Assembly: GCF_016888135.1 (NCBI RefSeq)
Contig: NZ_JACSWB010000278.1
Location: 124,001-188,000 of the forward strand
Length of the DNA stretch: 64,000 nt
Source of the DNA: Leptolyngbya sp. CCY15150
Lineage (GTDB): Bacteria; Cyanobacteriota; Cyanobacteriia; RECH01
Reading direction: 5' to 3'
The notes below the pieces were generated by a model, which had not been told where the DNA came from, did no database searches, and worked only from the letters and a program-made list of their open reading frames with translations. Shown here in pieces: positions 1 to 64,000 of this stretch. The position numbers and the translations under genes were made by a program. Position 1 is the first letter of the stretch. Each line of letters starts with the position of its first letter.

Positions 1-554
1 GTAGTGGGGGTGAGCATATCTCCTTCGGCCTGCAGGTAGGCGGAGATACGGGTATCGCTCCAGTGAAAGGTGTGGCTGAGCAAGACAATTAAGCGCCGCG
101 TGGGGGGAAGTTGCTCAAGGGCTTGGTCAACGTAGCACCAGAGGGGCGGTGAGGTGTGATCTAGGGAATAGTGAATGTCTTCCACCGGGGGCAGCTCAGC
201 TCGGTTGATGCACACCGCCGTGATGTTAATCAGCCAGCTTTGCAGGGTCATCTGGGCGGCTCCCCCTTCGGCTCCTGCCGGCCGTTCCCGTCCCGGTTCA
301 TACAAATCCAGCCCCCCCAGCTCGTGATAGATATGTCGCCAGGTCATGGCAAAGAGATAGTCTGCCTGAACCGGCGATCGCGCTGAATGGCGGATGAGGG
401 TGTAAACCAGCGGGCTATAGCGGCAAAAAATCGCAGTAAAGTATTGCCCCGCTTCAGGATGGCGCTGGAATAGGGTCAACAGCTCTTGATCGCTATAGTG
501 AGACAGCGATCGAATCAGCGGATGACTACATTCTGGAAAGTTGGGGACTTGCAC
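1..554 (-). CDS. Sigma-70-family-like protein, C-terminus off the left edge
   Basis: The gene reads leftward and is open to the window edge (184 codons visible). The chosen start is GTG at 554; a TGA lies in the same frame a few codons upstream, so only that GTG or a TTG three codons earlier is possible. An N-terminal part resembling sigma region 2 contains AIFCRYSPLVYTLIRHSAR and a helical stretch ending MTWRHIYHELGGLDLY. Near the edge ALEQLPPTRRLIVLLSHT and HWSDTRISAYL resemble the helix-turn-helix of region 4. It is probably a small group-3 or ECF-like sigma factor recruiting RNA polymerase to special promoters. The family call rests on overall pattern; the target promoters cannot be inferred. 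Confidence 0.6.
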   Translation of the reverse strand, partial: MQVPNFPECSHPLIRSLSHYSDQELLTLFQRHPEAGQYFTAIFCRYSPLVYTLIRHSARSPVQADYLFAMTWRHIYHELGGLDLYEPGRERPAGAEGGAAQMTLQSWLINITAVCINRAELPPVEDIHYSLDHTSPPLWCYVDQALEQLPPTRRLIVLLSHTFHWSDTRISAYLQAEGDMLTPT

Positions 555-1164
555 AATAGCCAATAACCAAAATCAAAACCTGGGAGACAAGGGGGCGATC
601 GCTTGTCCGACTTGAAGCCTCCCTAGCCTGACGCCCTATCCATGGAGTCAAGTCCTCTGAATTATAAACAGTCCTTGCTGTTCCCAACGAAAATTTCACG
701 GGAGGTGTCGGTCGGGAGGGCGATCGCCTTCCAGCGGCGGCGGCCACGTCACCGTGTTGATCAAGGAGCTGATGGAATGGCACACCCTGATGGAGCAGCT
801 TCAGGATTGATCGAGATCACTCATAGACCATCCTTGATACTGATGGGTACCAAGATGGGCATAGATGTGGGTATAAATGCCAAAGTATAGGGGTATAACC
901 TAGACCCAGCCTAGGCTGGCTGGGTTACTGGTAACCAGCGATGGGAAGATGGCAACGGGAGCGATCGCCCCTCACTTAAGCACAACTTATCAAACTGTCC
1001 TAAACTTCCTAGGGGTCTCTGTCCGATTGTTAAGTCACGCAACGATATACTGAACAGTAGAAAAACCACTAGTTGTTCAGCTTATACAAGCTTGGCTCAG
1101 CATCCTCGGTTCTATCCAGCGATCGCTCAGCCTGATTGAAGCCCATCCACCAAACTTCGAGCGT
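555..1164. promoter_or_regulatory. Divergent intergenic region between the sigma-like gene and ndhA
   Basis: No convincing gene; short open frames here lack family features. It holds several HIP1 sites, a small hairpin at 919-939 (GCTGG/CCAGC plus TTAC/GTAA with one bulged G and a TG loop) and a TATACT hexamer at 1046-1051 that could be the -10 of an ndhA promoter, with no good -35 at normal spacing. Both flanking genes must be promoted from within these 610 bases because they diverge. Confidence 0.4.
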
Positions 1165-2286
1165 ATGAACTCATCTGGTATTGATTTACAGCGAAGTTTT
1201 ATTGAACTCCTGATCCAGCTAGGCCTGCCAGCGGAGCTTGCTAAGGCCGTTTGGGTTCCCCTACCCTTGCTCCTGATGCTGGTCTCTGCCACCGTTGGCG
1301 TGTTGGTCACCACCTGGCTAGAACGAAAAGTATCTGCCGCTGCCCAACAACGGATTGGCCCCGAATATGCCGGGCCCTTTGGGATGCTGATTCCCGTCGC
1401 CGATGGCGTCAAGCTTTTATTTAAAGAAGACATTGTCCCGGCAAAAGCCGATCGCTGGCTCTTTACCCTGGGCCCGGTGTTGGTGGTGGTGCCGGTGTTC
1501 CTCTCCTTCATCGTGGTGCCCTTCGGCCAACACATGCTGATTACGGACCTCGGGGTCGGCATTTTTCTATGGATTGCCCTGTCGAGCATTGCCCCCATCG
1601 GTCTGCTGATGTCAGGCTATGCCTCCAACAATAAATATGCGCTTCTCGGTGGTCTACGGGCCGCTGCCCAGTCGATCAGCTATGAAATTCCCTTGGCGCT
1701 CGCGGTCTTGGCCATCGTCATGATGTCCAACTCCCTGAGCACCATCGACATTGTGGAACAGCAGTCGGGCTACGGCATCCTCGGATGGAATATCTGGCGG
1801 CAGCCGGTCGGATTCCTCATTTTCTGGGTGTCTGCCCTGGCCGAATGTGAGCGCTTGCCCTTTGACTTGCCTGAAGCGGAAGAAGAACTGGTGGCGGGCT
1901 ACCAAACAGAATATTCGGGCATGAAGTTTGCCCTCTTCTACCTAGGCTCCTACGTTAACCTAGTGCTATCTGCCCTGCTGGTAGCCGTGCTATACCTCGG
2001 GGGCTGGGAATTTCCCATTTCCATCGATCTGATCGCCAGTTGGATTGGGGTGAGTGAAACGACGCCGTGGCTTCAGGTCGTCACCGCTTCCTTAGGGATT
2101 GTCATGACGGTCTTTAAGGCCTACCTGCTGGTCTTTCTAGCTGTGTTGGTGCGCTGGACCGTGCCTCGGGTGCGCATCGACCAACTGTTGAACCTGGGCT
2201 GGAAGTTCCTGCTGCCCATCGCCCTTGTTAACCTATTGGTGACGGCGGGGCTGAAACTAGCCTTTCCCATCGCCTTTGGCGGTTAA
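1165..2286 (+). CDS. ndhA: NAD(P)H-quinone oxidoreductase subunit 1 (NdhA)
   Basis: A membrane subunit of thylakoid NDH-1 (complex I ND1/NuoH family, 373 aa), at the interface of the membrane arm and the quinone channel, serving respiration and cyclic electron flow. The N-terminus [16 protein letters not shown] fits cyanobacterial NdhA and supports this ATG. Family motifs include [38 protein letters not shown] and the acidic loop [20 protein letters not shown]; about eight hydrophobic segments are visible. It is the first gene of the ndhA-I-G-E set, 82 bases before ndhI. Confidence 0.97.
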
Positions 2287-2368
2287 GACCGATCCTTAAC
2301 GACGGTCTACCCTCGCGTTACCCATTGCAGACGCCGATTATCTGAGCATACCGAGAGAGCAAAACACC

Positions 2369-2968
2369 ATGTTGAAGTTTCTCAAACAAGTCAGCGACTA
2401 TACCAAGGAGACGCTGCAGGCCGCCAAGTACATTGGTCAGGGTCTGTCGGTGACCTTCGACCACATGCAGCGCCGTCCTGTCACGGTGCAGTATCCCTAC
2501 GAGAAGCTGATCCCGTCTGAACGCTATCGCGGACGCATTCACTTCGAGTTTGATAAGTGCATTTCCTGCGAAGTCTGTGTACGAGTTTGCCCGATCAACC
2601 TGCCTGTGGTGGATTGGGAATTTAACAAAGAATCCAAGAAGAAAAAGCTGAAGCATTACAGCATTGACTTCGGCGTTTGTATTTTCTGCGGCAACTGTGT
2701 GGAATATTGCCCCACCAACTGTTTGTCGATGACGGAAGAATATGAACTAGCAACCTACGATCGCCATGAGTTGAACTACGATAATGTAGCGTTGGGCCGT
2801 CTACCCTATAAGGTGACCCAAGATCCAATGGTGACGCCTCTACGGGAATTGGGATATTTGCCCAAGGGTGTCTTGGATCCCCATGATCTGCCTGCGGGTT
2901 CCCGTCGGTCTGGCAAGACCCCAGATGAAATTCTGGAAGAACAAGAACAGGAAACCCCCTCTAAGTAG
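2369..2968 (+). CDS. ndhI: NAD(P)H-quinone oxidoreductase subunit I (NdhI), 2x[4Fe-4S]
   Basis: A peripheral-arm subunit (199 aa) carrying electrons through two [4Fe-4S] clusters toward plastoquinone. Both ferredoxin-type motifs are intact: [12 protein letters not shown] and [12 protein letters not shown]. The N-terminal amphipathic stretch ([20 protein letters not shown]) and the C-terminal tail rich in E and Q match cyanobacterial NdhI in form and length. It follows ndhA in the usual order, but the gap to ndhG (490 bases) is much larger than the other spacings in the cluster. Confidence 0.97.
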
Positions 2969-3458
2969 CCTATGGCGTTGGTTGCACAGCCAGAGTTTGA
3001 ACGAGGTTGTGCTGCCAATCCTGCTTGTGGGCCCAACTATCAAAAGCCGACCAGTCCACCAGCCATAATCGTTGATTTGGCTGGTGGTGTAGGGCATGTG
3101 GATTGGGGTGCATCCCTGAACCATGGGATCGTGAGAGAAGGAATAGCGCCGAAATCTACACCTGACTGATACCATTCCTTTAGCGGTAAAGCGCAACAAT
3201 ACGGATGGCTCATCCAGTAGGCGGCTCAGAGAACGGTTAAGACACTGACAACCTGTATAGAGCAAAGCGAAACACAACCCTTTAGATCCGTCCTGCTTGG
3301 GGGCACCAAGTGGACGTAAAACAAACAGCCTGTGGAGGCGTTCTGACCGGGGGTATCCAGGCTTGCTTGGGTATCTAGGCATGAGCCAGAGAAGCAGGAA
3401 ATCTTTGGAGTGATCCAAGGACTCTCCACTCCTATCGTCTAGCGATTGAGTAGAGAGG
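2969..3458. other. Long ndhI-ndhG spacer without a recognisable gene
   Basis: The open frames here (for example 2972-3169 on the plus strand, and a minus-strand frame running back into ndhI) have no family features and I do not call them. One perfect hairpin sits near the start (separate entry) and a smaller one, CTTGG/CCAAG, lies near 3296-3310. It may be a decayed insertion or contain an internal promoter for ndhG-ndhE; the sequence alone does not decide. Confidence 0.4.
3056..3087. repeat. Perfect 10-bp inverted repeat after ndhI
   Basis: CCACCAGCCA at 3056-3065 pairs perfectly with TGGCTGGTGG at 3078-3087 around a 12-base loop. There is no T-run after it, so it is not a classical intrinsic terminator. 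It lies 88 bases after the ndhI stop and could stabilise the ndhA-ndhI transcript 3' end or attenuate readthrough into ndhG. Confidence 0.6.
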
Positions 3459-4112
3459 ATGTCAACAGCCGATAAAGAAGGAGATTCATCAGTTGTGAAT
3501 TTAGCCGATGGAGTTCAGCTCGTTTCGTTTGGGGTGCTAGCCGTGATGATGCTCGGCACAGCCCTCGGTGTGGTGTTGCTATCCAGCATCGTCTATTCAG
3601 CGTTTTTGCTTGGGGGGGTGTTTATTAGCATCTCTGGGCTCTATATTTTGCTGAATGCAGGCTTTGTGGCGGCGGCCCAAGTGTTGGTCTATGTCGGCGC
3701 GGTGAATGTCTTGATCCTGTTCGGCATCATGTTGGTCAACAAGCAGGAAGATTTCGTGCCCCTGAAAAATGTGTGGCTGGGGCGAGCGGCGACGGCAGCG
3801 GTCTGCATTGGGTTGTTTGCTCTCCTGGGCGCGATGATCTTAACCACCCCCTGGCAAGTGTCTATGCTGCCTGCGGCGGGAGACAACGCAACGGTGATTA
3901 TTGGTCAGCACTTGTTTAGCGACTTCTTGCTGCCCTTTGAGCTGGCCTCGGTGCTGTTGCTGATTGCGTTGATTGGGGCGATTGTGCTGGCACGGCGAGA
4001 GTTTCTGCCTGACCTAGATGCCGACACGATTCAACGTCCAGCTTTGACCTTGCCTGAGCGCCCTCGGGAGTTGGCTGGGGTGGCAACAACCCCCAGTGAC
4101 TCGGAGAGTTAG
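3459..4112 (+). CDS. ndhG: NAD(P)H-quinone oxidoreductase subunit 6 (NdhG)
   Basis: A membrane-arm subunit (217 aa, NuoJ/ND6 family) of NDH-1. Five hydrophobic segments are apparent. The conserved core reads LLGGVFISISGLYILLNAGF followed by VAAAQVLVYVGAVNVLILFG, which includes the pi-bulge helix typical of this family. The N-terminal leader before VNLADGVQLVSF is slightly longer than I expect, so a downstream start cannot be excluded, but no better candidate with a ribosome site is seen. ndhE follows after a 78-base gap containing a HIP1 hairpin. Confidence 0.95.
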   Translation: MSTADKEGDSSVVNLADGVQLVSFGVLAVMMLGTALGVVLLSSIVYSAFLLGGVFISISGLYILLNAGFVAAAQVLVYVGAVNVLILFGIMLVNKQEDFVPLKNVWLGRAATAAVCIGLFALLGAMILTTPWQVSMLPAAGDNATVIIGQHLFSDFLLPFELASVLLLIALIGAIVLARREFLPDLDADTIQRPALTLPERPRELAGVATTPSDSES

Positions 4113-4121
4113 GGAAATCTA

Positions 4122-4149
4122 GAAGCGATCGCTCCCCAGCGATCGCTTC
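4122..4149. repeat. Perfect 12-bp hairpin made of two HIP1 sites, ndhG-ndhE spacer
   Basis: GAAGCGATCGCT (4122-4133) and AGCGATCGCTTC (4138-4149) are exact reverse complements separated by CCCC. Each arm contains one HIP1 octamer, which is itself palindromic. The transcript of this gap would fold into a very stable stem of 12 pairs with a 4-base loop. It sits ten bases after the ndhG stop and 41 bases before ndhE, with a short T-run (GTTTTTAA) only about 20 bases further on. Confidence 0.8.
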
Positions 4150-4190
4150 CTGTTGATGTGGTGTTTTTAATCTGTACTCTGTAGATAGTC

Positions 4191-4499
4191 ATGATTTCTC
4201 TTCAGTATTTTCTACTGCTAGCCGCTGCCCTGTTTTGCATCGGCATCTATGGTCTGGTCACCAGCCGTAATGCCATTCGGGTGCTGATGTCGATCGAACT
4301 GTTGTTGAATGCCGTGAACCTCAACCTGATTGCCTTCGCCAACTACCTCGATCCGGCTAGCATTAAGGGGCAGGTGTTTGGGGTGTTTGTGATTACGATC
4401 GCGGCGGCGGAAGCGGCCGTGGGGCTAGCCATTGTGCTGTCCATCTACCGGAATCGCAACACGGTGGATATGGAGCAATTCAATCTCCTCAAGTGGTAA
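4191..4499 (+). CDS. ndhE: NAD(P)H-quinone oxidoreductase subunit 4L (NdhE)
   Basis: A small membrane subunit (102 aa, NuoK/ND4L family) with three transmembrane helices. Visible signatures are [20 protein letters not shown], with the buried glutamate of the proton path, and [20 protein letters not shown]. The C-terminal [10 protein letters not shown] is a cyanobacterial hallmark. The stop is only four bases before the GTG start of NAD kinase, so the two are likely cotranscribed. Confidence 0.97.
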
Positions 4500-4503
4500 G
4501 GGA

Positions 4504-5424
4504 GTGGATCTAAAGCAAGTTATCATTGCCCATAAAGCTGGAGACCGGAATAGCCAGCGGGTTGCTGAAGTCTGTGCGAGACAGCTCGAAGCGCGGGGAT
4601 GTCGTGTTTTAATGGGCCCAAGCGGGCCAAAAGACAATCCCTACCCGGTTTTTCTAGCCTCGGTCTCCCAGCCCATTGACCTAGCTCTGGTGCTGGGGGG
4701 CGATGGGACAACCTTGGCGGCGGCGCGGCATCTATCGCCGGACGGTATCCCGATCTTGGCGGTGAATGTGGGCGGTCATTTAGGTTTTTTGACCGAACCC
4801 CTCGATATTTTTCAAGATTCAGACCAAGTGTGGGATCGCCTGCGGGACGATCGCTTTGCAGTGCAGCAGCGGATGATGCTCCAGGGCGCAACCTTTGAGG
4901 GCAACCATACTAATCTGGAGCCGGTGAGCGATCGCTTTTTTGCGCTGAATGAGATGTGCGTGAAGCCCGCCTCCGCCGATCGCATGATCACGTCGATTCT
5001 AGAGCTAGCCATCGATGGCGAAGTAGTGGATCAGTACCAAGGTGATGGGCTAATTGTGGCCACGCCCACGGGATCTACCTGCTACACCGTGGCGGCCAAT
5101 GGCCCGATTCTTCATCCCGGCATGGATGCGATCGCCATCACCCCCATTTGTCCCCTAAGTCTCTCCAGCCGTCCAATCATTCTCCCCTGCGGCTCGGTGG
5201 TGAGTATTTGGCCCTTGGCTGATCGGGAACTCAACACCAAGCTGTGGATGGATGGTGTGCTGGCCACCTCAATCTGGCCAGGACAGCGGGTGGATGTGCG
5301 CATGGCCGATCGCCCCGCCCAGTTCATCATGCTGCGGGAAAACTATTCCTACTACCGCACCCTGCGCGAAAAGCTGCAGTGGGCTGGGGCCAATGTGCCC
5401 TACAGCAACAATCACCGCAATTAA
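4504..5424 (+). CDS. nadK: NAD kinase (ATP-dependent NAD phosphorylation to NADP)
   Basis: Makes NADP, the electron acceptor of photosynthesis; cytoplasmic, 306 aa. The frame is open far back into ndhE, but the GTG at 4504 gives the family N-terminus VDLKQVIIAHKAGD and has a TAAGGGA ribosome-site-like stretch. Family motifs present are LVLGGDGTTLAAAR (GGDG kinase motif), VNVGGHLGFLTE, the catalytic-core NEMCVKPASADR, and DGLIVATPTGSTCY. It resembles the shorter of the two NAD kinases many cyanobacteria carry. Its position after ndhE links pyridine nucleotide supply to NDH-1 expression. Confidence 0.93.
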   Translation: MDLKQVIIAHKAGDRNSQRVAEVCARQLEARGCRVLMGPSGPKDNPYPVFLASVSQPIDLALVLGGDGTTLAAARHLSPDGIPILAVNVGGHLGFLTEPLDIFQDSDQVWDRLRDDRFAVQQRMMLQGATFEGNHTNLEPVSDRFFALNEMCVKPASADRMITSILELAIDGEVVDQYQGDGLIVATPTGSTCYTVAANGPILHPGMDAIAITPICPLSLSSRPIILPCGSVVSIWPLADRELNTKLWMDGVLATSIWPGQRVDVRMADRPAQFIMLRENYSYYRTLREKLQWAGANVPYSNNHRN

Positions 5425-5647
5425 TTGTTCACTTGTTGAGACAGGTCGGAAGGCCACGTCTGGGATCTCAGCGATAGATTTCCGTTGGTTGCTCCGTTAA
5501 GGCGCGGGCTAAGCCATTGCAGACCTCCCCTGCGGAAGCGCTATAAATATTAAGAATCAACACTATATCCAGGGGGCTGGGTCTAGACCGCCAGCCATCC
5601 TCGGTAATATAAAAGATGGTCGTCTTAGCAAACGTTTATAGCGCATC

Positions 5648-6217
5648 ATGGCATATCTTTGGTTTAAAGCATTTCATATCATTGGCTTTGTAGCCTGGTT
5701 CGCCGGATTATTTTATCTACCACGCCTCTTTGTTTATCACATCGAAACAGAAGAAAGACCCGAACCCATCCGCTCGGCTCTCAAGGAAGAATACAGCCGG
5801 ATGGAGAAGCGTCTCTATAAGCTGATCATGATGCCTGCCATGATGTTCACCATCACCATGGCGATCGCGATCGTTGCCACAGAACCCCACGTGATGCGGG
5901 AAGCATGGCTGCACGTGAAGCTGCTCTTGGTCGCGATTCTGTTGGGATTCCACTTCTACTGTGGACGGCTGCAGCGCCAGCTTGCTGAAGATACCTGCAC
6001 GATTAACAGTATGCAAATGCGGCGGATTAACGAAATCCCTACGATTTTGCTGGGCTTGATTGTGCTGCTAGCTATCTTTAAGAATAGTTTGCCCACCAGC
6101 GCCACGGCTTGGGGAACTGGAGCAGCGGTGTTGGCGATCGCGGTAATTATCCAACTCTATGCCCGCAAGCGTCGCTTGAAGAAGCAGGAAGAGTTGACGG
6201 TGTCGAGTCAGTCTTAG
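5648..6217 (+). CDS. hemJ: Protoporphyrinogen IX oxidase HemJ
   Basis: Converts protoporphyrinogen IX to protoporphyrin IX, the last step before heme and chlorophyll diverge; the family is integral to the membrane (189 aa here). Four hydrophobic segments and the family signature WFKAFHIIGFVAWFAGLFYL with its conserved histidine, followed by PRLFVYH and RRINEIPTILL, are visible. The start ATG directly precedes AYLWFKAF as in other HemJ proteins. A -10-like TAATAT lies about 40 bases upstream. Neighbouring hemN, heme oxygenase and acsF make this a tetrapyrrole locus, although hemJ faces them convergently. Confidence 0.93.
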   Translation: MAYLWFKAFHIIGFVAWFAGLFYLPRLFVYHIETEERPEPIRSALKEEYSRMEKRLYKLIMMPAMMFTITMAIAIVATEPHVMREAWLHVKLLLVAILLGFHFYCGRLQRQLAEDTCTINSMQMRRINEIPTILLGLIVLLAIFKNSLPTSATAWGTGAAVLAIAVIIQLYARKRRLKKQEELTVSSQS

Positions 6218-6353
6218 CCATCGCTCTGTAGCATTGCTATCCAGAGGTATAGGGTGGGGTGGAGTTGCGGCTTCACCCCATTCGCGTATCTGTACCCATG
6301 TCACATCCAGCTCAAGAGCCACAGTATTGGTAGCGATTTAGTCGAGAGAGCGA

Positions 6354-6384
6354 CAAAAAAACGGGGTGTAATGGCTACACCCCG
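6354..6384 (-). terminator. Intrinsic terminator of the desaturase/hemN/ho/acsF strand
   Basis: CGGGGTGTA (6362-6370) pairs perfectly with TACACCCCG (6376-6384) around a five-base loop. Read on the minus strand the stem is followed directly by seven T residues (the A-run at 6355-6361). It lies 38 bases after the desaturase stop, in the convergent gap with hemJ. Confidence 0.9.
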
Positions 6385-6421
6385 ACTGTTATCTGTGCAA
6401 GTTGGCTTTGGTACAGCGAGA

Positions 6422-7294
6422 TTAGAGCGATCGCTGCACCGGTTGAACAGCAAGAGCAAGAGCTTTTTCTGGCGGCATAACAACCTCTCGGGCTAGACCG
6501 ACCGACTTGAGTAGCCAGATCGCCCACCAGGTAACATCAACTTCCCACCAGCGCCAGCCTGCTTTGGCCACGTGGGGATAGGCGTGATGGTTATTGTGCC
6601 AGCCTTCACCGTAGGTCAAGATTGCTGCCCACCAAAGGTTTCGAGAATTATCGTTGACGTGGAAGGTGCGATAACCCCACATGTGGGTGACGGAGTTGAT
6701 AAACCAGGTGCTATGCCAGAGCAAGACGGCGCGCAAGACCAGACCGTAGATGATGAACGACCAGCCGCCGATGGCATAGAGCAGCAACCCTAGGGGGATT
6801 TGCAACAGCAGAAAGTTGCTGTTGAGCCAGCGGTAAAAGCCTTGGCGGGCTAGGTCGGGGGCAAATTTTTGGTAGCGATCGTAGGTGAAGAAATCTGGGT
6901 GGGGATAGATCATCCACAGCATATGGCTCCACCAAAAGCCGCGCTTGGCAGAATAGGGATCTTGCTCTAGGTCTTCGGTGTGGGCGTGGTGCAGACGGTG
7001 GCCCGCCACCCAGAAAATGGGGCCGCCTTGCAGGGCCAGTGCGCCAATAATGGCGATCGCATATTCCAGCCAGCGAGGAACTTGAAAGCTGCGATGACTG
7101 AGGAGGCGATGGTAGCCAAGGCAAATGCCAATGCTGCCAAAGAGCCAGTGGAGGGCCAGCATCACGCCTAGGGCTGACCATGAGAAAAACCATGGGGCCA
7201 GCAGGGCTAGGGCATGGACGGCGGTGAATAATGTAACGGCAACCCAGTTGAGAGGATAGCGGCTGGGATGGGGTGGTAGAGAACTAACGGACAT
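6422..7294 (-). CDS. desC: Acyl-lipid/fatty-acid desaturase, delta-9 (DesC) type
   Basis: A membrane di-iron desaturase (290 aa from the ATG at 7294; the frame is open seven codons further up). All three histidine boxes are intact: HRLLSH, HRLHH and HNNHH, in the spacing of cyanobacterial DesC acyl-lipid desaturases, with two hydrophobic hairpins between them. It introduces double bonds using O2 and electrons from ferredoxin. It is last of a minus-strand series acsF-ho-hemN-desaturase and is followed by a strong terminator. From memory, a low-oxygen regulon in Synechococcus PCC 7002 also includes a desaturase (called desF there); this copy may be that paralogue, so the symbol is provisional. 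Confidence 0.88.
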   Translation of the reverse strand: MSVSSLPPHPSRYPLNWVAVTLFTAVHALALLAPWFFSWSALGVMLALHWLFGSIGICLGYHRLLSHRSFQVPRWLEYAIAIIGALALQGGPIFWVAGHRLHHAHTEDLEQDPYSAKRGFWWSHMLWMIYPHPDFFTYDRYQKFAPDLARQGFYRWLNSNFLLLQIPLGLLLYAIGGWSFIIYGLVLRAVLLWHSTWFINSVTHMWGYRTFHVNDNSRNLWWAAILTYGEGWHNNHHAYPHVAKAGWRWWEVDVTWWAIWLLKSVGLAREVVMPPEKALALAVQPVQRSL

Positions 7295-7532
7295 GAATAA
7301 CCTCACACAACACAATGAGCTAGGGGTTTAGAGTTTCCTGGAGGCTCGGTGGCCCAGGATGTCCAGCTTGGGTGTTGCTGACGAGCACAAGGCATGAGAA
7401 TCCTGATTAAGGTTGTGCTAACACGTGCAGACCCCTATTGATTTGGATGATCAGCACTTTGGGTGATCAGCAACGCCCCAAGTTGGCAAGATTGAGATGG
7501 GATATGCGCGACCCATCTATAGGTGTCGTTCC

Positions 7533-8930
7533 TTAAATTGCCTTCGAAAAGGTATTGCCTGTGCGAGCGCCTAGGTAAGTATCAAACACAGCGGCGATGT
7601 TGCGAATCAGCAAGCGACCGCTAGGGGTGACTTCAATGCCATCTCCCCAGCGCTTGAGCAGTCCATCGGCTTCTAGGGCATCCAGTTGGGGGAGCACCGG
7701 CGCAAAATAGTCGTTAAACTCTAGGTCAAACCCTAGGTGATACTTAGCCTCTAGGTCTTGTACCGATAACTGGAACTGACACATCAGTTCCATAATCACG
7801 GTGCGCCGAATCAGATCATCCTGGGTGAGGCGCACGCCTTTATCGATGGGCAACTGGTCGGCATCTAGGGCACGGTAGAAATCACCGATGCGCTTATGGT
7901 TTTGTACATAGACATCCTGCAACATGCTGATGGAGGTCATGCCAAAGCCTAGTAGGTCAGATTCGGGCTGGGTGGTGTAGCCTTGGAAGTTGCGGTGCAG
8001 TTCGCCGGCCTGCTGAGCGATCGCTAATTCATCATTGGGTTTGGCAAAGTGATCCATGCCGATAAACACATAGCCAGCTTGGGTTAGCTGAGCGATGGTT
8101 TGCTGTAGGATTTTCAGCTTTTCGGCACTGCTGGGCATCTCCGACTCGGGCATCCGCTTTTGAATCGGCTTCAGCCAGGGAATATAGGCAAAGTTGAAGA
8201 CGGCGATGCGATCGGGATTGAGTTCTAGGGTCTTTTCGACGGTTTCTCGGAATGTATCGAGGGTTTGGTAGGGTAGACCGTAGATCAGATCGACGTTGAC
8301 ACTCTCAAAGTTGGCTTCCCGAATCCAGTCCATGACGTCAAACAACATGGATTCAGGCTGTACCCGATTGATAGCGGCTTGCACCGTGGGGTTAAAGTCT
8401 TGAATGCCAAAGCTAATGCGGTTGAAGCCAAGCTGCCGCAGGGTATGCAAATAGTGGCGATCGCCATCCCGTGGATTGATCTCGATGGAAATTTCGGCAG
8501 CGTCGTCAAAGGTAAAATTCTTAGTTATCTGTTCCCACAGCGTTTCAACCTGAGTCAGGCTGAGATAATTGGGCGTACCGCCGCCCCAATGGAGCTGATG
8601 CACGCGGCGATCGCGGCTGACGAGGGGCGCAATTTGCTGAATATGGCGAGAGAGATAGTCTACGTAGGGGCTAGCAATGCCTTTGCGTGGGGTGACAATG
8701 GTGTTGCAGCCACAGAAATAACAGGCGGTTTCACAAAAGGGAATGTGGCAATAGAGCGATAGGGGTGTTTTCTTATAGTTGCCGAGGGCGATCGCGGTTC
8801 GAAAATCGGTGAGATTAAAATCGGAGGATAGTTCAGTGGCGGGAGGATAGCTGGTGTAGCGCGGTAAGGGTTGATTATATTTATTGAGCAGATCGGCGTC
8901 AAACTGAACGGTTTGAGATAAGGATTTCAT
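7533..8930 (-). CDS. hemN: Oxygen-independent coproporphyrinogen III oxidase (radical SAM)
   Basis: Decarboxylates coproporphyrinogen III to protoporphyrinogen IX without O2, using a [4Fe-4S] cluster and S-adenosylmethionine; 465 aa, the normal length. The radical-SAM motif is C66-x3-C70-x2-C73 within CHIPFCETACYFCGCN, with the extra Cys typical of true HemN. N-terminal YNQPLPRYTSYPPA and HWGGGTPNYLS are also family features. It belongs with the adjacent heme oxygenase and AcsF in what looks like a low-oxygen operon. The gap to the upstream heme oxygenase is 173 bases, so a secondary promoter is possible. Confidence 0.96.
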   Translation of the reverse strand: MKSLSQTVQFDADLLNKYNQPLPRYTSYPPATELSSDFNLTDFRTAIALGNYKKTPLSLYCHIPFCETACYFCGCNTIVTPRKGIASPYVDYLSRHIQQIAPLVSRDRRVHQLHWGGGTPNYLSLTQVETLWEQITKNFTFDDAAEISIEINPRDGDRHYLHTLRQLGFNRISFGIQDFNPTVQAAINRVQPESMLFDVMDWIREANFESVNVDLIYGLPYQTLDTFRETVEKTLELNPDRIAVFNFAYIPWLKPIQKRMPESEMPSSAEKLKILQQTIAQLTQAGYVFIGMDHFAKPNDELAIAQQAGELHRNFQGYTTQPESDLLGFGMTSISMLQDVYVQNHKRIGDFYRALDADQLPIDKGVRLTQDDLIRRTVIMELMCQFQLSVQDLEAKYHLGFDLEFNDYFAPVLPQLDALEADGLLKRWGDGIEVTPSGRLLIRNIAAVFDTYLGARTGNTFSKAI

Positions 8931-9103
8931 GATGGACAGGCATTAAGGTGTGGTGAAAACGAGAGGGGTGGCCAAGACACCGACATGGCTCTGGGGTCGT
9001 GCCAGCTCTTCGACAGTGTTGCCGTGTCAAAGAGCTGGATGATGTAAGAGCGATCCCTTGGGATCCCCCCTCGTTTTCGAGACCAGGGGAGATCGAGGAT
9101 CCC

Positions 9104-9853
9104 TTAACCTACAGCTAGCTCGCGATCGCTGCTGTGGTGAGGACAGCGGGCGGTGCTGCCGGGGCGGTCTTGGCGAGTCAGCAGGTCAAAGGTGTGGTCA
9201 CCAATGGCGGCTTTCACCTCGTCTTCTAGCTCATGCATCACGTCGCGGTTGAGGGTAAAGGCATCATTGGCTTCAGCGACGATGCGTTCAATGGTCTCGT
9301 CGTCTAAGGGGAGGGAATCCAGGGCTTGGCGATATTGTTCCTTAATGTTTCGCTTTGCTGCTGGTGTGGCTAGGGCAGGAAACTCGTACATATCCGTACC
9401 TATGCCGCTGGGAAGATCGAGCGCCGAGCGAATAATATTTTTCAGACTTTGTCCGCCCGATAGATCGCCCATGTAGCGGGTATAGGAATGGGCAATGAGC
9501 AGCACTGGATCGGTTTCAGCGATAGTTTTGATGCGATCGCAATAGATCACACCCGCTGGCGTTGCCGTAATTTGATCGCGCCAGGTGTCACCGTAGTAAT
9601 AGGCGAGATCCTTGGCCAGCTGATCGGCGCGGTTCAGGTCGGGAAAATACATGGCCCCGACGATGGGATGGTCGATGTAATGCTGAAAGGCGGTTTCTAG
9701 GGTGCTATAGACGAAATAAAGATCGGCAAATAGCTTGCGCAAGGGTTCCCGTTCGACAATGCCTTTCAAAAAGCATTTCATAAAAGCCGTATTTTCAGCA
9801 GCGGTATGAGACTGCTGAGTGCCTTCCCGGAGGCGAGCAGATAACTGAGTCAT
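9104..9853 (-). CDS. ho2: Heme oxygenase (HO-2-like by context)
   Basis: Opens heme to biliverdin, CO and Fe2+ with ferredoxin electrons, feeding phycobilin synthesis (249 aa). The start is the ATG at 9853, preceded by GGAG six bases upstream; the frame continues to a TTG five codons earlier that overlaps this ribosome site. The proximal heme ligand region GTQQSHTAAENTAFMK and the distal helix YTRYMGDLSGGQSLK are intact. It lies 26 bases after acsF. Assignment as HO-2, the low-oxygen isoform, rests on the gene neighbourhood, not on residues. Confidence 0.93.
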   Translation of the reverse strand: MTQLSARLREGTQQSHTAAENTAFMKCFLKGIVEREPLRKLFADLYFVYSTLETAFQHYIDHPIVGAMYFPDLNRADQLAKDLAYYYGDTWRDQITATPAGVIYCDRIKTIAETDPVLLIAHSYTRYMGDLSGGQSLKNIIRSALDLPSGIGTDMYEFPALATPAAKRNIKEQYRQALDSLPLDDETIERIVAEANDAFTLNRDVMHELEDEVKAAIGDHTFDLLTRQDRPGSTARCPHHSSDRELAVG

Positions 9854-9878
9854 GATGTACTCCAACTACTTTTGAATA

Positions 9879-10955
9879 TTAATGAACCGTTGCTCTCGAT
9901 GGTTCTGTGTTGATCGATGGCAGCAGGTAAAGAAAGATCATGTGCCAAAGAATGACGCTGATCCAGGGCAGTTTTTGGGCGAATTTGAGGATGCCAGGAC
10001 GCTTAGCGCTGGCAATCTCTGCAAGGTGTTGATTGGCGATCGCGCAGGCCTGCAGTCGGGGAAAAAACTGGGGATGATCGGTGTCTAGAATGCTAGGAAA
10101 AGCGCGCCGAGCGGTTTCATTGGTGTTGCGAATCACGTCTTTGTTGTATTGATCAGCATCGAGACCAATGGATTCGTAGAACGATGCGCGTTCTAGTACC
10201 GTGAGGGTATGGGTGACAAAGACGGTGAGCAGGAAGAAGCGGGCCCAGAGACGGCCTGTCCAGGTCTTCCAGAGCTTAGGCTGCGATCGCAGCAAAACTT
10301 TGAAGAAGTCACCGTGACGATTTTCATCCTGACACCAGCTTTCAAAATATTTGAATAGAGGATAGATACGATGCTCAGGATGTTGTTCAAGATGGCGGAA
10401 CACCAGAATATAGCGCCAGTAGCCAATTTTTTCAGACAGGTAAACGGTGTAGATGACCCATTCTGGTGGGAAGAATGTATAGGTACGGTTTTTGGTGAGA
10501 TAGCCGAGGTCGAGCGATAGCCCGAAGTCGGCCATGGCCTTATTCAAAAAGCCAGCGTGGCGCGCTTCATCCCTCGCTAGAAGCTCAAAGGCTTCCGATA
10601 AGACTGGGCTGCGTCCCTTGAGCTTGCGAGAGAGTTCTTTGAACAGCAAGAAACCCGAAAACTCTGAGGTGCAAGAGCGTTCGAGAAAATCGATAAAGGC
10701 CCGACGAGTTTCGCCATCAATGCTATCCCAGCATTGGTTGAATTCCTCGTTGCGCACAAAGTGATAGCGGTTGTAGTCGGCCCGCAGCTCCGCCAAAACC
10801 GACTCCATCTCATCTTCATGCCCAGACAAGTCCATCTGAGCAACGGCGTCAAAATTGGTGGTATAAAATCGCGGTGTTAGGAGAGTTTCTTGAACTGGGG
10901 CTTTGATGCCTGGACGGGCGATCGCTGCTTCAGGGGAGGGAGTAGAACTGACCAT
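9879..10955 (-). CDS. acsF: Mg-protoporphyrin IX monomethyl ester cyclase, di-iron (AcsF/ChlA-II type)
   Basis: Forms the isocyclic ring of chlorophyll from Mg-protoporphyrin monomethyl ester in an oxidative reaction; 358 aa, the usual length. The two di-iron EXXH-type motifs are visible as LLARDEARHAGF and CQDENRHGDFF, with the family segments FNQCWDSIDGETRRAFIDFL and FTSEF-like CTSEFSGFLLFKEL. It begins the minus-strand series acsF-ho-hemN and diverges from the ChlR-like regulator, 295 bases away, as in the micro-oxic ChlA-II clusters of other cyanobacteria. A second, aerobic AcsF is expected elsewhere in the genome. Confidence 0.94.
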   Translation of the reverse strand: MVSSTPSPEAAIARPGIKAPVQETLLTPRFYTTNFDAVAQMDLSGHEDEMESVLAELRADYNRYHFVRNEEFNQCWDSIDGETRRAFIDFLERSCTSEFSGFLLFKELSRKLKGRSPVLSEAFELLARDEARHAGFLNKAMADFGLSLDLGYLTKNRTYTFFPPEWVIYTVYLSEKIGYWRYILVFRHLEQHPEHRIYPLFKYFESWCQDENRHGDFFKVLLRSQPKLWKTWTGRLWARFFLLTVFVTHTLTVLERASFYESIGLDADQYNKDVIRNTNETARRAFPSILDTDHPQFFPRLQACAIANQHLAEIASAKRPGILKFAQKLPWISVILWHMIFLYLLPSINTEPSRATVH

Positions 10956-11250
10956 AACTTGCTTGAACCGTGTTTGTTCTTATCGGTGTTGAGCAACATC
11001 TTTCCCTGAAGTGGCGATCGCTCACAAGGCAGTTACCGCAGCTACCTCTTAGTAACCGCGAGTAAAGCATTGGTGTCCTGTCTGCGTCTGAGGTCTGTTT
11101 TAAGAAATATATAGTTTTGTATGAGTTGTTAAAAAAGCCTGGGCAAAGCTTCTAGAATTCCAGAATTGGGTCAATCAGCTTGCTGTGCCCCTGGTCTATG
11201 GCTGAATCGGTTGGGTGGTATTTGGTTGGGTGGTAATTCAGTTGGATGGT
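10956..11250. promoter_or_regulatory. Divergent promoter region, acsF cluster versus ChlR-like gene
   Basis: This gap must hold the promoters of both strands. Its centre (about 11095-11140) is strikingly AT-rich compared with the surroundings and contains a run TATATA (minus-strand -10 candidate) and two imperfect direct repeats GTTTTGTAT and GAGTTGTTA next to each other, plus TTTTAA/TTAAAA arms at 11098-11103 and 11129-11134. A ChlR binding site would be expected here; I cannot identify it firmly. Confidence 0.45.
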
Positions 11251-11616
11251 ATGGCGAACGATAACCCTTGCATTGATGCCCAGTGTCCCATCCAGTTTGT
11301 AGTGGATTTGCTGGGCAACAAGTGGTCAATTCTGGTGCTGCGAGAGTTGTTTGGGGGCGATCGCCGTACCCATGAGCTTCTAGCCGCCTTGCCCGGTGTC
11401 AGCACGAAGACGTTGACCCAGCGTCTGCGGGAGTTGGAGGCCCATGGGCTGGTGGAGCGACGCATCTATGCTGAGGTGCCGCCTCGGGTGGAATATTCCC
11501 TGACGTCGAAGGGGCAACAACTGCAGCCGGTGATGGCGGCGCTGCATCAGGTGGGAGCACAATGGCTGGCCCAGGATCCCTGTCTATGTGTGCTGAATAC
11601 ACCGCCGTGGCTCTAG
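11251..11616 (+). CDS. chlR: ChlR-like HxlR/MarR-type regulator with four Cys for an Fe-S cluster
   Basis: A winged-helix regulator (121 aa) of the HxlR class, with GNKWSILVLRELFGG and GVSTKTLTQRLRELEAHGLVE as the DNA-binding core. Two cysteines flank the start of the domain (NPCIDAQCPIQ) and two lie at the end (DPCLCVLN). In Synechococcus PCC 7002 ChlR an oxygen-sensitive [4Fe-4S] cluster on such cysteines activates chlAII, ho2 and hemN under low oxygen. The start is the ATG at 11251; an in-frame GTG at 11215 is less likely. It is divergent from exactly that gene set here, which makes the assignment strong. Confidence 0.85.
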   Translation: MANDNPCIDAQCPIQFVVDLLGNKWSILVLRELFGGDRRTHELLAALPGVSTKTLTQRLRELEAHGLVERRIYAEVPPRVEYSLTSKGQQLQPVMAALHQVGAQWLAQDPCLCVLNTPPWL

Positions 11617-11783
11617 GGCTATGATGGGGAACGATGCGATGGTTCCTGACGAGGACAGGGGATCGACTCGGGGGTGCTGCAACACCTCGATGATGCCCTC
11701 CATGTCCTCCCTCGGGAGAACGTGAAAAACGTGGAACTCGCTATCCAGTTTGCTCTTGCATGACCCTTGAGGAAAGGTAGCCC

Positions 11784-13130
11784 ATGGATACATTAACTGC
11801 ACTGCGATCGGGTCAACTAGCTGGGGCAACGCGGATTAATATATCTGCTGGTCTGACGGAATTTCCCCTAGAGCTATTGCAACTGAAAGATTCCCTAGAG
11901 GTTCTTGACCTGTCGAATAATCAACTGCGATCGCTCCCCGATGAGCTCAGTCAGTTTACCCGTCTCAAGGCATTATTTTGCTTTAAGAACAACTTTGAGA
12001 CGGTGCCGGAAGTCGTCGCCCGCTGTCCGTCTCTAATGATCTTGGGCTTCAAGTCCAACCAAATTCATACCCTACCAGCGGCGGTGCTATCTCCCCGGCT
12101 GCGCTGGTTGATTCTCACCGACAATCACATCACCCAGGTGCCTGCAGAGATCGGTCAATGTCAGCACCTGCAGAAACTGATGCTGGCGGGCAACCAACTG
12201 CGATCGCTCCCTCCAGAACTGGCCCATTGTCACAACCTAGAGCTGATCCGCTTGGCGGCCAATCAACTCGATGCCCTGCCCGACTGGCTGCTGCATTTGC
12301 CGAAACTGTCCTGGCTAGCCTATGCAGGCAATCCCTTCTGTGCGTCTGGGGCAAGGGAAGAGCGATCGCTGCCCGCCATTGACTGGGCTGATCTCACTGT
12401 CGGCGAGGTGCTGGGGCAGGGGGCCTCGGGCGTCATCTCCCAAGCAACCTGGCATTGCGATCCACCCCAGAGGGTGGCGGTGAAAGTCTTTAAGGGCGAG
12501 ATCACCAGCGATGGCTTTCCGGCGGATGAAATGCAGGCCTGCATCGCAGCAGGCAATCATCCCCATTTGGTGAAGCTGCTGGGGCGGTTGGTGAACCATC
12601 CCGAGCAGAAAAATGGACTGGTCTTTGACCTGATTCCCCCTGGCTATGGCGTGCTGGCGGGGCCGCCCAATCTGGATACCTGCACCCGCGATACCTATCC
12701 TGCGGAGCAAACATTTTCCCTACCAGCGATTCTGGCGACGGTGCAGGGAGTTGCTTCGGCGGCGGCGCGGCTCCATGCTAGGGGCATTCTCCATGGCGAT
12801 CTCTATCCCCACAACACCTTAGTGAATGAGCAGGGAGAGAGTTTGCTGAGCGATTTTGGCGCGGCCTCCTTTTATGATCCGACAGATGCAGTTTTTGGCG
12901 ATGCTCTAGAACATCTGGAGGTGCGAGCCTTTGGCTGTTTGTTGGAGGATTTGTTAACCCGATGCACCCTTGATGCTTTATCTTCCTACGAAGATTGCAT
13001 TGACGATCTGCATCACCTACAGCAGGCTTGCGTTAATCCCAAGCCCGCCTACCGTCCATCTTTTGAGGATATTGAACAAACCCTCGCTCATCTGGCCGCG
13101 TCTCAAGAGCTAAATCGAATCTTGAGATAA
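11784..13130 (+). CDS. Leucine-rich-repeat/protein kinase fusion
   Basis: 448 aa. Residues about 15-185 hold leucine-rich repeats of the LxxLxLxxNQLxxLP type (for example [30 protein letters not shown]). Residues about 200-445 form a protein kinase fold: glycine loop LGQGASG at 210-216, ATP-binding Lys234 in VAVKVF, catalytic loop HGDLYPHN with Asp339 and Asn344, and DFG at 357-359. The arginine of the usual HRD is replaced by Gly, so activation-loop phosphorylation is probably not needed. No membrane segment is seen, so it is probably cytoplasmic. Target unknown. Its 3' end overlaps the convergent ArsA gene by 28 bases. Confidence 0.88.
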
Positions 13131-14278
13131 TCATCTTCCATCTTAGCTCCGGAGGGCTTCAGGGCAGCTAGGGCTTGAGGTAGTACCAGATTACGGCGAT
13201 GGTTGCCGATGCGAATATTCAGCTCGTCGCCGGTTTTGCTCAGGTCTACCTTATCTTTGGGAATGCCGGGCAAATACACTTCAAGGCTGTATTGATTCTC
13301 CTCTTGCACCACCCGAAGCGTAGTTTCTTTGTAATAGACCTGGGTGGGATCTTCGGAGCCGTAGATCGTTTCTTTGAGGCGATCGAGGGCTTCTAGACCA
13401 CACATTTCTTCGGAATAGAGCGGTACTTCCTTGACTGGCAGGGGATGGAAGTTGTCGTGAATCTCGCGGCGATACTGCTCTTGATTCTCTTTCCACCGTT
13501 TGAAAAAGGGATCGGTGACTTCATCGGGAATGATCCGATTGGCCACCACCATATCGGTGGCCACGTTATAGAGACTTAGGTAAGCATGGGCGCGCAGAGA
13601 TTCCTTGATCACCATTTTTTCGGGATTGGTCACCAAGCGTACCGAGGTTTTGGTATTGTCGGTCAGCACCTTTTCCAGCGCTTCAATCTGTTCATAAAAT
13701 TCGTAGGGTGCGTCCATCACCTCTTGGTTGGGTAGGGAGAAGCCAGCGATGGGGCGAAAGAACGGCTCCACCAAGGGACGCAGGGCCACGGAGACGGCCT
13801 GGAGCGGTTTATAGAAGCGACGCATATACCAACCGGCGACTTCCGGTAGGCTCAGGAGCCGTAGGGCAGTGCCGGTGGGGGCTGAGTCGATAATCAACAC
13901 ATCAAACTCGCCTTCGTCATAGTGGCGCTTCATGCGCACTAGGCTAAAAATTTCATCCATGCCGGGTAAGATCGCCAACTCCTCGGCTTCAACCCCTTCT
14001 AGCCCTCGTGCCTGTAGGACTTGGGTAATATAGCGCTTCACAGCTCCCCAGTTGCCTTCTAGCTCCATCAACGCATCCAGTTCCGCTCCCCAAAGATTGG
14101 GACGCACCAGGGTGGGATCGTGGGATAGCTCTAGGTCAAAGCTGTCGGCTAGGGAATGGGCGGGATCGGTGCTCAAGACTAGGGTTTTGTACCCGAGTTC
14201 TGCACAGCGGAGGCCGGTGGCAGCCGCAACCGAGGTTTTGCCAACGCCGCCCTTACCGGTCATCAAAATTACGCGCAT
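13103..14278 (-). CDS. ArsA/Get3-family ATPase with C-terminal small-heat-shock-like domain
   Basis: 391 aa. The deviant Walker A is GKGGVGKT (residues 9-16), with STDPAHSL (switch I) and the family signature [14 protein letters not shown]. The last about 75 residues, including [20 protein letters not shown] and [15 protein letters not shown], look like the HSP20/alpha-crystallin fold found at the end of many phototroph ArsA homologues. Metal-binding cysteines of arsenite pumps are not evident, so a Get3-like role in membrane-protein targeting or general chaperoning is more likely than arsenic export; this is inference. No arsenic resistance genes are nearby. Confidence 0.9.
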
Positions 14279-14337
14279 GGAGTTCCGAACCTTTCCTGAG
14301 GATGAGAAACGTTTACATTTGTTGACGTAGTTCTACT

Positions 14338-14754
14338 CTATCGTTTTTTCTGAGCGATCGCCCAAGGCAGGTGCTGGGCCAAGACATCCAGCCGCGAGCA
14401 GTGCCAGTAGTCGATGTGGGCAGAAATCTTGCCGTCGGCATTGAGATGGAGTTCGCTCCAACCGTTGATGTGAATGCGGGGTTGCCAGGGTAGCGGGGTT
14501 GTCCAGCTCAGCGTCCAGTCGGTACGAATGCGATCGCCCTCTTGATTGATCTGATGCAGATCGAGCTGGGGCTCCCGAAACCAGGTTTGGATGAAGCCAA
14601 TCATCTGCCGATAGCGATCGCACCCGCGAAATTCGTTCATCGGGTCTTTGAACCGCACATCGTCGGCGTAGATCGAGTAGGTTTGGTCGTGGGGAAAGCG
14701 ACGGTAGTCGTCCCGCAACAGGTCTAAGATATCGGTGGATGGCGGTGAGGTCAT
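14338..14754 (-). CDS. DUF2358 family protein (SnoaL-like fold)
   Basis: 138 aa, conserved in cyanobacteria and plastids, function unknown. The family pattern is visible: ILDLLRDDYRRFPHDQTY, then YADDVRFKDPMNEFRG, then WTLSWTTPLPWQPRI and a C-terminal YWHCSRLDVLAQH. The fold is likely a cone-shaped NTF2/SnoaL barrel. Its ATG overlaps the trpS stop as ATGA, so it is translationally coupled to trpS. Confidence 0.85.
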   Translation of the reverse strand: MTSPPSTDILDLLRDDYRRFPHDQTYSIYADDVRFKDPMNEFRGCDRYRQMIGFIQTWFREPQLDLHQINQEGDRIRTDWTLSWTTPLPWQPRIHINGWSELHLNADGKISAHIDYWHCSRLDVLAQHLPWAIAQKKR

Positions 14755-15773
14755 GATCCCAATGGAGGAGATGGAGCGTAGCCCATAGCATCGCGCACGC
14801 GGTTGAGGGTGATATGGGCGATGGCGCTGGCCTGGTCTCGCCCTTGGGCTAAAACGGAGTCGAGGTAGCTGGGGTCGTCCATGATCTCAGCATAGCGATC
14901 TTGGATGGGTTTTAGGGCAGCGATCGCTGTCTCGGTCAACAGGGGTTTGAACTGCCCCCAGCCCATGTCGCGACATTCGGCGGCCACAGCTTCCTTGGTT
15001 TGCCCGGAGAGCAGCATATAGAGCGTTAGCAGGTTGTGGCACTCGGGGCGATCGGGGTTGTCAAACTCTAGACCGCGCACCGGATCGGTTTTGCACTTTT
15101 TCACCTTTTTCTGGATCTCCTCGGGGGAGTCCAGCAGGTTAATGCGACTGAGGTCGGAAGGGTCGGACTTCGACATCTTGCGGGTGCCATCGGTGAGGCT
15201 CATCACCCTTGCGCCTTCCTTGCGGATCAGCGGCTCGGGAATTTTCAGCACCGGCGCTTCCTCGTTGCCAAATTGGTAGTTCATGCGGGCGGCGATGTCG
15301 CGGGTGAGTTCTAAATGCTGCTTTTGGTCTTCGCCCACGGGCACCTTGTCGGCATCGTAGAGCAAAATATCCGCCGCCATCAGGACGGGATACATCAGCA
15401 AACCTGCGCCCACATTCTCGCCTTGGCGAATGGCTTTTTCCTTAAACTGCACCATGTCATCCAGCCAGGTGAGGGGAGTGATGCAGCTCAGCAGCCAGGC
15501 TAGCTCACTATGGGCCGGCACGTGGGATTGGACGAAAATGCTGGAGGTTTCTAGATCAATGCCACAGGCGAGGTAGAGGGCAGCAATGGTGCGGGTGTCT
15601 TGAGCCAGGGTTTTGGGGTCGTGGGGGGCAGTAATCGCGTGTAGATCCACCACGCAGAAAAAGTTCTCGAAGCTATGCTGCTGCTCAACCCAGTTACGAA
15701 TTGCGCCCAGGTAGTTCCCCAAGTGGGGATTGCCGGTGGGCTGGATGCCTGATAGTACGCGCTGTTTACCCAT
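14751..15773 (-). CDS. trpS: Tryptophanyl-tRNA synthetase
   Basis: Charges tRNA-Trp (class Ic synthetase, 340 aa). The frame is open 51 codons upstream, but only the ATG at 15773 gives the family N-terminus GKQRVLSGIQPTGNPHLGNY, containing the HIGH-equivalent. The second signature KMSKS is intact (GTRKMSKSDPSD). The dimer and tryptophan-pocket segments (LLMYPVLMAADILLYDAD, VPVGEDQKQHLELTRDIA) are conserved. The stop overlaps the downstream DUF2358 start. Confidence 0.97.
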   Translation of the reverse strand: MGKQRVLSGIQPTGNPHLGNYLGAIRNWVEQQHSFENFFCVVDLHAITAPHDPKTLAQDTRTIAALYLACGIDLETSSIFVQSHVPAHSELAWLLSCITPLTWLDDMVQFKEKAIRQGENVGAGLLMYPVLMAADILLYDADKVPVGEDQKQHLELTRDIAARMNYQFGNEEAPVLKIPEPLIRKEGARVMSLTDGTRKMSKSDPSDLSRINLLDSPEEIQKKVKKCKTDPVRGLEFDNPDRPECHNLLTLYMLLSGQTKEAVAAECRDMGWGQFKPLLTETAIAALKPIQDRYAEIMDDPSYLDSVLAQGRDQASAIAHITLNRVRDAMGYAPSPPLGS

Positions 15774-15892
15774 GGTGCCTGTGTTATCGATCGCCTGCTC
15801 AACGTCCCTGTCTTGGAACTGCCTATCCTCTAGCGCGGGGACGCGGATCGGTGAAGAAGAAGGAATCCAAGGGGCGTTGCATTTCTTAATTA

Positions 15893-16264
15893 TTATGACG
15901 CAGACTGTTCCCCCTGCTCGTCGCAATTCAAATCTGCAGGCTGCAAATCTCCAGGCTCAGGCTGCCAGCGGTAGCGGCGGAGATTGATGATTCCCGCTTT
16001 GCTAAATTCAATGCCTTCCTGCTCCAAGAGCGATCGCTGCCGTTGGTCACTGCCTTGGCGAAAGGGCGATTCCGACACCGCGCCCTTAGCGTTGATCACT
16101 CGATGCCATGGAATATCAGAGGCGATCGCCACCCGATAGAGCGCATAGCCCACCAGCCTTGCCTGGCGGGGGTAGTTGGCGAGTTCGGCGACTTGTCCGT
16201 AGGTGGCCACCTGTCCGGGTGGAATTTGGCGAACAATGGCGTAGATGCGATCGTAGGCGTTCAT
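15893..16264 (-). CDS. Alkyltransferase-like protein (ATL; MGMT homologue lacking the Cys)
   Basis: 123 aa, homologous to the C-terminal domain of O6-alkylguanine-DNA alkyltransferase. The active-site PCHR is replaced by PWHRV with Trp53, the hallmark of ATL proteins (S. pombe Atl1, Thermus TTHA1564, E. coli YbaZ), which bind O6-alkylguanine, flip it and hand it to nucleotide excision repair without transferring the alkyl group. The recognition helix YGQVAELANYPRQARLVGYAL and the Arg finger are present, as is the ATL-type tail YRWQPEPG. It lies between the cyclase gene and trpS on the same strand. Confidence 0.9.
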   Translation of the reverse strand: MNAYDRIYAIVRQIPPGQVATYGQVAELANYPRQARLVGYALYRVAIASDIPWHRVINAKGAVSESPFRQGSDQRQRSLLEQEGIEFSKAGIINLRRYRWQPEPGDLQPADLNCDEQGEQSAS

Positions 16265-16312
16265 GGTGGGCGGTGAAGGGCAGTCTCACTATCGTTCTCA
16301 CCATCGTAACGT

Positions 16313-17866
16313 TTAGCTATCGTGCTGCTGGAGCAGACTAAACAGAGGAGTAGGCTGTGATTTACCCTTTAGGGTCACATCCCCTAGGGATTTGCAATGA
16401 TAGCTGTCTTTAAGGGCATGGTAGATGTGCCGCCCGATGAGGATTTGACCAGATTGGGCCTGGCTGGTGAGCCGAGAAGCCGTGTTGACTGCATCGCCGA
16501 GGATGTTAAATTCTCGACGGCCCCGAGGTTCGCCAATTTCAGCGGCAAAGACGGGGCCGTGGGCGATACCAATGTGCAGATCAAGATCAACGGGCTGTCC
16601 CTGCACCATGGGTCTAGTGAGGCTGGGAATAATCTGGTCGCGAATGGTTAGGGCCGTGTCGGCGGCGTGAACCATGTCCTGGGTGCGGGAATTGAGCACC
16701 CCAAAGTAGATGAGGATATCAGACCCCACAAGGTGATAGGTGACTTTCTGAAGAATGCCCCCCCGCGATCGCACCGCTGCATCAATCATGGAAAACACGG
16801 TAGAAAAGGTCGTGCTGATGGCGGCCACCTCCTCTGGAGAGGCGGCATCCACAGCTTCCGGCAAGCCGCCTAGGTTGACGAACATCACCACAGCGTCGGC
16901 AAATCTGGGCGCAATTCGGCGCTGAGCGGCGCTTTCTACCAGCAGATGTAGGATAGGCGTGGGGATATAGCTAGAAAGACGATCGACCCGATCCAGAATG
17001 TCTCGAATTTCCGCGAGGATGCCTTCAGGGCTGCGATCGAACAAGATCGAACTCGATAATCGTCGCCGATTGAGGGAGATTTCATAGTCGCCTAGCTCGG
17101 TTTGGCTGAGGTCGTCGCGCACGAGGCTATAGCCATGGTGATGGGGAGGATCGATGTGAAACGCATCTTCTAGGCGGGCGATCGCTTCCTTGGTCAAACA
17201 TACACGCCCCACCTGACCAGCACTCTCGGCCTGCTTAGCCTGCTGCACCGTGTTGCCCAGCAGCACATGGGCGACCCGCATCGGCGTGCCAATATCAGCG
17301 GTAAGGAATTGACCGGTGTGGATGCCCACCCGCATTCCCAAGGAAAAACATCCTTGGTCGGTTTGAATATGCTTAAAGTGATCCATCGCCCGCTGCATGC
17401 GCAGACCCGCCCGCACCGCCTGCTGCGTGTCTACTTGGTGGCGATCGCTTAAAAACTGCACCAGCATGGCATCGCCGGTAAATTCTAAGACCTCCCCCCC
17501 GGACTTGCTGACCAGTTCCAGCATTTCAGAAAAATATTGATTGAGTACCTGCAGGAGGGTCACGGCACCCTGCCGCCCCTGGGCTACATTGGCTTCCATG
17601 AGGGTGGTGAAGCCTGCCAAGTCGGTAAACAAGAGGGTTCCCTGGTGCCAGCTATGGCGGATGATACCCGGCTGGGGCAGCAGTTCAGATACTTGGCGGG
17701 GGGTGTAGTCATGCAAAATATGCTGCAGGGTACGCAGATGCTCAAACACCCGCATGAGGTTGCTGGGGGATGGATCAATCCACACCGAGGCATATAGATC
17801 TGCAGGCAAGAGCGCCCGCAAGCGAAATTCGATCTGGGTCAGTGAGAGCGCTGAGTCTGAGATCAT
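16313..17866 (-). CDS. Tandem class III nucleotidyl cyclase (two catalytic domains in one chain)
   Basis: 517 aa with two cyclase homology domains. The first (about 75-235) carries both metal aspartates, Asp82 in LFTDLAGFT and Asp132 in EFTGDAMLVQF, but its transition-state segment is degenerate (LLGNTVQQAKQ). The second (about 310-510) has lost the first metal aspartate (VMFVNLGGL) and has VGSDILIYFG, yet keeps ILGDAVNTASRL with the Asn and Arg that act on the substrate. That is the division of labour of animal C1/C2 cyclases: one composite active site. No transmembrane or sensor domain is seen. Substrate (ATP or GTP) is uncertain; cAMP is more likely. Confidence 0.88.
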   Translation of the reverse strand: MISDSALSLTQIEFRLRALLPADLYASVWIDPSPSNLMRVFEHLRTLQHILHDYTPRQVSELLPQPGIIRHSWHQGTLLFTDLAGFTTLMEANVAQGRQGAVTLLQVLNQYFSEMLELVSKSGGEVLEFTGDAMLVQFLSDRHQVDTQQAVRAGLRMQRAMDHFKHIQTDQGCFSLGMRVGIHTGQFLTADIGTPMRVAHVLLGNTVQQAKQAESAGQVGRVCLTKEAIARLEDAFHIDPPHHHGYSLVRDDLSQTELGDYEISLNRRRLSSSILFDRSPEGILAEIRDILDRVDRLSSYIPTPILHLLVESAAQRRIAPRFADAVVMFVNLGGLPEAVDAASPEEVAAISTTFSTVFSMIDAAVRSRGGILQKVTYHLVGSDILIYFGVLNSRTQDMVHAADTALTIRDQIIPSLTRPMVQGQPVDLDLHIGIAHGPVFAAEIGEPRGRREFNILGDAVNTASRLTSQAQSGQILIGRHIYHALKDSYHCKSLGDVTLKGKSQPTPLFSLLQQHDS

Positions 17867-18059
17867 CGAGCGTTAAATCCAAGAAGTCGAGCAGAATGCC
17901 TAGATGGTAGTGAAGATGCCCCAAAGTCTCCCTAGATCCTAATTTCTGGGTCAGCCATGAAGGTTCAGGATCATTTTTGCTGACCACTGACGGGGTAGCT
18001 ATGTTATTATGTTGACCGCTAGTCAATTCTAACTGGTTGAGAGTAGGCTAGAAACATAG

Positions 18060-18141
18060 GCGGATGTGGTGGAATTGGTAGACACGCACGCTTGAGGGGC
18101 GTGTGGCGAATGCCTTGCGAGTTCGATTCTCGCCATCCGCA
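18060..18141 (+). tRNA. tRNA-Leu, anticodon GAG
   Basis: An 82-base class II tRNA. The acceptor stem GCGGATG pairs with CATCCGC, D-arm GTG/CAC, anticodon stem CACGC/GCGTG with loop TTGAGGG (anticodon GAG, reading CUC and CUU), a long variable arm TGGCGAATGCC and T-arm GCGAG-TTCGATT-CTCGC. The discriminator is A. The CCA end is not encoded; ATT follows. Confidence 0.97.
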
Positions 18142-18800
18142 TTAATTGAAGCAAGAGTCGTAACCCTGGTGGATAGTCATGGCCTTTGGGGTGATGGTCT
18201 GTCACGTCTAAACTTAAGCTTCCCTAAACTAGTGTTCCCTGAGCGAAGCCGTTGGCGTAGCCGCCCCAAAGGGGCTAGGGAGCGGTGGAGGTTTGGCTTC
18301 CCTCAGCCAGCGTAGGTCTTGAAGGGAACATGGGATGGGTTTTGGCTTTCTCCCTTCGATAGACGTTTCACGTTGGCGTAGCCTGTCCTCAGGACAAACG
18401 GCTTCGCTCGGCCAGCGTAGGTCTTGAAATCGTAGAGGTCTTGAAGGGAACTGTAGCTAGATTCTGGCGAGCGTTTTGCCTGAGAATCATGGCGTGCTAT
18501 CACTTCAAGCCTCGCATACACTAGGGATGACACAGGCTGGGACGGCGTTTCCCACCTGAGGGTGTCCACCCCTGCATAGGAAGCATGTCTAGAAATGTGC
18601 CGCGCTAGGCTAAGCTTTTTAAGCGAGTAGCGCTCATCTGCTTCTAAGCATCACAGGTGTTTCACTACGGATGCAAGAATAGGCACAAGGGTTTTAGAGA
18701 GGTTACTGCTGCGATCGCGGCCGTCTCCTGTCAGACTATGGAGGGTTTTCACCCAAACCTGAATTCAGGGCTCATCTCCCCATTGAATGTAGGGCGAACG
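18142..18800. other. Repeat-rich intergenic region after tRNA-Leu
   Basis: The 659 bases hold no credible gene; the minus-strand open frame at 18303-18569 only exists because it crosses the repeats and encodes KTYAG twice. The left half is the palindromic repeat cluster described separately; the right half (about 18570-18800) is the upstream region of the next gene and shows no clear promoter. Confidence 0.5.
18241..18451. repeat. Cluster of palindromic and direct intergenic repeats
   Basis: GAGCGAAGCCGTT (18241-18253) recurs inverted as AACGGCTTCGCTC (18397-18409). GTTGGCGTAGCC occurs at 18251-18262 and 18372-18383, each time followed by a small palindrome (GCCCC-AAA-GGGGC at 18262-18274; TGTCCTCAGGACA at 18384-18396). 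CCAGCGTAGGTCTTGAA occurs at 18307-18323 and 18412-18428, and GGTCTTGAAGGGAAC at 18315-18329 and 18437-18451. The pattern is that of short dispersed repeats of cyanobacterial intergenic DNA, multiplied locally. Confidence 0.85.
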
Positions 18801-19676
18801 ATGGTAGATCCAATAGACAACATCGCCTACCAAGCTCGACAGGGCAGCGTAGCCGCGATTATCCAAATTTTGAATGAAAAATTGGCGGACTCTGGCGTCA
18901 GAGTTCGAGCTGTGTTTGAAGATAATAAGCTACAGCTCTTGTGTGAAGCCGCCACGATCGATCAGCTTGACCAGACGGTGCTGGTTGAACGGGTGAAGAG
19001 CATGTTGGAGGCGATGTCTCCTCGCAGTATTCGCCGGGTGAGTATGCACAGCCGCTTGGTGCAAGAGCAGCAGTTGCTGTGGCTCGATGAAATTCGCCGG
19101 GAGCCGGATAACCTGCTGTGGTCTCAGGAAATTCGGCTGCGATCGCCTAATCCTATTCAGCGATGGCTGCAAGACATGAAGCACGATCGCTCCTCAACGC
19201 GGTCAACCTTGCCTAAGGCAGCCAAGAAATCCGATCAAGGATTTTGGCGGGGCATTGTTGGCGGCATTAGCCTCAGCTTGCTGCTGCTGGTTGTGGGTTG
19301 GGCGGTGTCGAAATGGTTAGGGCTAGGCTGGGCCGATCAGGTGCAGACGGTGTTGACGGGAGAGCCGGAGGAGGTTGAGCCGGAGGTTGAGCCGGTTGAA
19401 ACAGGAGCGAGTGAGCCTGAACCAACCATGCCCCCTGAGCCTCCAGCCTTCGATCCCTTTGCCCAAGCGGTTGACCTAGCTCAGCAAGCGGCCGAGGCTG
19501 GCGGTGAAGCTCAGTCTGCGGCAGAATGGCTAGAGCTAGCGGCCCGCTGGCAGCGGGCTGCTGACTTGATGAACCAAGTGGATGTGGACGATCCACGCTA
19601 TGAAACGGCCCAAAGTCGGGTGCGGCTCTATCAAGAGAATAGTCAAACGGCGTTGGCTGAGGCTGGCAATCGTTAG
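18801..19676 (+). CDS. Single-pass membrane protein, unknown function
   Basis: 291 aa from the ATG at 18801, which directly precedes VDPIDNIAYQARQGSVAAII; the frame is open 48 codons upstream without family-like sequence. The N-terminal domain (1-90) is a compact alpha/beta fold of a type I have seen at the start of several cyanobacterial membrane proteins. A transmembrane helix (about 151-170, GGISLSLLLLVVGWAVS) follows, then a proline/glutamate-rich linker (EPEEVEPEVEPVE), then a helical C-terminal region that may be a degenerate TPR. Topology and partners are unknown. Confidence 0.65.
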   Translation: MVDPIDNIAYQARQGSVAAIIQILNEKLADSGVRVRAVFEDNKLQLLCEAATIDQLDQTVLVERVKSMLEAMSPRSIRRVSMHSRLVQEQQLLWLDEIRREPDNLLWSQEIRLRSPNPIQRWLQDMKHDRSSTRSTLPKAAKKSDQGFWRGIVGGISLSLLLLVVGWAVSKWLGLGWADQVQTVLTGEPEEVEPEVEPVETGASEPEPTMPPEPPAFDPFAQAVDLAQQAAEAGGEAQSAAEWLELAARWQRAADLMNQVDVDDPRYETAQSRVRLYQENSQTALAEAGNR

Positions 19677-19783
19677 GCGATCGCTCCCTGGTATCTACAC
19701 CGGCTGGGATGATGAGTTCCTGTAGGGATAACTCGGTGAAGCCTGCTAGAGTGAGGGATAAATCCCATGCTCTAGGTTTTACG

Positions 19784-19900
19784 ATGAATACGTTAAAAAA
19801 TGCCTTAAATATTGCTCTCAGTGTAGTTTTGCTGTCCTTTATTGCCCTCAGTCTCTTTCGCATGGTGGCATTTTTGCTGCAAAACCAACAACTGGTCTAG
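19784..19900 (+). CDS. Possible small membrane protein (38 aa)
   Basis: The ATG at 19784 opens a 38-codon frame reading MNTLKNALNIALSVVLLSF and ending FLLQNQQLV: one hydrophobic helix with a basic N-terminus. The frame is open further upstream, but the hydrophobic peptide starts here. Small single-helix proteins of this size are common in cyanobacterial membranes and usually missed. Nothing in the sequence gives its function; it could also be a chance frame. Confidence 0.4.
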   Translation: MNTLKNALNIALSVVLLSFIALSLFRMVAFLLQNQQLV

Positions 19901-19945
19901 AGTTGAGAGGGTTGATAGAAAACCCTCGAAGACCCTCACCCCAAA

Positions 19946-19970
19946 CCCCTCTCCCAGGACGGTAGAGGGG
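19946..19970. repeat. CCCCTCT/AGAGGGG hairpin of a dispersed cyanobacterial repeat type
   Basis: CCCCTCT (19946-19952) and AGAGGGG (19964-19970) form a seven-pair stem. The surrounding text ACCCTCACCCCAAACCCCTCTCCCA is of a kind I know as a frequent intergenic repeat in cyanobacteria. It may act as a weak transcription stop for the small gene before it. Confidence 0.55.
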
Positions 19971-20083
19971 CTTTGAAAACACCTGAAACCTTTGTGGAAA
20001 AAGGGGCTGGGGCATGATAGGGAAAGATTGGTCAGCCAATCAGAAAGTTGAGTTCAGGACATTGGGGGGCGATCGCCCCATGG

Positions 20084-20116
20084 TTCATTCGGGCTAACGT
20101 CTGACGCCCGGATGAA
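20084..20116. repeat. Leader hairpin upstream of the DUF2470 gene
   Basis: TTCATTCGGGC (20084-20094) pairs with GCCCGGATGAA (20106-20116): eleven pairs including one G-U. It lies 62 bases before the start codon, just after the perfect palindrome GGGGCGATCGCCCC at 20066-20079. The start itself has a canonical AAAGGAGAT ribosome site. Confidence 0.6.
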
Positions 20117-20177
20117 GGTTGGATGCCTGAAGGAATCGTTAATCATGGATGATCACGGCTAAAGGAGATTAACCATC

Positions 20178-20468
20178 ATGGCAGACTTGTTGACGACAGA
20201 GGTGAGCGATCGCATCTGTAAACACATGAACGAAGACCATAGCGAGGCGGTGAAACTCTACGCCCAGGTCTTTGGCGGCGTGGCGGATGCGACGGCAGCA
20301 GAACTCCTGCGCATTGATCCCACGGGTATGGATCTAACCGCCCAGGTGGCCGAGGATACGGTGCCGGTGCGGGTCACGTTTGACCATACGCTGCAGGATT
20401 CAGAAGATGCCCACCAAACGTTGATCGCCATGGTAAAACAGGCGCGATCGCCGCGTCAGGGCGCATAG
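20178..20468 (+). CDS. DUF2470 domain protein
   Basis: 96 aa. The sequence matches the short stand-alone DUF2470 domain (the C-terminal domain of HugZ-like heme-utilisation proteins): SDRICKHMNEDHSEAVKLYA, then IDPTGMDLTAQV and VRVTFDHTLQDSEDAHQTL. The HMNEDH motif is the heme-contacting segment in relatives. The gene has a strong ribosome site and is three bases from the downstream symporter start, so it is cotranscribed with it. Role unknown; heme or tetrapyrrole binding is plausible by family. Confidence 0.85.
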   Translation: MADLLTTEVSDRICKHMNEDHSEAVKLYAQVFGGVADATAAELLRIDPTGMDLTAQVAEDTVPVRVTFDHTLQDSEDAHQTLIAMVKQARSPRQGA

Positions 20469-20471
20469 ATT

Positions 20472-21884
20472 ATGGTGCAGCATCCCAGTCCGCCTCTAGC
20501 CGATCGCTTACCCTTTCGTACCAAGCTGGCCTACGGTGCCGGTGATTTGGGAACCGCGATCACGGCGAATGTTCTCATCTTCTTTCTGCTGTTTTTCTTT
20601 ACTGAGGTGGCAGGGTTGCCGCCGGGGTTGGCGGCCTGGGTATTGACCATTGGCAAAATCTCAGATGCCATCAATGACCCGATTATCGGCGTGATGAGCG
20701 ATCGCACCCAATCGCGCTTGGGGCGTCGCTATCCTTGGATGCTGGCGGGAGCGATTCCCTTTGGGGTGTTCTTTTTTCTCCTGTGGATCGTGCCCCAGTT
20801 CAGTGCCGATCCGGCCACCAATCAATGGCTGCTGTTTGCCTACTACGTGACCATCGGCATCTTGTTTCACCTGGCCTATACCACCGTCAACTTGCCCTAC
20901 ACGGCCCTCACGCCTGAACTCACCCAGGACTATAACGAACGGACGAATCTCAATAGCTTTCGCTTTGCCTTTTCCATTGGCGGTAGCATTCTGTCTGTGC
21001 TGCTGGTGATTGCCATTAGTGCGGTCACGCCCGATGACCTGCAATATCGCTATCTAATTATCGGCGGTGTCTGTGCGGTGATTGCGGTGCTGCCCATTTT
21101 CTGGTGCTTTTTTGGCACCAAGGAGCGGGGGTTGCGATCGCTCAACAATGCCACCACCGCGATGCCCACCACGCCATTTTTTGATCAGGTCAAAATTGCC
21201 TTCAGCAATCGACCTTTTCTGTTTGTCATTGGTATCTACCTCTGTTCTTGGCTAGCGGTGCAGGTGACGGCATCCATCCTCAAGTTTTTTGTGGTGAGCT
21301 GCCTATTCATGTCGGATCAGGTATCCAATGTGGTGATCCTGGCGGTGCAGGGGACGGCGCTGATTATGCTCTTTGTCTGGAGTGCCGTCAGCGAACGGAT
21401 TGGCAAACAGGCGGTCTATTTCATCGGCATGAGTCTTTGGTTGATCGCGCAAGTCGGCCTCTTTTTTCTACAGCCGGGGCAGATGGGCTTGATGTATGGA
21501 CTGGCGATTATGGCAGGCTTTGGGGTGTCAACCGCCTACCTGATTCCCTGGTCGTTGCTGCCGGATGTGATTGAACTGGATGAGCTGAATACCGGCCAGC
21601 GGCGGGAGGGCATTTTCTATGCCTTTATGGTGCTGCTGCAAAAGATTGGTCTGGCGGCAGGGCTCTGGGTGGTGGGGCAGGCGCTGGAGTGGTCGGGCTA
21701 TATCGGCGGTGCGCCAGAACAATCGGAGACGGCCCAGTGGGCCATCCGCATGGCGATCGCTCCTCTGCCTGCTCTATGCCTGCTAGGTGGGATTGTCCTG
21801 ACCTATTTCTATCCCATTACCCGCGAGGTACATGCCGCCCTGCTGCTGCAGCTCGCAGAACGCCGCAAAACCAGAGAGGAGTAG
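20472..21884 (+). CDS. GPH-family (MelB-like) sugar:cation symporter, MFS
   Basis: 470 aa with twelve hydrophobic segments. The GPH family hallmark is clear near the N-terminus: KLAYGAGDLGTAITANVL and KISDAINDPIIGVMSDRTQS, with the cation-site aspartates, then GRRYPWMLAGAIPFGVFFF. The C-terminal half contains LLPDVIELDELNTGQRREG, another family motif. Relatives move melibiose, pentosides or glucuronides with Na+ or H+; the substrate here is unknown. It begins three bases after the DUF2470 stop. Confidence 0.88.
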   Translation: MVQHPSPPLADRLPFRTKLAYGAGDLGTAITANVLIFFLLFFFTEVAGLPPGLAAWVLTIGKISDAINDPIIGVMSDRTQSRLGRRYPWMLAGAIPFGVFFFLLWIVPQFSADPATNQWLLFAYYVTIGILFHLAYTTVNLPYTALTPELTQDYNERTNLNSFRFAFSIGGSILSVLLVIAISAVTPDDLQYRYLIIGGVCAVIAVLPIFWCFFGTKERGLRSLNNATTAMPTTPFFDQVKIAFSNRPFLFVIGIYLCSWLAVQVTASILKFFVVSCLFMSDQVSNVVILAVQGTALIMLFVWSAVSERIGKQAVYFIGMSLWLIAQVGLFFLQPGQMGLMYGLAIMAGFGVSTAYLIPWSLLPDVIELDELNTGQRREGIFYAFMVLLQKIGLAAGLWVVGQALEWSGYIGGAPEQSETAQWAIRMAIAPLPALCLLGGIVLTYFYPITREVHAALLLQLAERRKTREE

Positions 21885-21925
21885 CGGGTGTGATCGCAGG
21901 AGTCGCTTCCCGGATTCTTCTGGGG

Positions 21926-22037
21926 GGCGATCGCTGTATCCCAGTTCTGTCAGGCTGGGTGCTGCCCGCCCTACTGGAGCCATAACACCAGGGAACGGGT
22001 CAGGGACACTCGTGGGAGGCGATCGCTGTATCCCAGT
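21926..22037. repeat. 20-bp direct repeat containing HIP1, upstream of ntrC
   Basis: GGCGATCGCTGTATCCCAGT occurs exactly at 21926-21945 and again at 22018-22037, 92 bases apart. The second copy is followed by ATGCTATATTAGG, a plausible -10 region, 43 bases before the ntrC start. The repeat may be a duplicated control site or simply a copied HIP1 context. Confidence 0.7.
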
Positions 22038-22079
22038 CCCATGCTATATTAGGCGTAGTCGTTACGAGTTCACCTAGAT

Positions 22080-23489
22080 ATGGCAAACCCAGCAGTTGAA
22101 AACTTAGTGATTATCGGTTCTGGGCCAGCGGGCTATACCGCCGCAATTTATGCGGCAAGGGCCAATCTCAAACCGTTGATGTTTGAGGGATATCAGGTGG
22201 GCGGGGTGCCGGGCGGACAGTTGATGACCACCACTGAAGTGGAAAACTTTCCTGGCTTTCCCGACGGCATCACAGGGCCGCACCTGATGGAGAACATGAA
22301 AGCTCAGGCGGTGCGCTGGGGAACAGAGCTGGTCACAGAAGATGTCACCGCCGTAGACTTCAGCCAGCGTCCCTTTGTGATTCGTTCTGACGAGCGAGAG
22401 GTCTTAGCCCACAGCGTGGTGATCGCGACGGGAGCCACGGCTAAGCGGTTGGGGCTGCCCAGTGAGCATGACTTTTGGAGTCGCGGTATTTCGGCCTGTG
22501 CCATTTGCGATGGAGCCACACCCATTTTTAAAGGGGTAGACCTAGCGGTCATTGGTGGGGGCGACTCGGCGGCAGAGGAAGCGGTCTATCTCACCAAGTA
22601 TGGCTCCCATGTCCATTTACTCGTGCGGCGCGATCACATGCGGGCCAGCAAAGCCATGCAGGATCGGGTGCTGCAAAATCCTAAAATCACCGTCCATTGG
22701 AACACTGAGGTCATCGATGTTTACGGGGAAGCTGGGGGAATGCAGGGAGTGCGCCTACGCGATCGCCTCTCGGGAGAGGAGCGCAACCTAGAGGTACGCG
22801 GGCTCTTTTATGCCATTGGCCACACCCCCAACACCCAGCTTTTTCAGGGACAGTTGCAGCTCGATGAGGTGGGCTATATCGTCACACAGCCTGGCTCGGT
22901 GGAAACGAGCGTTGAAGGCGTCTATGCTGCTGGCGACGTGCAAGATCACGAGTATCGCCAGGCCATCACCGCTGCTGGCACGGGCTGTATGGCGGCGATG
23001 CTGGCTGAACGCTGGTTGTCTAGCCAGGGGCTGGTCACCGAGTTTCACCAGGCTGCCGAACCGGCCCAGACCTCGTCTGATGCACCCTCAGATGCCGCCG
23101 CGCCAGAGGCCTCGGAGACCACGTCAGAGCCAGTCGAAGCGGAGTTTGATCTCGCCTCGGTGTATCACCAGGGAGGCTATGCCCTCCGTAAGCTCTACCA
23201 CGAGAGCGATCGCTTAATTGTGGTCAAATACGCCTCACCCACCTGCGGCCCTTGTCATACCCTCAAGCCCATTCTCGGCAAGGTGATTGATGAATTTGGC
23301 GATCGCGTCCACTATGTGGAAATTGACATCACCGAAGACCCGGACATTGCTGAGTCTGCCGGCGTCATGGGCACCCCCACCGTGCAGTTCTTTAAAGATA
23401 AAGCCATGGTTGGGCAGTTGAAGGGCATGAAGCAGAAGAGTCAGTACCGAGAAGAAATTCAGAAGGCTCTACCGGTTGTCTCCATCTAG
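22080..23489 (+). CDS. ntrC: NTRC: NADPH-thioredoxin reductase/thioredoxin fusion
   Basis: 469 aa. Residues 1-315 form an FAD/NADPH thioredoxin reductase: [15 protein letters not shown] for FAD, the redox-active CAICDGA, and [11 protein letters not shown] for NADPH. A linker of about 45 residues rich in A, E, T and S follows. Residues about 365-469 form a thioredoxin with active site TCGPC (in place of WCGPC) and the cis-proline GTPTVQFF. In cyanobacteria and chloroplasts NTRC reduces 2-Cys peroxiredoxins and regulates enzymes with NADPH, in the dark as well as in light. Distinguished from the ferredoxin type by its fusion and complete NADPH motif. Confidence 0.96.
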
Positions 23490-23524
23490 AGCAGTACGGC
23501 GTTAGATGAACTGATGATGAATGC

Positions 23525-23548
23525 AGGGATGGGCGATCGCTCATCCCT
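23525..23548 (+). terminator. Hairpin after ntrC, possible terminator
   Basis: AGGGATG (23525-23531) pairs with CATCCCT (23542-23548) and a HIP1 site in the loop extends the stem. GTTTGCGGTTTT follows, so the T-tract is weak. It lies 36 bases after the ntrC stop. Confidence 0.5.
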
Positions 23549-23851
23549 GTTTGCGGTTTTACGGCCTGTGGATTCCTGGCGGAGGGTGATTGAGATCCCC
23601 GGGGGAGGGTGATCGCCCATCTCTCTGCTTTTCAGAGCATCGCCTACACTAGTAGCGAACATCTCACACACAGCATAATTAGCCATGACGTTTCCTCTGA
23701 CACTCTATGATTTAGCCCTGAACCATGAAGTGTTAGATAGTCTGAACAAGACTTTGCTGCGCCCCCATGTCTCTGAACGCCCTCTTGTCCTCTATAGGAC
23801 TTTTTGTAGGACGGCTGTCCGAGTAGATCTCTCCTGCGCTTCAGATAGAGG

Positions 23852-23960
23852 CCTAATGAACCACAGCCATGGGCACTGAACCCCCTGCTATCCGTGACTG
23901 GATAGCTGAGGGGGGAAATGCGGTGGTTCGTTAGGCTGCAAGGACGATATCCGTGCAGCC
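23852..23960. repeat. Nested inverted repeats immediately upstream of the caspase gene
   Basis: Outer arms CCTAATGAACCAC (23852-23864) and GTGGTTCGTTAGG (23923-23935) are inverted copies with 12 of 13 matches. Between them lies a second imperfect stem: CCCCCT and CTATCC against GGATAG and AGGGGG. The 84-base unit thus folds into one long hairpin. A separate hairpin, GGCTGCA (23934-23940) with TGCAGCC (23954-23960), abuts it. The whole block ends 24 bases before the caspase ATG. It could be a MITE-like element, a terminator/attenuator or a leader structure. Confidence 0.75.
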
Positions 23961-23983
23961 AACTTAATAATGAGGGTTTTGAG

Positions 23984-25927
23984 ATGTCTGGTCGGCGCTT
24001 AGCACTGTTAGTTGGGGTGAGTGATTATGGAGCGGGATACGAGCCGCTGCCAGGCACTTTAGCAGATCTGGCGCAGATGCAAGCTGTATTACAGGATCCC
24101 CATCGCGGCAGTTTTGAGGTAGAGGTTCTACAAAACCCCAATCCGCAACAGCTACGGGAAGCCATTGAACATTTTTTTGGCGGTCGTCGTCGGGATGATG
24201 TCTTACTATTTTACTTTTCTGGTCATGGAGCTTTAGATAATTCTACGGGTAGCCAACTTTACTTGTCTACCTGCCAAACACGTAAGGATGGGCAGCGGCT
24301 GGTAGAATCTAGTGCCGTTGAGGCAGCTTGGCTACATCGTCATTTGATGAGCAGTCGCTCGGATCAAAAAGTTGTGATTCTAGACTGTTGCTTTAGCGGT
24401 GCAGTGGCGAATTTGCTGCAAAAGGGAGATGACTCAATTAACCTCCAGCAGCTTAAAAGTAAAGGAACGGTGTTGTTAGCTTCGTGTAATGCCTATGAGG
24501 TATCGTACCAAGCTAAGGAAAAATCCAGTACCAAGCAGGCGCAATCGCTCTACACCAGATACTTAATTGAAGGTATCCAAACAGGAGCAGCCCGATTGGG
24601 TAAAACAGAATGGATTTATGCCCAAGATCTTCATGACTATGCCAGACAACGCTTTCAAACCGAACTAGCATCGGCACCCGAGCCCCAAATTATTGTGGTA
24701 GAAAAAGAGGGCTATCGGATCCCCATTGCTCGGGCAAGGCTGAAGGATGTAGCTGGAGACTACCGCCAACTGGTGGCCCAGGTTCTCAAAGAAAATGACG
24801 GCGAAATTGATGATCTCGATCGCCACTATCTAGAAGTAGAACGTGCTAACTTAAATGTCCCTAGCGAGCTAGCGGCGCGCATTCTCAAAGAGCAGCAAGA
24901 ACCCTATCGCCTGCGCAAGCGGGAACGGGCTCGCTATTATGCAACCGCCTTGAAAATTGCCCTCAAGCAAGGCTATTTGCTCACCGATCGCGCCCGGACG
25001 AAACTCAAGCGGATTCAGGCGGCGCTGAGTTTACGGGATGACGAGGTGACGATTATTGAGCAGCAGGTGATGACGGAGCTGTCTATGCAAGTGCTAAAAC
25101 CTGCGCGCAAAGCGGTGGCCCACGCCAGTTCTGCCGAGCGGCCCAGTGGCCCTGTGGGGGCTCCTACGGACTTGATGGATCTCAAGGATCTCCATCCGGG
25201 AGATTATGTAGTTCACCAAGGCCATGGCATTGGCCGTTTTTTGCGATCGGAATATTTGACAGAGCAAGGGCGACGCCAGGAATGTGCGGTCTTGGAATTT
25301 GCAGATGGGCTACTGCGGGTGACCGTCGCTGATCTGAATGCCCTGCAGCGCTTGACCTTAGATGGACAGCAAAACCTACCCCTCAGCCAAATCCAAGTCC
25401 TTGCGCCGCCAAGCGGCCTCACCCTGGATCCCCTCCAGTCTAAGAAAGGGGTAGACTATCGCCCCCTGCGCGATCTGCTCCAGGCGGGCAACTGGCAGGC
25501 GGCGGATGATGAAACCTATCGGGTCATGCTCAAATGCGTGGGACGGAAAGAGGGAGACTGGATGCGGGTGGAACAACTGCGGGGGTTTCCCTGCACCGAT
25601 CTGCGCACGATTGATCAACTGTGGACCACCTACAGCCAGGGGCATTTTGGCTTTAGCGTTCAGCAATCGCTGTACCTAGACTGCGGTGCGAAGCTGGATG
25701 GCGACTATCCCGGTGACCAAATCTGGGAGAAGTTTGGCGATCGCGTCGGCTGGCGGGTGAAAAATCGCTGGATCTATTACCAAGATGTGGTCTTTGATCT
25801 AGCGGCCGTGCGCGGACACCTGCCGGCCAAGGCCTGTGTCTTGGTCGGAGTGGTGGATTGGTGGTGCTGGGTGCTGTTTTCCCGCATGGATGCCTGCCAC
25901 ATCTCGGCGAACAGCTCCAAGAGCTAG
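23984..25927 (+). CDS. Caspase-like protease (peptidase C14) with CarD/TRCF-like and GUN4 domains
   Basis: 647 aa from the ATG at 23984; the frame is open earlier but MSGRRLALLVGVSDYG is the usual start of the caspase fold. Residues 5-250: caspase/orthocaspase p20-like domain with His81 (FYFSGHGALD) and Cys136 (VILDCCFSGA). 255-370: helical, charged spacer. 402-460: GDYVVHQGHGIGRFL and a following beta-rich stretch, close to the RNA-polymerase-interacting CarD/Mfd (TRCF) domain. 490-615: GUN4 domain (YRPLRDLLQAGNWQAADDET, then FGFSVQQSLYLDCG and WEKFGDRVGW), which in relatives binds Mg-porphyrins. 616-647 is a tail read from the 243-bp repeat. No signal peptide. Function unknown; combination suggests porphyrin-sensing proteolysis linked to transcription (inference). 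Confidence 0.88.
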   Translation: MSGRRLALLVGVSDYGAGYEPLPGTLADLAQMQAVLQDPHRGSFEVEVLQNPNPQQLREAIEHFFGGRRRDDVLLFYFSGHGALDNSTGSQLYLSTCQTRKDGQRLVESSAVEAAWLHRHLMSSRSDQKVVILDCCFSGAVANLLQKGDDSINLQQLKSKGTVLLASCNAYEVSYQAKEKSSTKQAQSLYTRYLIEGIQTGAARLGKTEWIYAQDLHDYARQRFQTELASAPEPQIIVVEKEGYRIPIARARLKDVAGDYRQLVAQVLKENDGEIDDLDRHYLEVERANLNVPSELAARILKEQQEPYRLRKRERARYYATALKIALKQGYLLTDRARTKLKRIQAALSLRDDEVTIIEQQVMTELSMQVLKPARKAVAHASSAERPSGPVGAPTDLMDLKDLHPGDYVVHQGHGIGRFLRSEYLTEQGRRQECAVLEFADGLLRVTVADLNALQRLTLDGQQNLPLSQIQVLAPPSGLTLDPLQSKKGVDYRPLRDLLQAGNWQAADDETYRVMLKCVGRKEGDWMRVEQLRGFPCTDLRTIDQLWTTYSQGHFGFSVQQSLYLDCGAKLDGDYPGDQIWEKFGDRVGWRVKNRWIYYQDVVFDLAAVRGHLPAKACVLVGVVDWWCWVLFSRMDACHISANSSKS

Positions 25928-26063
25928 GAGTTGCTCTGAGCTAGGGGGATACTCTAGGGACAGGTTCTGAACCTCCATAACCATAGTGCGACGAGCCCAA
26001 CCCCTAGGCGGGATAGATGCGCAGGCGGCGGTTGGGCTCGTCGCCAAAGCTAGAGGATTTGAG
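25821..26063. repeat. 243-bp direct duplication, left copy
   Basis: Nearly identical to 28676-28919 (roughly 95 percent by eye, with a few substitutions and small indels). It starts inside the last codons of the caspase gene and ends with sequence that, in the right copy, encodes the last 20 or so codons of the ycf45 gene on the minus strand (the SFGDEPNRRLRIYPA part). The left copy of that ycf45 end is therefore an orphan fragment. The two copies flank about 2.6 kb. Confidence 0.93.
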
Positions 26064-26404
26064 ATGGACTGAGGATAAATACAAGGATGGGGATTGCCTC
26101 ATCTTTGCCTTCATAAGAGCTAATTTATTAAGTTGCTGAAACTCCCATCTGGCAAGGCTTTCATAAAAACTGTCTAATGCAGCTTCGTAACCCAGAACCC
26201 TTGATATACAAAGGATACAAGCAGCTTAAGATTTGCTTTGTAAATCAGCTCTAAATGCAAGGAGCAATTATTAGGTTGTCTATAAATGGTCAGCACTAAA
26301 TCCTGCATCTTCATACAAATATCATGCTTCATTAACGGTTCACATACGAAGAGATATTTCTGTTATGGTACGATTTAGACTGTAATTTCAATTGGTACAA
26401 CCCA
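26064..26404. other. AT-rich upstream region of the RTX gene
   Basis: No gene. The base composition is visibly richer in A and T than the flanks and lacks HIP1 sites, suggesting imported DNA. At 26365 an ATG opens MVRFRL and then a stop, out of frame with the RTX gene, as if the original start had been shifted. A promoter presumably lies here but none is clear. Confidence 0.45.
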
Positions 26405-27769
26405 TTGACTAACACAACTTTGGCGACTGCCGATGATCTAGGCATCCTCTCTGGTGCACTCGAAATTTCTAGTACTTTTGAGGGTACCGATCGTCTTGAC
26501 TACTACAGATTTACGCTTGCCCAAAATAGCGATTTAGCCGGATTATTTGAGGCTATCTCTCTCACTGGTCTGCGTATAATTTCCGATCGGAATGAAAACG
26601 GTATTGTTGAGAACAACGAAATTGCTGTTAGAAGCAGCGGTAGCAGCACAGGTGGCTTTACCAGTTTCTTTGCGCCTTTGCCAGCAGGAACCTACTTCCT
26701 TGAAGTATCTACACAGCGATCAGACACTTCTTACGAACTTCGGCTAGCCGAAACGCCTAAACCAAGTAATATTTCTCCCGATCCTGGCAATACCCTCTCC
26801 CAAGCATTCGATCTGGGAATGCTCCCTAGACAACGGATATTGAGAGATTATGTAGGTGACTTAGACCCAGTTGATTACTACACGTTCACCCTGACTCAGA
26901 AAAGTAATTTTGCCTTTGAAGCAAGTGGGCAGACCGCCAATACTACGGTTCTAATCGGTTCTGACCGAAATGGAAACGGCATTTATGACAACGGTGAAAC
27001 AGTTGGGGGCTTCAACTTTGGTGTTGTTAATGGTACTACCTACTCTCAAGATTTGTCAGCCGGAACTTATATTCTCTTCGTGGGACGGAATGCATCAGCG
27101 GCTAATTCGACACACTATACGTTAGCACTAACTACAACTCCCGACTTCAGCGGTGATGACATTCTTCGAGGGACAGCCCGCGCCGATCGCCTCAACGGCC
27201 AAGCTGGGAATGATCGCATTTTTGGCCTCGCCGGAAACGATGTTCTGATTGGCGGCACGGGTAATGATCTATTGCTCGGTGGCCCCGGAAGCGATCGCTT
27301 AGTTGGCGCATCCGGTGATGATATCCTCCGAGGCGGAGCTGACCGTGACACTCTGCTGGGCGGCACAGGCAATGACCAGCTATTCGGTGATGCAGGCAAT
27401 GACATCCTAAACGGCGACGCAGGTAACGATCGCCTCGATGGCGGTTCTGGTAACGATCTCCTTCAGGGTGGATCTGGCAACGATGTCTTAATTGGCGGTA
27501 CAGGAAATGATCGCTTGGATGGAGGAATAGGAAACGACGTCATTACCACAGGGGGTGGACGCGATCGTATTGTTGTACGGCGGCAAGGACGCACCCGCGT
27601 TACTGATTTCCAGAACAACCTGGATAAGTTTGAGCTGATTGGTATCCGGTTTAATCAGCTTTCGTTTGAACAACGACAGGGCGATGTTATCGGCAAGTTG
27701 GGACGAAATACCCTACTTGTTCTTGATAACACACGACTGGCAACCATCGATCGCACAGATTTCGTGTAG
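26405..27769 (+). CDS. PPC-domain and RTX calcium-binding repeat protein
   Basis: 454 aa. No ATG or GTG is available in frame between the upstream stop (26333) and the first domain; TTG at 26405 (MTNTTLATADDLG) is taken as start. Two bacterial pre-peptidase C-terminal (PPC) domains lie at about 10-115 and 130-245, each with the DYYxFTL pattern, followed by a stretch of nonapeptide RTX repeats (GGxGNDxLxG type, about 250-385) that form a calcium-bound beta roll. A short C-terminal secretion-like end follows. There is no enzymatic domain and no N-terminal signal; proteins of this kind leave by type I secretion. The surrounding insert and AT content suggest acquisition. Confidence 0.85.
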   Translation: MTNTTLATADDLGILSGALEISSTFEGTDRLDYYRFTLAQNSDLAGLFEAISLTGLRIISDRNENGIVENNEIAVRSSGSSTGGFTSFFAPLPAGTYFLEVSTQRSDTSYELRLAETPKPSNISPDPGNTLSQAFDLGMLPRQRILRDYVGDLDPVDYYTFTLTQKSNFAFEASGQTANTTVLIGSDRNGNGIYDNGETVGGFNFGVVNGTTYSQDLSAGTYILFVGRNASAANSTHYTLALTTTPDFSGDDILRGTARADRLNGQAGNDRIFGLAGNDVLIGGTGNDLLLGGPGSDRLVGASGDDILRGGADRDTLLGGTGNDQLFGDAGNDILNGDAGNDRLDGGSGNDLLQGGSGNDVLIGGTGNDRLDGGIGNDVITTGGGRDRIVVRRQGRTRVTDFQNNLDKFELIGIRFNQLSFEQRQGDVIGKLGRNTLLVLDNTRLATIDRTDFV

Positions 27770-27834
27770 CTTAGCTGTAGTCAGTTTGGTTGAGGTTAGA
27801 AGCGATAACGTCTTATTGGTGCCAACGTGAGTTC

Positions 27835-28592
27835 GACAGTTGAAAAGCAGCTATTGAAGGGGCTGCGGTGCCGCGAGTGCTCGATCTGACATAAGTGTTT
27901 GAGCTGCTCATTGACCGCCTCATCATTGAGACGGTCAATGAGCAGCAACACCTTATTCAGCAGTAGCACAAGCGCCTGCGAAATGTATCCTCAATTGCCA
28001 AACAGTTTGCCGACTAGGTCTTGGGTCATCTCCGGCACCGGCGGCTTGCGGTCGTCGGTATTGCCCGGCGTCAGGCTCGCTGCCAGCAGTTCGCCCCGCT
28101 CATTAATATCAGGTAGAGCTTGAATCCGAAGTGCCATCCCATCGATGATTTGCCCCAGCCCGCTAGATGTTTGAACGTCTTGTGTGCCTTCGCCCGCTTC
28201 ACATGACAGACTGCAATCGAGGTGGAATCAATGAAGCTGATGCCGGTCATGACCCCAAAACAGTGGCTATTGAGGACATGTACCAAGGCTATAAAGCTCC
28301 AAGGCATCAGCTCGATGAATCGCCCATAGCTGAACATGGGAAAGGCATCCTGCCAATGTACCAACACTAAGTGTTGGTAAAAAATCTTGCACGTTCAATA
28401 GCCTGAGCTATGGAAGGCAATGACGATGGTCATCACTTCGCTGATACTCAAACGGGACTGATAAGCTTTTCGGCGAGTCATCGCACGGCAGTTGAGCCAC
28501 GTCTCGCTCACAGAATTGCTCTAACTCACGATAGACATCATCAACATCGCAGAACATTTGGGTCACGCAAGGCGCGCTAAACTTAGAGTCAT
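27835..28592 (-). pseudogene. Decayed IS982-family transposase
   Basis: On the minus strand, fragments in different frames line up with IS982 transposases: MFCDVDDVYRELEQFCERD near the start (28592 side), then SRLSISEVMTIVIAFHSSGY, then MFSYGRFIELMPWSFIALV, GISFIDSTSIAVCHVKRA and GKSSMGWHFGFKLYLI, then GELLAASLTPGNTDDRK, VGKLFGN, and finally IEHSRHRSPFN near 27840. At least two frameshifts and several stops interrupt it, so it is inactive. Two catalytic aspartates (IDST, NTDD) are still readable. Boundaries are approximate and I could not identify terminal inverted repeats. Confidence 0.85.
27903..27946. repeat. 20-bp inverted repeat inside the IS982 relic
   Basis: GCTGCTCATTGACCGCCTCA (27903-27922) and TGAGACGGTCAATGAGCAGC (27927-27946) are inverted copies with a single mismatch and a 4-base loop. 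On the transposase strand it falls where the frame reads LLLIDRLNDEAVNEQL. Such a near-perfect palindrome is unusual inside coding sequence and probably arose by templated mutation in the dead gene. Confidence 0.8.
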
Positions 28593-28859
28593 GGCTGAGG
28601 TGCTTGATATTTCAATACTTTGTGAGCGTAACCCTCAGCCTTTTCTTTTGCACTCTAATTCTTGCCGAACTCGCGTGCCGCCCAAGGCCTGTGTCTTGGT
28701 CGGAGTGGTGGATTGGTGGTGCTGGGTGCTGTTTTCCCGCATGGATGCCTGCCACATTTCTGCGAACGGCTCCAAGAGTTAAGAGTTGCTCTGAGCTAGG
28801 GGATGCTCTAGGGACAGGTTCTGAACCTCCATAACCATAGTGCGGCATATGCCCAACCC

Positions 28860-30728
<1,869 letters not shown>

Positions 30729-30897
30729 AGGTGGCTAATAGGGTGAGGTTGAGAGAATCGACAGTGCGGACGATCTCAAGGTTGAGACCTGAGACAGGGG
30801 ATGAATGGTGTGTCATGGTCTGAGAGAAGCATGGGCAAAACCTAGGGCTACTAGGAACAACGGCTTGAATCACGGGGTAACTAACGGGGTTGATATC

Positions 30898-32106
30898 TTA
30901 TCTGGCTGACAGCTTGGCGGCATAGGATGATCGCTTGCCTAGCTGGGCTGGGCCGCCGGGGCCTTTTAGGGGAGACATCAGGGTGTCAATGAGGGTCATG
31001 GCTTGGTTCAGTAAGGCAGGATAGTGTTCGAGATCGGCGGGGGTTGCCGGCTGGCTGGGGGCGATCGCTTCCCTGTCCTCAGACCCTGGGATGCCGGAAG
31101 GACTGGCCCGTTCCTGCACGATCGCGTCGAGAGTGTCCAACACGGGAGATAGAAGGGTGCGAGCATAGCTGCCGTAGGCAACGCCAGCGATCGCCTTCGA
31201 GGTGGCGCGATCGCTAGGTGTGGGAGAAAACGGCGGCAAGAGGTGGAGCGATCGCAGTTTTTCCACGGTGTAGCCATTGGTGCCGCCGGCAAGCTGCACA
31301 TAGCCCGGTAGCTCGGCGGCCAGCAGTTTTTGTCCTAAACGCAGGGTGGCGTGGGTGGTGCCATCGCCAATGTCGCCACTCATCGCCCGACCATCGGCCT
31401 GCCAGATCACCACCGGCGGCTGGGGCTGCATCACCGCATAGAGCGATCGCAGGTAGTTCTCAATGCCGTCGCCGGCGGGACAGCTCACGGCCACTAGGGA
31501 GAGATGGGGAATCACCGGAGCGATCGCCTCCCATAGACGTTCAAAGGCATCCCGTCGCCCCACCTGGGTATGGATTTCAATGGCATCGACGCCGCTGAGA
31601 ACGAGGGGAAGGAGATCGGTGGGGGAGAAGCGATAGAACTGGGTGGAGATGGTATCGAAGGGACAGATAGGGACACAGCGCCCACAGCCATAGCAGCGCT
31701 CGGCGATCACGCCGGATTGGGCTGGGGTGAAGGCGATCGCCTGGGCCGGACAAATCGATTCACAGGGACGAGGACAGTCGGACGGGCAGGTGTTGGGGTC
31801 GAAGACGGCTTTGCGAAAATGGGGATCATCGCCATCGTTGAGGCTGACCATGAGCAGAGGACGCACCCAGGGGCGATCGCCGCGTTGCCACTGGGCGTCT
31901 ACTAGATTGCCAGCTCGGTCAAGCGCTTCTCGGGCCGCCGCCACCACTGCCGCATCCGCCGCGACATCAATACAGTCGGCTCCGGCCAGCGCATAGGCCA
32001 GGACTAAATTTTGGATGGCAGGAAGGTGTTGGAAGCTTGCGCCACAAATGAGCTTAAACCAGTGTCCTTCCTTCAGTGACCGTAAGGGATAGTACAAGTT
32101 AATCAC
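30898..32106 (-). CDS. ldpA: LdpA, Fe-S protein of the circadian clock input
   Basis: 402 aa. In Synechococcus elongatus LdpA senses redox state through Fe-S clusters and tunes the circadian period to light. The N-terminal segment YYPLRSLKEGHWFKLICGAS and the cysteine motifs CPSDCPRPCESICP and CYGCGRCVPICP are visible. The C-terminal about 130 residues are variable. It is on the same strand as and upstream of ycf45 (169-base gap). Confidence 0.92.
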   Translation of the reverse strand: MINLYYPLRSLKEGHWFKLICGASFQHLPAIQNLVLAYALAGADCIDVAADAAVVAAAREALDRAGNLVDAQWQRGDRPWVRPLLMVSLNDGDDPHFRKAVFDPNTCPSDCPRPCESICPAQAIAFTPAQSGVIAERCYGCGRCVPICPFDTISTQFYRFSPTDLLPLVLSGVDAIEIHTQVGRRDAFERLWEAIAPVIPHLSLVAVSCPAGDGIENYLRSLYAVMQPQPPVVIWQADGRAMSGDIGDGTTHATLRLGQKLLAAELPGYVQLAGGTNGYTVEKLRSLHLLPPFSPTPSDRATSKAIAGVAYGSYARTLLSPVLDTLDAIVQERASPSGIPGSEDREAIAPSQPATPADLEHYPALLNQAMTLIDTLMSPLKGPGGPAQLGKRSSYAAKLSAR

Positions 32107-32508
32107 CCTTACATGCTAGCGAATAGAGACAGGATGAGCCACGAAATTGGGAGTTGAGTTTCAGTGTACTACAACCGTCCTGATTGCGCATGGGCTATGG
32201 GTTAAGGCTGGATTAATGGAGAGACTTGCTACCCGCCGCTCCTAGCCTGGGCACAAGAACCCTCAAGGGAGTGTCCTGATAGAAAACGCTACAGGGTGTA
32301 TCAAGACATAGCCCACCCTGCTTCGGTCAGGGAATCGCCTACGTCAAGCTTCAGGCTGAGATGAGAGATATGCAGTTGTCTCTCCCATCACCATTGTGCT
32401 TTACCCCAATCGTCTGCAACTGGATTTAGAGAGCGAGCGGATCGATCCGTTCTCGTGATGAATGTGGTGTCAATGATGACACCTGTCCCCTCAACCGATC
32501 TTGTTTCT
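32107..32508. promoter_or_regulatory. Divergent region between ldpA and the outer-membrane-type gene
   Basis: About 400 bases between divergent genes. I see no gene and no clear promoter, only a small hairpin CCCTG/CAGGG near 32316-32332. The frame of the next gene is open back to a GTG at 32455. Confidence 0.35.
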
Positions 32509-34128
32509 ATGCGTATCTCAACCGCTGTTCTTTATACGATCGCGGCGTTAGCAGCCAAGGAAGCCCTGCAGCCCGCGATCGCTTCTGCTGATCCGGTGCC
32601 GCTGAAGGACGATCCTGATCTGAATAGGGCTGATGATCACCACCAGCTGGCCTCGGAGGGTAAGGTGCAGGCTGTGCCGCCGCAAATGATCGCCCGTGAG
32701 CCGCTGTCGCTGTCGGCGCAATCCGACGGGACGATTAAACCTTCGGTGGCGATCGCTCCTCTAGATAGCTCGGTGGTGACCATGGCTCGGCCGATGCTTG
32801 GGGAGGATCCGATAAATGGATCCATGGTCATGGAGGATCGAGCCCTGCTGGAACTAGCGATTGGCGATCGCGTTGACCCCGTGAATTTTGAGGTGGCAGA
32901 GGAAGCGGCGCTCGATGAGGATCGTGACTGGATCACTTATGCGGCGGTTGAGGAGCCAGCAAGCGAGGATCGAGCGATCGCCGTTGATGTTGTGAATCCT
33001 GGGGCAGATGAGTTAGCCATTGAGGATCGAGCGATCGCCCCTAGCTTGCCGATCACGGAGGTCAATCTTGACACGGCCTTGGTGCTGGACTCAGCGCAGA
33101 ATCTGCGATCGCCCTCGCCCACAGACCGTCTAGAGTTTTGGCAAGGCACGCCTGAATCCGCGCCTGCTTGGGCTGATCAGGGAGGCCATGACGGTGGCGT
33201 TGAACGATCGGCGGACCATCTTGGGGAGGTATCTGTCGCGATCGCCCCTCCTGAGGTGGAGTTGGGATTAACCTGGGCGATCGCGCCCCAGATCAATGTT
33301 CCTGCCCCCACGTCTCAGCCCGAAGCGGCGATCGCCCCGCAGATGGTTGCCCAAACCTTGGCCCAAGCGACTCCATCGTCGTCAACGCTCTATGTTCCCG
33401 ACTTGATGGACGTGCAGCAAGAGCAACAGCGTTTAGAGGAGTTAGAAGGTCGCCGAGGGGGCGATCGCTGGACACCGGGGCTGACGATTGTCAATCCTAC
33501 GGGCTATGGGCTAGACAACTGGACGCCCTTCGTGGGAGCCACGTTCCAGTCTCGCACCCGCTACAGCGATGTCAGTGACGGCGCGATGGTTTTTGGCATT
33601 GGAGCTGGCGATGCCCGCGAAGCCGTGGGGGTGGAGTTGTCCTACACCTTAGCCAGCTTTGGGAGTAACCGAGATTTTGGGGATGGGGGGTTTAATCTCC
33701 GGGTTCACCGCCGTTTCTCGGAAGACTTTGCCGGGGCGATCGGCTGGAATGGCTTTCTGACGGTGGGGGATGCGGATGACTTCGAATCCTCGGTCTACGG
33801 GGTGCTCACCAAGATTGTCACCCTCAGCGATCACATTGAGGATCCCTTTAGCCGCATTGCCTTCACCGCCGGCATTGGTAGCGGCATGTTCCGCTCGGAA
33901 ACCGATGTGGATGAAGGCAACGACACCATCGGGGTGTTTGGCAGCATGGCGGTACGGCTGGCCGAACCTGTCAGTTTAGTGACGGAATGGACGGGGCAAG
34001 ACCTGGCCATTGGTCTATCGGTGGCTCCCTTTGCCAATCGCAGCATTGTGATTACCCCTGCCCTGCGGGACATCACCGGAGCTGGAGATGGAGCCCGCTT
34101 TGTATTGGGAATTGGTGCATCGTTTTAG
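32509..34128 (+). CDS. Predicted outer-membrane beta-barrel protein with HIP1-rich linker
   Basis: 539 aa from the ATG at 32509, chosen because it gives a signal-like MRISTAVLYTIAALAAKE ending near AIASA-DP; the frame is open to a GTG at 32455. Residues about 30-310 are a low-complexity acidic linker in which AIAP/AIAV is repeated, each encoded across a HIP1 site. From about 330 the chain becomes beta-rich with alternating hydrophobic residues (WTPGLTIVNPTGYGLDNWTP) and ends in phenylalanine (FVLGIGASF), the signature of outer-membrane barrels. Function unknown. Two further exported proteins follow. Confidence 0.6.
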   Translation: MRISTAVLYTIAALAAKEALQPAIASADPVPLKDDPDLNRADDHHQLASEGKVQAVPPQMIAREPLSLSAQSDGTIKPSVAIAPLDSSVVTMARPMLGEDPINGSMVMEDRALLELAIGDRVDPVNFEVAEEAALDEDRDWITYAAVEEPASEDRAIAVDVVNPGADELAIEDRAIAPSLPITEVNLDTALVLDSAQNLRSPSPTDRLEFWQGTPESAPAWADQGGHDGGVERSADHLGEVSVAIAPPEVELGLTWAIAPQINVPAPTSQPEAAIAPQMVAQTLAQATPSSSTLYVPDLMDVQQEQQRLEELEGRRGGDRWTPGLTIVNPTGYGLDNWTPFVGATFQSRTRYSDVSDGAMVFGIGAGDAREAVGVELSYTLASFGSNRDFGDGGFNLRVHRRFSEDFAGAIGWNGFLTVGDADDFESSVYGVLTKIVTLSDHIEDPFSRIAFTAGIGSGMFRSETDVDEGNDTIGVFGSMAVRLAEPVSLVTEWTGQDLAIGLSVAPFANRSIVITPALRDITGAGDGARFVLGIGASF

Positions 34129-34181
34129 CGATCGTCTATAGAACTCGATGCAGACTCTAGGCAAAACGGAGACTATGCCTT

Positions 34182-34577
34182 ATGAAACAACGTTCCTTAA
34201 CCATAATTGGGATAACCGTTGGCTTGGTGCTCGGTCTGGCGGGTGCCGGCCAGGCCAATCCCCCCAACCAGTCTGATATTACTGGCACCAATGTGTTTAA
34301 CAGCATTGCCCCTGATTTTGAAGACTATGGGTTTGATGCGGCCACGCTAGAGCAAGCCCGTACCTTATCCGATGCTTTGAATGATGCCTATGCGGACTGT
34401 CTAGCATCGGTGGAGGAAGCCCAAGCATTGCCGCGCCGGTTTGCCCTTGGGCCGCCCAGCAATGCCCCCTGTATCACCGCGGCCTGTGTGGACTATGAAC
34501 AGCGGCTATCGGAGACCCGCGCCTTTCTTTCCCAGCTTGGGGTGGAGCCTGAGACCTTGCCGGCTCGGGTGTGGTAG
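34182..34577 (+). CDS. Small exported protein, unknown function
   Basis: 131 aa. A clear signal peptide (MKQRSLTIIGITVGLVLGLA, cleavage likely after GQA) precedes a mature part of about 105 residues with NVFNSIAPDFEDYGFD and a pair of cysteines in APCITAACVDYEQRL, plus one earlier Cys, suggesting a disulfide. It lies 53 bases after the barrel gene and 31 before the next exported protein. I do not recognise the family. Confidence 0.6.
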   Translation: MKQRSLTIIGITVGLVLGLAGAGQANPPNQSDITGTNVFNSIAPDFEDYGFDAATLEQARTLSDALNDAYADCLASVEEAQALPRRFALGPPSNAPCITAACVDYEQRLSETRAFLSQLGVEPETLPARVW

Positions 34578-34608
34578 AGCGTGCTTGCAGTTTTGTGGAT
34601 GGTAAACG

Positions 34609-35253
34609 ATGAATTTGAATCATATCTGGCTCAGCACAACGGCGATCGCTGCCTTATCCATGGGGGCGATCGCGTTCCCTGCCCATGGGGATGTGTTTGA
34701 TCCCACGGGCATTCAGTTTGATGTGGATACGATTGTTGAATTTCGCTTTGAAGGATCGGATGCGGCCTATCGCTCCACGTTTGGGGTATTAAATCTGGAT
34801 ACTGGGATCAAAACACCGCTTTTTTACGAAGTGGATAGCCCTGGATCGACATCTCGGGCAGTGTCTGTGGAGGATGGCCGTCAACTACCGCCACCCGTGA
34901 CTGAATTTAGCTTTCAGGCCAATGTACCCTATATCTTTTATCTAGAATCGACCTACAACGGTCAGCCGGCTGGCACGGTCTATTCCGTTGATGAGCGCAA
35001 TCCCAATAATGAACAGTTGGTGCGCTTTACTGGAGGCTTGGCGGGGTTGTCTGGGGGCGGCACGCTGTTGGAGTGGGAGGATACGGGGGCATTGCTAGTG
35101 CCGCCGGTGCGCCAGGATCGAGACTTTAATGACTTTATTGTGCGAGCTGGCGGGCATCTGGGCTGCCCCTTGTCGGATCAAGCGGCTAATGCTGAGCTGC
35201 AAACCTCCATGGCGATCGCCTGCGCCCATGATGCGGCTTCGGAGTCTCCCTAA
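34609..35253 (+). CDS. Exported DUF4114-like protein
   Basis: 214 aa with a signal peptide (STTAIAALSMGAIAFPAHG). The mature part ends in a segment like the DUF4114 C-terminus: LLEWEDTGALLVPPVRQDRDFNDFIVR, where the DRDFNDF motif follows the usual acidic gap. DUF4114 is found in secreted, often calcium-related surface proteins. The stop is nine bases before the flippase start, so it may be cotranscribed with the glycan cluster. Confidence 0.6.
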   Translation: MNLNHIWLSTTAIAALSMGAIAFPAHGDVFDPTGIQFDVDTIVEFRFEGSDAAYRSTFGVLNLDTGIKTPLFYEVDSPGSTSRAVSVEDGRQLPPPVTEFSFQANVPYIFYLESTYNGQPAGTVYSVDERNPNNEQLVRFTGGLAGLSGGGTLLEWEDTGALLVPPVRQDRDFNDFIVRAGGHLGCPLSDQAANAELQTSMAIACAHDAASESP

Positions 35254-35262
35254 GCAGCGCCT

Positions 35263-36603
35263 ATGTCTAACCATGCCGCCAAAGCTTGGCTCGGCACCTT
35301 TGCCACCAGTAGTTTTATCCTGGTCTGTCATACAGCAGCGGGTATTTTAACCGCGCGCTTGCTGTTGCCAGAGGGGCGGGGAGCCTTGGCGGCGATTTTA
35401 TTTTGGCCGCAAATTGTCGCCAATATGGGGCTCATGAGCCTGAATACGGCGATCACCCGACGGGCCAGTCAGCCGGATGTGGATGTGCGGCGAGTGGCGG
35501 TCACGGGGCTCTACCTCTCTCTGGGCTTGGCATTGATCACGACGGTGGTGGCGGTGCTGCTCCTGCCCTTGATGTTGGGTGAGGAGCGATCGCAGTGGTT
35601 AGCGATCACTCGGCTCTACCTGATTGCTTTCTTACCCCTGAACTTTAGCAGTTCAATTTTAATTGCTGTTCGTCATGCAGAACAGAAGTTTACCCAGTTT
35701 AACGTGTTGCGATCGCTGCAAGCGTTGATCTATCTGGTGGGACTGATCGTGCTGTGGCTATCCCAGGGGGTCACAGTAGAAGCTGTTCTATGGTTCAACT
35801 GGCTGGGGACGGCAGTGGTGGCGGTGGTGCAGTGGGTGGAGGGGCGATCGCTGTTGACGACCCGACCTTCGCTGCAGGAAGCTAGGGCGCTGATGGTGAT
35901 GGCATCGCGGTTTAAGGTGGCTAGTTTGGCGGCGACGGTATCCCACGAAAGCGATCGCTTGGTGATTGTGACGGTGCTGGATACCGCAACCATTGGTCTC
36001 TATGCCGTTGCCTTCACCGCCGCTACTTCTGGACTGAGCGTGCTCACCTCCAGTTTTCAGAGCATTTTGCTGCCCAAGGTGGCCCGCCAAACGGCAGTGA
36101 CCGATCAACGGCAGTTGCTGGGGCGAGGCTTGCGCTATGCCATGCTGTTCAGCGTGGTGATGGGCGGGCTTTTGATCCTGTTGATTCCCCTGTTGATTCC
36201 CCTGCTTTTTGGGACAGAATTTTCGGCAGCGATCGCTCCGGCCATGATTCTGGTGGTAGCCCACCTGCCCAAGGTGATGCGCCACATCATTGTCAACAGT
36301 CTCTACGGTCTGAATCAACCCCGGCCAATTACCCTCAGTTCGATCCTCACCTCGGTCTGTTTCGCGGCGATTCTGTTGGGCCAGGGGATGCTGCTGGGGC
36401 GATCGCCAACCCTGCTGACAATTCTCATGGCCTTGGCGATCGCCAATACGGTGGAACTCGGTTACCTACTGGTTCACCTGAATCGCAGCATTGGCTTAAC
36501 CCTGAGGGATTGGTGGGGATTGACCCCGGCCACCCTGCAGCAGGTGATCGTGCTTACCCAAACCACCCTCTTGCAGCGCTGGCAGCCTAGGGCTCGGTCT
36601 TGA
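35263..36603 (+). CDS. Wzx-like polysaccharide flippase (MOP superfamily)
   Basis: 446 aa with about twelve hydrophobic segments. The N-terminus (FILVCHTAAGILTARLLLPEGRGALAAIL) is typical of oligosaccharide flippases/O-antigen transporters. It would move lipid-linked oligosaccharide across the plasma membrane for surface polysaccharide assembly. It opens a co-directional series of sulfotransferase, methyltransferase and glycosyltransferase genes. Confidence 0.88.
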   Translation: MSNHAAKAWLGTFATSSFILVCHTAAGILTARLLLPEGRGALAAILFWPQIVANMGLMSLNTAITRRASQPDVDVRRVAVTGLYLSLGLALITTVVAVLLLPLMLGEERSQWLAITRLYLIAFLPLNFSSSILIAVRHAEQKFTQFNVLRSLQALIYLVGLIVLWLSQGVTVEAVLWFNWLGTAVVAVVQWVEGRSLLTTRPSLQEARALMVMASRFKVASLAATVSHESDRLVIVTVLDTATIGLYAVAFTAATSGLSVLTSSFQSILLPKVARQTAVTDQRQLLGRGLRYAMLFSVVMGGLLILLIPLLIPLLFGTEFSAAIAPAMILVVAHLPKVMRHIIVNSLYGLNQPRPITLSSILTSVCFAAILLGQGMLLGRSPTLLTILMALAIANTVELGYLLVHLNRSIGLTLRDWWGLTPATLQQVIVLTQTTLLQRWQPRARS

Positions 36604-36619
36604 GGTACTATTCTTGACG

Positions 36620-37531
36620 ATGGAACGTGCAATGAGAACACCAGATTTTTTGATTGTAGGGGCACCAAAATGTGGCACAACGGCCCTGTGTCATTATTTA
36701 TCTGAACATCCTGAGGTGGCTATTTCCACGCCAGCTAAACCGTACTTTTTTGGTCGCGACTTAAACGTGCCTCGAACCTGTGAGCGGCTGGAGGACTATC
36801 TCGCTTTATTTGATGAGAATGCCTTGTGCTGCGGTGAGGGAACGCCCTACTATCTGTATTCTCAGACCGCTGCCCAGGAGATCTACGACCTTAACCCAGC
36901 CATGAAGATTATCATCATGCTGCGGAATCCTGTGGATGTGGCGTATTCTCTCTATTGCCAAAGGCTGAGTAATTCTATTGATAGTGAACCTATTCTGGAT
37001 TTTGCTGAGGCGATCGCTGCTGAGGGCGATCGCGCCCAGGGAAAGCGCCTGCCCCCGGCCTATCCCGATCCTAAGATGGTCTTGTATACAGAAATTGCTA
37101 AATTTTATCCCCAGGTGCAGCGGTATGTCGATCGCTTTCCGCCAGAGCAACTGCATGTGGTTATTTATGATGACTTGCGGGCTGATGTAGATCGGGTCTA
37201 TGGTCAGGTGCTGACGTTTTTGGGCGTTGATTCAGCCTATCGTCCGCCTCTGCAGGTGGTGAACCCCAATACAACCTGGCGGAGTCGAGGTCTGCAAGCC
37301 CTGGTTGAATCGCCGCCTAAGCCTTTGAAGACGAGTCTCAAGCGGTTAGGTATCTCTGGAAAAACCTTGTATCCTCTCTACCGAGCGCTCACCCGTTTTA
37401 ATCAGAAGGTGGCGGTGCGATCGCCCTTAGATCCGGCTATGAAACTCAAGCTACAAAACTTATTTTACTCGGATGTGGAGCAGTTGAGTCAGTTGCTGGG
37501 TCGTTCGCTGCTGCATTGGTTGGAGGATTAG
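36620..37531 (+). CDS. Sulfotransferase
   Basis: About 303 aa. The PAPS-binding signatures are intact: VGAPKCGTTAL (5'-phosphosulfate loop) and LRNPVDVAYSLY (3'-phosphate motif). It would transfer sulfate from PAPS to a sugar hydroxyl of the surface glycan. Starts at 36614 (TTG), 36620 (ATG) and 36632 (ATG, giving MRTPDFLIVGAPK) are all possible; I chose 36620. It lies between the flippase and the first glycosyltransferase. Confidence 0.88.
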   Translation: MERAMRTPDFLIVGAPKCGTTALCHYLSEHPEVAISTPAKPYFFGRDLNVPRTCERLEDYLALFDENALCCGEGTPYYLYSQTAAQEIYDLNPAMKIIIMLRNPVDVAYSLYCQRLSNSIDSEPILDFAEAIAAEGDRAQGKRLPPAYPDPKMVLYTEIAKFYPQVQRYVDRFPPEQLHVVIYDDLRADVDRVYGQVLTFLGVDSAYRPPLQVVNPNTTWRSRGLQALVESPPKPLKTSLKRLGISGKTLYPLYRALTRFNQKVAVRSPLDPAMKLKLQNLFYSDVEQLSQLLGRSLLHWLED

Positions 37532-37622
37532 GAATGCCATGAACATTCAGCAGAGTTTGATGTTGCAGGATGTTTGTGTTGAGCTATGTCGCGGTTAAAT
37601 TGTCTGGCAACGAGAAGAAGAT

Positions 37623-38705
37623 ATGAATATCGTGGTGATTGCTGATGCTCGATTGCCCGTGCCGCCTCAACACTACGGGGGAACGGAGCGGATTGTGGCG
37701 ATGGTTTGCCGGGGACTGCAGCAGCGCGGCCACCATGTCACTCTCCTGGCCCATCCTGACTCCACCGAGGGCGATCGCCTCATTCCTCACCAACCGCCCA
37801 CCCAAGCCTATGCGTCCCGAGCCTATCGCAAGCTTTGGTTTCAGGGGTTGAGCTTAGCGGCGATTCACAAGGCTGATGTGGTGTACAACTTTGGGCGGGT
37901 GGACTATCTCTGGGCGGCGCTGAAGACGTCGGTGCCGGTGATTGCCCGGTTTGCCAATGATATTCGCGAGACCGACCTGCGCTGGCTATTACAGCAGCGA
38001 TCGCAGGCCCTAGCGCTAATCAGCATTAGTGACGATCAGCGGCGGCATGTCTCCCACTTGGGGAACTGGACGACGGTCTACAACGGCGTGGAGGGCGATC
38101 GCTTTCCCTTCACGTCCCGTCCGGCCCACCCCGGCTACCTGGCCTTTCTTGGACGCCTCACCCACAACAAGGGCGTGCATTTGGCGATTCAGGTGGCCCA
38201 GAAAACCGGACTGCCGCTCAAAATTGCTGGCAATATTTCGGATGAACCGGGTGGACGGCAGTATTTTGAAACGCAGGTGCAGCCCTATCTGAGCGACACC
38301 ATTGAATGGGTGGGGGTGGTGGATGATGCTCAGAAGGTTTCGTTTTTGGGCAATGCCAAGGCGCTTCTGTTTCCCATCCAGTGGCATGAACCCTTTGGCA
38401 TCGTCATGGCGGAGGCGCTCTCCTGCGGTACGCCGGTGATTGCGACCCGCTGGGGTTCTGCCCCGGAGGTGATCGCCCATGGAAGGACTGGATTCCTCTG
38501 CAACGACGTGGAGGACATGGTGCAGGCGGTGCAGCAGATCGACCGGATCGATCGGGCTCACTGTCGCTCAGAGTGCGATCGCCGCTTCAGTCATGACCGC
38601 ATGGTCGATGGCTATCTACAGGTGTATCACCGTTTAGTCCAGGATCCACGATGTCTGCCGCCCCCATCGTCATGGATGGGTAAACGCGACTCAACGCCCT
38701 CGTAG
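37623..38705 (+). CDS. Glycosyltransferase, GT4 family
   Basis: 360 aa. A GT-B fold enzyme with an N-terminal acceptor domain (ADARLPVPPQHYGGTERIVA) and C-terminal nucleotide-sugar domain containing YLAFLGRLTHNKGVHLAI and the EX7E motif HEPFGIVMAEALSCGTPVIA. Sugar and acceptor cannot be predicted. Located after the sulfotransferase in the glycan cluster. Confidence 0.92.
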   Translation: MNIVVIADARLPVPPQHYGGTERIVAMVCRGLQQRGHHVTLLAHPDSTEGDRLIPHQPPTQAYASRAYRKLWFQGLSLAAIHKADVVYNFGRVDYLWAALKTSVPVIARFANDIRETDLRWLLQQRSQALALISISDDQRRHVSHLGNWTTVYNGVEGDRFPFTSRPAHPGYLAFLGRLTHNKGVHLAIQVAQKTGLPLKIAGNISDEPGGRQYFETQVQPYLSDTIEWVGVVDDAQKVSFLGNAKALLFPIQWHEPFGIVMAEALSCGTPVIATRWGSAPEVIAHGRTGFLCNDVEDMVQAVQQIDRIDRAHCRSECDRRFSHDRMVDGYLQVYHRLVQDPRCLPPPSSWMGKRDSTPS

Positions 38706-38755
38706 ATAGAAGTCCCGCATCCTCCGATTCTGACGTTCGTCCATGGAAGAAAACT

Positions 38756-39619
38756 ATGCCAGATGCATTAATTTGGGCCCACTCCGCCCTCCGTCCAGTA
38801 TTTTCAGGATTACCGCCCTCGGTGCAGGCTGGGGCGCGATCGCTCTATCGGTGGCTATTGTCCCAGCGCTATGGCCAAGATGGTCTGGCGATCGCGGTGC
38901 AAAATGAGCGATCATGGCGGCTCGATCCCCTAGTGGCGCTGCGGGGTGAAGTAGCGGAACTGGAGACGATTCAAGCGTTTCGCCGGGTGGTGCAGCCGGG
39001 GATGGATGTGATCGATGTGGGTGCCAATGTGGGACAGATGACCTTGGAGCTTGCCCATCTAGTGGGCGACCAGGGGCGGGTGGTTGCTGTAGAGCCGGGG
39101 CCGGGCAACCTGCGTTTGCTAGAGCGCCATGTGCAGGGTAATGGCATGGGCGATCGCGTTTTGATGGAAGCGGCTGCCTGCACCGATCAGCCAGATCAGA
39201 TGATTACCCTCAATATTTTGGGCAGTGATGCCGACGACATTGGCAGTGGCTTTTCGGTGGTGGATGCTGCCAAATTGCCCAATCCCCACCAGTTGCCCGC
39301 CCATGCCTATCCGGTGTTAACCACCACTGTGGATGTTCTCGTTGCTCGCTATGCCCTAACGCCTGGTTTCCTCAAGATTGATGTGGAAGGGGCGGAGCTG
39401 CAGGTGCTTCAGGGTGCTCAGCAAACGCTGGAGAAGCATCGACCGATTGTGCTGGTAGGCTTCCATCCCTTTGCATTTGAGGATGCGATCGCTGCGGGGC
39501 AAGCTTTGATGAACCTGCTGCCAGGCTACACCCTAGCCACTCTGACCGGCGAGACCGTGGCCTATCCCCAGACCTTAGCTGAATATTTAGCTCAGCCTCT
39601 CCCTGATACCCACCCTTAG
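38756..39619 (+). CDS. FkbM-family methyltransferase (1 of 4)
   Basis: 287 aa. SAM-binding motif DVIDVGANVGQMTLELA, then VVAVEPGPGNLRLLERH, and the late FkbM motif FLKIDVEGAELQVLQGA. Family members O-methylate sugars or secondary metabolites; here a glycan hydroxyl is the likely target. It keeps an N-terminal helical extension. The four copies in this cluster differ strongly from one another, so they are not recent duplicates. Confidence 0.9.
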   Translation: MPDALIWAHSALRPVFSGLPPSVQAGARSLYRWLLSQRYGQDGLAIAVQNERSWRLDPLVALRGEVAELETIQAFRRVVQPGMDVIDVGANVGQMTLELAHLVGDQGRVVAVEPGPGNLRLLERHVQGNGMGDRVLMEAAACTDQPDQMITLNILGSDADDIGSGFSVVDAAKLPNPHQLPAHAYPVLTTTVDVLVARYALTPGFLKIDVEGAELQVLQGAQQTLEKHRPIVLVGFHPFAFEDAIAAGQALMNLLPGYTLATLTGETVAYPQTLAEYLAQPLPDTHP

Positions 39620-39650
39620 GGTCTGAAAAGAGAACCACACCATCATTCCT

Positions 39651-40481
39651 ATGAGCGATGACATTGCTATGACACTTGCGTCGAGCTGGACGGTTTTACA
39701 ACAGGTGCTGGAGAGCGATCGCCAGTTCCAGGGTCTGGGTTTACCTCGGGGTTGGTACCTGCGCTTTCACTATTGGGGGCGCTGGTGCGATCGCCGCCAA
39801 CAATCGCCGCCGGTGGAAATGGTGACGGCCCGTTTACTAGAGCATCGGGTCACCTTTCCGCTGTCGTTTGCCTATGCGGGTATGGCTAGGGGCATTTTGC
39901 TGGATCGAGAATATCAGCTTGCTGATGCCCTAGGCTTTGTGCCCCGCACCGTGGTGGATTTGGGTGCCAATATCGGCTTGGGGGCGCTCTATTTACACTG
40001 CCAGTTTCCCGAAGCGCAGATGGTCTGCGTGGAGCCGGATCCGCGCAATCTTCCCCTGCTGCACCAGACGTTGATGCTCAACCGGGTGCCGGCTCAGGTG
40101 ATTGAGGGGGCGATCGGGATCACCAGCGGCACGCTGAATCTGCGGTTTGGTCAAAATCCCGCCTGTTCTGCCCTGGAAACCTCACCCATGCATCGCCTGG
40201 ATCAGCAGGTGGCTGTGACGGTGCAAACCATGCCCGATCTCCTCACCGCCCTAGGTTGGGATCACCTCGATCTTCTAAAAATCGACATCGAGGGCACCGA
40301 GGATGAGCTGTTATCCCAGAACAACGGCTGGCTGCAGCGGGTGCGGGCGATCGTCCTAGAAATTCATCCCAATACCACGGCGGAGACCATCGCTAGCTAT
40401 CTCCAGCCCTATGGATTTCATCTCACCCGTCATGGCCACGGGCAAGAGCCGGTGTATCTAGCCATGCGATCGCTCTCCTAG
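39651..40481 (+). CDS. FkbM-family methyltransferase (2 of 4)
   Basis: 276 aa. Motif I TVVDLGANIGLGALYLH, acidic loop VCVEPDPRNLPLLH, and LLKIDIEGTEDELLSQN. The N-terminal 90 residues are unlike those of its neighbours and may bind a different acceptor. The gap to the previous gene is 31 bases. Confidence 0.9.
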   Translation: MSDDIAMTLASSWTVLQQVLESDRQFQGLGLPRGWYLRFHYWGRWCDRRQQSPPVEMVTARLLEHRVTFPLSFAYAGMARGILLDREYQLADALGFVPRTVVDLGANIGLGALYLHCQFPEAQMVCVEPDPRNLPLLHQTLMLNRVPAQVIEGAIGITSGTLNLRFGQNPACSALETSPMHRLDQQVAVTVQTMPDLLTALGWDHLDLLKIDIEGTEDELLSQNNGWLQRVRAIVLEIHPNTTAETIASYLQPYGFHLTRHGHGQEPVYLAMRSLS

Positions 40482-40542
40482 GTTGCCTGTACGCCCTCCC
40501 AGGGCAAGAGATATCCCAACGTCAACTAACACCTTAACTCCT

Positions 40543-41349
40543 ATGACAACTGCTCCTTGGACTGCTCACGTTTCCCGCCGCTGGTTTAACCCCCAAGCCT
40601 GGCATCTGCGCTGGCATAAGCTCTTAGCTATGGGCCAAGGCGGTGGACAATACCTGCCGGTGCAGGCGCTAGGGCAATCCATGCGTTTGCCCAAGGCTGC
40701 CCATCGTCAGTTTTGGCAGGGCCCCCACGCTGATGAGCGATCGCTCTCGTTTCTGGCTGATGCTCTGCCGTCTCAAGGCGTGTTTTTCGACATTGGCACC
40801 AATATTGGCGTCTACAGTACCGCTCTCTGGCTGGCGAAGGGTGGAGATATGACGGTGCAGGCGTTTGAGCCAATTCCTTCCACGATTGAGGTGCTGAAGG
40901 AAACGTTGAGCTTAAACCAGGTGACCGCCCACATTGAAGCGATCGCCCTCTCCGACCATGTGCATACCCTCACCCTCTCCGCCTACGACAACGGCGCGAA
41001 TAACTTCTGGGTGACCGATGCCCAGGCTGATATTCCCACCCTCAGCGTTTCGGCGGTGCCCTTGGATGAATGGATGCTGCACCACGATCGCATTCCCAAC
41101 GCCATGAAAATTGATGTGGAAGGCCATGAACTGGCGGTGCTCCAGGGTGCCCAAGCGACGATCCAAGCCTATAAGCCAGCGCTGTTGATCGAATGCCACT
41201 GCGGGTCTTGGGAAAGTCTGGGCGTGTCGCGTCAGGCCATGGTGGAGTTAATCGAGTCGTTTGGCTATGCCCAAGTGGGCGATCGCTGGGGTCGTCCCGT
41301 CGATTTGCTCACGCAGCCGTCCACGATTCACCTTCTTTGTTCGGACTAG
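40543..41349 (+). CDS. FkbM-family methyltransferase (3 of 4)
   Basis: 268 aa from the ATG at 40543; a TTG at 40483 would add 20 poorly conserved residues. Motifs are FFDIGTNIGVYSTALWLAK, VQAFEPIPSTIEVL and MKIDVEGHELAVLQGA. Two short dispersed repeats lie in the 183-base gap after it. Confidence 0.9.
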   Translation: MTTAPWTAHVSRRWFNPQAWHLRWHKLLAMGQGGGQYLPVQALGQSMRLPKAAHRQFWQGPHADERSLSFLADALPSQGVFFDIGTNIGVYSTALWLAKGGDMTVQAFEPIPSTIEVLKETLSLNQVTAHIEAIALSDHVHTLTLSAYDNGANNFWVTDAQADIPTLSVSAVPLDEWMLHHDRIPNAMKIDVEGHELAVLQGAQATIQAYKPALLIECHCGSWESLGVSRQAMVELIESFGYAQVGDRWGRPVDLLTQPSTIHLLCSD

Positions 41350-41373
41350 GAACGCATCACGATCTTGCAAGAT

Positions 41374-41402
41374 GGTGCGTTACGGCTTCGCCTAACAGCA
41401 CC
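41374..41402. repeat. REP-like palindrome
   Basis: GGTGCGTTACGGC and TTCGCCTAACAGCACC (41374-41402) form an imperfect hairpin (GGTGC/GCACC, TTA/TAA, GGC/GCC). Sequences of this form are widespread dispersed palindromes in bacterial intergenic DNA. It sits between two methyltransferase genes. Confidence 0.7.
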
Positions 41403-41445
41403 CTACGGTACAGCCCATCCTACAACTCAAACCCTTATGAGCAGA

Positions 41446-41467
41446 GGGTTGAGCGGAGTCGAAACCC
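41446..41467. repeat. Short dispersed repeat, GAGCGGAGTCGAAA type
   Basis: GGGTTGAGCGGAGTCGAAACCC is an imperfect palindrome of a sequence type I know as abundant between genes of many bacteria, including cyanobacteria. It is 66 bases before the next gene. Confidence 0.6.
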
Positions 41468-41532
41468 GGTAACTTAGCTTCATGTCATGGAGTCCACCTA
41501 CGAATAGCTGCTGCTCTCAAGCTGAGATTATC

Positions 41533-42447
41533 ATGCTGAGTTATTTCAAAATTCTTCGATCGATTTGGATCCATCCAGCGAACCGAGGTCAGCGTCTGGG
41601 TGCGATCGCCCGATCGCTCTATTGGTGGTTGGCCTATCGCTTGCCCCAGCGTTCGGTTCAGCGTCAGGTGTTTGGCTATCCCGTGCGGCTAGATCCCCAG
41701 GGGCATGAGACTCGCAATATTGTCTACTACACGCCCCAGGCGGAATACGACACGACTCGGTTTTTCCAGCGCTATCTGCGGCCGGGGGATGCGGTGTTAG
41801 ATATTGGAGCCAATATTGGGCTCTATAGTCTGCTGTCTGCTTCGCTGGTGGGGGAACGCGGTCGGGTTCATGCCTTTGAACCTTGTCCTGCGACGTTCGA
41901 TCGCCTATCTCAAACTTTGACGGATAACCAGTTGACCTGGGTGCAGGGGCATCCCGTAGCCTTGGGTGAACAGGAAGCAATCCTGCAGTTCACGACGGAT
42001 TTGGATACGGTGAACCACGTGATGGCGGATGCCGAGTCTCGCTCTTCGTCCATGCCGGTAGCTTGTCGGCGCTTGGATGATGTGGTGGATGTTCAGCAGC
42101 AGTATGCGATCGCCAAGCTGGATGTGGAGGGGTTTGAGCTGTCGGTGCTGCGCGGGGCCTCTCGGCTGCTCGCTCACCAGGGCGTTGATGTGCTGATTGT
42201 GGAAATTAACGGAGCCTTATACCGCTATGGCATCCAGGCGGATGATCTAGTGTCCTATCTCTTCCAGCTAGGTTACGACGCTGCGCTCTATGATGCCACG
42301 GCTCATCGGTTTGCTTGGATTCTTGATCCTTGTGATGCCTGGGGGAATGTGTGGTTTATCAGTCAGCGCCATCGCGATCGCGTCCTAGCGCGGCTCCAGT
42401 TGTCCGATCGCCCTGCCGATCCTAAGCCTGTGGGGAATGTAGTATGA
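41533..42447 (+). CDS. FkbM-family methyltransferase (4 of 4)
   Basis: 304 aa from the ATG at 41533 (MLSYFKILRSIW); the frame is open 17 codons upstream. Motifs are AVLDIGANIGLYSLLSA, VHAFEPCPATFDRL and AKLDVEGFELSVLRGA. The stop overlaps the next glycosyltransferase start (ATGA at 42444), indicating translational coupling. Confidence 0.9.
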   Translation: MLSYFKILRSIWIHPANRGQRLGAIARSLYWWLAYRLPQRSVQRQVFGYPVRLDPQGHETRNIVYYTPQAEYDTTRFFQRYLRPGDAVLDIGANIGLYSLLSASLVGERGRVHAFEPCPATFDRLSQTLTDNQLTWVQGHPVALGEQEAILQFTTDLDTVNHVMADAESRSSSMPVACRRLDDVVDVQQQYAIAKLDVEGFELSVLRGASRLLAHQGVDVLIVEINGALYRYGIQADDLVSYLFQLGYDAALYDATAHRFAWILDPCDAWGNVWFISQRHRDRVLARLQLSDRPADPKPVGNVV

Positions 42448-43634
42448 CTTCGATGTCCAAGCCTACGGTGTTGATTGCTCTCACCTCTCTCTGTGCCGAG
42501 GGAACGCCGGTGCTGGTGCTGGATCTCTGTCGCCAGTGGTTGGCCTGGGGCATTCAGCCGGTGGTGGTTACGCTCTATGACGAACCTCGGGATCTAGAAC
42601 CAGAGTTGCGATCGCTCCGGGTACCGCTCCATAGCTTACAGTTACCTGCCCAAGGCTATCGTCGCTATGGTCAGCTAGCGGTGGGGATCTATCGTCTAGC
42701 GCGCCAGTATCGAGCCCAGGCGTTGCTGTCTATGCCCTTTGGCTGGCATACGTTTATGGCGGCGGGGGCGCGTCTGGCGGGGGTGCGGCGGGTGGCGGCC
42801 CATGTGGGCAACTATCCGCCGGTGGGGTCGCCCAGCTTCTCGAAGTTTCGCCAGCAGGTGCAGTGGGGGCGATCGCTCACCGATCGGCTGCTGTGCTGTA
42901 GTGGCTATATTCAGGCGGGAGTAGTGCAGCACTTTGGCGTGCCTGAGGCGGAAACCCAGGTGGTCTACAACGCCTGTGCCTGGGAACCGGAGGGCGATCG
43001 CCCCCCTCGCTCTGTCCATCAACCGCTCACCATTGGCATGGTGGCTCGGCTAGAAATTCACAAGGATCAGCCCACCTTGATCCGGGCTGCCCAACGGCTG
43101 AAGCAGCAGGGGATGCCCATTCAGGTGCAGTTGATTGGTGAGGGGAGTCGCCGGGCGGAGTATGAGGCGCTGGTGGCGGAGCTGGGCCTGGAAGACTGCG
43201 TGACGCTGCTGGGTATGCGTCGAGATATTCCCGATGTGCTGCGGCAGATGGATCTGTTTGTGTTTGCCGCCAAGCCCGATGAAGGCTTTGGGATTGCCTT
43301 GGTGGAAGCCATGGTCATGGGGGTGCCGGTGGTGGCAACTCAGGTGGGGGCCTGCTGCGAAGTGTTGCAGGATGGCGATCTGGGCTGGCTGGTGCCGCCG
43401 GGCAATCCCGATCGCTTGGCAGAGACGATTCGCTATGTGGCCAACCATCCTGACCAGGCCCAATCGGTGGCGAAAAAGGCCCAAGATGTGGCCCAACACC
43501 TGTTTGCGATCGCCACCATGGCCCGCGACTATGCCACCGTGTTGAACATTTTGCCTGAGCAGGTGCCCTATGACCGATCCTCCCGCGCCGCCGATTCTGG
43601 TTCACGTGCTCAATGGCCTAGCTTTGGGCGGTAA
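42444..43634 (+). CDS. Glycosyltransferase, GT4 family
   Basis: 396 aa. N-terminal LCAEGTPVLVLDLCRQW, C-terminal GMVARLEIHKDQPTLI and the EX7E motif DEGFGIALVEAMVMGVPVVA. Begins in the ATGA overlap. Its last 21 residues are encoded in a 65-base overlap with the next gene and look unlike a conserved C-terminus. Confidence 0.92.
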   Translation: MTSMSKPTVLIALTSLCAEGTPVLVLDLCRQWLAWGIQPVVVTLYDEPRDLEPELRSLRVPLHSLQLPAQGYRRYGQLAVGIYRLARQYRAQALLSMPFGWHTFMAAGARLAGVRRVAAHVGNYPPVGSPSFSKFRQQVQWGRSLTDRLLCCSGYIQAGVVQHFGVPEAETQVVYNACAWEPEGDRPPRSVHQPLTIGMVARLEIHKDQPTLIRAAQRLKQQGMPIQVQLIGEGSRRAEYEALVAELGLEDCVTLLGMRRDIPDVLRQMDLFVFAAKPDEGFGIALVEAMVMGVPVVATQVGACCEVLQDGDLGWLVPPGNPDRLAETIRYVANHPDQAQSVAKKAQDVAQHLFAIATMARDYATVLNILPEQVPYDRSSRAADSGSRAQWPSFGR

Positions 43635-44685
43635 TGAACATCTGTGTTTACAACTGGTGCGCCATGCTCCGTCCTCGATCCAGCATCGGGTGTTGAACCT
43701 CAACCCCGATTGTCAAACAATGCGATCGCAGTTTCTCGACGCTGGGGCCCAGGTGGTGGACTGTGCCTACCATCCTCGGCAACGGCTGCGGTTTGTGTAC
43801 CAGGTGGCGACCTATTTCCGACGGCAGCGCCCCCAAGCGGTGGTGGTCTACACCTTTGGTTTACATCTGCTGGTGGGATTGGCCGCTCGCCTGGCTGGGG
43901 TGACGACTGTGGTGGCGCGGGCGGGCAATCCGCTGCCGAAGGATCCGAGGCAACAGCGGCTCTGGGTGCGCATTGTTCAAGGGTCGCGTCTGCTGGGCAT
44001 TCCCATCTATAGCTGTTCCCAGGCAGTGCATGAGTCCTTTACCCGCGTGACGCCTCTACCCGCCGGTTCCCGCGCCATCCCCAATGGCTGTGATGTGCAG
44101 GCGATCGCCCGTCGTTCCCAACAAACCCGTCAATCCCGCAGCGATCGCCCCACGGTGATTGGCATGGTGGCGCGGTTGAATGCCATTAAGGATCAGGCTA
44201 CGCTGCTGCGGGCGATCGCCCTGCTCCATGCCGATTATCCTGAGATTGCCCTGTGGCTCGTGGGTGACGGCGATCAGCGATCGCCCTTGGAAGCCCTAGC
44301 GGCGGATTTGGGACTTGCCAAGGTGGTGACCTTTTGGGGCGATCGCTCTGATGTGCCGGATCTCCTGGGGAAGATGCATCTCTATGCCTTTTCCACCACG
44401 GCGGATGAGGGGTTTGGCATTGCCTTAATTGAAGCCATGGCGGCCGGTTTGCCCATGGTCGCCAGCGATGTGCCGGCCTGTCGGGAGGTGTTGGGAACGG
44501 CGGGGTGTTTGGTGCCCCCGGGTGATGCTCCGGCCCTCGCGGTAGTTCTGGGAACCTGGCTGGATCCGGCTCTGCGTCAACCCTGGGGCGATCGCGCCTA
44601 CCAGCGGGCTCTGGAACATTACACCATGGATACCTGCGCGGCGACCTGGTATGGGGAACTTGGATGGACTCAGGAGGTTGTATGA
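43570..44685 (+). CDS. Glycosyltransferase, GT4 family
   Basis: 371 aa. The start within the preceding gene is required to keep the first beta strand ILVHVLNGLALGGNEH. It has VIGMVARLNAIKDQATLL and DEGFGIALIEAMAAGLPMVA. It resembles the previous enzyme closely in its C-terminal half, so the pair may derive from an old duplication. Coupled by ATGA overlap to the next gene. Confidence 0.92.
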   Translation: MTDPPAPPILVHVLNGLALGGNEHLCLQLVRHAPSSIQHRVLNLNPDCQTMRSQFLDAGAQVVDCAYHPRQRLRFVYQVATYFRRQRPQAVVVYTFGLHLLVGLAARLAGVTTVVARAGNPLPKDPRQQRLWVRIVQGSRLLGIPIYSCSQAVHESFTRVTPLPAGSRAIPNGCDVQAIARRSQQTRQSRSDRPTVIGMVARLNAIKDQATLLRAIALLHADYPEIALWLVGDGDQRSPLEALAADLGLAKVVTFWGDRSDVPDLLGKMHLYAFSTTADEGFGIALIEAMAAGLPMVASDVPACREVLGTAGCLVPPGDAPALAVVLGTWLDPALRQPWGDRAYQRALEHYTMDTCAATWYGELGWTQEVV

Positions 44686-45830
44686 CGACGCTGCCCCGAC
44701 TGCTCACGGTGGTGGGCGATCCCCATGACATCAATACCTGGAGCAATATTCCCTACTTTTTTTTGCAGGCAGGACAGCAGGCGGGGTTTCTCACCGATGG
44801 TCTGCCGTTGGACTGCGATCGCCTGAAGCAGCAGCGGCTGCTGTGGAATGCGGGGCATTGGTTGACCACGGGGGAATACGGCGGATTTCAATATTCCCCA
44901 ACGGCGCTGCGATCGCTGTTTTCCCAGGTGACCCTTCCCCCTGGGCCGGTGGAGTTCATCAGCCACTTTCCCCTCTTGCCGCCCCGCCCTTGGGCTCCAG
45001 ACTGGCGGGTGAGCTACTACCTGGATGCGACTCTGCGGCAGAACTTTGAGGACTACGGCATCGGTCAGCGGGTATCTCAACGGATGCAGCAGCAGGCCCT
45101 GCAGCAGGAAACGGAGAACTATCGCCAAGCTCAGTCCATCATATGTATGGGGCGATCGGGGGCGCGATCGGTGGTGGAAGACTACGGTATCGACCCCGCC
45201 AAGGTGCATGTGATTCCCGGCGGGGCGAATCTACATGAGGCGCACCTGCCCAGCGCGACGGAGTTGGTGGAACAGCCGACGGCTCTGTCGCCGGTGCGTT
45301 TGGGCTTCATTGGCAAAGACTGGCAGCGCAAGGGGCTCCCCTTTTTGCTGGCGGTGGCGGATGACCTGCAGGCGCGGGGCATTGCCGTGGAAGTCCGGGT
45401 GATTGGGCCGCGATCGGCAGATTTACCCGACCATCCCTGTCTGCGGCCCCTAGGGTTCATCGATAAAGCCACGCAGTTGCCCCTATTTGTGGATCAGGTG
45501 CGATCGTTCCACTTCGGCTGTCTGTTTTCCTCGGCGGAGGCCTTTGGTATTTCCAATCTGGAATGTATCCGCTTAGGCGTTCCGGTCTTAGCTCGGCGCA
45601 TTGGTGGCATTCCCGAGACGGTGCCTGCGGGGCTGGGGCACCTGTTTGACCCCAGCGATGCGGCGGCGGCGGTGGCGGATGTGGTAGAACGCTATGTGGA
45701 TCAGCCCCAGACCTATCATGCCTGGCGCAGCAAGGTAGTGGCGCGGGTGGCGGAGGTGACCTGGGCCACCACGGTGCAGCGGTTCATGCAGGTGTGGGAC
45801 GGTTCACGGGAGTTTCAGTATGGCCCATAG
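44682..45830 (+). CDS. Glycosyltransferase, GT4 family
   Basis: 382 aa from the ATG at 44682 in the ATGA overlap; a start six codons earlier is less likely. The C-terminal domain has LGFIGKDWQRKGLPFLL and the variant EX7E SSAEAFGISNLECIRLGVPV. The N-terminal part (DPHDINTWSNIPYFFLQAG) recalls enzymes that recognise a specific acceptor; unknown here. Confidence 0.9.
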   Translation: MTTLPRLLTVVGDPHDINTWSNIPYFFLQAGQQAGFLTDGLPLDCDRLKQQRLLWNAGHWLTTGEYGGFQYSPTALRSLFSQVTLPPGPVEFISHFPLLPPRPWAPDWRVSYYLDATLRQNFEDYGIGQRVSQRMQQQALQQETENYRQAQSIICMGRSGARSVVEDYGIDPAKVHVIPGGANLHEAHLPSATELVEQPTALSPVRLGFIGKDWQRKGLPFLLAVADDLQARGIAVEVRVIGPRSADLPDHPCLRPLGFIDKATQLPLFVDQVRSFHFGCLFSSAEAFGISNLECIRLGVPVLARRIGGIPETVPAGLGHLFDPSDAAAAVADVVERYVDQPQTYHAWRSKVVARVAEVTWATTVQRFMQVWDGSREFQYGP

Positions 45831-47052
45831 TTCCGCGTCTAGTTCAACTCTGAAGGTGACGGTGCTGCAGGCTGGGGCAAGGATGCATTACGCCGTTCCG
45901 TCCTTGCTGGCATCGGCCGGCCTCTTGCAGCATTTTTACACCGATATCCATGGCACCTGGCCGGGGCTGCGCCTGCTGCATCACCTGCCTCTTGCTCTGC
46001 AACCTGCCGCGATCCAACGACTGCTGGGGCGATCGCTTCCGGATACGATCGCGCCCACCTCGGTGACCACCTGTGGGCGATCGCTGCTGTGGCATCGACT
46101 GCGCTCTCGCTGGGGTAGGGTGTCAGAATCGCCCCATGGGGCGCTATTTCAGAAAGCGATCGCCCGCCGGTTTGATGGAGCCAATGTGCTCTACAGCAAC
46201 TTTATCAATGCGGATCTGGCCGCCTTCCAAGCCGCGCGCCAGCAGGGGCTGCGCACGGTGCATGAGGCGATCATCAGTCCTGAGATTCCCTACCTGTTGG
46301 CGGAAGAACGGCGGGCCTTTCCGGGGCTAGAGCCGCTCCAGTCCCTGGATCAGATGCAGGCTGGCACTGAACGCGATCGCCAAAAGTGGGAGCTATCGGA
46401 TGTGATTGTAGTGCCGTCGCCCTATGTACAGCAGGCCATGGAACGGTTGGGGGTGGGCAGCGATCGCATTCATCTGGTGCCCTACGGCTTGGCGGCGGAC
46501 TGGTTGACCGCAACGCCGACGCCCAGACCAGGACGTATCCTGTTTGTGGGCTCGGTGCGCTTGCTCAAAGGCTGTCACTATTTGGCAGCGGCCACCCGAT
46601 TGCTGCAGCAGCGAGGTGTGCCCTGCGAGGTGCGGGTGGTGGGGAGCTATCAACCGGAGGCGATCGCCCATCCTGCCTTTCAAGGCCCCACCTATGTCGG
46701 GCCGGTGCCCCGCAGTCAGATCCAGCAAGAATTTCTTCAGGCAGATTGTCTTGTCTTTCCCACCCTCTGCGACAGTTTTGGCCTAGTGCAACTGGAAGCG
46801 ATCGCCTGTGGTTTGCCGGTGATTGCCACGCCCCATTGCGGATCGGTGGTGCGGGATGGCGTAGAAGGGTTTATTGTGCCCATTCGCGATGCGGAGGCCC
46901 TAGCCGATCGCATGGAACACCTGGTGAGCGATCGCCTGCTGCGGGATCAAATGTCTGTCCGGGCTCGCCAACGGGCCCAAGAGTTTACCTGGCAACAGTA
47001 TGGCGATCGCCTGATTGCTGCGCTGCAAACCCTAGATCTTTCCGGCAACTAG
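45820..47052 (+). CDS. Glycosyltransferase, GT4 family
   Basis: 410 aa. N-terminal VTVLQAGARMHYAVPSLL and C-terminal GRILFVGSVRLLKGCHYL and CDSFGLVQLEAIACGLPVIA. It overlaps the previous gene by 11 bases and is two bases from the polymerase start. The other frame of this region is open over 669 bases in front of the polymerase gene but shows no protein features. Confidence 0.92.
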   Translation: MAHSSASSSTLKVTVLQAGARMHYAVPSLLASAGLLQHFYTDIHGTWPGLRLLHHLPLALQPAAIQRLLGRSLPDTIAPTSVTTCGRSLLWHRLRSRWGRVSESPHGALFQKAIARRFDGANVLYSNFINADLAAFQAARQQGLRTVHEAIISPEIPYLLAEERRAFPGLEPLQSLDQMQAGTERDRQKWELSDVIVVPSPYVQQAMERLGVGSDRIHLVPYGLAADWLTATPTPRPGRILFVGSVRLLKGCHYLAAATRLLQQRGVPCEVRVVGSYQPEAIAHPAFQGPTYVGPVPRSQIQQEFLQADCLVFPTLCDSFGLVQLEAIACGLPVIATPHCGSVVRDGVEGFIVPIRDAEALADRMEHLVSDRLLRDQMSVRARQRAQEFTWQQYGDRLIAALQTLDLSGN

Positions 47053-47054
47053 CA

Positions 47055-48437
47055 ATGGATACTGGCTTTTTTCTTATCTTAGTCATGGCAACGGGAGCGA
47101 TCGCCCTCGGATCGTTGCTCTATGCCTACCGTCGCAGTCGCGATACCTTTCATCCCATGATTTATCTAGGGCTGATGCTGTTTTTTCTCTACAGCTATAT
47201 GCCCTTTGAACTGTTGATCAGCGATGGTGAGGCGCTCAAGACCTACCTCTCGGTGCCCCAGTTGGATTATATACAGACGCTGAATCTTCTGGGCGTGTCT
47301 AGCCTATGTCTGGGAGTGTTAGTGGGCAGCCGCAACCATCGCTGGAATCCGTTTCAGCACTTAGCGTGGAATTTCTCCCCCCGTACCCAAAAACGTCTAG
47401 CGCGGGCAGCGATCGTCCTGGGCATTCTGGGGCTATTGGGATTTGCGGCGGGTATTGTCAATACGGGAGGATTGGTCGCCGCCTACGGTCGTGCCTATGG
47501 GGGCGGCTACAGTCGCTCGGGCTATGTGCGCGAAGCGATTTTGCTGACGCTGCCTGCCCTGCTGTGGTTCATGGCTAGCCACTTACAGCGGCCTCTGTCT
47601 AAGCTGGATTGGGGTGTGGTGGTGATCTTTGCTGCGCCGCTGTTGATGCATGGATTGCTGGGGGCGCGGCGTGGGCCGACGGCCATGGTGGTGGTGGCGC
47701 TGTTGGTGGGCTGGTATCTAATTCGGGGTAAGCGGCCAGGGTTATCTCGAATGCTGGTGGGAAGCTGTATTTTGGGATTTCTGATGCTGTTTTTGGTGTC
47801 GAACCGGGGCAATATTTACCTGGGTTCAGATATTTTTAGCTCCCAGTCCCAGCGAGCTCCTACCCAATATATTGGAGCTTATTCGGGTAATGAATTCATC
47901 TACGGCGGCGGTACGATTTTGAACGCGGATGCTCTGAACCGCTACTTTTGGGGACGACGATATTTCACCGTATTCTTTATTCGTCCGATTCCCCGTGCCC
48001 TCTGGCCCAATAAGTATGAAGACGCAAGCCGTATCCTGGGTATTCCTAACCTAGAGAAAAATTTGGGAACCGGTGGTGAGCAGCTTTTGGAAACCTTGGG
48101 TTGGCAAGGTGCGGTGGGTGCAGCCCCCGGCATTATTGCCGATATGTGGCTGGAGTTTTGGTGGTATTTTCTGCTGGTGCTCTTCGGCTTGGGCTGGATG
48201 TATGGCGTAGCTTGGCGTAAAGCCGTCACGGTCGGCGGTTTATGGATTCCGGTCTACACCTTGATGATGGCGCTGTCGGTGTATTTAATTATGCAAACCT
48301 TGGAGGCCATGGCGTTTCGCTTCCTCTTTATGTCCGGTGCTTCTTGGCTGGTGTGGCGCTACGGTATCGCGGGCGATCGCCCTCCTCTCCCTTCTCCTGC
48401 CGCTTCGCCCACCCGTCGTCTGCAGCCCCGCCCATGA
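47055..48437 (+). CDS. Wzy-like O-antigen/exopolysaccharide polymerase
   Basis: 460 aa from the ATG at 47055, chosen because it begins the first membrane helix (FFLILVMATGAIALGSLLYA); the frame is open much further upstream but that part overlaps the preceding gene. About ten hydrophobic segments with a large loop around residues 255-335 (LGSDIFSSQSQRAPTQYIGA) fit the O-antigen polymerase family. It would join repeat units on the outer face of the plasma membrane. ATGA overlap with the next gene. Confidence 0.8.
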   Translation: MDTGFFLILVMATGAIALGSLLYAYRRSRDTFHPMIYLGLMLFFLYSYMPFELLISDGEALKTYLSVPQLDYIQTLNLLGVSSLCLGVLVGSRNHRWNPFQHLAWNFSPRTQKRLARAAIVLGILGLLGFAAGIVNTGGLVAAYGRAYGGGYSRSGYVREAILLTLPALLWFMASHLQRPLSKLDWGVVVIFAAPLLMHGLLGARRGPTAMVVVALLVGWYLIRGKRPGLSRMLVGSCILGFLMLFLVSNRGNIYLGSDIFSSQSQRAPTQYIGAYSGNEFIYGGGTILNADALNRYFWGRRYFTVFFIRPIPRALWPNKYEDASRILGIPNLEKNLGTGGEQLLETLGWQGAVGAAPGIIADMWLEFWWYFLLVLFGLGWMYGVAWRKAVTVGGLWIPVYTLMMALSVYLIMQTLEAMAFRFLFMSGASWLVWRYGIAGDRPPLPSPAASPTRRLQPRP

Positions 48438-49549
48438 CCCATTCCCTGGCCTTGATTCACACCCAGTTTGGCCCCTACCACCTGGCCCGACTGCGATCGC
48501 TGCGGGCCCACTACCCCGGCCCGGTCTATGCTATCCAACTGGCCGATCAGGAAGCCCTGCGGGATTGGACGGTGGATGCTGATGCCGATCTGATCACCGT
48601 GGCGACGGGTACCCTAGAGTCCCTGTCCCCAAGGGCGATCGCCCAATCCTTAGTTCAACAGCTCGATCGCCTCAGACCTGACGCCCTGGTGATTGCTGGC
48701 TACCACCACCCTGCCATGCGGGCCGCTTTCACTTGGGCGCGGCGGCAGGGGGCTAGGACGGTGCTGCTGTCAGACTCCCAGGGGCGCGATCGCCCTCGCA
48801 ATCCTCTGGTGGAAGCTTTGAAGGGAGCCTGGCTGCGTCGTCACTGTGATGCGGCCTTGGTGGCGGGCAGTCGAGCGGCGGCCTATGTAGAACAGTTAGG
48901 ATTACCCAGCGATCGCCTCTGGCGTGGCTATGATGTGGTGGATAATGGGCAATTTTCTACACCCCTGCCCCTGCCTGAGGTCAATCCCCATTTTCTTTAT
49001 GTAGGACGGCTGTCGCCGGAGAAAAATCTGCGGCGTTTCCTCCAGGCCTATGATCGCTATCGTCAGCAGGCAGGGGCGATCGCTTGGGATCTAGTCATGG
49101 TGGGCAGTGGCCCCCAAGAGGCGGAGCTGCAGACCCTGGCGCAGCAGTTGGATCTGACGGTTCACTGGGCGGGGTTTCAACAACTGGCGGACTTGCCCGC
49201 CTACTACCAGGCTGCTGCGGCTTTGGTATTGCCCAGCCTCAGCGAACCCTGGGGGCTGGTGGTCAACGAAGCCATGGCGGCGGGGTTGCCGATTCTGGCC
49301 TCAACCCAATGTGGCTGCGTGCCGGATTTGGTGTTTCCCGGCATCAACGGGGCGCTGTTCTCTCCCTGGGATGTGGGGCAATTGGCAGATGTATTGCTGC
49401 GCTTCAGTCAGCGATCGCCCTCCCAGCGCCAGCAGATGGGGCAAGCCTCCCAGCGTTTAATTGCCCACTACACTCCCGACCATTGGGCGATCGCCCTCTC
49501 AGACTGCGTGCTCTTTGTCCTGGGCGATCGCCGCCCTGAACGACTATGA
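48434..49549 (+). CDS. Glycosyltransferase, GT4 family
   Basis: 371 aa from the ATG at 48434 (MTHSLALIHTQFGPYHLARL), overlapping the polymerase stop. The C-terminal domain has HFLYVGRLSPEKNLRRFLQA and EPWGLVVNEAMAAGLPILAS, the EX7E motif. Coupled by an ATGA overlap to the next gene. Confidence 0.92.
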   Translation: MTHSLALIHTQFGPYHLARLRSLRAHYPGPVYAIQLADQEALRDWTVDADADLITVATGTLESLSPRAIAQSLVQQLDRLRPDALVIAGYHHPAMRAAFTWARRQGARTVLLSDSQGRDRPRNPLVEALKGAWLRRHCDAALVAGSRAAAYVEQLGLPSDRLWRGYDVVDNGQFSTPLPLPEVNPHFLYVGRLSPEKNLRRFLQAYDRYRQQAGAIAWDLVMVGSGPQEAELQTLAQQLDLTVHWAGFQQLADLPAYYQAAAALVLPSLSEPWGLVVNEAMAAGLPILASTQCGCVPDLVFPGINGALFSPWDVGQLADVLLRFSQRSPSQRQQMGQASQRLIAHYTPDHWAIALSDCVLFVLGDRRPERL

Positions 49550-50697
49550 AACTTTTAATGCTCATTCCCTACCTAGCACCGGTCTATGGCGGCACGGCCC
49601 ATGTGGTGCCAGAACTGGCGGCCGCCTTGGCTCAGCAGGGCGTGGATGTGGATGTGGTGACTACGGTGGCGGCGGGGGACAAGGTGCTGGCGGTGCCGCT
49701 ATCCGGCTGGCAATCCCAAGCGGGCTATCGAGTGCGGTATTGTCCCTGTTGGCACCGGGGTGATTTCGTCTGGAGCAGTGCGCTGCTGCTTTGGCTAGCC
49801 CGCCATGGTCAAGACTACGACCTGGTGCATAGCCATACCCTCTTTGCCCCCATGCTGGCGATCGCCCATGGGATCTGCCGCTGGCAGCGGTTGCCCTACC
49901 TGATGACCCCCCACGGCATGTTAGAACCCTGGGCCCTAGGGCACAAGGCCTGGAAGAAGAAGCTGTATATGGCCTGGGTCGAACGTCCGGCCCTGGCCAA
50001 GGCCGGAACTATTCAGGTGCTCAGTCAGCGGGAGGCAGATCAAGTTGCAGCGCTGCGGCTATCCACGCCGGTGGCCATCGTGCCCAATGGCGTTACCCTG
50101 CCCCCCGACGTATCGCCCGCCGTCTTTGATGATGCCTTTCCCCTGATTGGCGATCGCACTCGACTTCTCTATCTCGGGCGCATTGATCCGAAAAAAGGAC
50201 TGGATCAGCTGATCACGGCCTTCGCGGCTCTGTATCGCGATCGCCCCCAAGTTCACCTCATTTTGGCCGGCCCCGATGCCCTCGGCTACCGCGATGCCCT
50301 CCAGCGTCAAGCCCGCACCCTGGGTTGCGGGACGGCCATCACCTTTACCGGGATGCTCTCCGGCGATCGCAAATGGGCGGCCCTCCGGGCGGCGGATCTC
50401 TTTGTCTATCCGTCCTACTCGGAGGGCTTTAGTTTGGCGATCCTGGAAGCCATGGCGGCAGGATTGCCCTGTGTGATTACCACGGGCTGTAATTTTCCCG
50501 AAGCAGCGATCGCCCAAGCCGTGGTGACGGTGGAGCCCGAGCAACCGGCCTTGACCAGTGCCCTGCGCCATCTTCTCAACGATCGAGCCGCGGCCCAAGC
50601 CCTCGGCGATCGGGCGCGGGAGTTTGTGCAAAACCACTACACCTGGCAGCACCGCGCCCAGCGCCTCGTGCAGGTGTATCAGTCTCTGTTGGATTAG
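49546..50697 (+). CDS. Glycosyltransferase, GT4 family
   Basis: 383 aa. N-terminal IPYLAPVYGGTAHVVPELAA, then LMTPHGMLEPWALGHKAWKK (a motif of GT4 enzymes of exopolysaccharide clusters), LLYLGRIDPKKGLDQLI, and the EX7E SEGFSLAILEAMAAGLPCVI. It is last in the co-directional cluster. Its stop overlaps the stop of the convergent coiled-coil gene by four bases. Confidence 0.92.
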   Translation: MKLLMLIPYLAPVYGGTAHVVPELAAALAQQGVDVDVVTTVAAGDKVLAVPLSGWQSQAGYRVRYCPCWHRGDFVWSSALLLWLARHGQDYDLVHSHTLFAPMLAIAHGICRWQRLPYLMTPHGMLEPWALGHKAWKKKLYMAWVERPALAKAGTIQVLSQREADQVAALRLSTPVAIVPNGVTLPPDVSPAVFDDAFPLIGDRTRLLYLGRIDPKKGLDQLITAFAALYRDRPQVHLILAGPDALGYRDALQRQARTLGCGTAITFTGMLSGDRKWAALRAADLFVYPSYSEGFSLAILEAMAAGLPCVITTGCNFPEAAIAQAVVTVEPEQPALTSALRHLLNDRAAAQALGDRAREFVQNHYTWQHRAQRLVQVYQSLLD

Positions 50698-51149
50698 AAC
50701 TCTTCCAGTAATCCGCCCAAACGGCTGAGTAGGGGATCGGGTTCGGGCTCCGCTTCCGGGATCTCATCATCGGGAATGGCGATCGCTTCGTCGCTGATCG
50801 GCACCTCTCCGTGGGTCACGCCGGGCTCCATCTGTTCCAGGCGGGCAGCTAGTTCATCTAGGCGACTATCGAGGCGGGCGATCGCCCCGGTATCGTCCTG
50901 CAACACCTGCTGCTCCACCGAGGCCATCTGCTGCTGTAGCCTGGTCACCTGCTGCTGCAGCTCCATCAACACCAGCACCGCCGCTGACGTCTCGCTGGCC
51001 ACTAGCCAGCGCTGTAGCCCTTGCTTGCAAAGGTCACTAAAGGACAGACTGGGGTCATCGGCCAAGACTTGCTTAACAGCCTTCAGCAGGGCTTGGTCTG
51101 CCTTGCTGCGCTTGAAGGTGACCTGGTAGTCGGGGGCTGGGGCTGTCAT
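50694..51149 (-). CDS. ParR-like partner of the actin-like protein
   Basis: 151 aa from the ATG at 51149, which overlaps the stop of the actin-like gene. Residues 1-55 (YQVTFKRSKADQALLKAVKQ) could be a small DNA-binding domain of the ribbon-helix-helix kind. A coiled coil follows (about 60-110: LMELQQQVTRLQQQMASVEQ), then an acidic tail ending LLSRLGGLLEEF. Size, position and layout parallel plasmid ParR, which couples a centromere to ParM filaments, but sequence similarity is not evident to me. Confidence 0.55.
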   Translation of the reverse strand: MTAPAPDYQVTFKRSKADQALLKAVKQVLADDPSLSFSDLCKQGLQRWLVASETSAAVLVLMELQQQVTRLQQQMASVEQQVLQDDTGAIARLDSRLDELAARLEQMEPGVTHGEVPISDEAIAIPDDEIPEAEPEPDPLLSRLGGLLEEF

Positions 51150-52210
51150 GGCCGGCCGGATACCAATTGCTTCGACAGAGACATGATCTGCAGCTCGCCG
51201 TAGATATATTGTCCGAGGGCGTTGGCGGTGCGGGAGGGTTTGGCCAAATGTCCCTTGAGTTTGGCTTCTTTCAACAGCGGCCGCAGGTCGCTCCAGAAAA
51301 ACTCGCCGCCACCGCCGCTGATAATCACGTCGGTCACCCGTTCCGGCAGCCAAGTGACCAAGCGATCGGACAGTTCTCGCGCAAAGCTCTTCTTAAGGCT
51401 GGGCAAAATGTCGTCGAGATTGGTGGGTTTGGTGACCCCCTTGGGACGATAGAAGCGATCGCCCTCTGGATGGTTCACCGCTTCAATCAGCGAGAGCGAT
51501 TGACTGTCGGCTCCCTGAATTTGGGCAGCGACTTGGTCATAAAACTGGCTCATGGCAAAGCCCACACTTTCCGAACTGCCTCGGGCAAACCGGAAACGAT
51601 CCACCATCAGAAAGTCGGTGGTTTGGTGACCAATATCCACCACCGCAACGGAAAGGTTGGGGAAGTCTGGGCTGGCGGCGCGTTTATCTTGGGCTTCGCT
51701 CCAGATCAAGCTGCCGTACCCCTCAGGCATCACCCACACATGGGTAATGTCCAGGCGCACCTCTTGACCGCGATAGATCATCACATGGGGCGATCGCACC
51801 AGACTGAGAATGTGCTCTTTCTCGCGATCGAATTGTTCTTGGGAATAGTAGGGCAAGCCTAGCACCACGCCCAATTCGCCCTGCAGACCAAAATATCCAG
51901 CGCAGGCTAGTACTTTGATCAAGGCATCATCAATTTTGGATTGGCCGATACCCAGGTCGGCCCCAAAGTCTGCGGCCAGTTGACCGCTGGCATAGCCGCG
52001 TCCTTGAAACTCTAGCCAGATATCCAGCAAGGGGTCGGTGGGTTGCCCTTCAAACTGCCCCCGGCGAACTTGTTCTACTGTGAGATGGGCGACATTGGCT
52101 TGAATGAGGACAACATCATCGGCATTGCGGCTGATGCAGGCTTTGGTGGATGTCCGCCCTAGATCAACACTGAGTACCGTACTTGGAACCGTGGAGGGTT
52201 TGCCAGTCAT
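51146..52210 (-). CDS. ParM/StbA-like actin-like ATPase
   Basis: 354 aa. The actin-fold signatures are visible: phosphate-1 VLSVDLGRTSTKACI, phosphate-2 VAVVDIGHQTTDFLMV, and the adenosine motif DVIISGGGGEFFWSD. It is shorter than MreB-type proteins and resembles ParM/StbA segregation ATPases and their chromosomal cyanobacterial relatives. It is translationally coupled to the small partner gene. Upstream lie a hairpin and two direct repeats that could be the operator or centromere-like site. No plasmid genes are nearby. Confidence 0.82.
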   Translation of the reverse strand: MTGKPSTVPSTVLSVDLGRTSTKACISRNADDVVLIQANVAHLTVEQVRRGQFEGQPTDPLLDIWLEFQGRGYASGQLAADFGADLGIGQSKIDDALIKVLACAGYFGLQGELGVVLGLPYYSQEQFDREKEHILSLVRSPHVMIYRGQEVRLDITHVWVMPEGYGSLIWSEAQDKRAASPDFPNLSVAVVDIGHQTTDFLMVDRFRFARGSSESVGFAMSQFYDQVAAQIQGADSQSLSLIEAVNHPEGDRFYRPKGVTKPTNLDDILPSLKKSFARELSDRLVTWLPERVTDVIISGGGGEFFWSDLRPLLKEAKLKGHLAKPSRTANALGQYIYGELQIMSLSKQLVSGRP

Positions 52211-52270
52211 TGAGATCTACAACCTCTTCAAATACGCGAGAACTAGATATGTACTCAAACCTGGACTATA

Positions 52271-52300
52271 GCCGACGAGATCGTTCATCTCGCTGTCGGC
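52271..52300. repeat. Hairpin upstream of the actin-like gene
   Basis: GCCGAC (52271-52276) and GAGAT (52277-52281) pair with ATCTC (52287-52291) and GTCGGC (52295-52300): eleven pairs with a 3-base bulge and a 5-base loop. It is 61 bases upstream of the actin-like start codon and could lie in its leader. Confidence 0.65.
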
Positions 52301-52353
52301 GATCGCCCCTGACATCATTGAATGCTTCAGGGCGGTACGTCAGTCTTGCTTGC

Positions 52354-52384
52354 TACCATACCGGCACTGTTACCACACCGGCAC
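52354..52384. repeat. Two 14-bp direct repeats, 17-bp period
   Basis: TACCATACCGGCAC (52354-52367) and TACCACACCGGCAC (52371-52384) differ at one base. The repeat unit and spacing resemble iteron-like protein binding sites. They lie about 145 bases upstream of the actin-like gene. Confidence 0.7.
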
Positions 52385-53095
52385 GGGCAACGCCTGACAC
52401 TGTCAGATTAATACATACAACGGTGGAAATGATGAATCAATTTCGCCCAGGGGCAGGGCGATCGCTCAATCCATCTTTTTTGGCCTGGTTTGACCTGGCG
52501 ATTCAGTACTATTGTACTATGCTGGGGCGATCGCCAAGGTCAAGGTTGCCTGCTTCCTGGGATTTCTGAGAAAAAGCGGCCTGGTTGAGGGGCGATCGCG
52601 ATCGGCGGCAAGATCTGGCTTAGATTGCCTGAAGTTCTTGATGGATAAAGGTTTTGGGCGGATCTGGCTGGTCTAAAGTCGGTGGTTCAAGGCAAATCTC
52701 CCCAGCTTGAGTTGCCCCACTTCTCCGCATTACGTTAAATTTAGTTAAGACCGCTTCTCATCAACCTTGTTAAGCTGGTAATTCCACACCCCCATGCAGT
52801 GATGTCTGAATGTTTCGTCTAAGCGTTCTGTCAGACCTCGCTCGTCAGCCAGGCTAGATGCAGGTGCGGGGACATGTAGAGCCGACCTAAGCCCAAGGGG
52901 TAACCGGTTGTTCCTACGTCACCCAGTGGGGATGCGGTTATCGATCGGTGGGCGGCTTGCTCCTGTCTCCGGTGGTGTTGATGTAGAGGCATGTGCTGAA
53001 GCAACCCTATAGCAACTGTTGACGTACAGATCACAATCACCCATTGAATCTGATTGCAAAACGCATACTCATTAAAGTTAGAGGCTATTTAGATT

Positions 53096-54982
<1,887 letters not shown>

Positions 54983-55080
54983 GAGCTGCTTGAGTAGAGT
55001 TGGTTGGTCGCTTGGTCGTTCCGTATCGAGTTCGCCCTGTGCTCTAGCCTGCTTGTACTTGTAGGGTACGATTGCCCTTG

Positions 55081-55118
55081 AATCCGCCGTTGTCCTATCC
55101 AGGATGCGGCGGATTTTT
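55081..55118 (+). terminator. Intrinsic terminator after ftsH
   Basis: AATCCGCCG (55081-55089) pairs perfectly with CGGCGGATT (55107-55115), followed by further T residues. It lies 98 bases after the ftsH stop. Confidence 0.85.
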
Positions 55119-55246
55119 CATGGGGTGTTGGGTGGACTTTTTTATGGGGCGATCGCTCCCTCAGATCCCGACCTAAAAGCCGACAACGGTCTCAGTTTGA
55201 TCTAGGCTAGAAGAACGTTATTTCGCCCACCCAAGCCCGATCTGTC

Positions 55247-55645
55247 ATGTCGCCAAAACGTACCCGCAACCAAGAGAAAGTATTGTCTGTGCTGCGAGCC
55301 TTGGGGCGGGGTACCTCGGCACAGGATTTATTTGTCGAACTCCGCGATCGCAGCCAGGGTATGGGATTGGCCACGGTGTACCGAGCCCTTGACTCCCTAA
55401 AGCTAGAGGGTGTGGTGCAGGTGCGGACGGTGCCTAGCGGAGAAGCTCTGTACAGCCTGATTCAAGAAGATCGCCACCACTTGACCTGCTTGCAGTGCGG
55501 CCTGTCAATTGCCATTGATGAATGTCCCGTGCATGAGCTGCAGGAACGCCTGCATGATGCCTATCAGTTCAAAATCTACTACCATACCCTAGAATTTTTC
55601 GGGCTCTGTACGACCTGTCAGACGGCTCAGGCATCCATGGGCTAG
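55247..55645 (+). CDS. zur: Fur-family regulator, Zur type
   Basis: 132 aa. Winged helix GLATVYRALDSLKLEGVVQV for DNA binding, then a dimer domain with structural-zinc cysteines CLQCG and CTTC, and HHLTCLQCG and ECPVHELQE metal-ligand segments. This pattern fits cyanobacterial Zur, which represses zinc uptake genes, more than Fur or PerR. It is alone between ftsH and the atp operon; no zinc transporter is near. Confidence 0.82.
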   Translation: MSPKRTRNQEKVLSVLRALGRGTSAQDLFVELRDRSQGMGLATVYRALDSLKLEGVVQVRTVPSGEALYSLIQEDRHHLTCLQCGLSIAIDECPVHELQERLHDAYQFKIYYHTLEFFGLCTTCQTAQASMG

Positions 55646-55865
55646 GGAGATTACCTATGGGGGCTAGAGAGGGCGATCGCCTTCCCAGACAACATCTCTA
55701 AAACAGGTCTTCAATCTGTTCCTGAGGACATTTTGTTAGAAATCTTCAGTCAATTTTTCTGGGGCATAACCCACAAAAAATCGTCGGGTGTGTTACCTCT
55801 GCGTGATATGATCACCTGTGGTTTGCAAGACTGCGAACCGCTCAGTTTTCTAGTGGCTAAGCTCT

Positions 55866-56306
55866 GTGAACTCGCCAGACGGATTACCAGAACAAAATGC
55901 TTCGCAGGCAGTGGCCGCTCCCGCGCAACTGACACCTGAGCCAGACTCCTCCATGGCGGAGTTTTACCAACTTCAACAAAATTTGCTCATCACCACTCTT
56001 GTGATGGCAGGCGTAATTTTTGTGAGTGTTTGGGTGTTTTACACCGTGGCGATCGCACTGAACTATTTACTGGGTGCCTGCGTGGGTGTAGTTTATTTGA
56101 GGATGTTGGCCAAAAACGTCGAGGAACTCGGTCGGCAGCGGCAAAAGCTAGGTAGTGCTCGGTTAGCCCTGCTCATAGCCCTCATCCTAGTGGCGTCTCA
56201 GTGGAACCAACTGCAAATCATGCCTATTTTTTTAGGATTCCTAACCTACAAAGTGGCCTTGATTACCTACGTCCTCTGGACTAGCTTCGCACCTAGCCTC
56301 GATTAA
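55866..56306 (+). CDS. atp1: ATP synthase accessory protein I (Atp1)
   Basis: 146 aa, starting at GTG 55866 ([13 protein letters not shown]). Four hydrophobic segments after an acidic N-terminus, including [20 protein letters not shown]. The AtpI/Atp1 protein aids assembly of the c-ring and is encoded first in cyanobacterial atp operons. A TATGAT hexamer at 55807-55812 could belong to the operon promoter. The stop is 45 bases before the chosen a-subunit start. Confidence 0.88.
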
Positions 56307-56351
56307 CCTCGACACGTCGTGTCTGACAGACTCTTTGGGGAACTTCAACGA

Positions 56352-57104
56352 ATGGACATGCTGAATGATTTGATTACAATTCAACACTTCCCCCTGGCAG
56401 AACTGGAAGTCGGCCATCATTTGTACTGGCAAATTGGCAGTCTCAAGCTTCATGGGCAAGTATTCCTCACCTCTTGGTTTGTGATTGCGGCCCTCGTTAC
56501 CATTTCAGTCTTAGCCACTCGTAACGTTCAGATGGTGCCGTCAGGTGTCCAAAACTTGATGGAATACGCCCTCGAATTCATTCGAGACTTGGCAAAGGGG
56601 CAAATCGGCGAAAAAGACTATCGCCCATGGGTACCGTTCATTGGCACCCTGTTTTTGTTCATCTTTGTCTCCAACTGGGGAGGAGCCCTGATTCCTTGGA
56701 AGCTAGTTGCTCTGCCTGAAGGCGAGTTGGCTGCCCCCACCAGTGACATTAACACCACCGTTGCCCTAGCGCTCCTCACCTCCTTGGCCTACTTCTACGC
56801 AGGCTTTAGCAAGAAAGGACTGGGCTACTTTGGTAACTATGTGCAGCCGGTAGCATTTATGTTGCCGTTCAAAATTATTGAAGATTTCACCAAGCCCCTT
56901 TCCCTGAGCTTCCGTCTATTTGGCAACATCTTGGCGGATGAGCTCGTGGTTGGGGTGCTGGTTCTTCTGGTGCCGTTGTTTGTGCCGCTGCCAGTGATGG
57001 CGCTTGGGTTGTTCACCAGTGCAATTCAGGCGTTGATCTTCGCTACGTTGGCCGCCGCCTACATCGGGGAAGCCATGGAAGAACACGGGGAAGAGCATGA
57101 GTAA
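56352..57104 (+). CDS. atpB: ATP synthase subunit a
   Basis: Also called atpI in cyanobacteria. 250 aa from the ATG at 56352; an open frame continues to GTG at 56319. It forms the proton half-channels against the c-ring. The critical arginine lies in [17 protein letters not shown], and [20 protein letters not shown] closes the conserved last helix. Five to six membrane segments. Confidence 0.95.
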
Positions 57105-57253
57105 GGGCCCCTTGCCCGCTCAGTTGGTTACGTAGGCTGGTTGTCTGGGGCCTGACCTCAGCAGCAGGTTTCGATGTGAGTTTAGTAGCTCTGCTGCACC
57201 ACTCCATCGCTGATGTACTGTTTGATCGTTGTCTGTTTGTACTCTTAAGTTAG

Positions 57254-57511
<258 letters not shown>

Positions 57512-57647
57512 GTCATCTAATGGTCATTGGGTAGGTCGTTTGTTAACCCCTACCCGATGGCAACTCCGGCTCAAGCTTGTGTTGTTAGGTTGCACAGGTT
57601 GACTGTGTGCTGTCGTTTTCCCCAATGTATGATGGGGTGAGAGGATT

Positions 57648-58133
57648 ATGATTCACTGGACAGTTCTACTTGCCGCTGAGGCCGCTGCTTCAGAGGGAGG
57701 GGGTGGACTTTTTGACTTAGATGCCACATTGCCCTTGATGGCCATTCAGTTTTTGCTGCTAATGGTGATCTTGAATGCAGTGTTTTATAAACCCCTGGGC
57801 AAGAGCATCGACGATCGAGATAACTATATTCGCACCACCCAAGCCGAGGCGAAGGAGCGATTGGAGCAAACCAAGCGCTTAACCCAGCAATACGAGACCG
57901 AACTGGCGTCTACGCGTCGTCAGTCTCAAACCGTGATTGCTGAAGCTCAAGCTGCTGCTCAAAAAATTGCTGCAGAGCAAATTGCTCAGGCTCAACAAGA
58001 AGCTCAGGCTCAGCGTGAGCAGGTTCAGCGTGAGCTGGATCAGCAAAAGACAGAGGCGCTAGCTTCGCTGGAGTCTCAAGTGGGTGCATTGAGTGAACAA
58101 ATTTTGGATAAGCTCCTAGGAGCACAGGCTTAA
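57648..58133 (+). CDS. atpF2: ATP synthase subunit b'
   Basis: Also called atpG in cyanobacteria. 161 aa: one N-terminal membrane helix ([20 protein letters not shown]), then a long charged coiled coil rich in Q, A and E forming the peripheral stalk with b. Presence of separate b and b' is a mark of photosynthetic bacteria. Confidence 0.94.
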
Positions 58134-58273
58134 CGTCCATTCGATAGGCCGCGCATGTTTGAGGGGAGCCGCACTGGTAGATCATGGCTTAGGCAGTCTA
58201 TTGGTTTGCCTAGGTGACTAGGAGTGTGCAAGGTTAAGGCTGGGTTGAGTAGATCAACGACGATTTAGGGATC

Positions 58274-58834
58274 ATGGGAACTTTGTATTGGCTAGCTGAG
58301 CGAACTGGAACAGTGGTTCTGAAAGCGCCAGAGATTGAAGAAGCCGGGTTTGGCATCAATCTTGATCTTTTAGACACAAATCTAATTAATCTGATCATTA
58401 TCATTGGGGTTTTGATCTATTTTGGACGGGGCTTCCTGGGTAAGTCTCTTTCAGAGCGGCGATCGCGCATTGAATCTGAGATTCGTGAGGCTGAGGAACG
58501 CAAGAAATCAGCCGCGTCGGCTTTAGCTGAACAGCAGCAAAAGCTGGCTCAAGCGAAGGCTGAAGCAGCAAAAATGCTCAGCGCTGCGGAGACCTCTGCT
58601 CAGGCTGCTCGTGACTCGATCTTGGCGGAGGCGGAGCGGGATATTTCTCGTCTGCGAGAAGCTGCAGCTCAAGACTTGACCTCTCAGCAAGAACGCATCA
58701 TGCGAGAGGTTCGTAATCAAGTTGTCGCGATGGCGATGCAGCAAGCAGAATCTCAACTTCGCAATCAGATGGATGATGCCAAGCAGCAACAGCTGGTAGA
58801 CCGTAGCATTGCTATGTTGGGAGGCAAGTCATGA
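58274..58834 (+). CDS. atpF: ATP synthase subunit b
   Basis: 186 aa, N-terminal membrane helix ([19 protein letters not shown]) after a short lumenal leader, then the stalk coiled coil ([20 protein letters not shown]). Its stop overlaps the delta-subunit start as ATGA, giving coupling. In many cyanobacteria the leader is cleaved. Confidence 0.95.
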
Positions 58835-59388
58835 ACGATAGTTTAGTCACGGCTGAGATTCTAGAGCCCTATGCTCAGGCCTTGATGTCACTGGCTCAGG
58901 GGAACGACCTCGTTGATCCGTTGAGTGATGATGCCGCTGGTCTGTTGGAGCTTTTGAAAGAGTCGCCTGACCTAGGGCAATTTTTGTCGAGCCCCATTGT
59001 GGGCATCCCTCAAAAAAAGGCAGTCCTACGTCAAGCTCTGACTGATCAAGTTCATCCCTACATGATGAATTTCTTGCTGCTGTTGGTGGATCGCCGACGC
59101 ATCTCGTTCATTGAAGGGATTTGCAGAAAATATCAATCCCTGGTTCGAGAGTTGAAGAAGACGGTGCTGGCTGAGGTTACGTCGGCCGTGCCCCTATCGG
59201 AATCTCAACAGGATGCTGTTCGTGCGCAGGTTCTAAGCCTTACAGGTGCGCAGCAAGTTGAGCTTGAACTATCGCAGAATCCGGACTTGATCGGTGGCGT
59301 TGTGATCCGAGTTGGCTCTCAAGTGATTGATGCGAGCCTTAGCGGACAGTTGCGACGCATCGGTCTTAAACTCAGCGTCATCAGCTAG
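58831..59388 (+). CDS. atpH: ATP synthase subunit delta
   Basis: Also called atpD in cyanobacteria. 185 aa, N-terminal six-helix domain ([17 protein letters not shown]) and C-terminal [20 protein letters not shown], the family signature. It fastens the b/b' stalk to the top of the alpha3-beta3 head. Overlaps atpF by four bases. Confidence 0.95.
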
Positions 59389-59473
59389 CCTTCGATGAAC
59401 TCATCTGGCTGCGGGTGAGTGAATTTGTCAGTACTAAACCCAATTAGACACCGTTCGTTGAGAGAAAATCCCT

Positions 59474-60991
<1,518 letters not shown>

Positions 60992-61080
60992 CAGAGTCGA
61001 ACGGGAGGGGCTGAGGATCGCACTGATCTGCCCCTCCTTGTTGATATGGTTTTGTCTCCTCCAATCTTCGGGTTTTAGCT

Positions 61081-62031
61081 ATGCCAAATCTCAAAGCGAT
61101 TCGGGATCGAATTAAGTCGGTCAAAAATACTAAGAAAATTACGGAAGCGATGCGGCTCGTCGCAGCAGCCAAGGTGCGGCGTGCCCAAGAGCAGGTGACG
61201 GCGACCCGTCCCTTTGCCGATCGCTTGGCGCAGGTGCTGTACGGTCTACAGTCTCGCCTGCAGTTTGAGGAAGCGGATTTGCCGCTGCTGAAAAAGCGGG
61301 ATGTGAAAACCGTGGGTCTGTTGGTGGTGTCGGGCGATCGCGGTCTGTGCGGTGGCTATAACGCCAACGTGATTAAGCGGGCTGAATTGCGCATCAAGGA
61401 ACTTAAGGCTGAAGGGCTGGACTATAAGCTGGTGATCGTTGGGCGTAAAGCGAATCAGTATTTTACCCGCCGAGAACAGCCGATTAGCAAGTCGTTCACC
61501 AATCTAGAGCAGGTGCCTACGGCATCAGAGGCCTCGGCGATCGCTGATGAACTGCTCTCGCTGTTTCTCTCCGATTCAGTGGATCGGGTGGAGTTGATCT
61601 ACACCAAATTTGTGTCGTTGATTAGCTCTCGTCCGGTAACTCAAACCTTGCTGCCCCTCGATCCTCAGGGCTTGGAAGCAGCCGATGATGAGATCTTCCG
61701 GTTGACGACTCGCGCCGGTGAATTCCAAGTCGAGCGGCAAAAGGTGGAGGCAGCTCCCCAAACACCCCTGCCCCAAGACATGATTTTTGAGCAGGATCCG
61801 GTGCAAATTCTAGACGCCCTCCTGCCCCTCTATCTAAACAACCAGCTCCTGCGCGCTCTGCAAGAGTCTGCGGCCAGTGAGCTAGCTGCCCGGATGACGG
61901 CGATGAACAACGCCAGCGACAACGCTAAGCAGTTGATTACCTCCTTGTCCTTGTCCTACAACAAGGCGCGTCAGGCAGCCATTACCCAGGAAATTCTAGA
62001 AGTGGTGGCGGGCGCAGAAGTCCTCAACTAG
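61081..62031 (+). CDS. atpG: ATP synthase subunit gamma
   Basis: Also called atpC in cyanobacteria. 316 aa. N-terminal helix [20 protein letters not shown] and C-terminal [20 protein letters not shown] form the rotor shaft. The photosynthetic insertion (about residues 198-235, ending before MIFEQDP) is present without the two plant regulatory cysteines, so no thioredoxin control as in chloroplasts. A terminator follows. Confidence 0.96.
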
Positions 62032-62073
62032 CGATCGCTGCTTTCTAGACACACCCTTCAGAATCAACTACAG

Positions 62074-62100
62074 CGCAGAATCCCTTGGGGTTCTGCGTTT
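62074..62100 (+). terminator. Intrinsic terminator of the atp operon
   Basis: CGCAGAA (62074-62080) pairs with TTCTGCG (62091-62097), extended inside by CCC/GGG, followed by TTT. It lies 43 bases after the gamma stop and ends the atp1-to-gamma series. Confidence 0.8.
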
Positions 62101-62153
62101 GTCGTAGTGCCGTATCGTCGTAGGATCAAAGAAACCCTTTGGATAGCTGGATC

Positions 62154-63455
62154 ATGAGTGCGATCGCCCTTCAAGTAGCGCAGCAGATTGGAGCAGAGCA
62201 TGTGGTGCCGTGGGAGTCCCTCGACCCGACTCTGCAGGCTCAACGTCAGATCGCTGCCCCTAACGTTGCGGCGATCGCCTACCCGCCTACCCTTGAGGCT
62301 CTTCGTGATCTCGTGGCCTATGCCCATCACCATCGCTGGGCGATGCTGCCCATGGGCCAGGGTACGAAGCTCCATTGGGGGCCGCCGCTGCAGGGGGAGG
62401 CGATCGCCATCAGTACGGCGAAGCTCAACCAGGTGATTGACCATGCAGCGGGGGATTTAACCGTAACGGCCCAGGCCGGCGTCAAGCTTGCCGATCTACA
62501 GCAACAGTTGGCTCAATCGCGGCAGTTTCTAGCGATCGCCCCCCACTACAGCGCATCGGCGACCCTCGGCGGCATCGTGGCCACGGCGGATACCGGATCT
62601 CTGCGCCAGCGCTACGGCGGCGTGCGGGATATGCTCATCGGCATTTCTTTTGTGCGGGCGGATGGCCAGGTGGCTAAGGCCGGGGGACGGGTGGTTAAAA
62701 ACGTAGCCGGTTACGACCTGATGAAACTGATGACCGGTGCCTACGGTACCCTGGGCATCCTCACCCAGATGACTTTTCGTCTCTATCCCTTGCCAGAGAC
62801 CTCGGAAACGGTGGTGTTGGTGGGCGACTCGGCGGCGATCGCCACGGTGCTGCATCAGATCCGCCAATCCTCCCTCAGCCCCGTGGCGTTGGATGTCCTA
62901 TCCCCGTCCTACGTTAGCGCCTTAGGCTTGGGCCAGGGAACGGGGTTAGTGGCTCGCTTCCAGAGTATTCCTGTGAGTGTGTCCCAACAGATGGCCCAGG
63001 TGACAGCGTTAGCCCAAGCGGCGGGTTTAAGCAGCGATCGCTTTCAGAACCAGGACGACGTCAGTCTATGGCAACGATTACAAGAAAAATGGGACGGAGC
63101 CGCCGCTGCATCGGCGATCGCCTGCAAAATAGGAGTATTACCGGCCCATGGGGTGGCTAGCTTGGATGCGATCGCTCAGATGTGGCCAGCCAGTCTAGGA
63201 CTCATCCATGCTGGTAGTGGTCTGGGTTGGTTGAGTGGTGAGATAGACAGCATCACCGCCACGGGAATGACCCAGGTGCGATCGCACTGCGTCGCCCACG
63301 GTGGCTTTCTCTCCCTGCTGTCGGCACCGCCAAGCTGGACAGGCCTCGATCGCTGGGGCTATGCCGGCAATGCCCTACCCCAGATGCAAGCCATCAAGGC
63401 TCAGTTTGACCCCCACCATTTACTCAACCCCGGTCGCTTTGTGGGTGGCCTGTAG
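62154..63455 (+). CDS. glcE: Glycolate oxidase subunit GlcE-like (FAD-binding)
   Basis: 433 aa from the ATG at 62154; a TTG five codons earlier is less likely. The FAD-linked oxidase (PCMH-type) domain is shown by LPMGQGTKLHWGPP, ATLGGIVATADTGSLRQRYG and AGGRVVKNVAGYDLMKLMTG. The end DPHHLLNPGRFVGG is the family C-terminus. With GlcD and GlcF it oxidises glycolate from photorespiration to glyoxylate in glycolate dehydrogenase. glcF follows 29 bases later. Confidence 0.9.
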   Translation: MSAIALQVAQQIGAEHVVPWESLDPTLQAQRQIAAPNVAAIAYPPTLEALRDLVAYAHHHRWAMLPMGQGTKLHWGPPLQGEAIAISTAKLNQVIDHAAGDLTVTAQAGVKLADLQQQLAQSRQFLAIAPHYSASATLGGIVATADTGSLRQRYGGVRDMLIGISFVRADGQVAKAGGRVVKNVAGYDLMKLMTGAYGTLGILTQMTFRLYPLPETSETVVLVGDSAAIATVLHQIRQSSLSPVALDVLSPSYVSALGLGQGTGLVARFQSIPVSVSQQMAQVTALAQAAGLSSDRFQNQDDVSLWQRLQEKWDGAAAASAIACKIGVLPAHGVASLDAIAQMWPASLGLIHAGSGLGWLSGEIDSITATGMTQVRSHCVAHGGFLSLLSAPPSWTGLDRWGYAGNALPQMQAIKAQFDPHHLLNPGRFVGGL

Positions 63456-63484
63456 CCGCCCTGCCCAACTCGTGAGTGTTCGCC

Positions 63485-64000
63485 ATGACCGCCACCCCCT
63501 CCTCCACCGATCGCCCTGCTCTGAAGCTTGATACCAGCTTCCCCGGTTTTGATGCTCAGGATCCGCCCGAGCAATCCCTGATCGATGCCTGTGTGCATTG
63601 CGGTTTTTGCCTGACCACCTGCCCTAGCTATCGGGTGATTGGCAAAGAGACCGACTCGCCCCGTGGCCGCATCTATTTAATGGATGCGATTAATAAGCAG
63701 GATGCTCCCCTGGCCACAGCCACCTCCCAACATTTCGATACCTGCCTGGGCTGCTTGGCCTGCACCACCGCCTGCCCCTCCGGTGTGCAATACGATAAGC
63801 TGATTGCGGCCACCCGCCCCCAAGTGGAGCGCAATGTGCCCCGCACCCTCAGCGATCGCCTCTTCCGACAGTTAATTTTCACCCTCTTCCCCCACCCCGA
63901 TCGCCTGCGGATGCTGCTGCCGCCGCTGTACCTATACCAAGCCTTGGGATTGGGCAAGCTGGTGAAAGCAACGGGATTGCTGAAGCGGATCTCGCCGCGC
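63485..64000 (+). CDS. glcF: Glycolate oxidase iron-sulfur subunit GlcF, truncated by window edge
   Basis: 172 codons visible, continuing beyond the window. Two [4Fe-4S] motifs, CVHCGFCLTTCP and CLGCLACTTACP, followed by GVQYDKLIAATRPQVE, characterise GlcF/heterodisulfide-reductase-like subunits. It passes electrons from GlcD/GlcE to the acceptor. Likely an operon with glcE. Confidence 0.93.
   Translation, partial: MTATPSSTDRPALKLDTSFPGFDAQDPPEQSLIDACVHCGFCLTTCPSYRVIGKETDSPRGRIYLMDAINKQDAPLATATSQHFDTCLGCLACTTACPSGVQYDKLIAATRPQVERNVPRTLSDRLFRQLIFTLFPHPDRLRMLLPPLYLYQALGLGKLVKATGLLKRISPR

Follow-up and report, generated by a model that had tools for sequence, protein, structure and literature searches.

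A single reading frame in the window (the whole stretch of DNA analysed here, 64,000 nucleotides long) raises the question of whether a caspase-like protease, an RNA-polymerase-interacting domain (RID) and a GUN4 domain truly belong to one polypeptide, and what a protease of such composition might act on. An earlier note, made from the sequence, had placed the frame at 23984–25927, with His81 and Cys136 as the catalytic pair and three domains on one chain. All of this was confirmed. Pfam analysis of the 647-aa chain located Peptidase_C14 (C14) at residues 4–232, CarD_TRCF_RID at 403–457 and GUN4 at 486–617, and AlphaFold2 combined with Foldseek independently recovered a caspase fold, a barrel as in the Mfd RID and a GUN4 fold. 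A fourth part was added to the domain list, a helical linker at about residues 256–370. In the AlphaFold2 model, the joints at residues 373–395 and 473–480 are disordered. The gene and its leader are as follows.

23984–25927, plus strand: whole gene, in the order C14, helical linker, RID, GUN4; 647 aa, stop included
23881–23960, plus strand: 5' leader with two hairpins (23881–23914 and 23934–23960), z −3.3

The leader hairpins are stable, lie directly 5' of the start codon and are largely kept across three species; a comparison with Rfam revealed no match to a known regulatory RNA. In-frame codons 5' of 23984 reach an alternative ATG at 23918. Since this ATG sits in the structured leader between the two hairpins, the start at 23984 is the likelier one.

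Full-length orthologues with 95–96% identity are present in two more species of the genus, one of them the metagenome-assembled genome Leptolyngbya sp. DLM2.Bin15. Synteny is common to the three species: a gene for a thioredoxin reductase (NTR)–thioredoxin fusion lies upstream and, in convergent orientation, a SpoIIIAA/R3H-type (Ycf45-like) gene lies downstream. The earlier note had pointed to a frameshift as a way in which separate genes might appear joined. Such a frameshift or assembly error was ruled out and has a negligible probability, because three separately assembled species agree both in synteny and in an intact frame of ~647 aa. Pairwise dN/dS among the three species was 0.04–0.07 for C14, 0.12–0.13 for the linker, 0.10–0.18 for the RID and 0.03–0.04 for GUN4, at dS values of 0.20–0.56. 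Every domain is therefore under purifying selection (0.03–0.18), and the fusion is maintained as one protein. In each of the three species, GC3 steps from 0.41–0.45 in C14 to 0.63–0.71 in GUN4, a hint, though no proof, that the gene was pieced together from parts with separate histories. No gene in the neighbourhood of the fusion indicates a pathway at this locus.

The 3' end of the gene takes part in a direct repeat of about 245 bp (window positions 25821–26063 and 28676–28919, 95–100% identical in its pieces), which duplicates the last ~35 codons of the fusion gene together with the 3' end of the convergent Ycf45-like gene. The 2.6 kb between the copies hold an RTX-repeat ORF (26405–27769) and a transposase remnant (28071–28367); this insert and the second repeat copy are missing from the other two species.

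The caspase half and its relatives

23993–24679, plus strand: Peptidase_C14 (orthocaspase) domain, residues 4–232, Pfam E 1.3e-21
24224–24226, plus strand: catalytic His81 (SGHG), invariant in 29 relatives
24389–24391, plus strand: catalytic Cys136 (LDCCFSG), invariant in 29 relatives
24749–25093, plus strand: helical linker domain, residues 256–370, from the AlphaFold2 model, common to C14 relatives with differing C-terminal modules

Asp134 is likewise invariant in the 29 C14 relatives; standing two residues before Cys136, it presumably fits a basic P1 residue, by analogy with metacaspases. The C14 fold matches MALT1 and metacaspases (Foldseek), and the domain passes the NCBIfam model NF047832, 'caspase, EACC1-associated type', with 154.5 bits against a cut-off of 140. 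With its intact His-Cys dyad and caspase fold, the protein is, judged by its sequence, an orthocaspase of the active (catalytically competent) type and a putative protease. Orthocaspases cleave after basic residues (PMC6426788).

The linker matched no Pfam family. At E <= 1e-62, relatives of the C14-linker part, 37–52% identical, occur in 36 of the 390 genomes sampled from the class, and they carry different C-terminal modules: GUN4, FGE-sulfatase, CobW GTPase, periplasmic-binding protein or membrane segments. As the C-terminal module is evidently swapped on this scaffold, we regard the fusion as a C14-GUN4 orthocaspase that gained an RID. N-terminal C14 and C-terminal GUN4 do share its chain, an architecture already described for 29 of 473 cyanobacterial orthocaspases (PMC8283722); hence the novelty lies in the RID. 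A C14-GUN4 paralogue is encoded elsewhere in the same genome (L072, G000:C170).

Two of the relatives are unusual in themselves. In L085 (region G251:C3:3210358-3211458), C14-linker carries a whole CobW/G3E GTPase (cobW and CobW_C), an uncommon orthocaspase cargo. The GUN4 part of a C14-linker-GUN4 relative, L099 (region G114:C1:360600-361721), continues in another frame, and this gene is therefore either broken or affected by a sequencing error.

A search for the same domain order, as the earlier note had proposed, found the triple fusion in only one genus among the 390 sampled genomes of the class. In the order that holds the nearest C14 relative (G264, 52%), the GUN4 matches in 42 genomes began only after the RID, and there was no fusion. 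Plasmids, searched with tblastn and blastn, contained either the C14 or the GUN4 half or nothing, with no fusion; viral contigs, searched with exact peptide seeds only, gave no match at all. Exact seeds run against the contigs of other genomes returned only the known orthologue. When the RID segment served as query, the matches listed outside the genus (to E ~1e-13) looked like the Mfd, or an Mfd-like helicase, of the respective genome. The fusion had been thought undescribed, and we found no description: none of the papers searched combines C14, RID and GUN4, and CarD is absent from the orthocaspase surveys consulted, including the text of PMC8283722, in which 35 accessory domains are counted.

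Per-genome counts of RID matches revealed extra copies only in the genera g24 and g140. The extra CarD-like matches in genomes of f23/g24 were considered as fusions and rejected, as they are Mfd-like helicases. These genomes (G143, G157, G198, G212; L060-L071, L082) hold up to four extra Mfd-like helicases of ~1,116–1,127 aa beside a normal Mfd; their RIDs are diverged, and they lie mostly on small contigs, possibly plasmids.

An RNA-polymerase-interacting domain of predicted Mfd type

25190–25354, plus strand: CarD_TRCF_RID, predicted Mfd type, residues 403–457, the unit extending to about residue 472; Pfam E 1.9e-10
25256–25258, plus strand: Leu425, at the position of E. coli Mfd Leu499 in alignments that include a solved-structure alignment

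The earlier note had called a CarD/Mfd-type segment and tied its validity to a significant CarD/TRCF match at residues 400–460. The match at 403–457 is significant (41.1 bits, cut-off 23), so the domain is real. Its type could be narrowed: the best Foldseek match of the predicted RID is Mfd in the RNA polymerase elongation complex 6x2f (E 5e-5), and Mfd RIDs rank ahead of CarD/CdnL (2lqk, 4l5g). With PF02559 above cut-off, a Tudor-like fold nearest to Mfd and a leucine at the Leu499 position, the RID is, as modelled, of Mfd type. CarD proper was rejected, the predicted fold being closer to Mfd. PF02559 itself has a wider reach. A PcrA/UvrD-type helicase of the same genome (L073, G000:C207:38141-38254) has a C-terminal Tudor domain that scores 23.4 bits, just over the cut-off; consequently, not all PF02559 matches are Mfd or CarD.

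Compared with cyanobacterial Mfd RIDs, the RID shows 44–58% identity in most cases (41–47% to diverged copies) and retains the positions that are invariant among them. Its core, LHPGDYVVHQGHGIGRFLRSEYLTEQGRRQ, is identical in the three species. The genome's own Mfd would be a candidate source of the RID; its identity is only 44%, against mostly 45–58% for Mfds of other cyanobacteria, and most forks of the 65-column tree are weak. In E. coli Mfd, the substitution L499R abolishes RpoB binding (PMC6320318, PMC5910403), and Mfd needs residues I117-K118-E119 of the beta subunit (PMC5910403). The host RpoB reads GEIKEQEV and keeps I-K-E. The tethering to transcription that the earlier note had read from the domain is accordingly a fair reading, given Leu425 and the host I-K-E.

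The fusion RIDs nevertheless group together with good support, and their stem branch is long, with 1.46 changes per site compared with ~0.0–0.3 for most Mfd RIDs. Among the changes are REY(L)V to QEC(A)V and the replacement of a hydrophobic residue by Ser422. With such a stem and such changed residues, binding may have changed; other partners are also bound by Tudor-like folds (PMC5397179). The RID might then have lost RNA polymerase binding altogether and act solely as a structural spacer or protein–protein module between protease and GUN4. The long branch and the altered residues beside the Leu499 position argue for this, whereas purifying selection, the identical core and the retained Mfd-invariant positions argue against it, and we consider such a loss somewhat unlikely. 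The reading that we tentatively prefer, and hold to be quite possible, is an orthocaspase docked on RNA polymerase whose cargo is an Mfd-type RID and a GUN4-paralogue module that switches the protease. In its favour we count the Mfd-like fold of the RID, Leu425 and the I-K-E of the host RpoB, and against it the long RID stem and the distribution within one genus. Judging from the fusion, the Mfd RID may be transferable to a protease as an independent docking unit. In Synechocystis, deletion of a pseudo-orthocaspase raised Mfd protein (PMC7889975), an observation with no direct bearing on the fusion.

The GUN4 domain and its ligand site

25439–25834, plus strand: GUN4 core, residues 486–617, Pfam E 1.3e-40; solved GUN4 1z3x matched at E 1.7e-23 and by Foldseek at 3.6e-8
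25835–25924, plus strand: C-terminal tail after GHLP, hydrophobic, ending in LFSRMDACHIS and replacing the canonical LxNxLR ligand loop

The earlier note had read the domain as a porphyrin sensor, so that GUN4 would bind protoporphyrin or Mg-protoporphyrin and switch a caspase tethered to RNA polymerase. The core does match GUN4 strongly in sequence and fold, including the porphyrin-bound structures 4xkb and 4xkc, and is highly constrained (dN/dS 0.03); moreover, tetrapyrrole-gated allostery has been proposed for GUN4 fusions in general (PMC7159879). The ligand site, however, points the other way. The true GUN4 encoded in this genome reads GHLPLTNQLRGVR, with LxNxLR, and the fusion reads GHLPAKACVLVGVV at the same region: GHLPLTNQLR stands against GHLPAKACVL, so that AKACVL replaces the motif. 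The canonical ligand-site residues Asn211, Arg214 and Phe196 are all gone from the fusion (Phe196 is replaced by Val) and kept in the true GUN4. Cyanobacterial GUN4 paralogues have lost LxNxLR, a loss tied to that of bilin binding, and none of those studied keeps the Asn (PMC10156173). In Chlamydomonas GUN4 this Asn is required for bilin, yet the N219G exchange removes bilin and spares porphyrin binding (PMC10156173). Taken together, a porphyrin gate is distinctly unlikely, and this part of the earlier claim was not supported. The fusion GUN4 seems to be of paralogue type by its residues, lacking the tetrapyrrole signature; tetrapyrrole sensing by it is possible, without support at the residue level. 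This cautions against taking every GUN4 domain in a signalling protein for a porphyrin sensor.

Akin to most GUN4-paralogue domains, that of the fusion ends in a short C-terminal motif, which the true GUN4 does not have; this motif could be a ligand or partner site. In the paralogue tails (L072, L076, L078, L084, L089, L110-L139), GHLP is followed by a variable, Gly/Trp-rich hydrophobic stretch. R-x(2-3)-C occurs near the C-terminus in 23 of 34 such tails, and SRxDL at the very end in six of the 34.

The GUN4 part with its tail (window positions 25412–25900) scores 151 bits against the PADLOC model PD-T4-6, over the C-terminal third of that model. The model therefore appears to contain GUN4 and may over-call in cyanobacteria. 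The caspase domain matches a PADLOC caspase model.

Possible modes of action and likeness to known systems

What we infer for the fusion is that it docks on RNA polymerase and is active as a protease, as well as its trigger and its effect. In the docked-protease reading, the RID would attach the protein to the cellular RNA polymerase at the beta protrusion, and the GUN4-like module would receive a signal from a ligand or partner, probably not Mg-protoporphyrin. The caspase would then cut after basic residues, either in proteins at the transcription complex or in its own disordered joint at ~373–395. Self-cleavage there would release the RID-GUN4 half on RNA polymerase. What follows might be a response of the stress, cell-death or conflict type that acts on transcription. 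If docked, the fusion would imply that a protease of the cell-death type can be directed to the transcription machinery, and an orthocaspase with an RNA polymerase address label would offer a concrete partner in the largely open matter of cyanobacterial orthocaspase targets.

Cleavage of the linker could also be the whole of the activity: with no other target, the caspase would free RID-GUN4 to compete on RNA polymerase with Mfd or CarD-like factors. For caspases that pass the EACC1-associated model, as this C14 domain does, auto-proteolytic deployment of effectors has been proposed (PMC7159879). The joint KPARKAVAHASSAERPSG, basic and disordered, falls right between the protease and its cargo, a part exchanged among relatives. 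On the other hand, the defining EACC1 partner gene is absent from the adjoining position, and a free RID would be small, with a putative effect on RNA polymerase. We judge such release unlikely.

A bolder form of the docked-protease reading is that the caspase, brought to RNA polymerase by a captured Mfd RID, guards the transcription machinery, a stalled, modified or hijacked polymerase together with a non-tetrapyrrole GUN4-like input leading to proteolysis and cell death. This too is improbable at present. To our knowledge, no bacterial caspase homologue has been tied directly and physically to RNA polymerase, and the guard reading, if true, would provide the first such tie. Alternatively, the RID may serve as an integrated decoy or guard: as bait or sensor, it would be engaged when phage or stress alters the beta protrusion or Mfd-like proteins, and this engagement would fire a cell-death protease. 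Proposed conflict systems repeatedly contain C14 and GUN4 modules (PMC7159879, PMC8195603), both modules of the fusion have their PADLOC matches, and the RID diverged fast and was then conserved. No defence neighbourhood surrounds the locus, however, and the RID dN/dS is low rather than indicative of positive selection, which makes a decoy doubtful, and clearly improbable in our view.

Known systems share parts of this design. With domain D4/RID of Mfd/TRCF, the fusion has in common PF02559, the Tudor-like barrel and the Leu499 equivalent; unlike Mfd, it contains no RecG-like SF2 translocase, UvrB-homology or other Mfd domains (Pfam, NCBIfam) and carries the RID in a protease. CarD/CdnL shows the RID fold at its N-terminus, with a match weaker than that of Mfd, but there a C-terminal helical DNA-binding domain follows, which the fusion replaces by GUN4. 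GUN4, the Mg-chelatase cofactor of the chlorophyll pathway (Synechocystis sll0558, PDB 1y6i/4xkb), is alike in its core fold, whereas the fusion lacks LxNxLR, Phe196 and the canonical N-terminal part and ends in a tail of paralogue type. EACC1-type caspases combine a constant part with exchangeable C-terminal effectors, for which auto-proteolytic release was suggested (PMC7159879). The two-gene conflict systems in which they act resemble the fusion in the constant caspase with a variable C-terminal module, and the fusion passes NF047832. These systems have an adjacent 5' EACC1 single-TM gene, but the 5' neighbour of the fusion gene is the thioredoxin reductase–thioredoxin gene, with no ORF of at least 80 aa in between; since the partner gene is missing, we do not class the fusion gene as an EACC1 system. 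The cyanobacterial C14-GUN4 orthocaspases (PMC2853523, PMC8283722; e.g., L072, and L084 of G264) differ from the fusion in that none of those examined has an RID between linker and GUN4. They share with it the same C14 domain and dyad, the linker and a GUN4-type domain, with 36–51% identity over C14-linker and 43–49% over GUN4.

Follow-up and report, generated by a model that had tools for sequence, protein, structure and literature searches.

FcmBC (CorMR) is a pair of proteins that has its origin in a plasmid partition system (PMC12645912). In Nostoc punctiforme, rod shape depends on both fcmB and fcmC. FcmB forms membrane filaments that encircle the cell and depend on FcmC, and contact between the two proteins is demonstrated by a two-hybrid test (PMC12645912). 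The available text of the same source describes the nucleoids of fcmB and fcmC mutants as normal and unaltered in distribution, states that unicellular strains lack FcmB, and does not settle whether FcmC is missing from a few species. The CorMR system is the subject of Springstein et al. 2025 (bioRxiv 2025.06.27.661541), as far as the available part of that preprint goes. The pair type is thus already known: it was described in 2025, and curated family models exist.

The window, a 64,000-nucleotide stretch of DNA from Leptolyngbya sp. CCY15150, encodes one such pair on its minus strand (Table 1). Judged by sequence, the pair is an orthologue of FcmBC/CorMR, a cell-shape cytoskeleton evolved from ParMR. 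A preliminary description had recognized an actin-like ATPase coupled to a small protein with a basic N-terminus, a coiled coil, and an acidic tail. Both genes are found at the positions given there, their reading frames overlap, and the small protein is basic in its N-terminal part and acidic in its tail, with a long helix predicted. That description had also proposed that the pair may position a chromosome region, the carboxysome, or the polysaccharide machinery. This proposal is not upheld; the pair is orthologous to a published cell-shape cytoskeleton. The best explanation, held with high confidence, is that the pair is the chromosomal FcmBC (CorMR) of a cyanobacterium close to Leptolyngbya sp. 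DLM2.Bin15, which bears HetR and is probably filamentous, and that it would keep the cells rod-shaped.

Table 1. Coordinates of the gene pair, its upstream elements, and related genes; positions without a locus prefix refer to the window.
Feature	Position	Strand	Evidence or remark
fcmC (corR), 151 aa: N-terminal putative ribbon-helix-helix, then a coiled coil, an acidic linker, and a conserved C-terminal helix with Phe as last residue	50694..51149	-	NF052682, model, comparison of homologues
4 nt shared by the end of fcmB and the beginning of fcmC	51146..51149	-	not a family feature: gap of -4 to +276 nt in relatives
fcmB (corM), actin-like ATPase, 354 aa	51146..52210	-	NF052678, PF17989, PF21522, PDB 9rmi
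Imperfect hairpin	52271..52300	-	z = -1.72; predicted pairing differs in two congeners
Two direct repeats, period 17	52351..52384 (52351-52367, 52368-52384)	-	15/17 identical
ftsH, divergent neighbor of fcmB	53096..54982	+	21 distinct loci, window included
FcmB fusion genes	L078:3539-5065, L079:3146-5047, L080:3539-5068, L097:1832-3361(-)		plasmids and one 142.6-kb contig

Both proteins match equivalog models of NCBIfam with curated cut-offs. In the profile searches, FcmB scores 624.7 bits against NF052678 (cut-off 300), and FcmC scores 98.8 bits against NF052682, just above its threshold of 90. FcmB also contains the actin-like domains PF17989 (E=8.5e-13) and PF21522 (E=1.5e-8). Its residues 4-344 match PDB 9rmi, deposited as CorM, with E=1.2e-152, and the sole other PDB match is a chromosomal ParM (E=0.012). 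The structural model of FcmB is poor (mean pLDDT 53.7) and was left unused. In the FcmB tree, from which fragments and duplicates were left out, the window sequence groups with its own family and then with Oculatellaceae and Leptolyngbyaceae.

The host genome assembly has 5.75 Mb in 304 contigs. A single FcmB exceeds the cut-off in it. It also encodes MreB, HetR_C, and two ParM-like paralogues that are distant from FcmB, with 23% and 27% identity. The pair is located on the chromosome, on a 325-kb contig that also bears the atp operon and ftsH. A 99%-identical FcmB is present in Leptolyngbya sp. DLM2.Bin15. FcmBC is present and HetR_C absent in each of the eight f16 genomes tested.

Of the 388 genomes scanned in the class, 90 encode an FcmB above the cut-off; the 14 control genomes encode none. 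In 87 of the 90, fcmB is followed directly by fcmC on the same strand. The FcmC scan covered a smaller sample of 376 genomes, in which two of the remaining three (G376 and G380) have no FcmC row; both are probably outside this sample, and FcmC is seen in locus L036 of G380. The third, G021, carries FcmC on another contig. FcmC is therefore present in nearly all FcmB-bearing genomes (87 of 90 directly downstream, plus L036), which bears on the point left open in the literature.

The assignment to FcmBC is supported by the equivalog matches, the CorM match, the distribution of FcmB, the downstream FcmC, the tree position, MreB, HetR_C, and the published function. It is weakened by FcmC, which is barely above the cut-off, shares 19-43% identity with 28 homologues, has no Nostoc-type leader, and gave an empty fold search (no match at E <= 0.001). 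The present analysis establishes that both proteins are orthologues, and it also establishes their gene order, their conservation, and the co-occurrence with MreB. The function in cell shape would extend to the window organism from Nostoc-type species, to which the experiments on function are confined.

In the model of FcmC (mean pLDDT 71.4, pTM 0.30), an extended stretch precedes helices at residues 16-31, 37-110, and 139-148. This predicted succession fits the order expected when a ribbon-helix-helix (RHH) domain leads into a coiled coil, then a linker, and finally a helix at the end. The N-terminal strand-helix-helix pattern is conserved among FcmC proteins, and the Pfam profile RHH_1 gives a weak match in one of 29 members. 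A profile search of the PDB produced nothing but coiled-coil matches among the 60 listed of 118. In loci L061-L064 (f16 genomes, 2.2-3.2 Mb), the strand-helix-helix pattern of FcmC occurs twice in tandem. Other homologues are about twice as long with an expanded middle, namely L075:1392-2252(-) with 287 residues and L066:2634-3683(+) with 350 residues.

FcmC ends in Phe in all 58 homologues compared, and D-P is found at positions -14/-13 in 52 of them; the counts of FcmC sequences, here and for the leader below, omit L012, L017, and L030, where no proper open reading frame was found, as well as duplicates and fragments. In ParR, the C-terminal helix is the partner-binding element. By analogy, the invariant C-terminal helix of FcmC may be the peptide that binds FcmB.

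In 33 of 56 FcmC sequences, among them all 24 from Nostocaceae (f32), the strand is preceded by a leader that contains Trp and two or more Lys/Arg residues. This leader is missing from the window FcmC and 22 others, and it is not an established family criterion. The Nostoc-type leader could be a membrane anchor. If it is, FcmC of the window type must attach in another way, and the absence of the leader from many relatives makes the membrane-anchoring question testable. In the leader-less lineage, the membrane might be reached through a partner protein, possibly linked to ftsH, or through the C-terminal helix, while the putative RHH domain would still contact the tandem element upstream and regulate its own operon. 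Such an FcmC would be an intermediate between ParR and a protein that serves as a membrane adaptor only, an arrangement that is improbable.

The upstream direct repeats reported in the preliminary description are present. Repeats as good appear in 0 of 300 dinucleotide shuffles of the 885-nt intergenic stretch when periods of 10-30 are allowed and in 1 of 300 for periods of 10-60. By the same measure, repeats of equal or better quality are found at four further places in the 64-kb window. The repeat pair occurs only in the window genome and two congeners, one of them represented twice (L004, L058), and was found neither in a same-family genome nor in any other locus compared. Its core is retained in the three congeneric genomes, and the flanking bases vary. 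One repeat unit contains the motif TGTGGTA. Among 16 relatives, 7 have a single copy of it within the 450 nt upstream, versus 0.4 expected and a maximum of 3 in shuffles. In the relatives that have it, the motif is mostly found about 20 nt after GTACTA; the other nine are without it. The repeats are more likely a duplicated promoter or operator element than parC or another centromere, because the pair is genus-limited and one unit holds an element that is single in some relatives.

The eleven-pair hairpin claimed earlier does fold, with a bulge of 3 nt, but it is near chance, with 11 of 200 shuffles as good. The upstream region of the window pair is unrelated to that of the Nostocaceae loci compared. 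A palindrome, AGTACTATTGTACT, is located at 52505-52518; it occurs once in the window and is also found in congeners. It resembles a cyanobacterial LexA box.

The setting between a glycan cluster and ftsH is conserved on one side. A divergent ftsH adjoins fcmB in 22 of the 77 loci searched, or 21 without a duplicate (L074 = L009), and these belong to several families (among them the window, L005-L015, L019-L021, L059, L060, L067, L070, and L075). It does not appear in the Nostocaceae loci, of which about 1.5 kb upstream was covered. A functional link between ftsH and FcmBC is possible from this arrangement. On the other side, the glycosyltransferase is not kept beyond the genus in the loci compared.

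It is very improbable that a type II partition system (parC-ParM-ParR) still moves DNA from this locus, with the repeats as the centromere, FcmC bound to them, and FcmB pushing either an integrated plasmid or some region of the chromosome. The ParM-like fold, the parM-parR gene order, the two direct repeats upstream, and a PHROG match to 'partition protein' (E=2.9e-32) speak for such a system. The repeat pair, however, is limited to the genus and has two units only, the contig is 325 kb long and carries the atp operon and ftsH, and CorM is the nearest solved structure, with chromosomal ParM next at E=0.012. Nucleoids are also normal in the N. punctiforme mutants according to the available text of PMC12645912, and on this ground and the unconserved repeats a working partition system was rejected. 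Missing conservation of the repeats in relatives had been named beforehand as grounds for refutation; the repeat pair is absent outside the genus in the loci compared, and by this test the partition reading fails. What stands of the type II partition-like module is its descent from ParMR, its chromosomal place, and its new use, and what falls, given the orthology to FcmBC/CorMR, is a partition system still at work. The partition reading is right on descent and wrong on present use. A role tied to the neighboring glycan cluster, in which FcmBC would position polysaccharide synthesis, is extremely improbable. Glycosyltransferase genes do adjoin the pair downstream, but among the 77 loci GT1 lies beside fcmC only in the congeneric L001, L004, L058, and L059, and GT2 only in L004. 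The link was rejected, as the neighbor is not conserved.

Less unlikely, though still improbable, is an FcmBC pair whose FcmC keeps DNA binding through its putative RHH domain and uses the tandem repeats to repress the operon, as a remnant of the autoregulation at parC. The conserved strand-helix-helix pattern, the RHH_1 match, the retention of the repeat core while its flanks change, and the excess of TGTGGTA over shuffles in seven relatives would agree with this. The RHH assignment, however, comes from one weak Pfam match in 29, the fold search gave no match at E <= 0.001, 9 of the 16 relatives are without TGTGGTA, and the element may be plain promoter sequence. 

Under the preferred FcmBC reading, FcmB is an ATP-dependent actin-like protein that would polymerize into filaments. 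FcmC would bind FcmB and tether the filaments to the inner membrane. Transverse FcmB rings would narrow the cell or guide wall growth, and rod shape would be kept. With this analysis, a plausible partition reading is corrected, and a system known only since 2025 gains comparative data.

FcmB relatives are also carried by plasmids. A search of 72,556 plasmids identified FcmB relatives at 53-57% identity in four of them and less similar ones in a further 23. Three of the four copies, and a fifth copy in genome G115, lie in open frames of 508-633 residues, in which a hydrophobic glycine-rich N-terminal stretch and a coiled coil precede FcmB. The fourth plasmid (H3) is from the same species as H4 and has an identical annotated protein. 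The plasmid records annotate the fusion genes as shorter ParM proteins. No FcmC is found beside the fusion genes among the listed open reading frames, and the plasmid fusions are a natural comparison of FcmB without adjacent FcmC. In the tree, for which the N-terminal part of the four fusion proteins was trimmed before alignment, the four copies nest within Nostocaceae chromosomal FcmB (support 100/97). They are thus derived from the chromosome and are not the ancestors of chromosomal FcmB. A conserved protein of 336 residues with an HNH-like SHIKPHSKGG stretch is encoded just ahead of the fusion gene (L078:2509-3519, L080:2495-3505, and L097:3381-4391(-)). The L078 copy has no Pfam, NCBIfam, or PHROG match and one weak PADLOC match.

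Among known systems, the window pair is most similar to FcmB-FcmC of N. punctiforme (NF052678, NF052682; PMC12645912), with which it shares the equivalog matches, gene order, chromosomal location, co-occurrence with MreB, and the C-terminal Phe of FcmC. Unlike that pair, the window FcmC is strongly diverged and without the MFQW..KK leader, and its gene shares 4 nt with fcmB. CorM (PDB 9rmi) is matched by residues 4-344 of the window FcmB, whereas the window FcmC has no structure match to CorR. As in plasmid ParM-ParR-parC, an actin-like ATPase precedes a small partner that may have a ribbon-helix-helix and that carries a C-terminal helix. The window pair differs from the plasmid system in that it has no conserved centromere, is not borne on a plasmid with replication genes, and belongs to an ATPase family distinct by sequence. 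The chromosomal ParMs of Desulfitobacterium hafniense (PDB 8x1i; available text of PMC12270681) are likewise chromosome-encoded ParM relatives, but they match FcmB weakly (E=0.012) and are not its orthologues.
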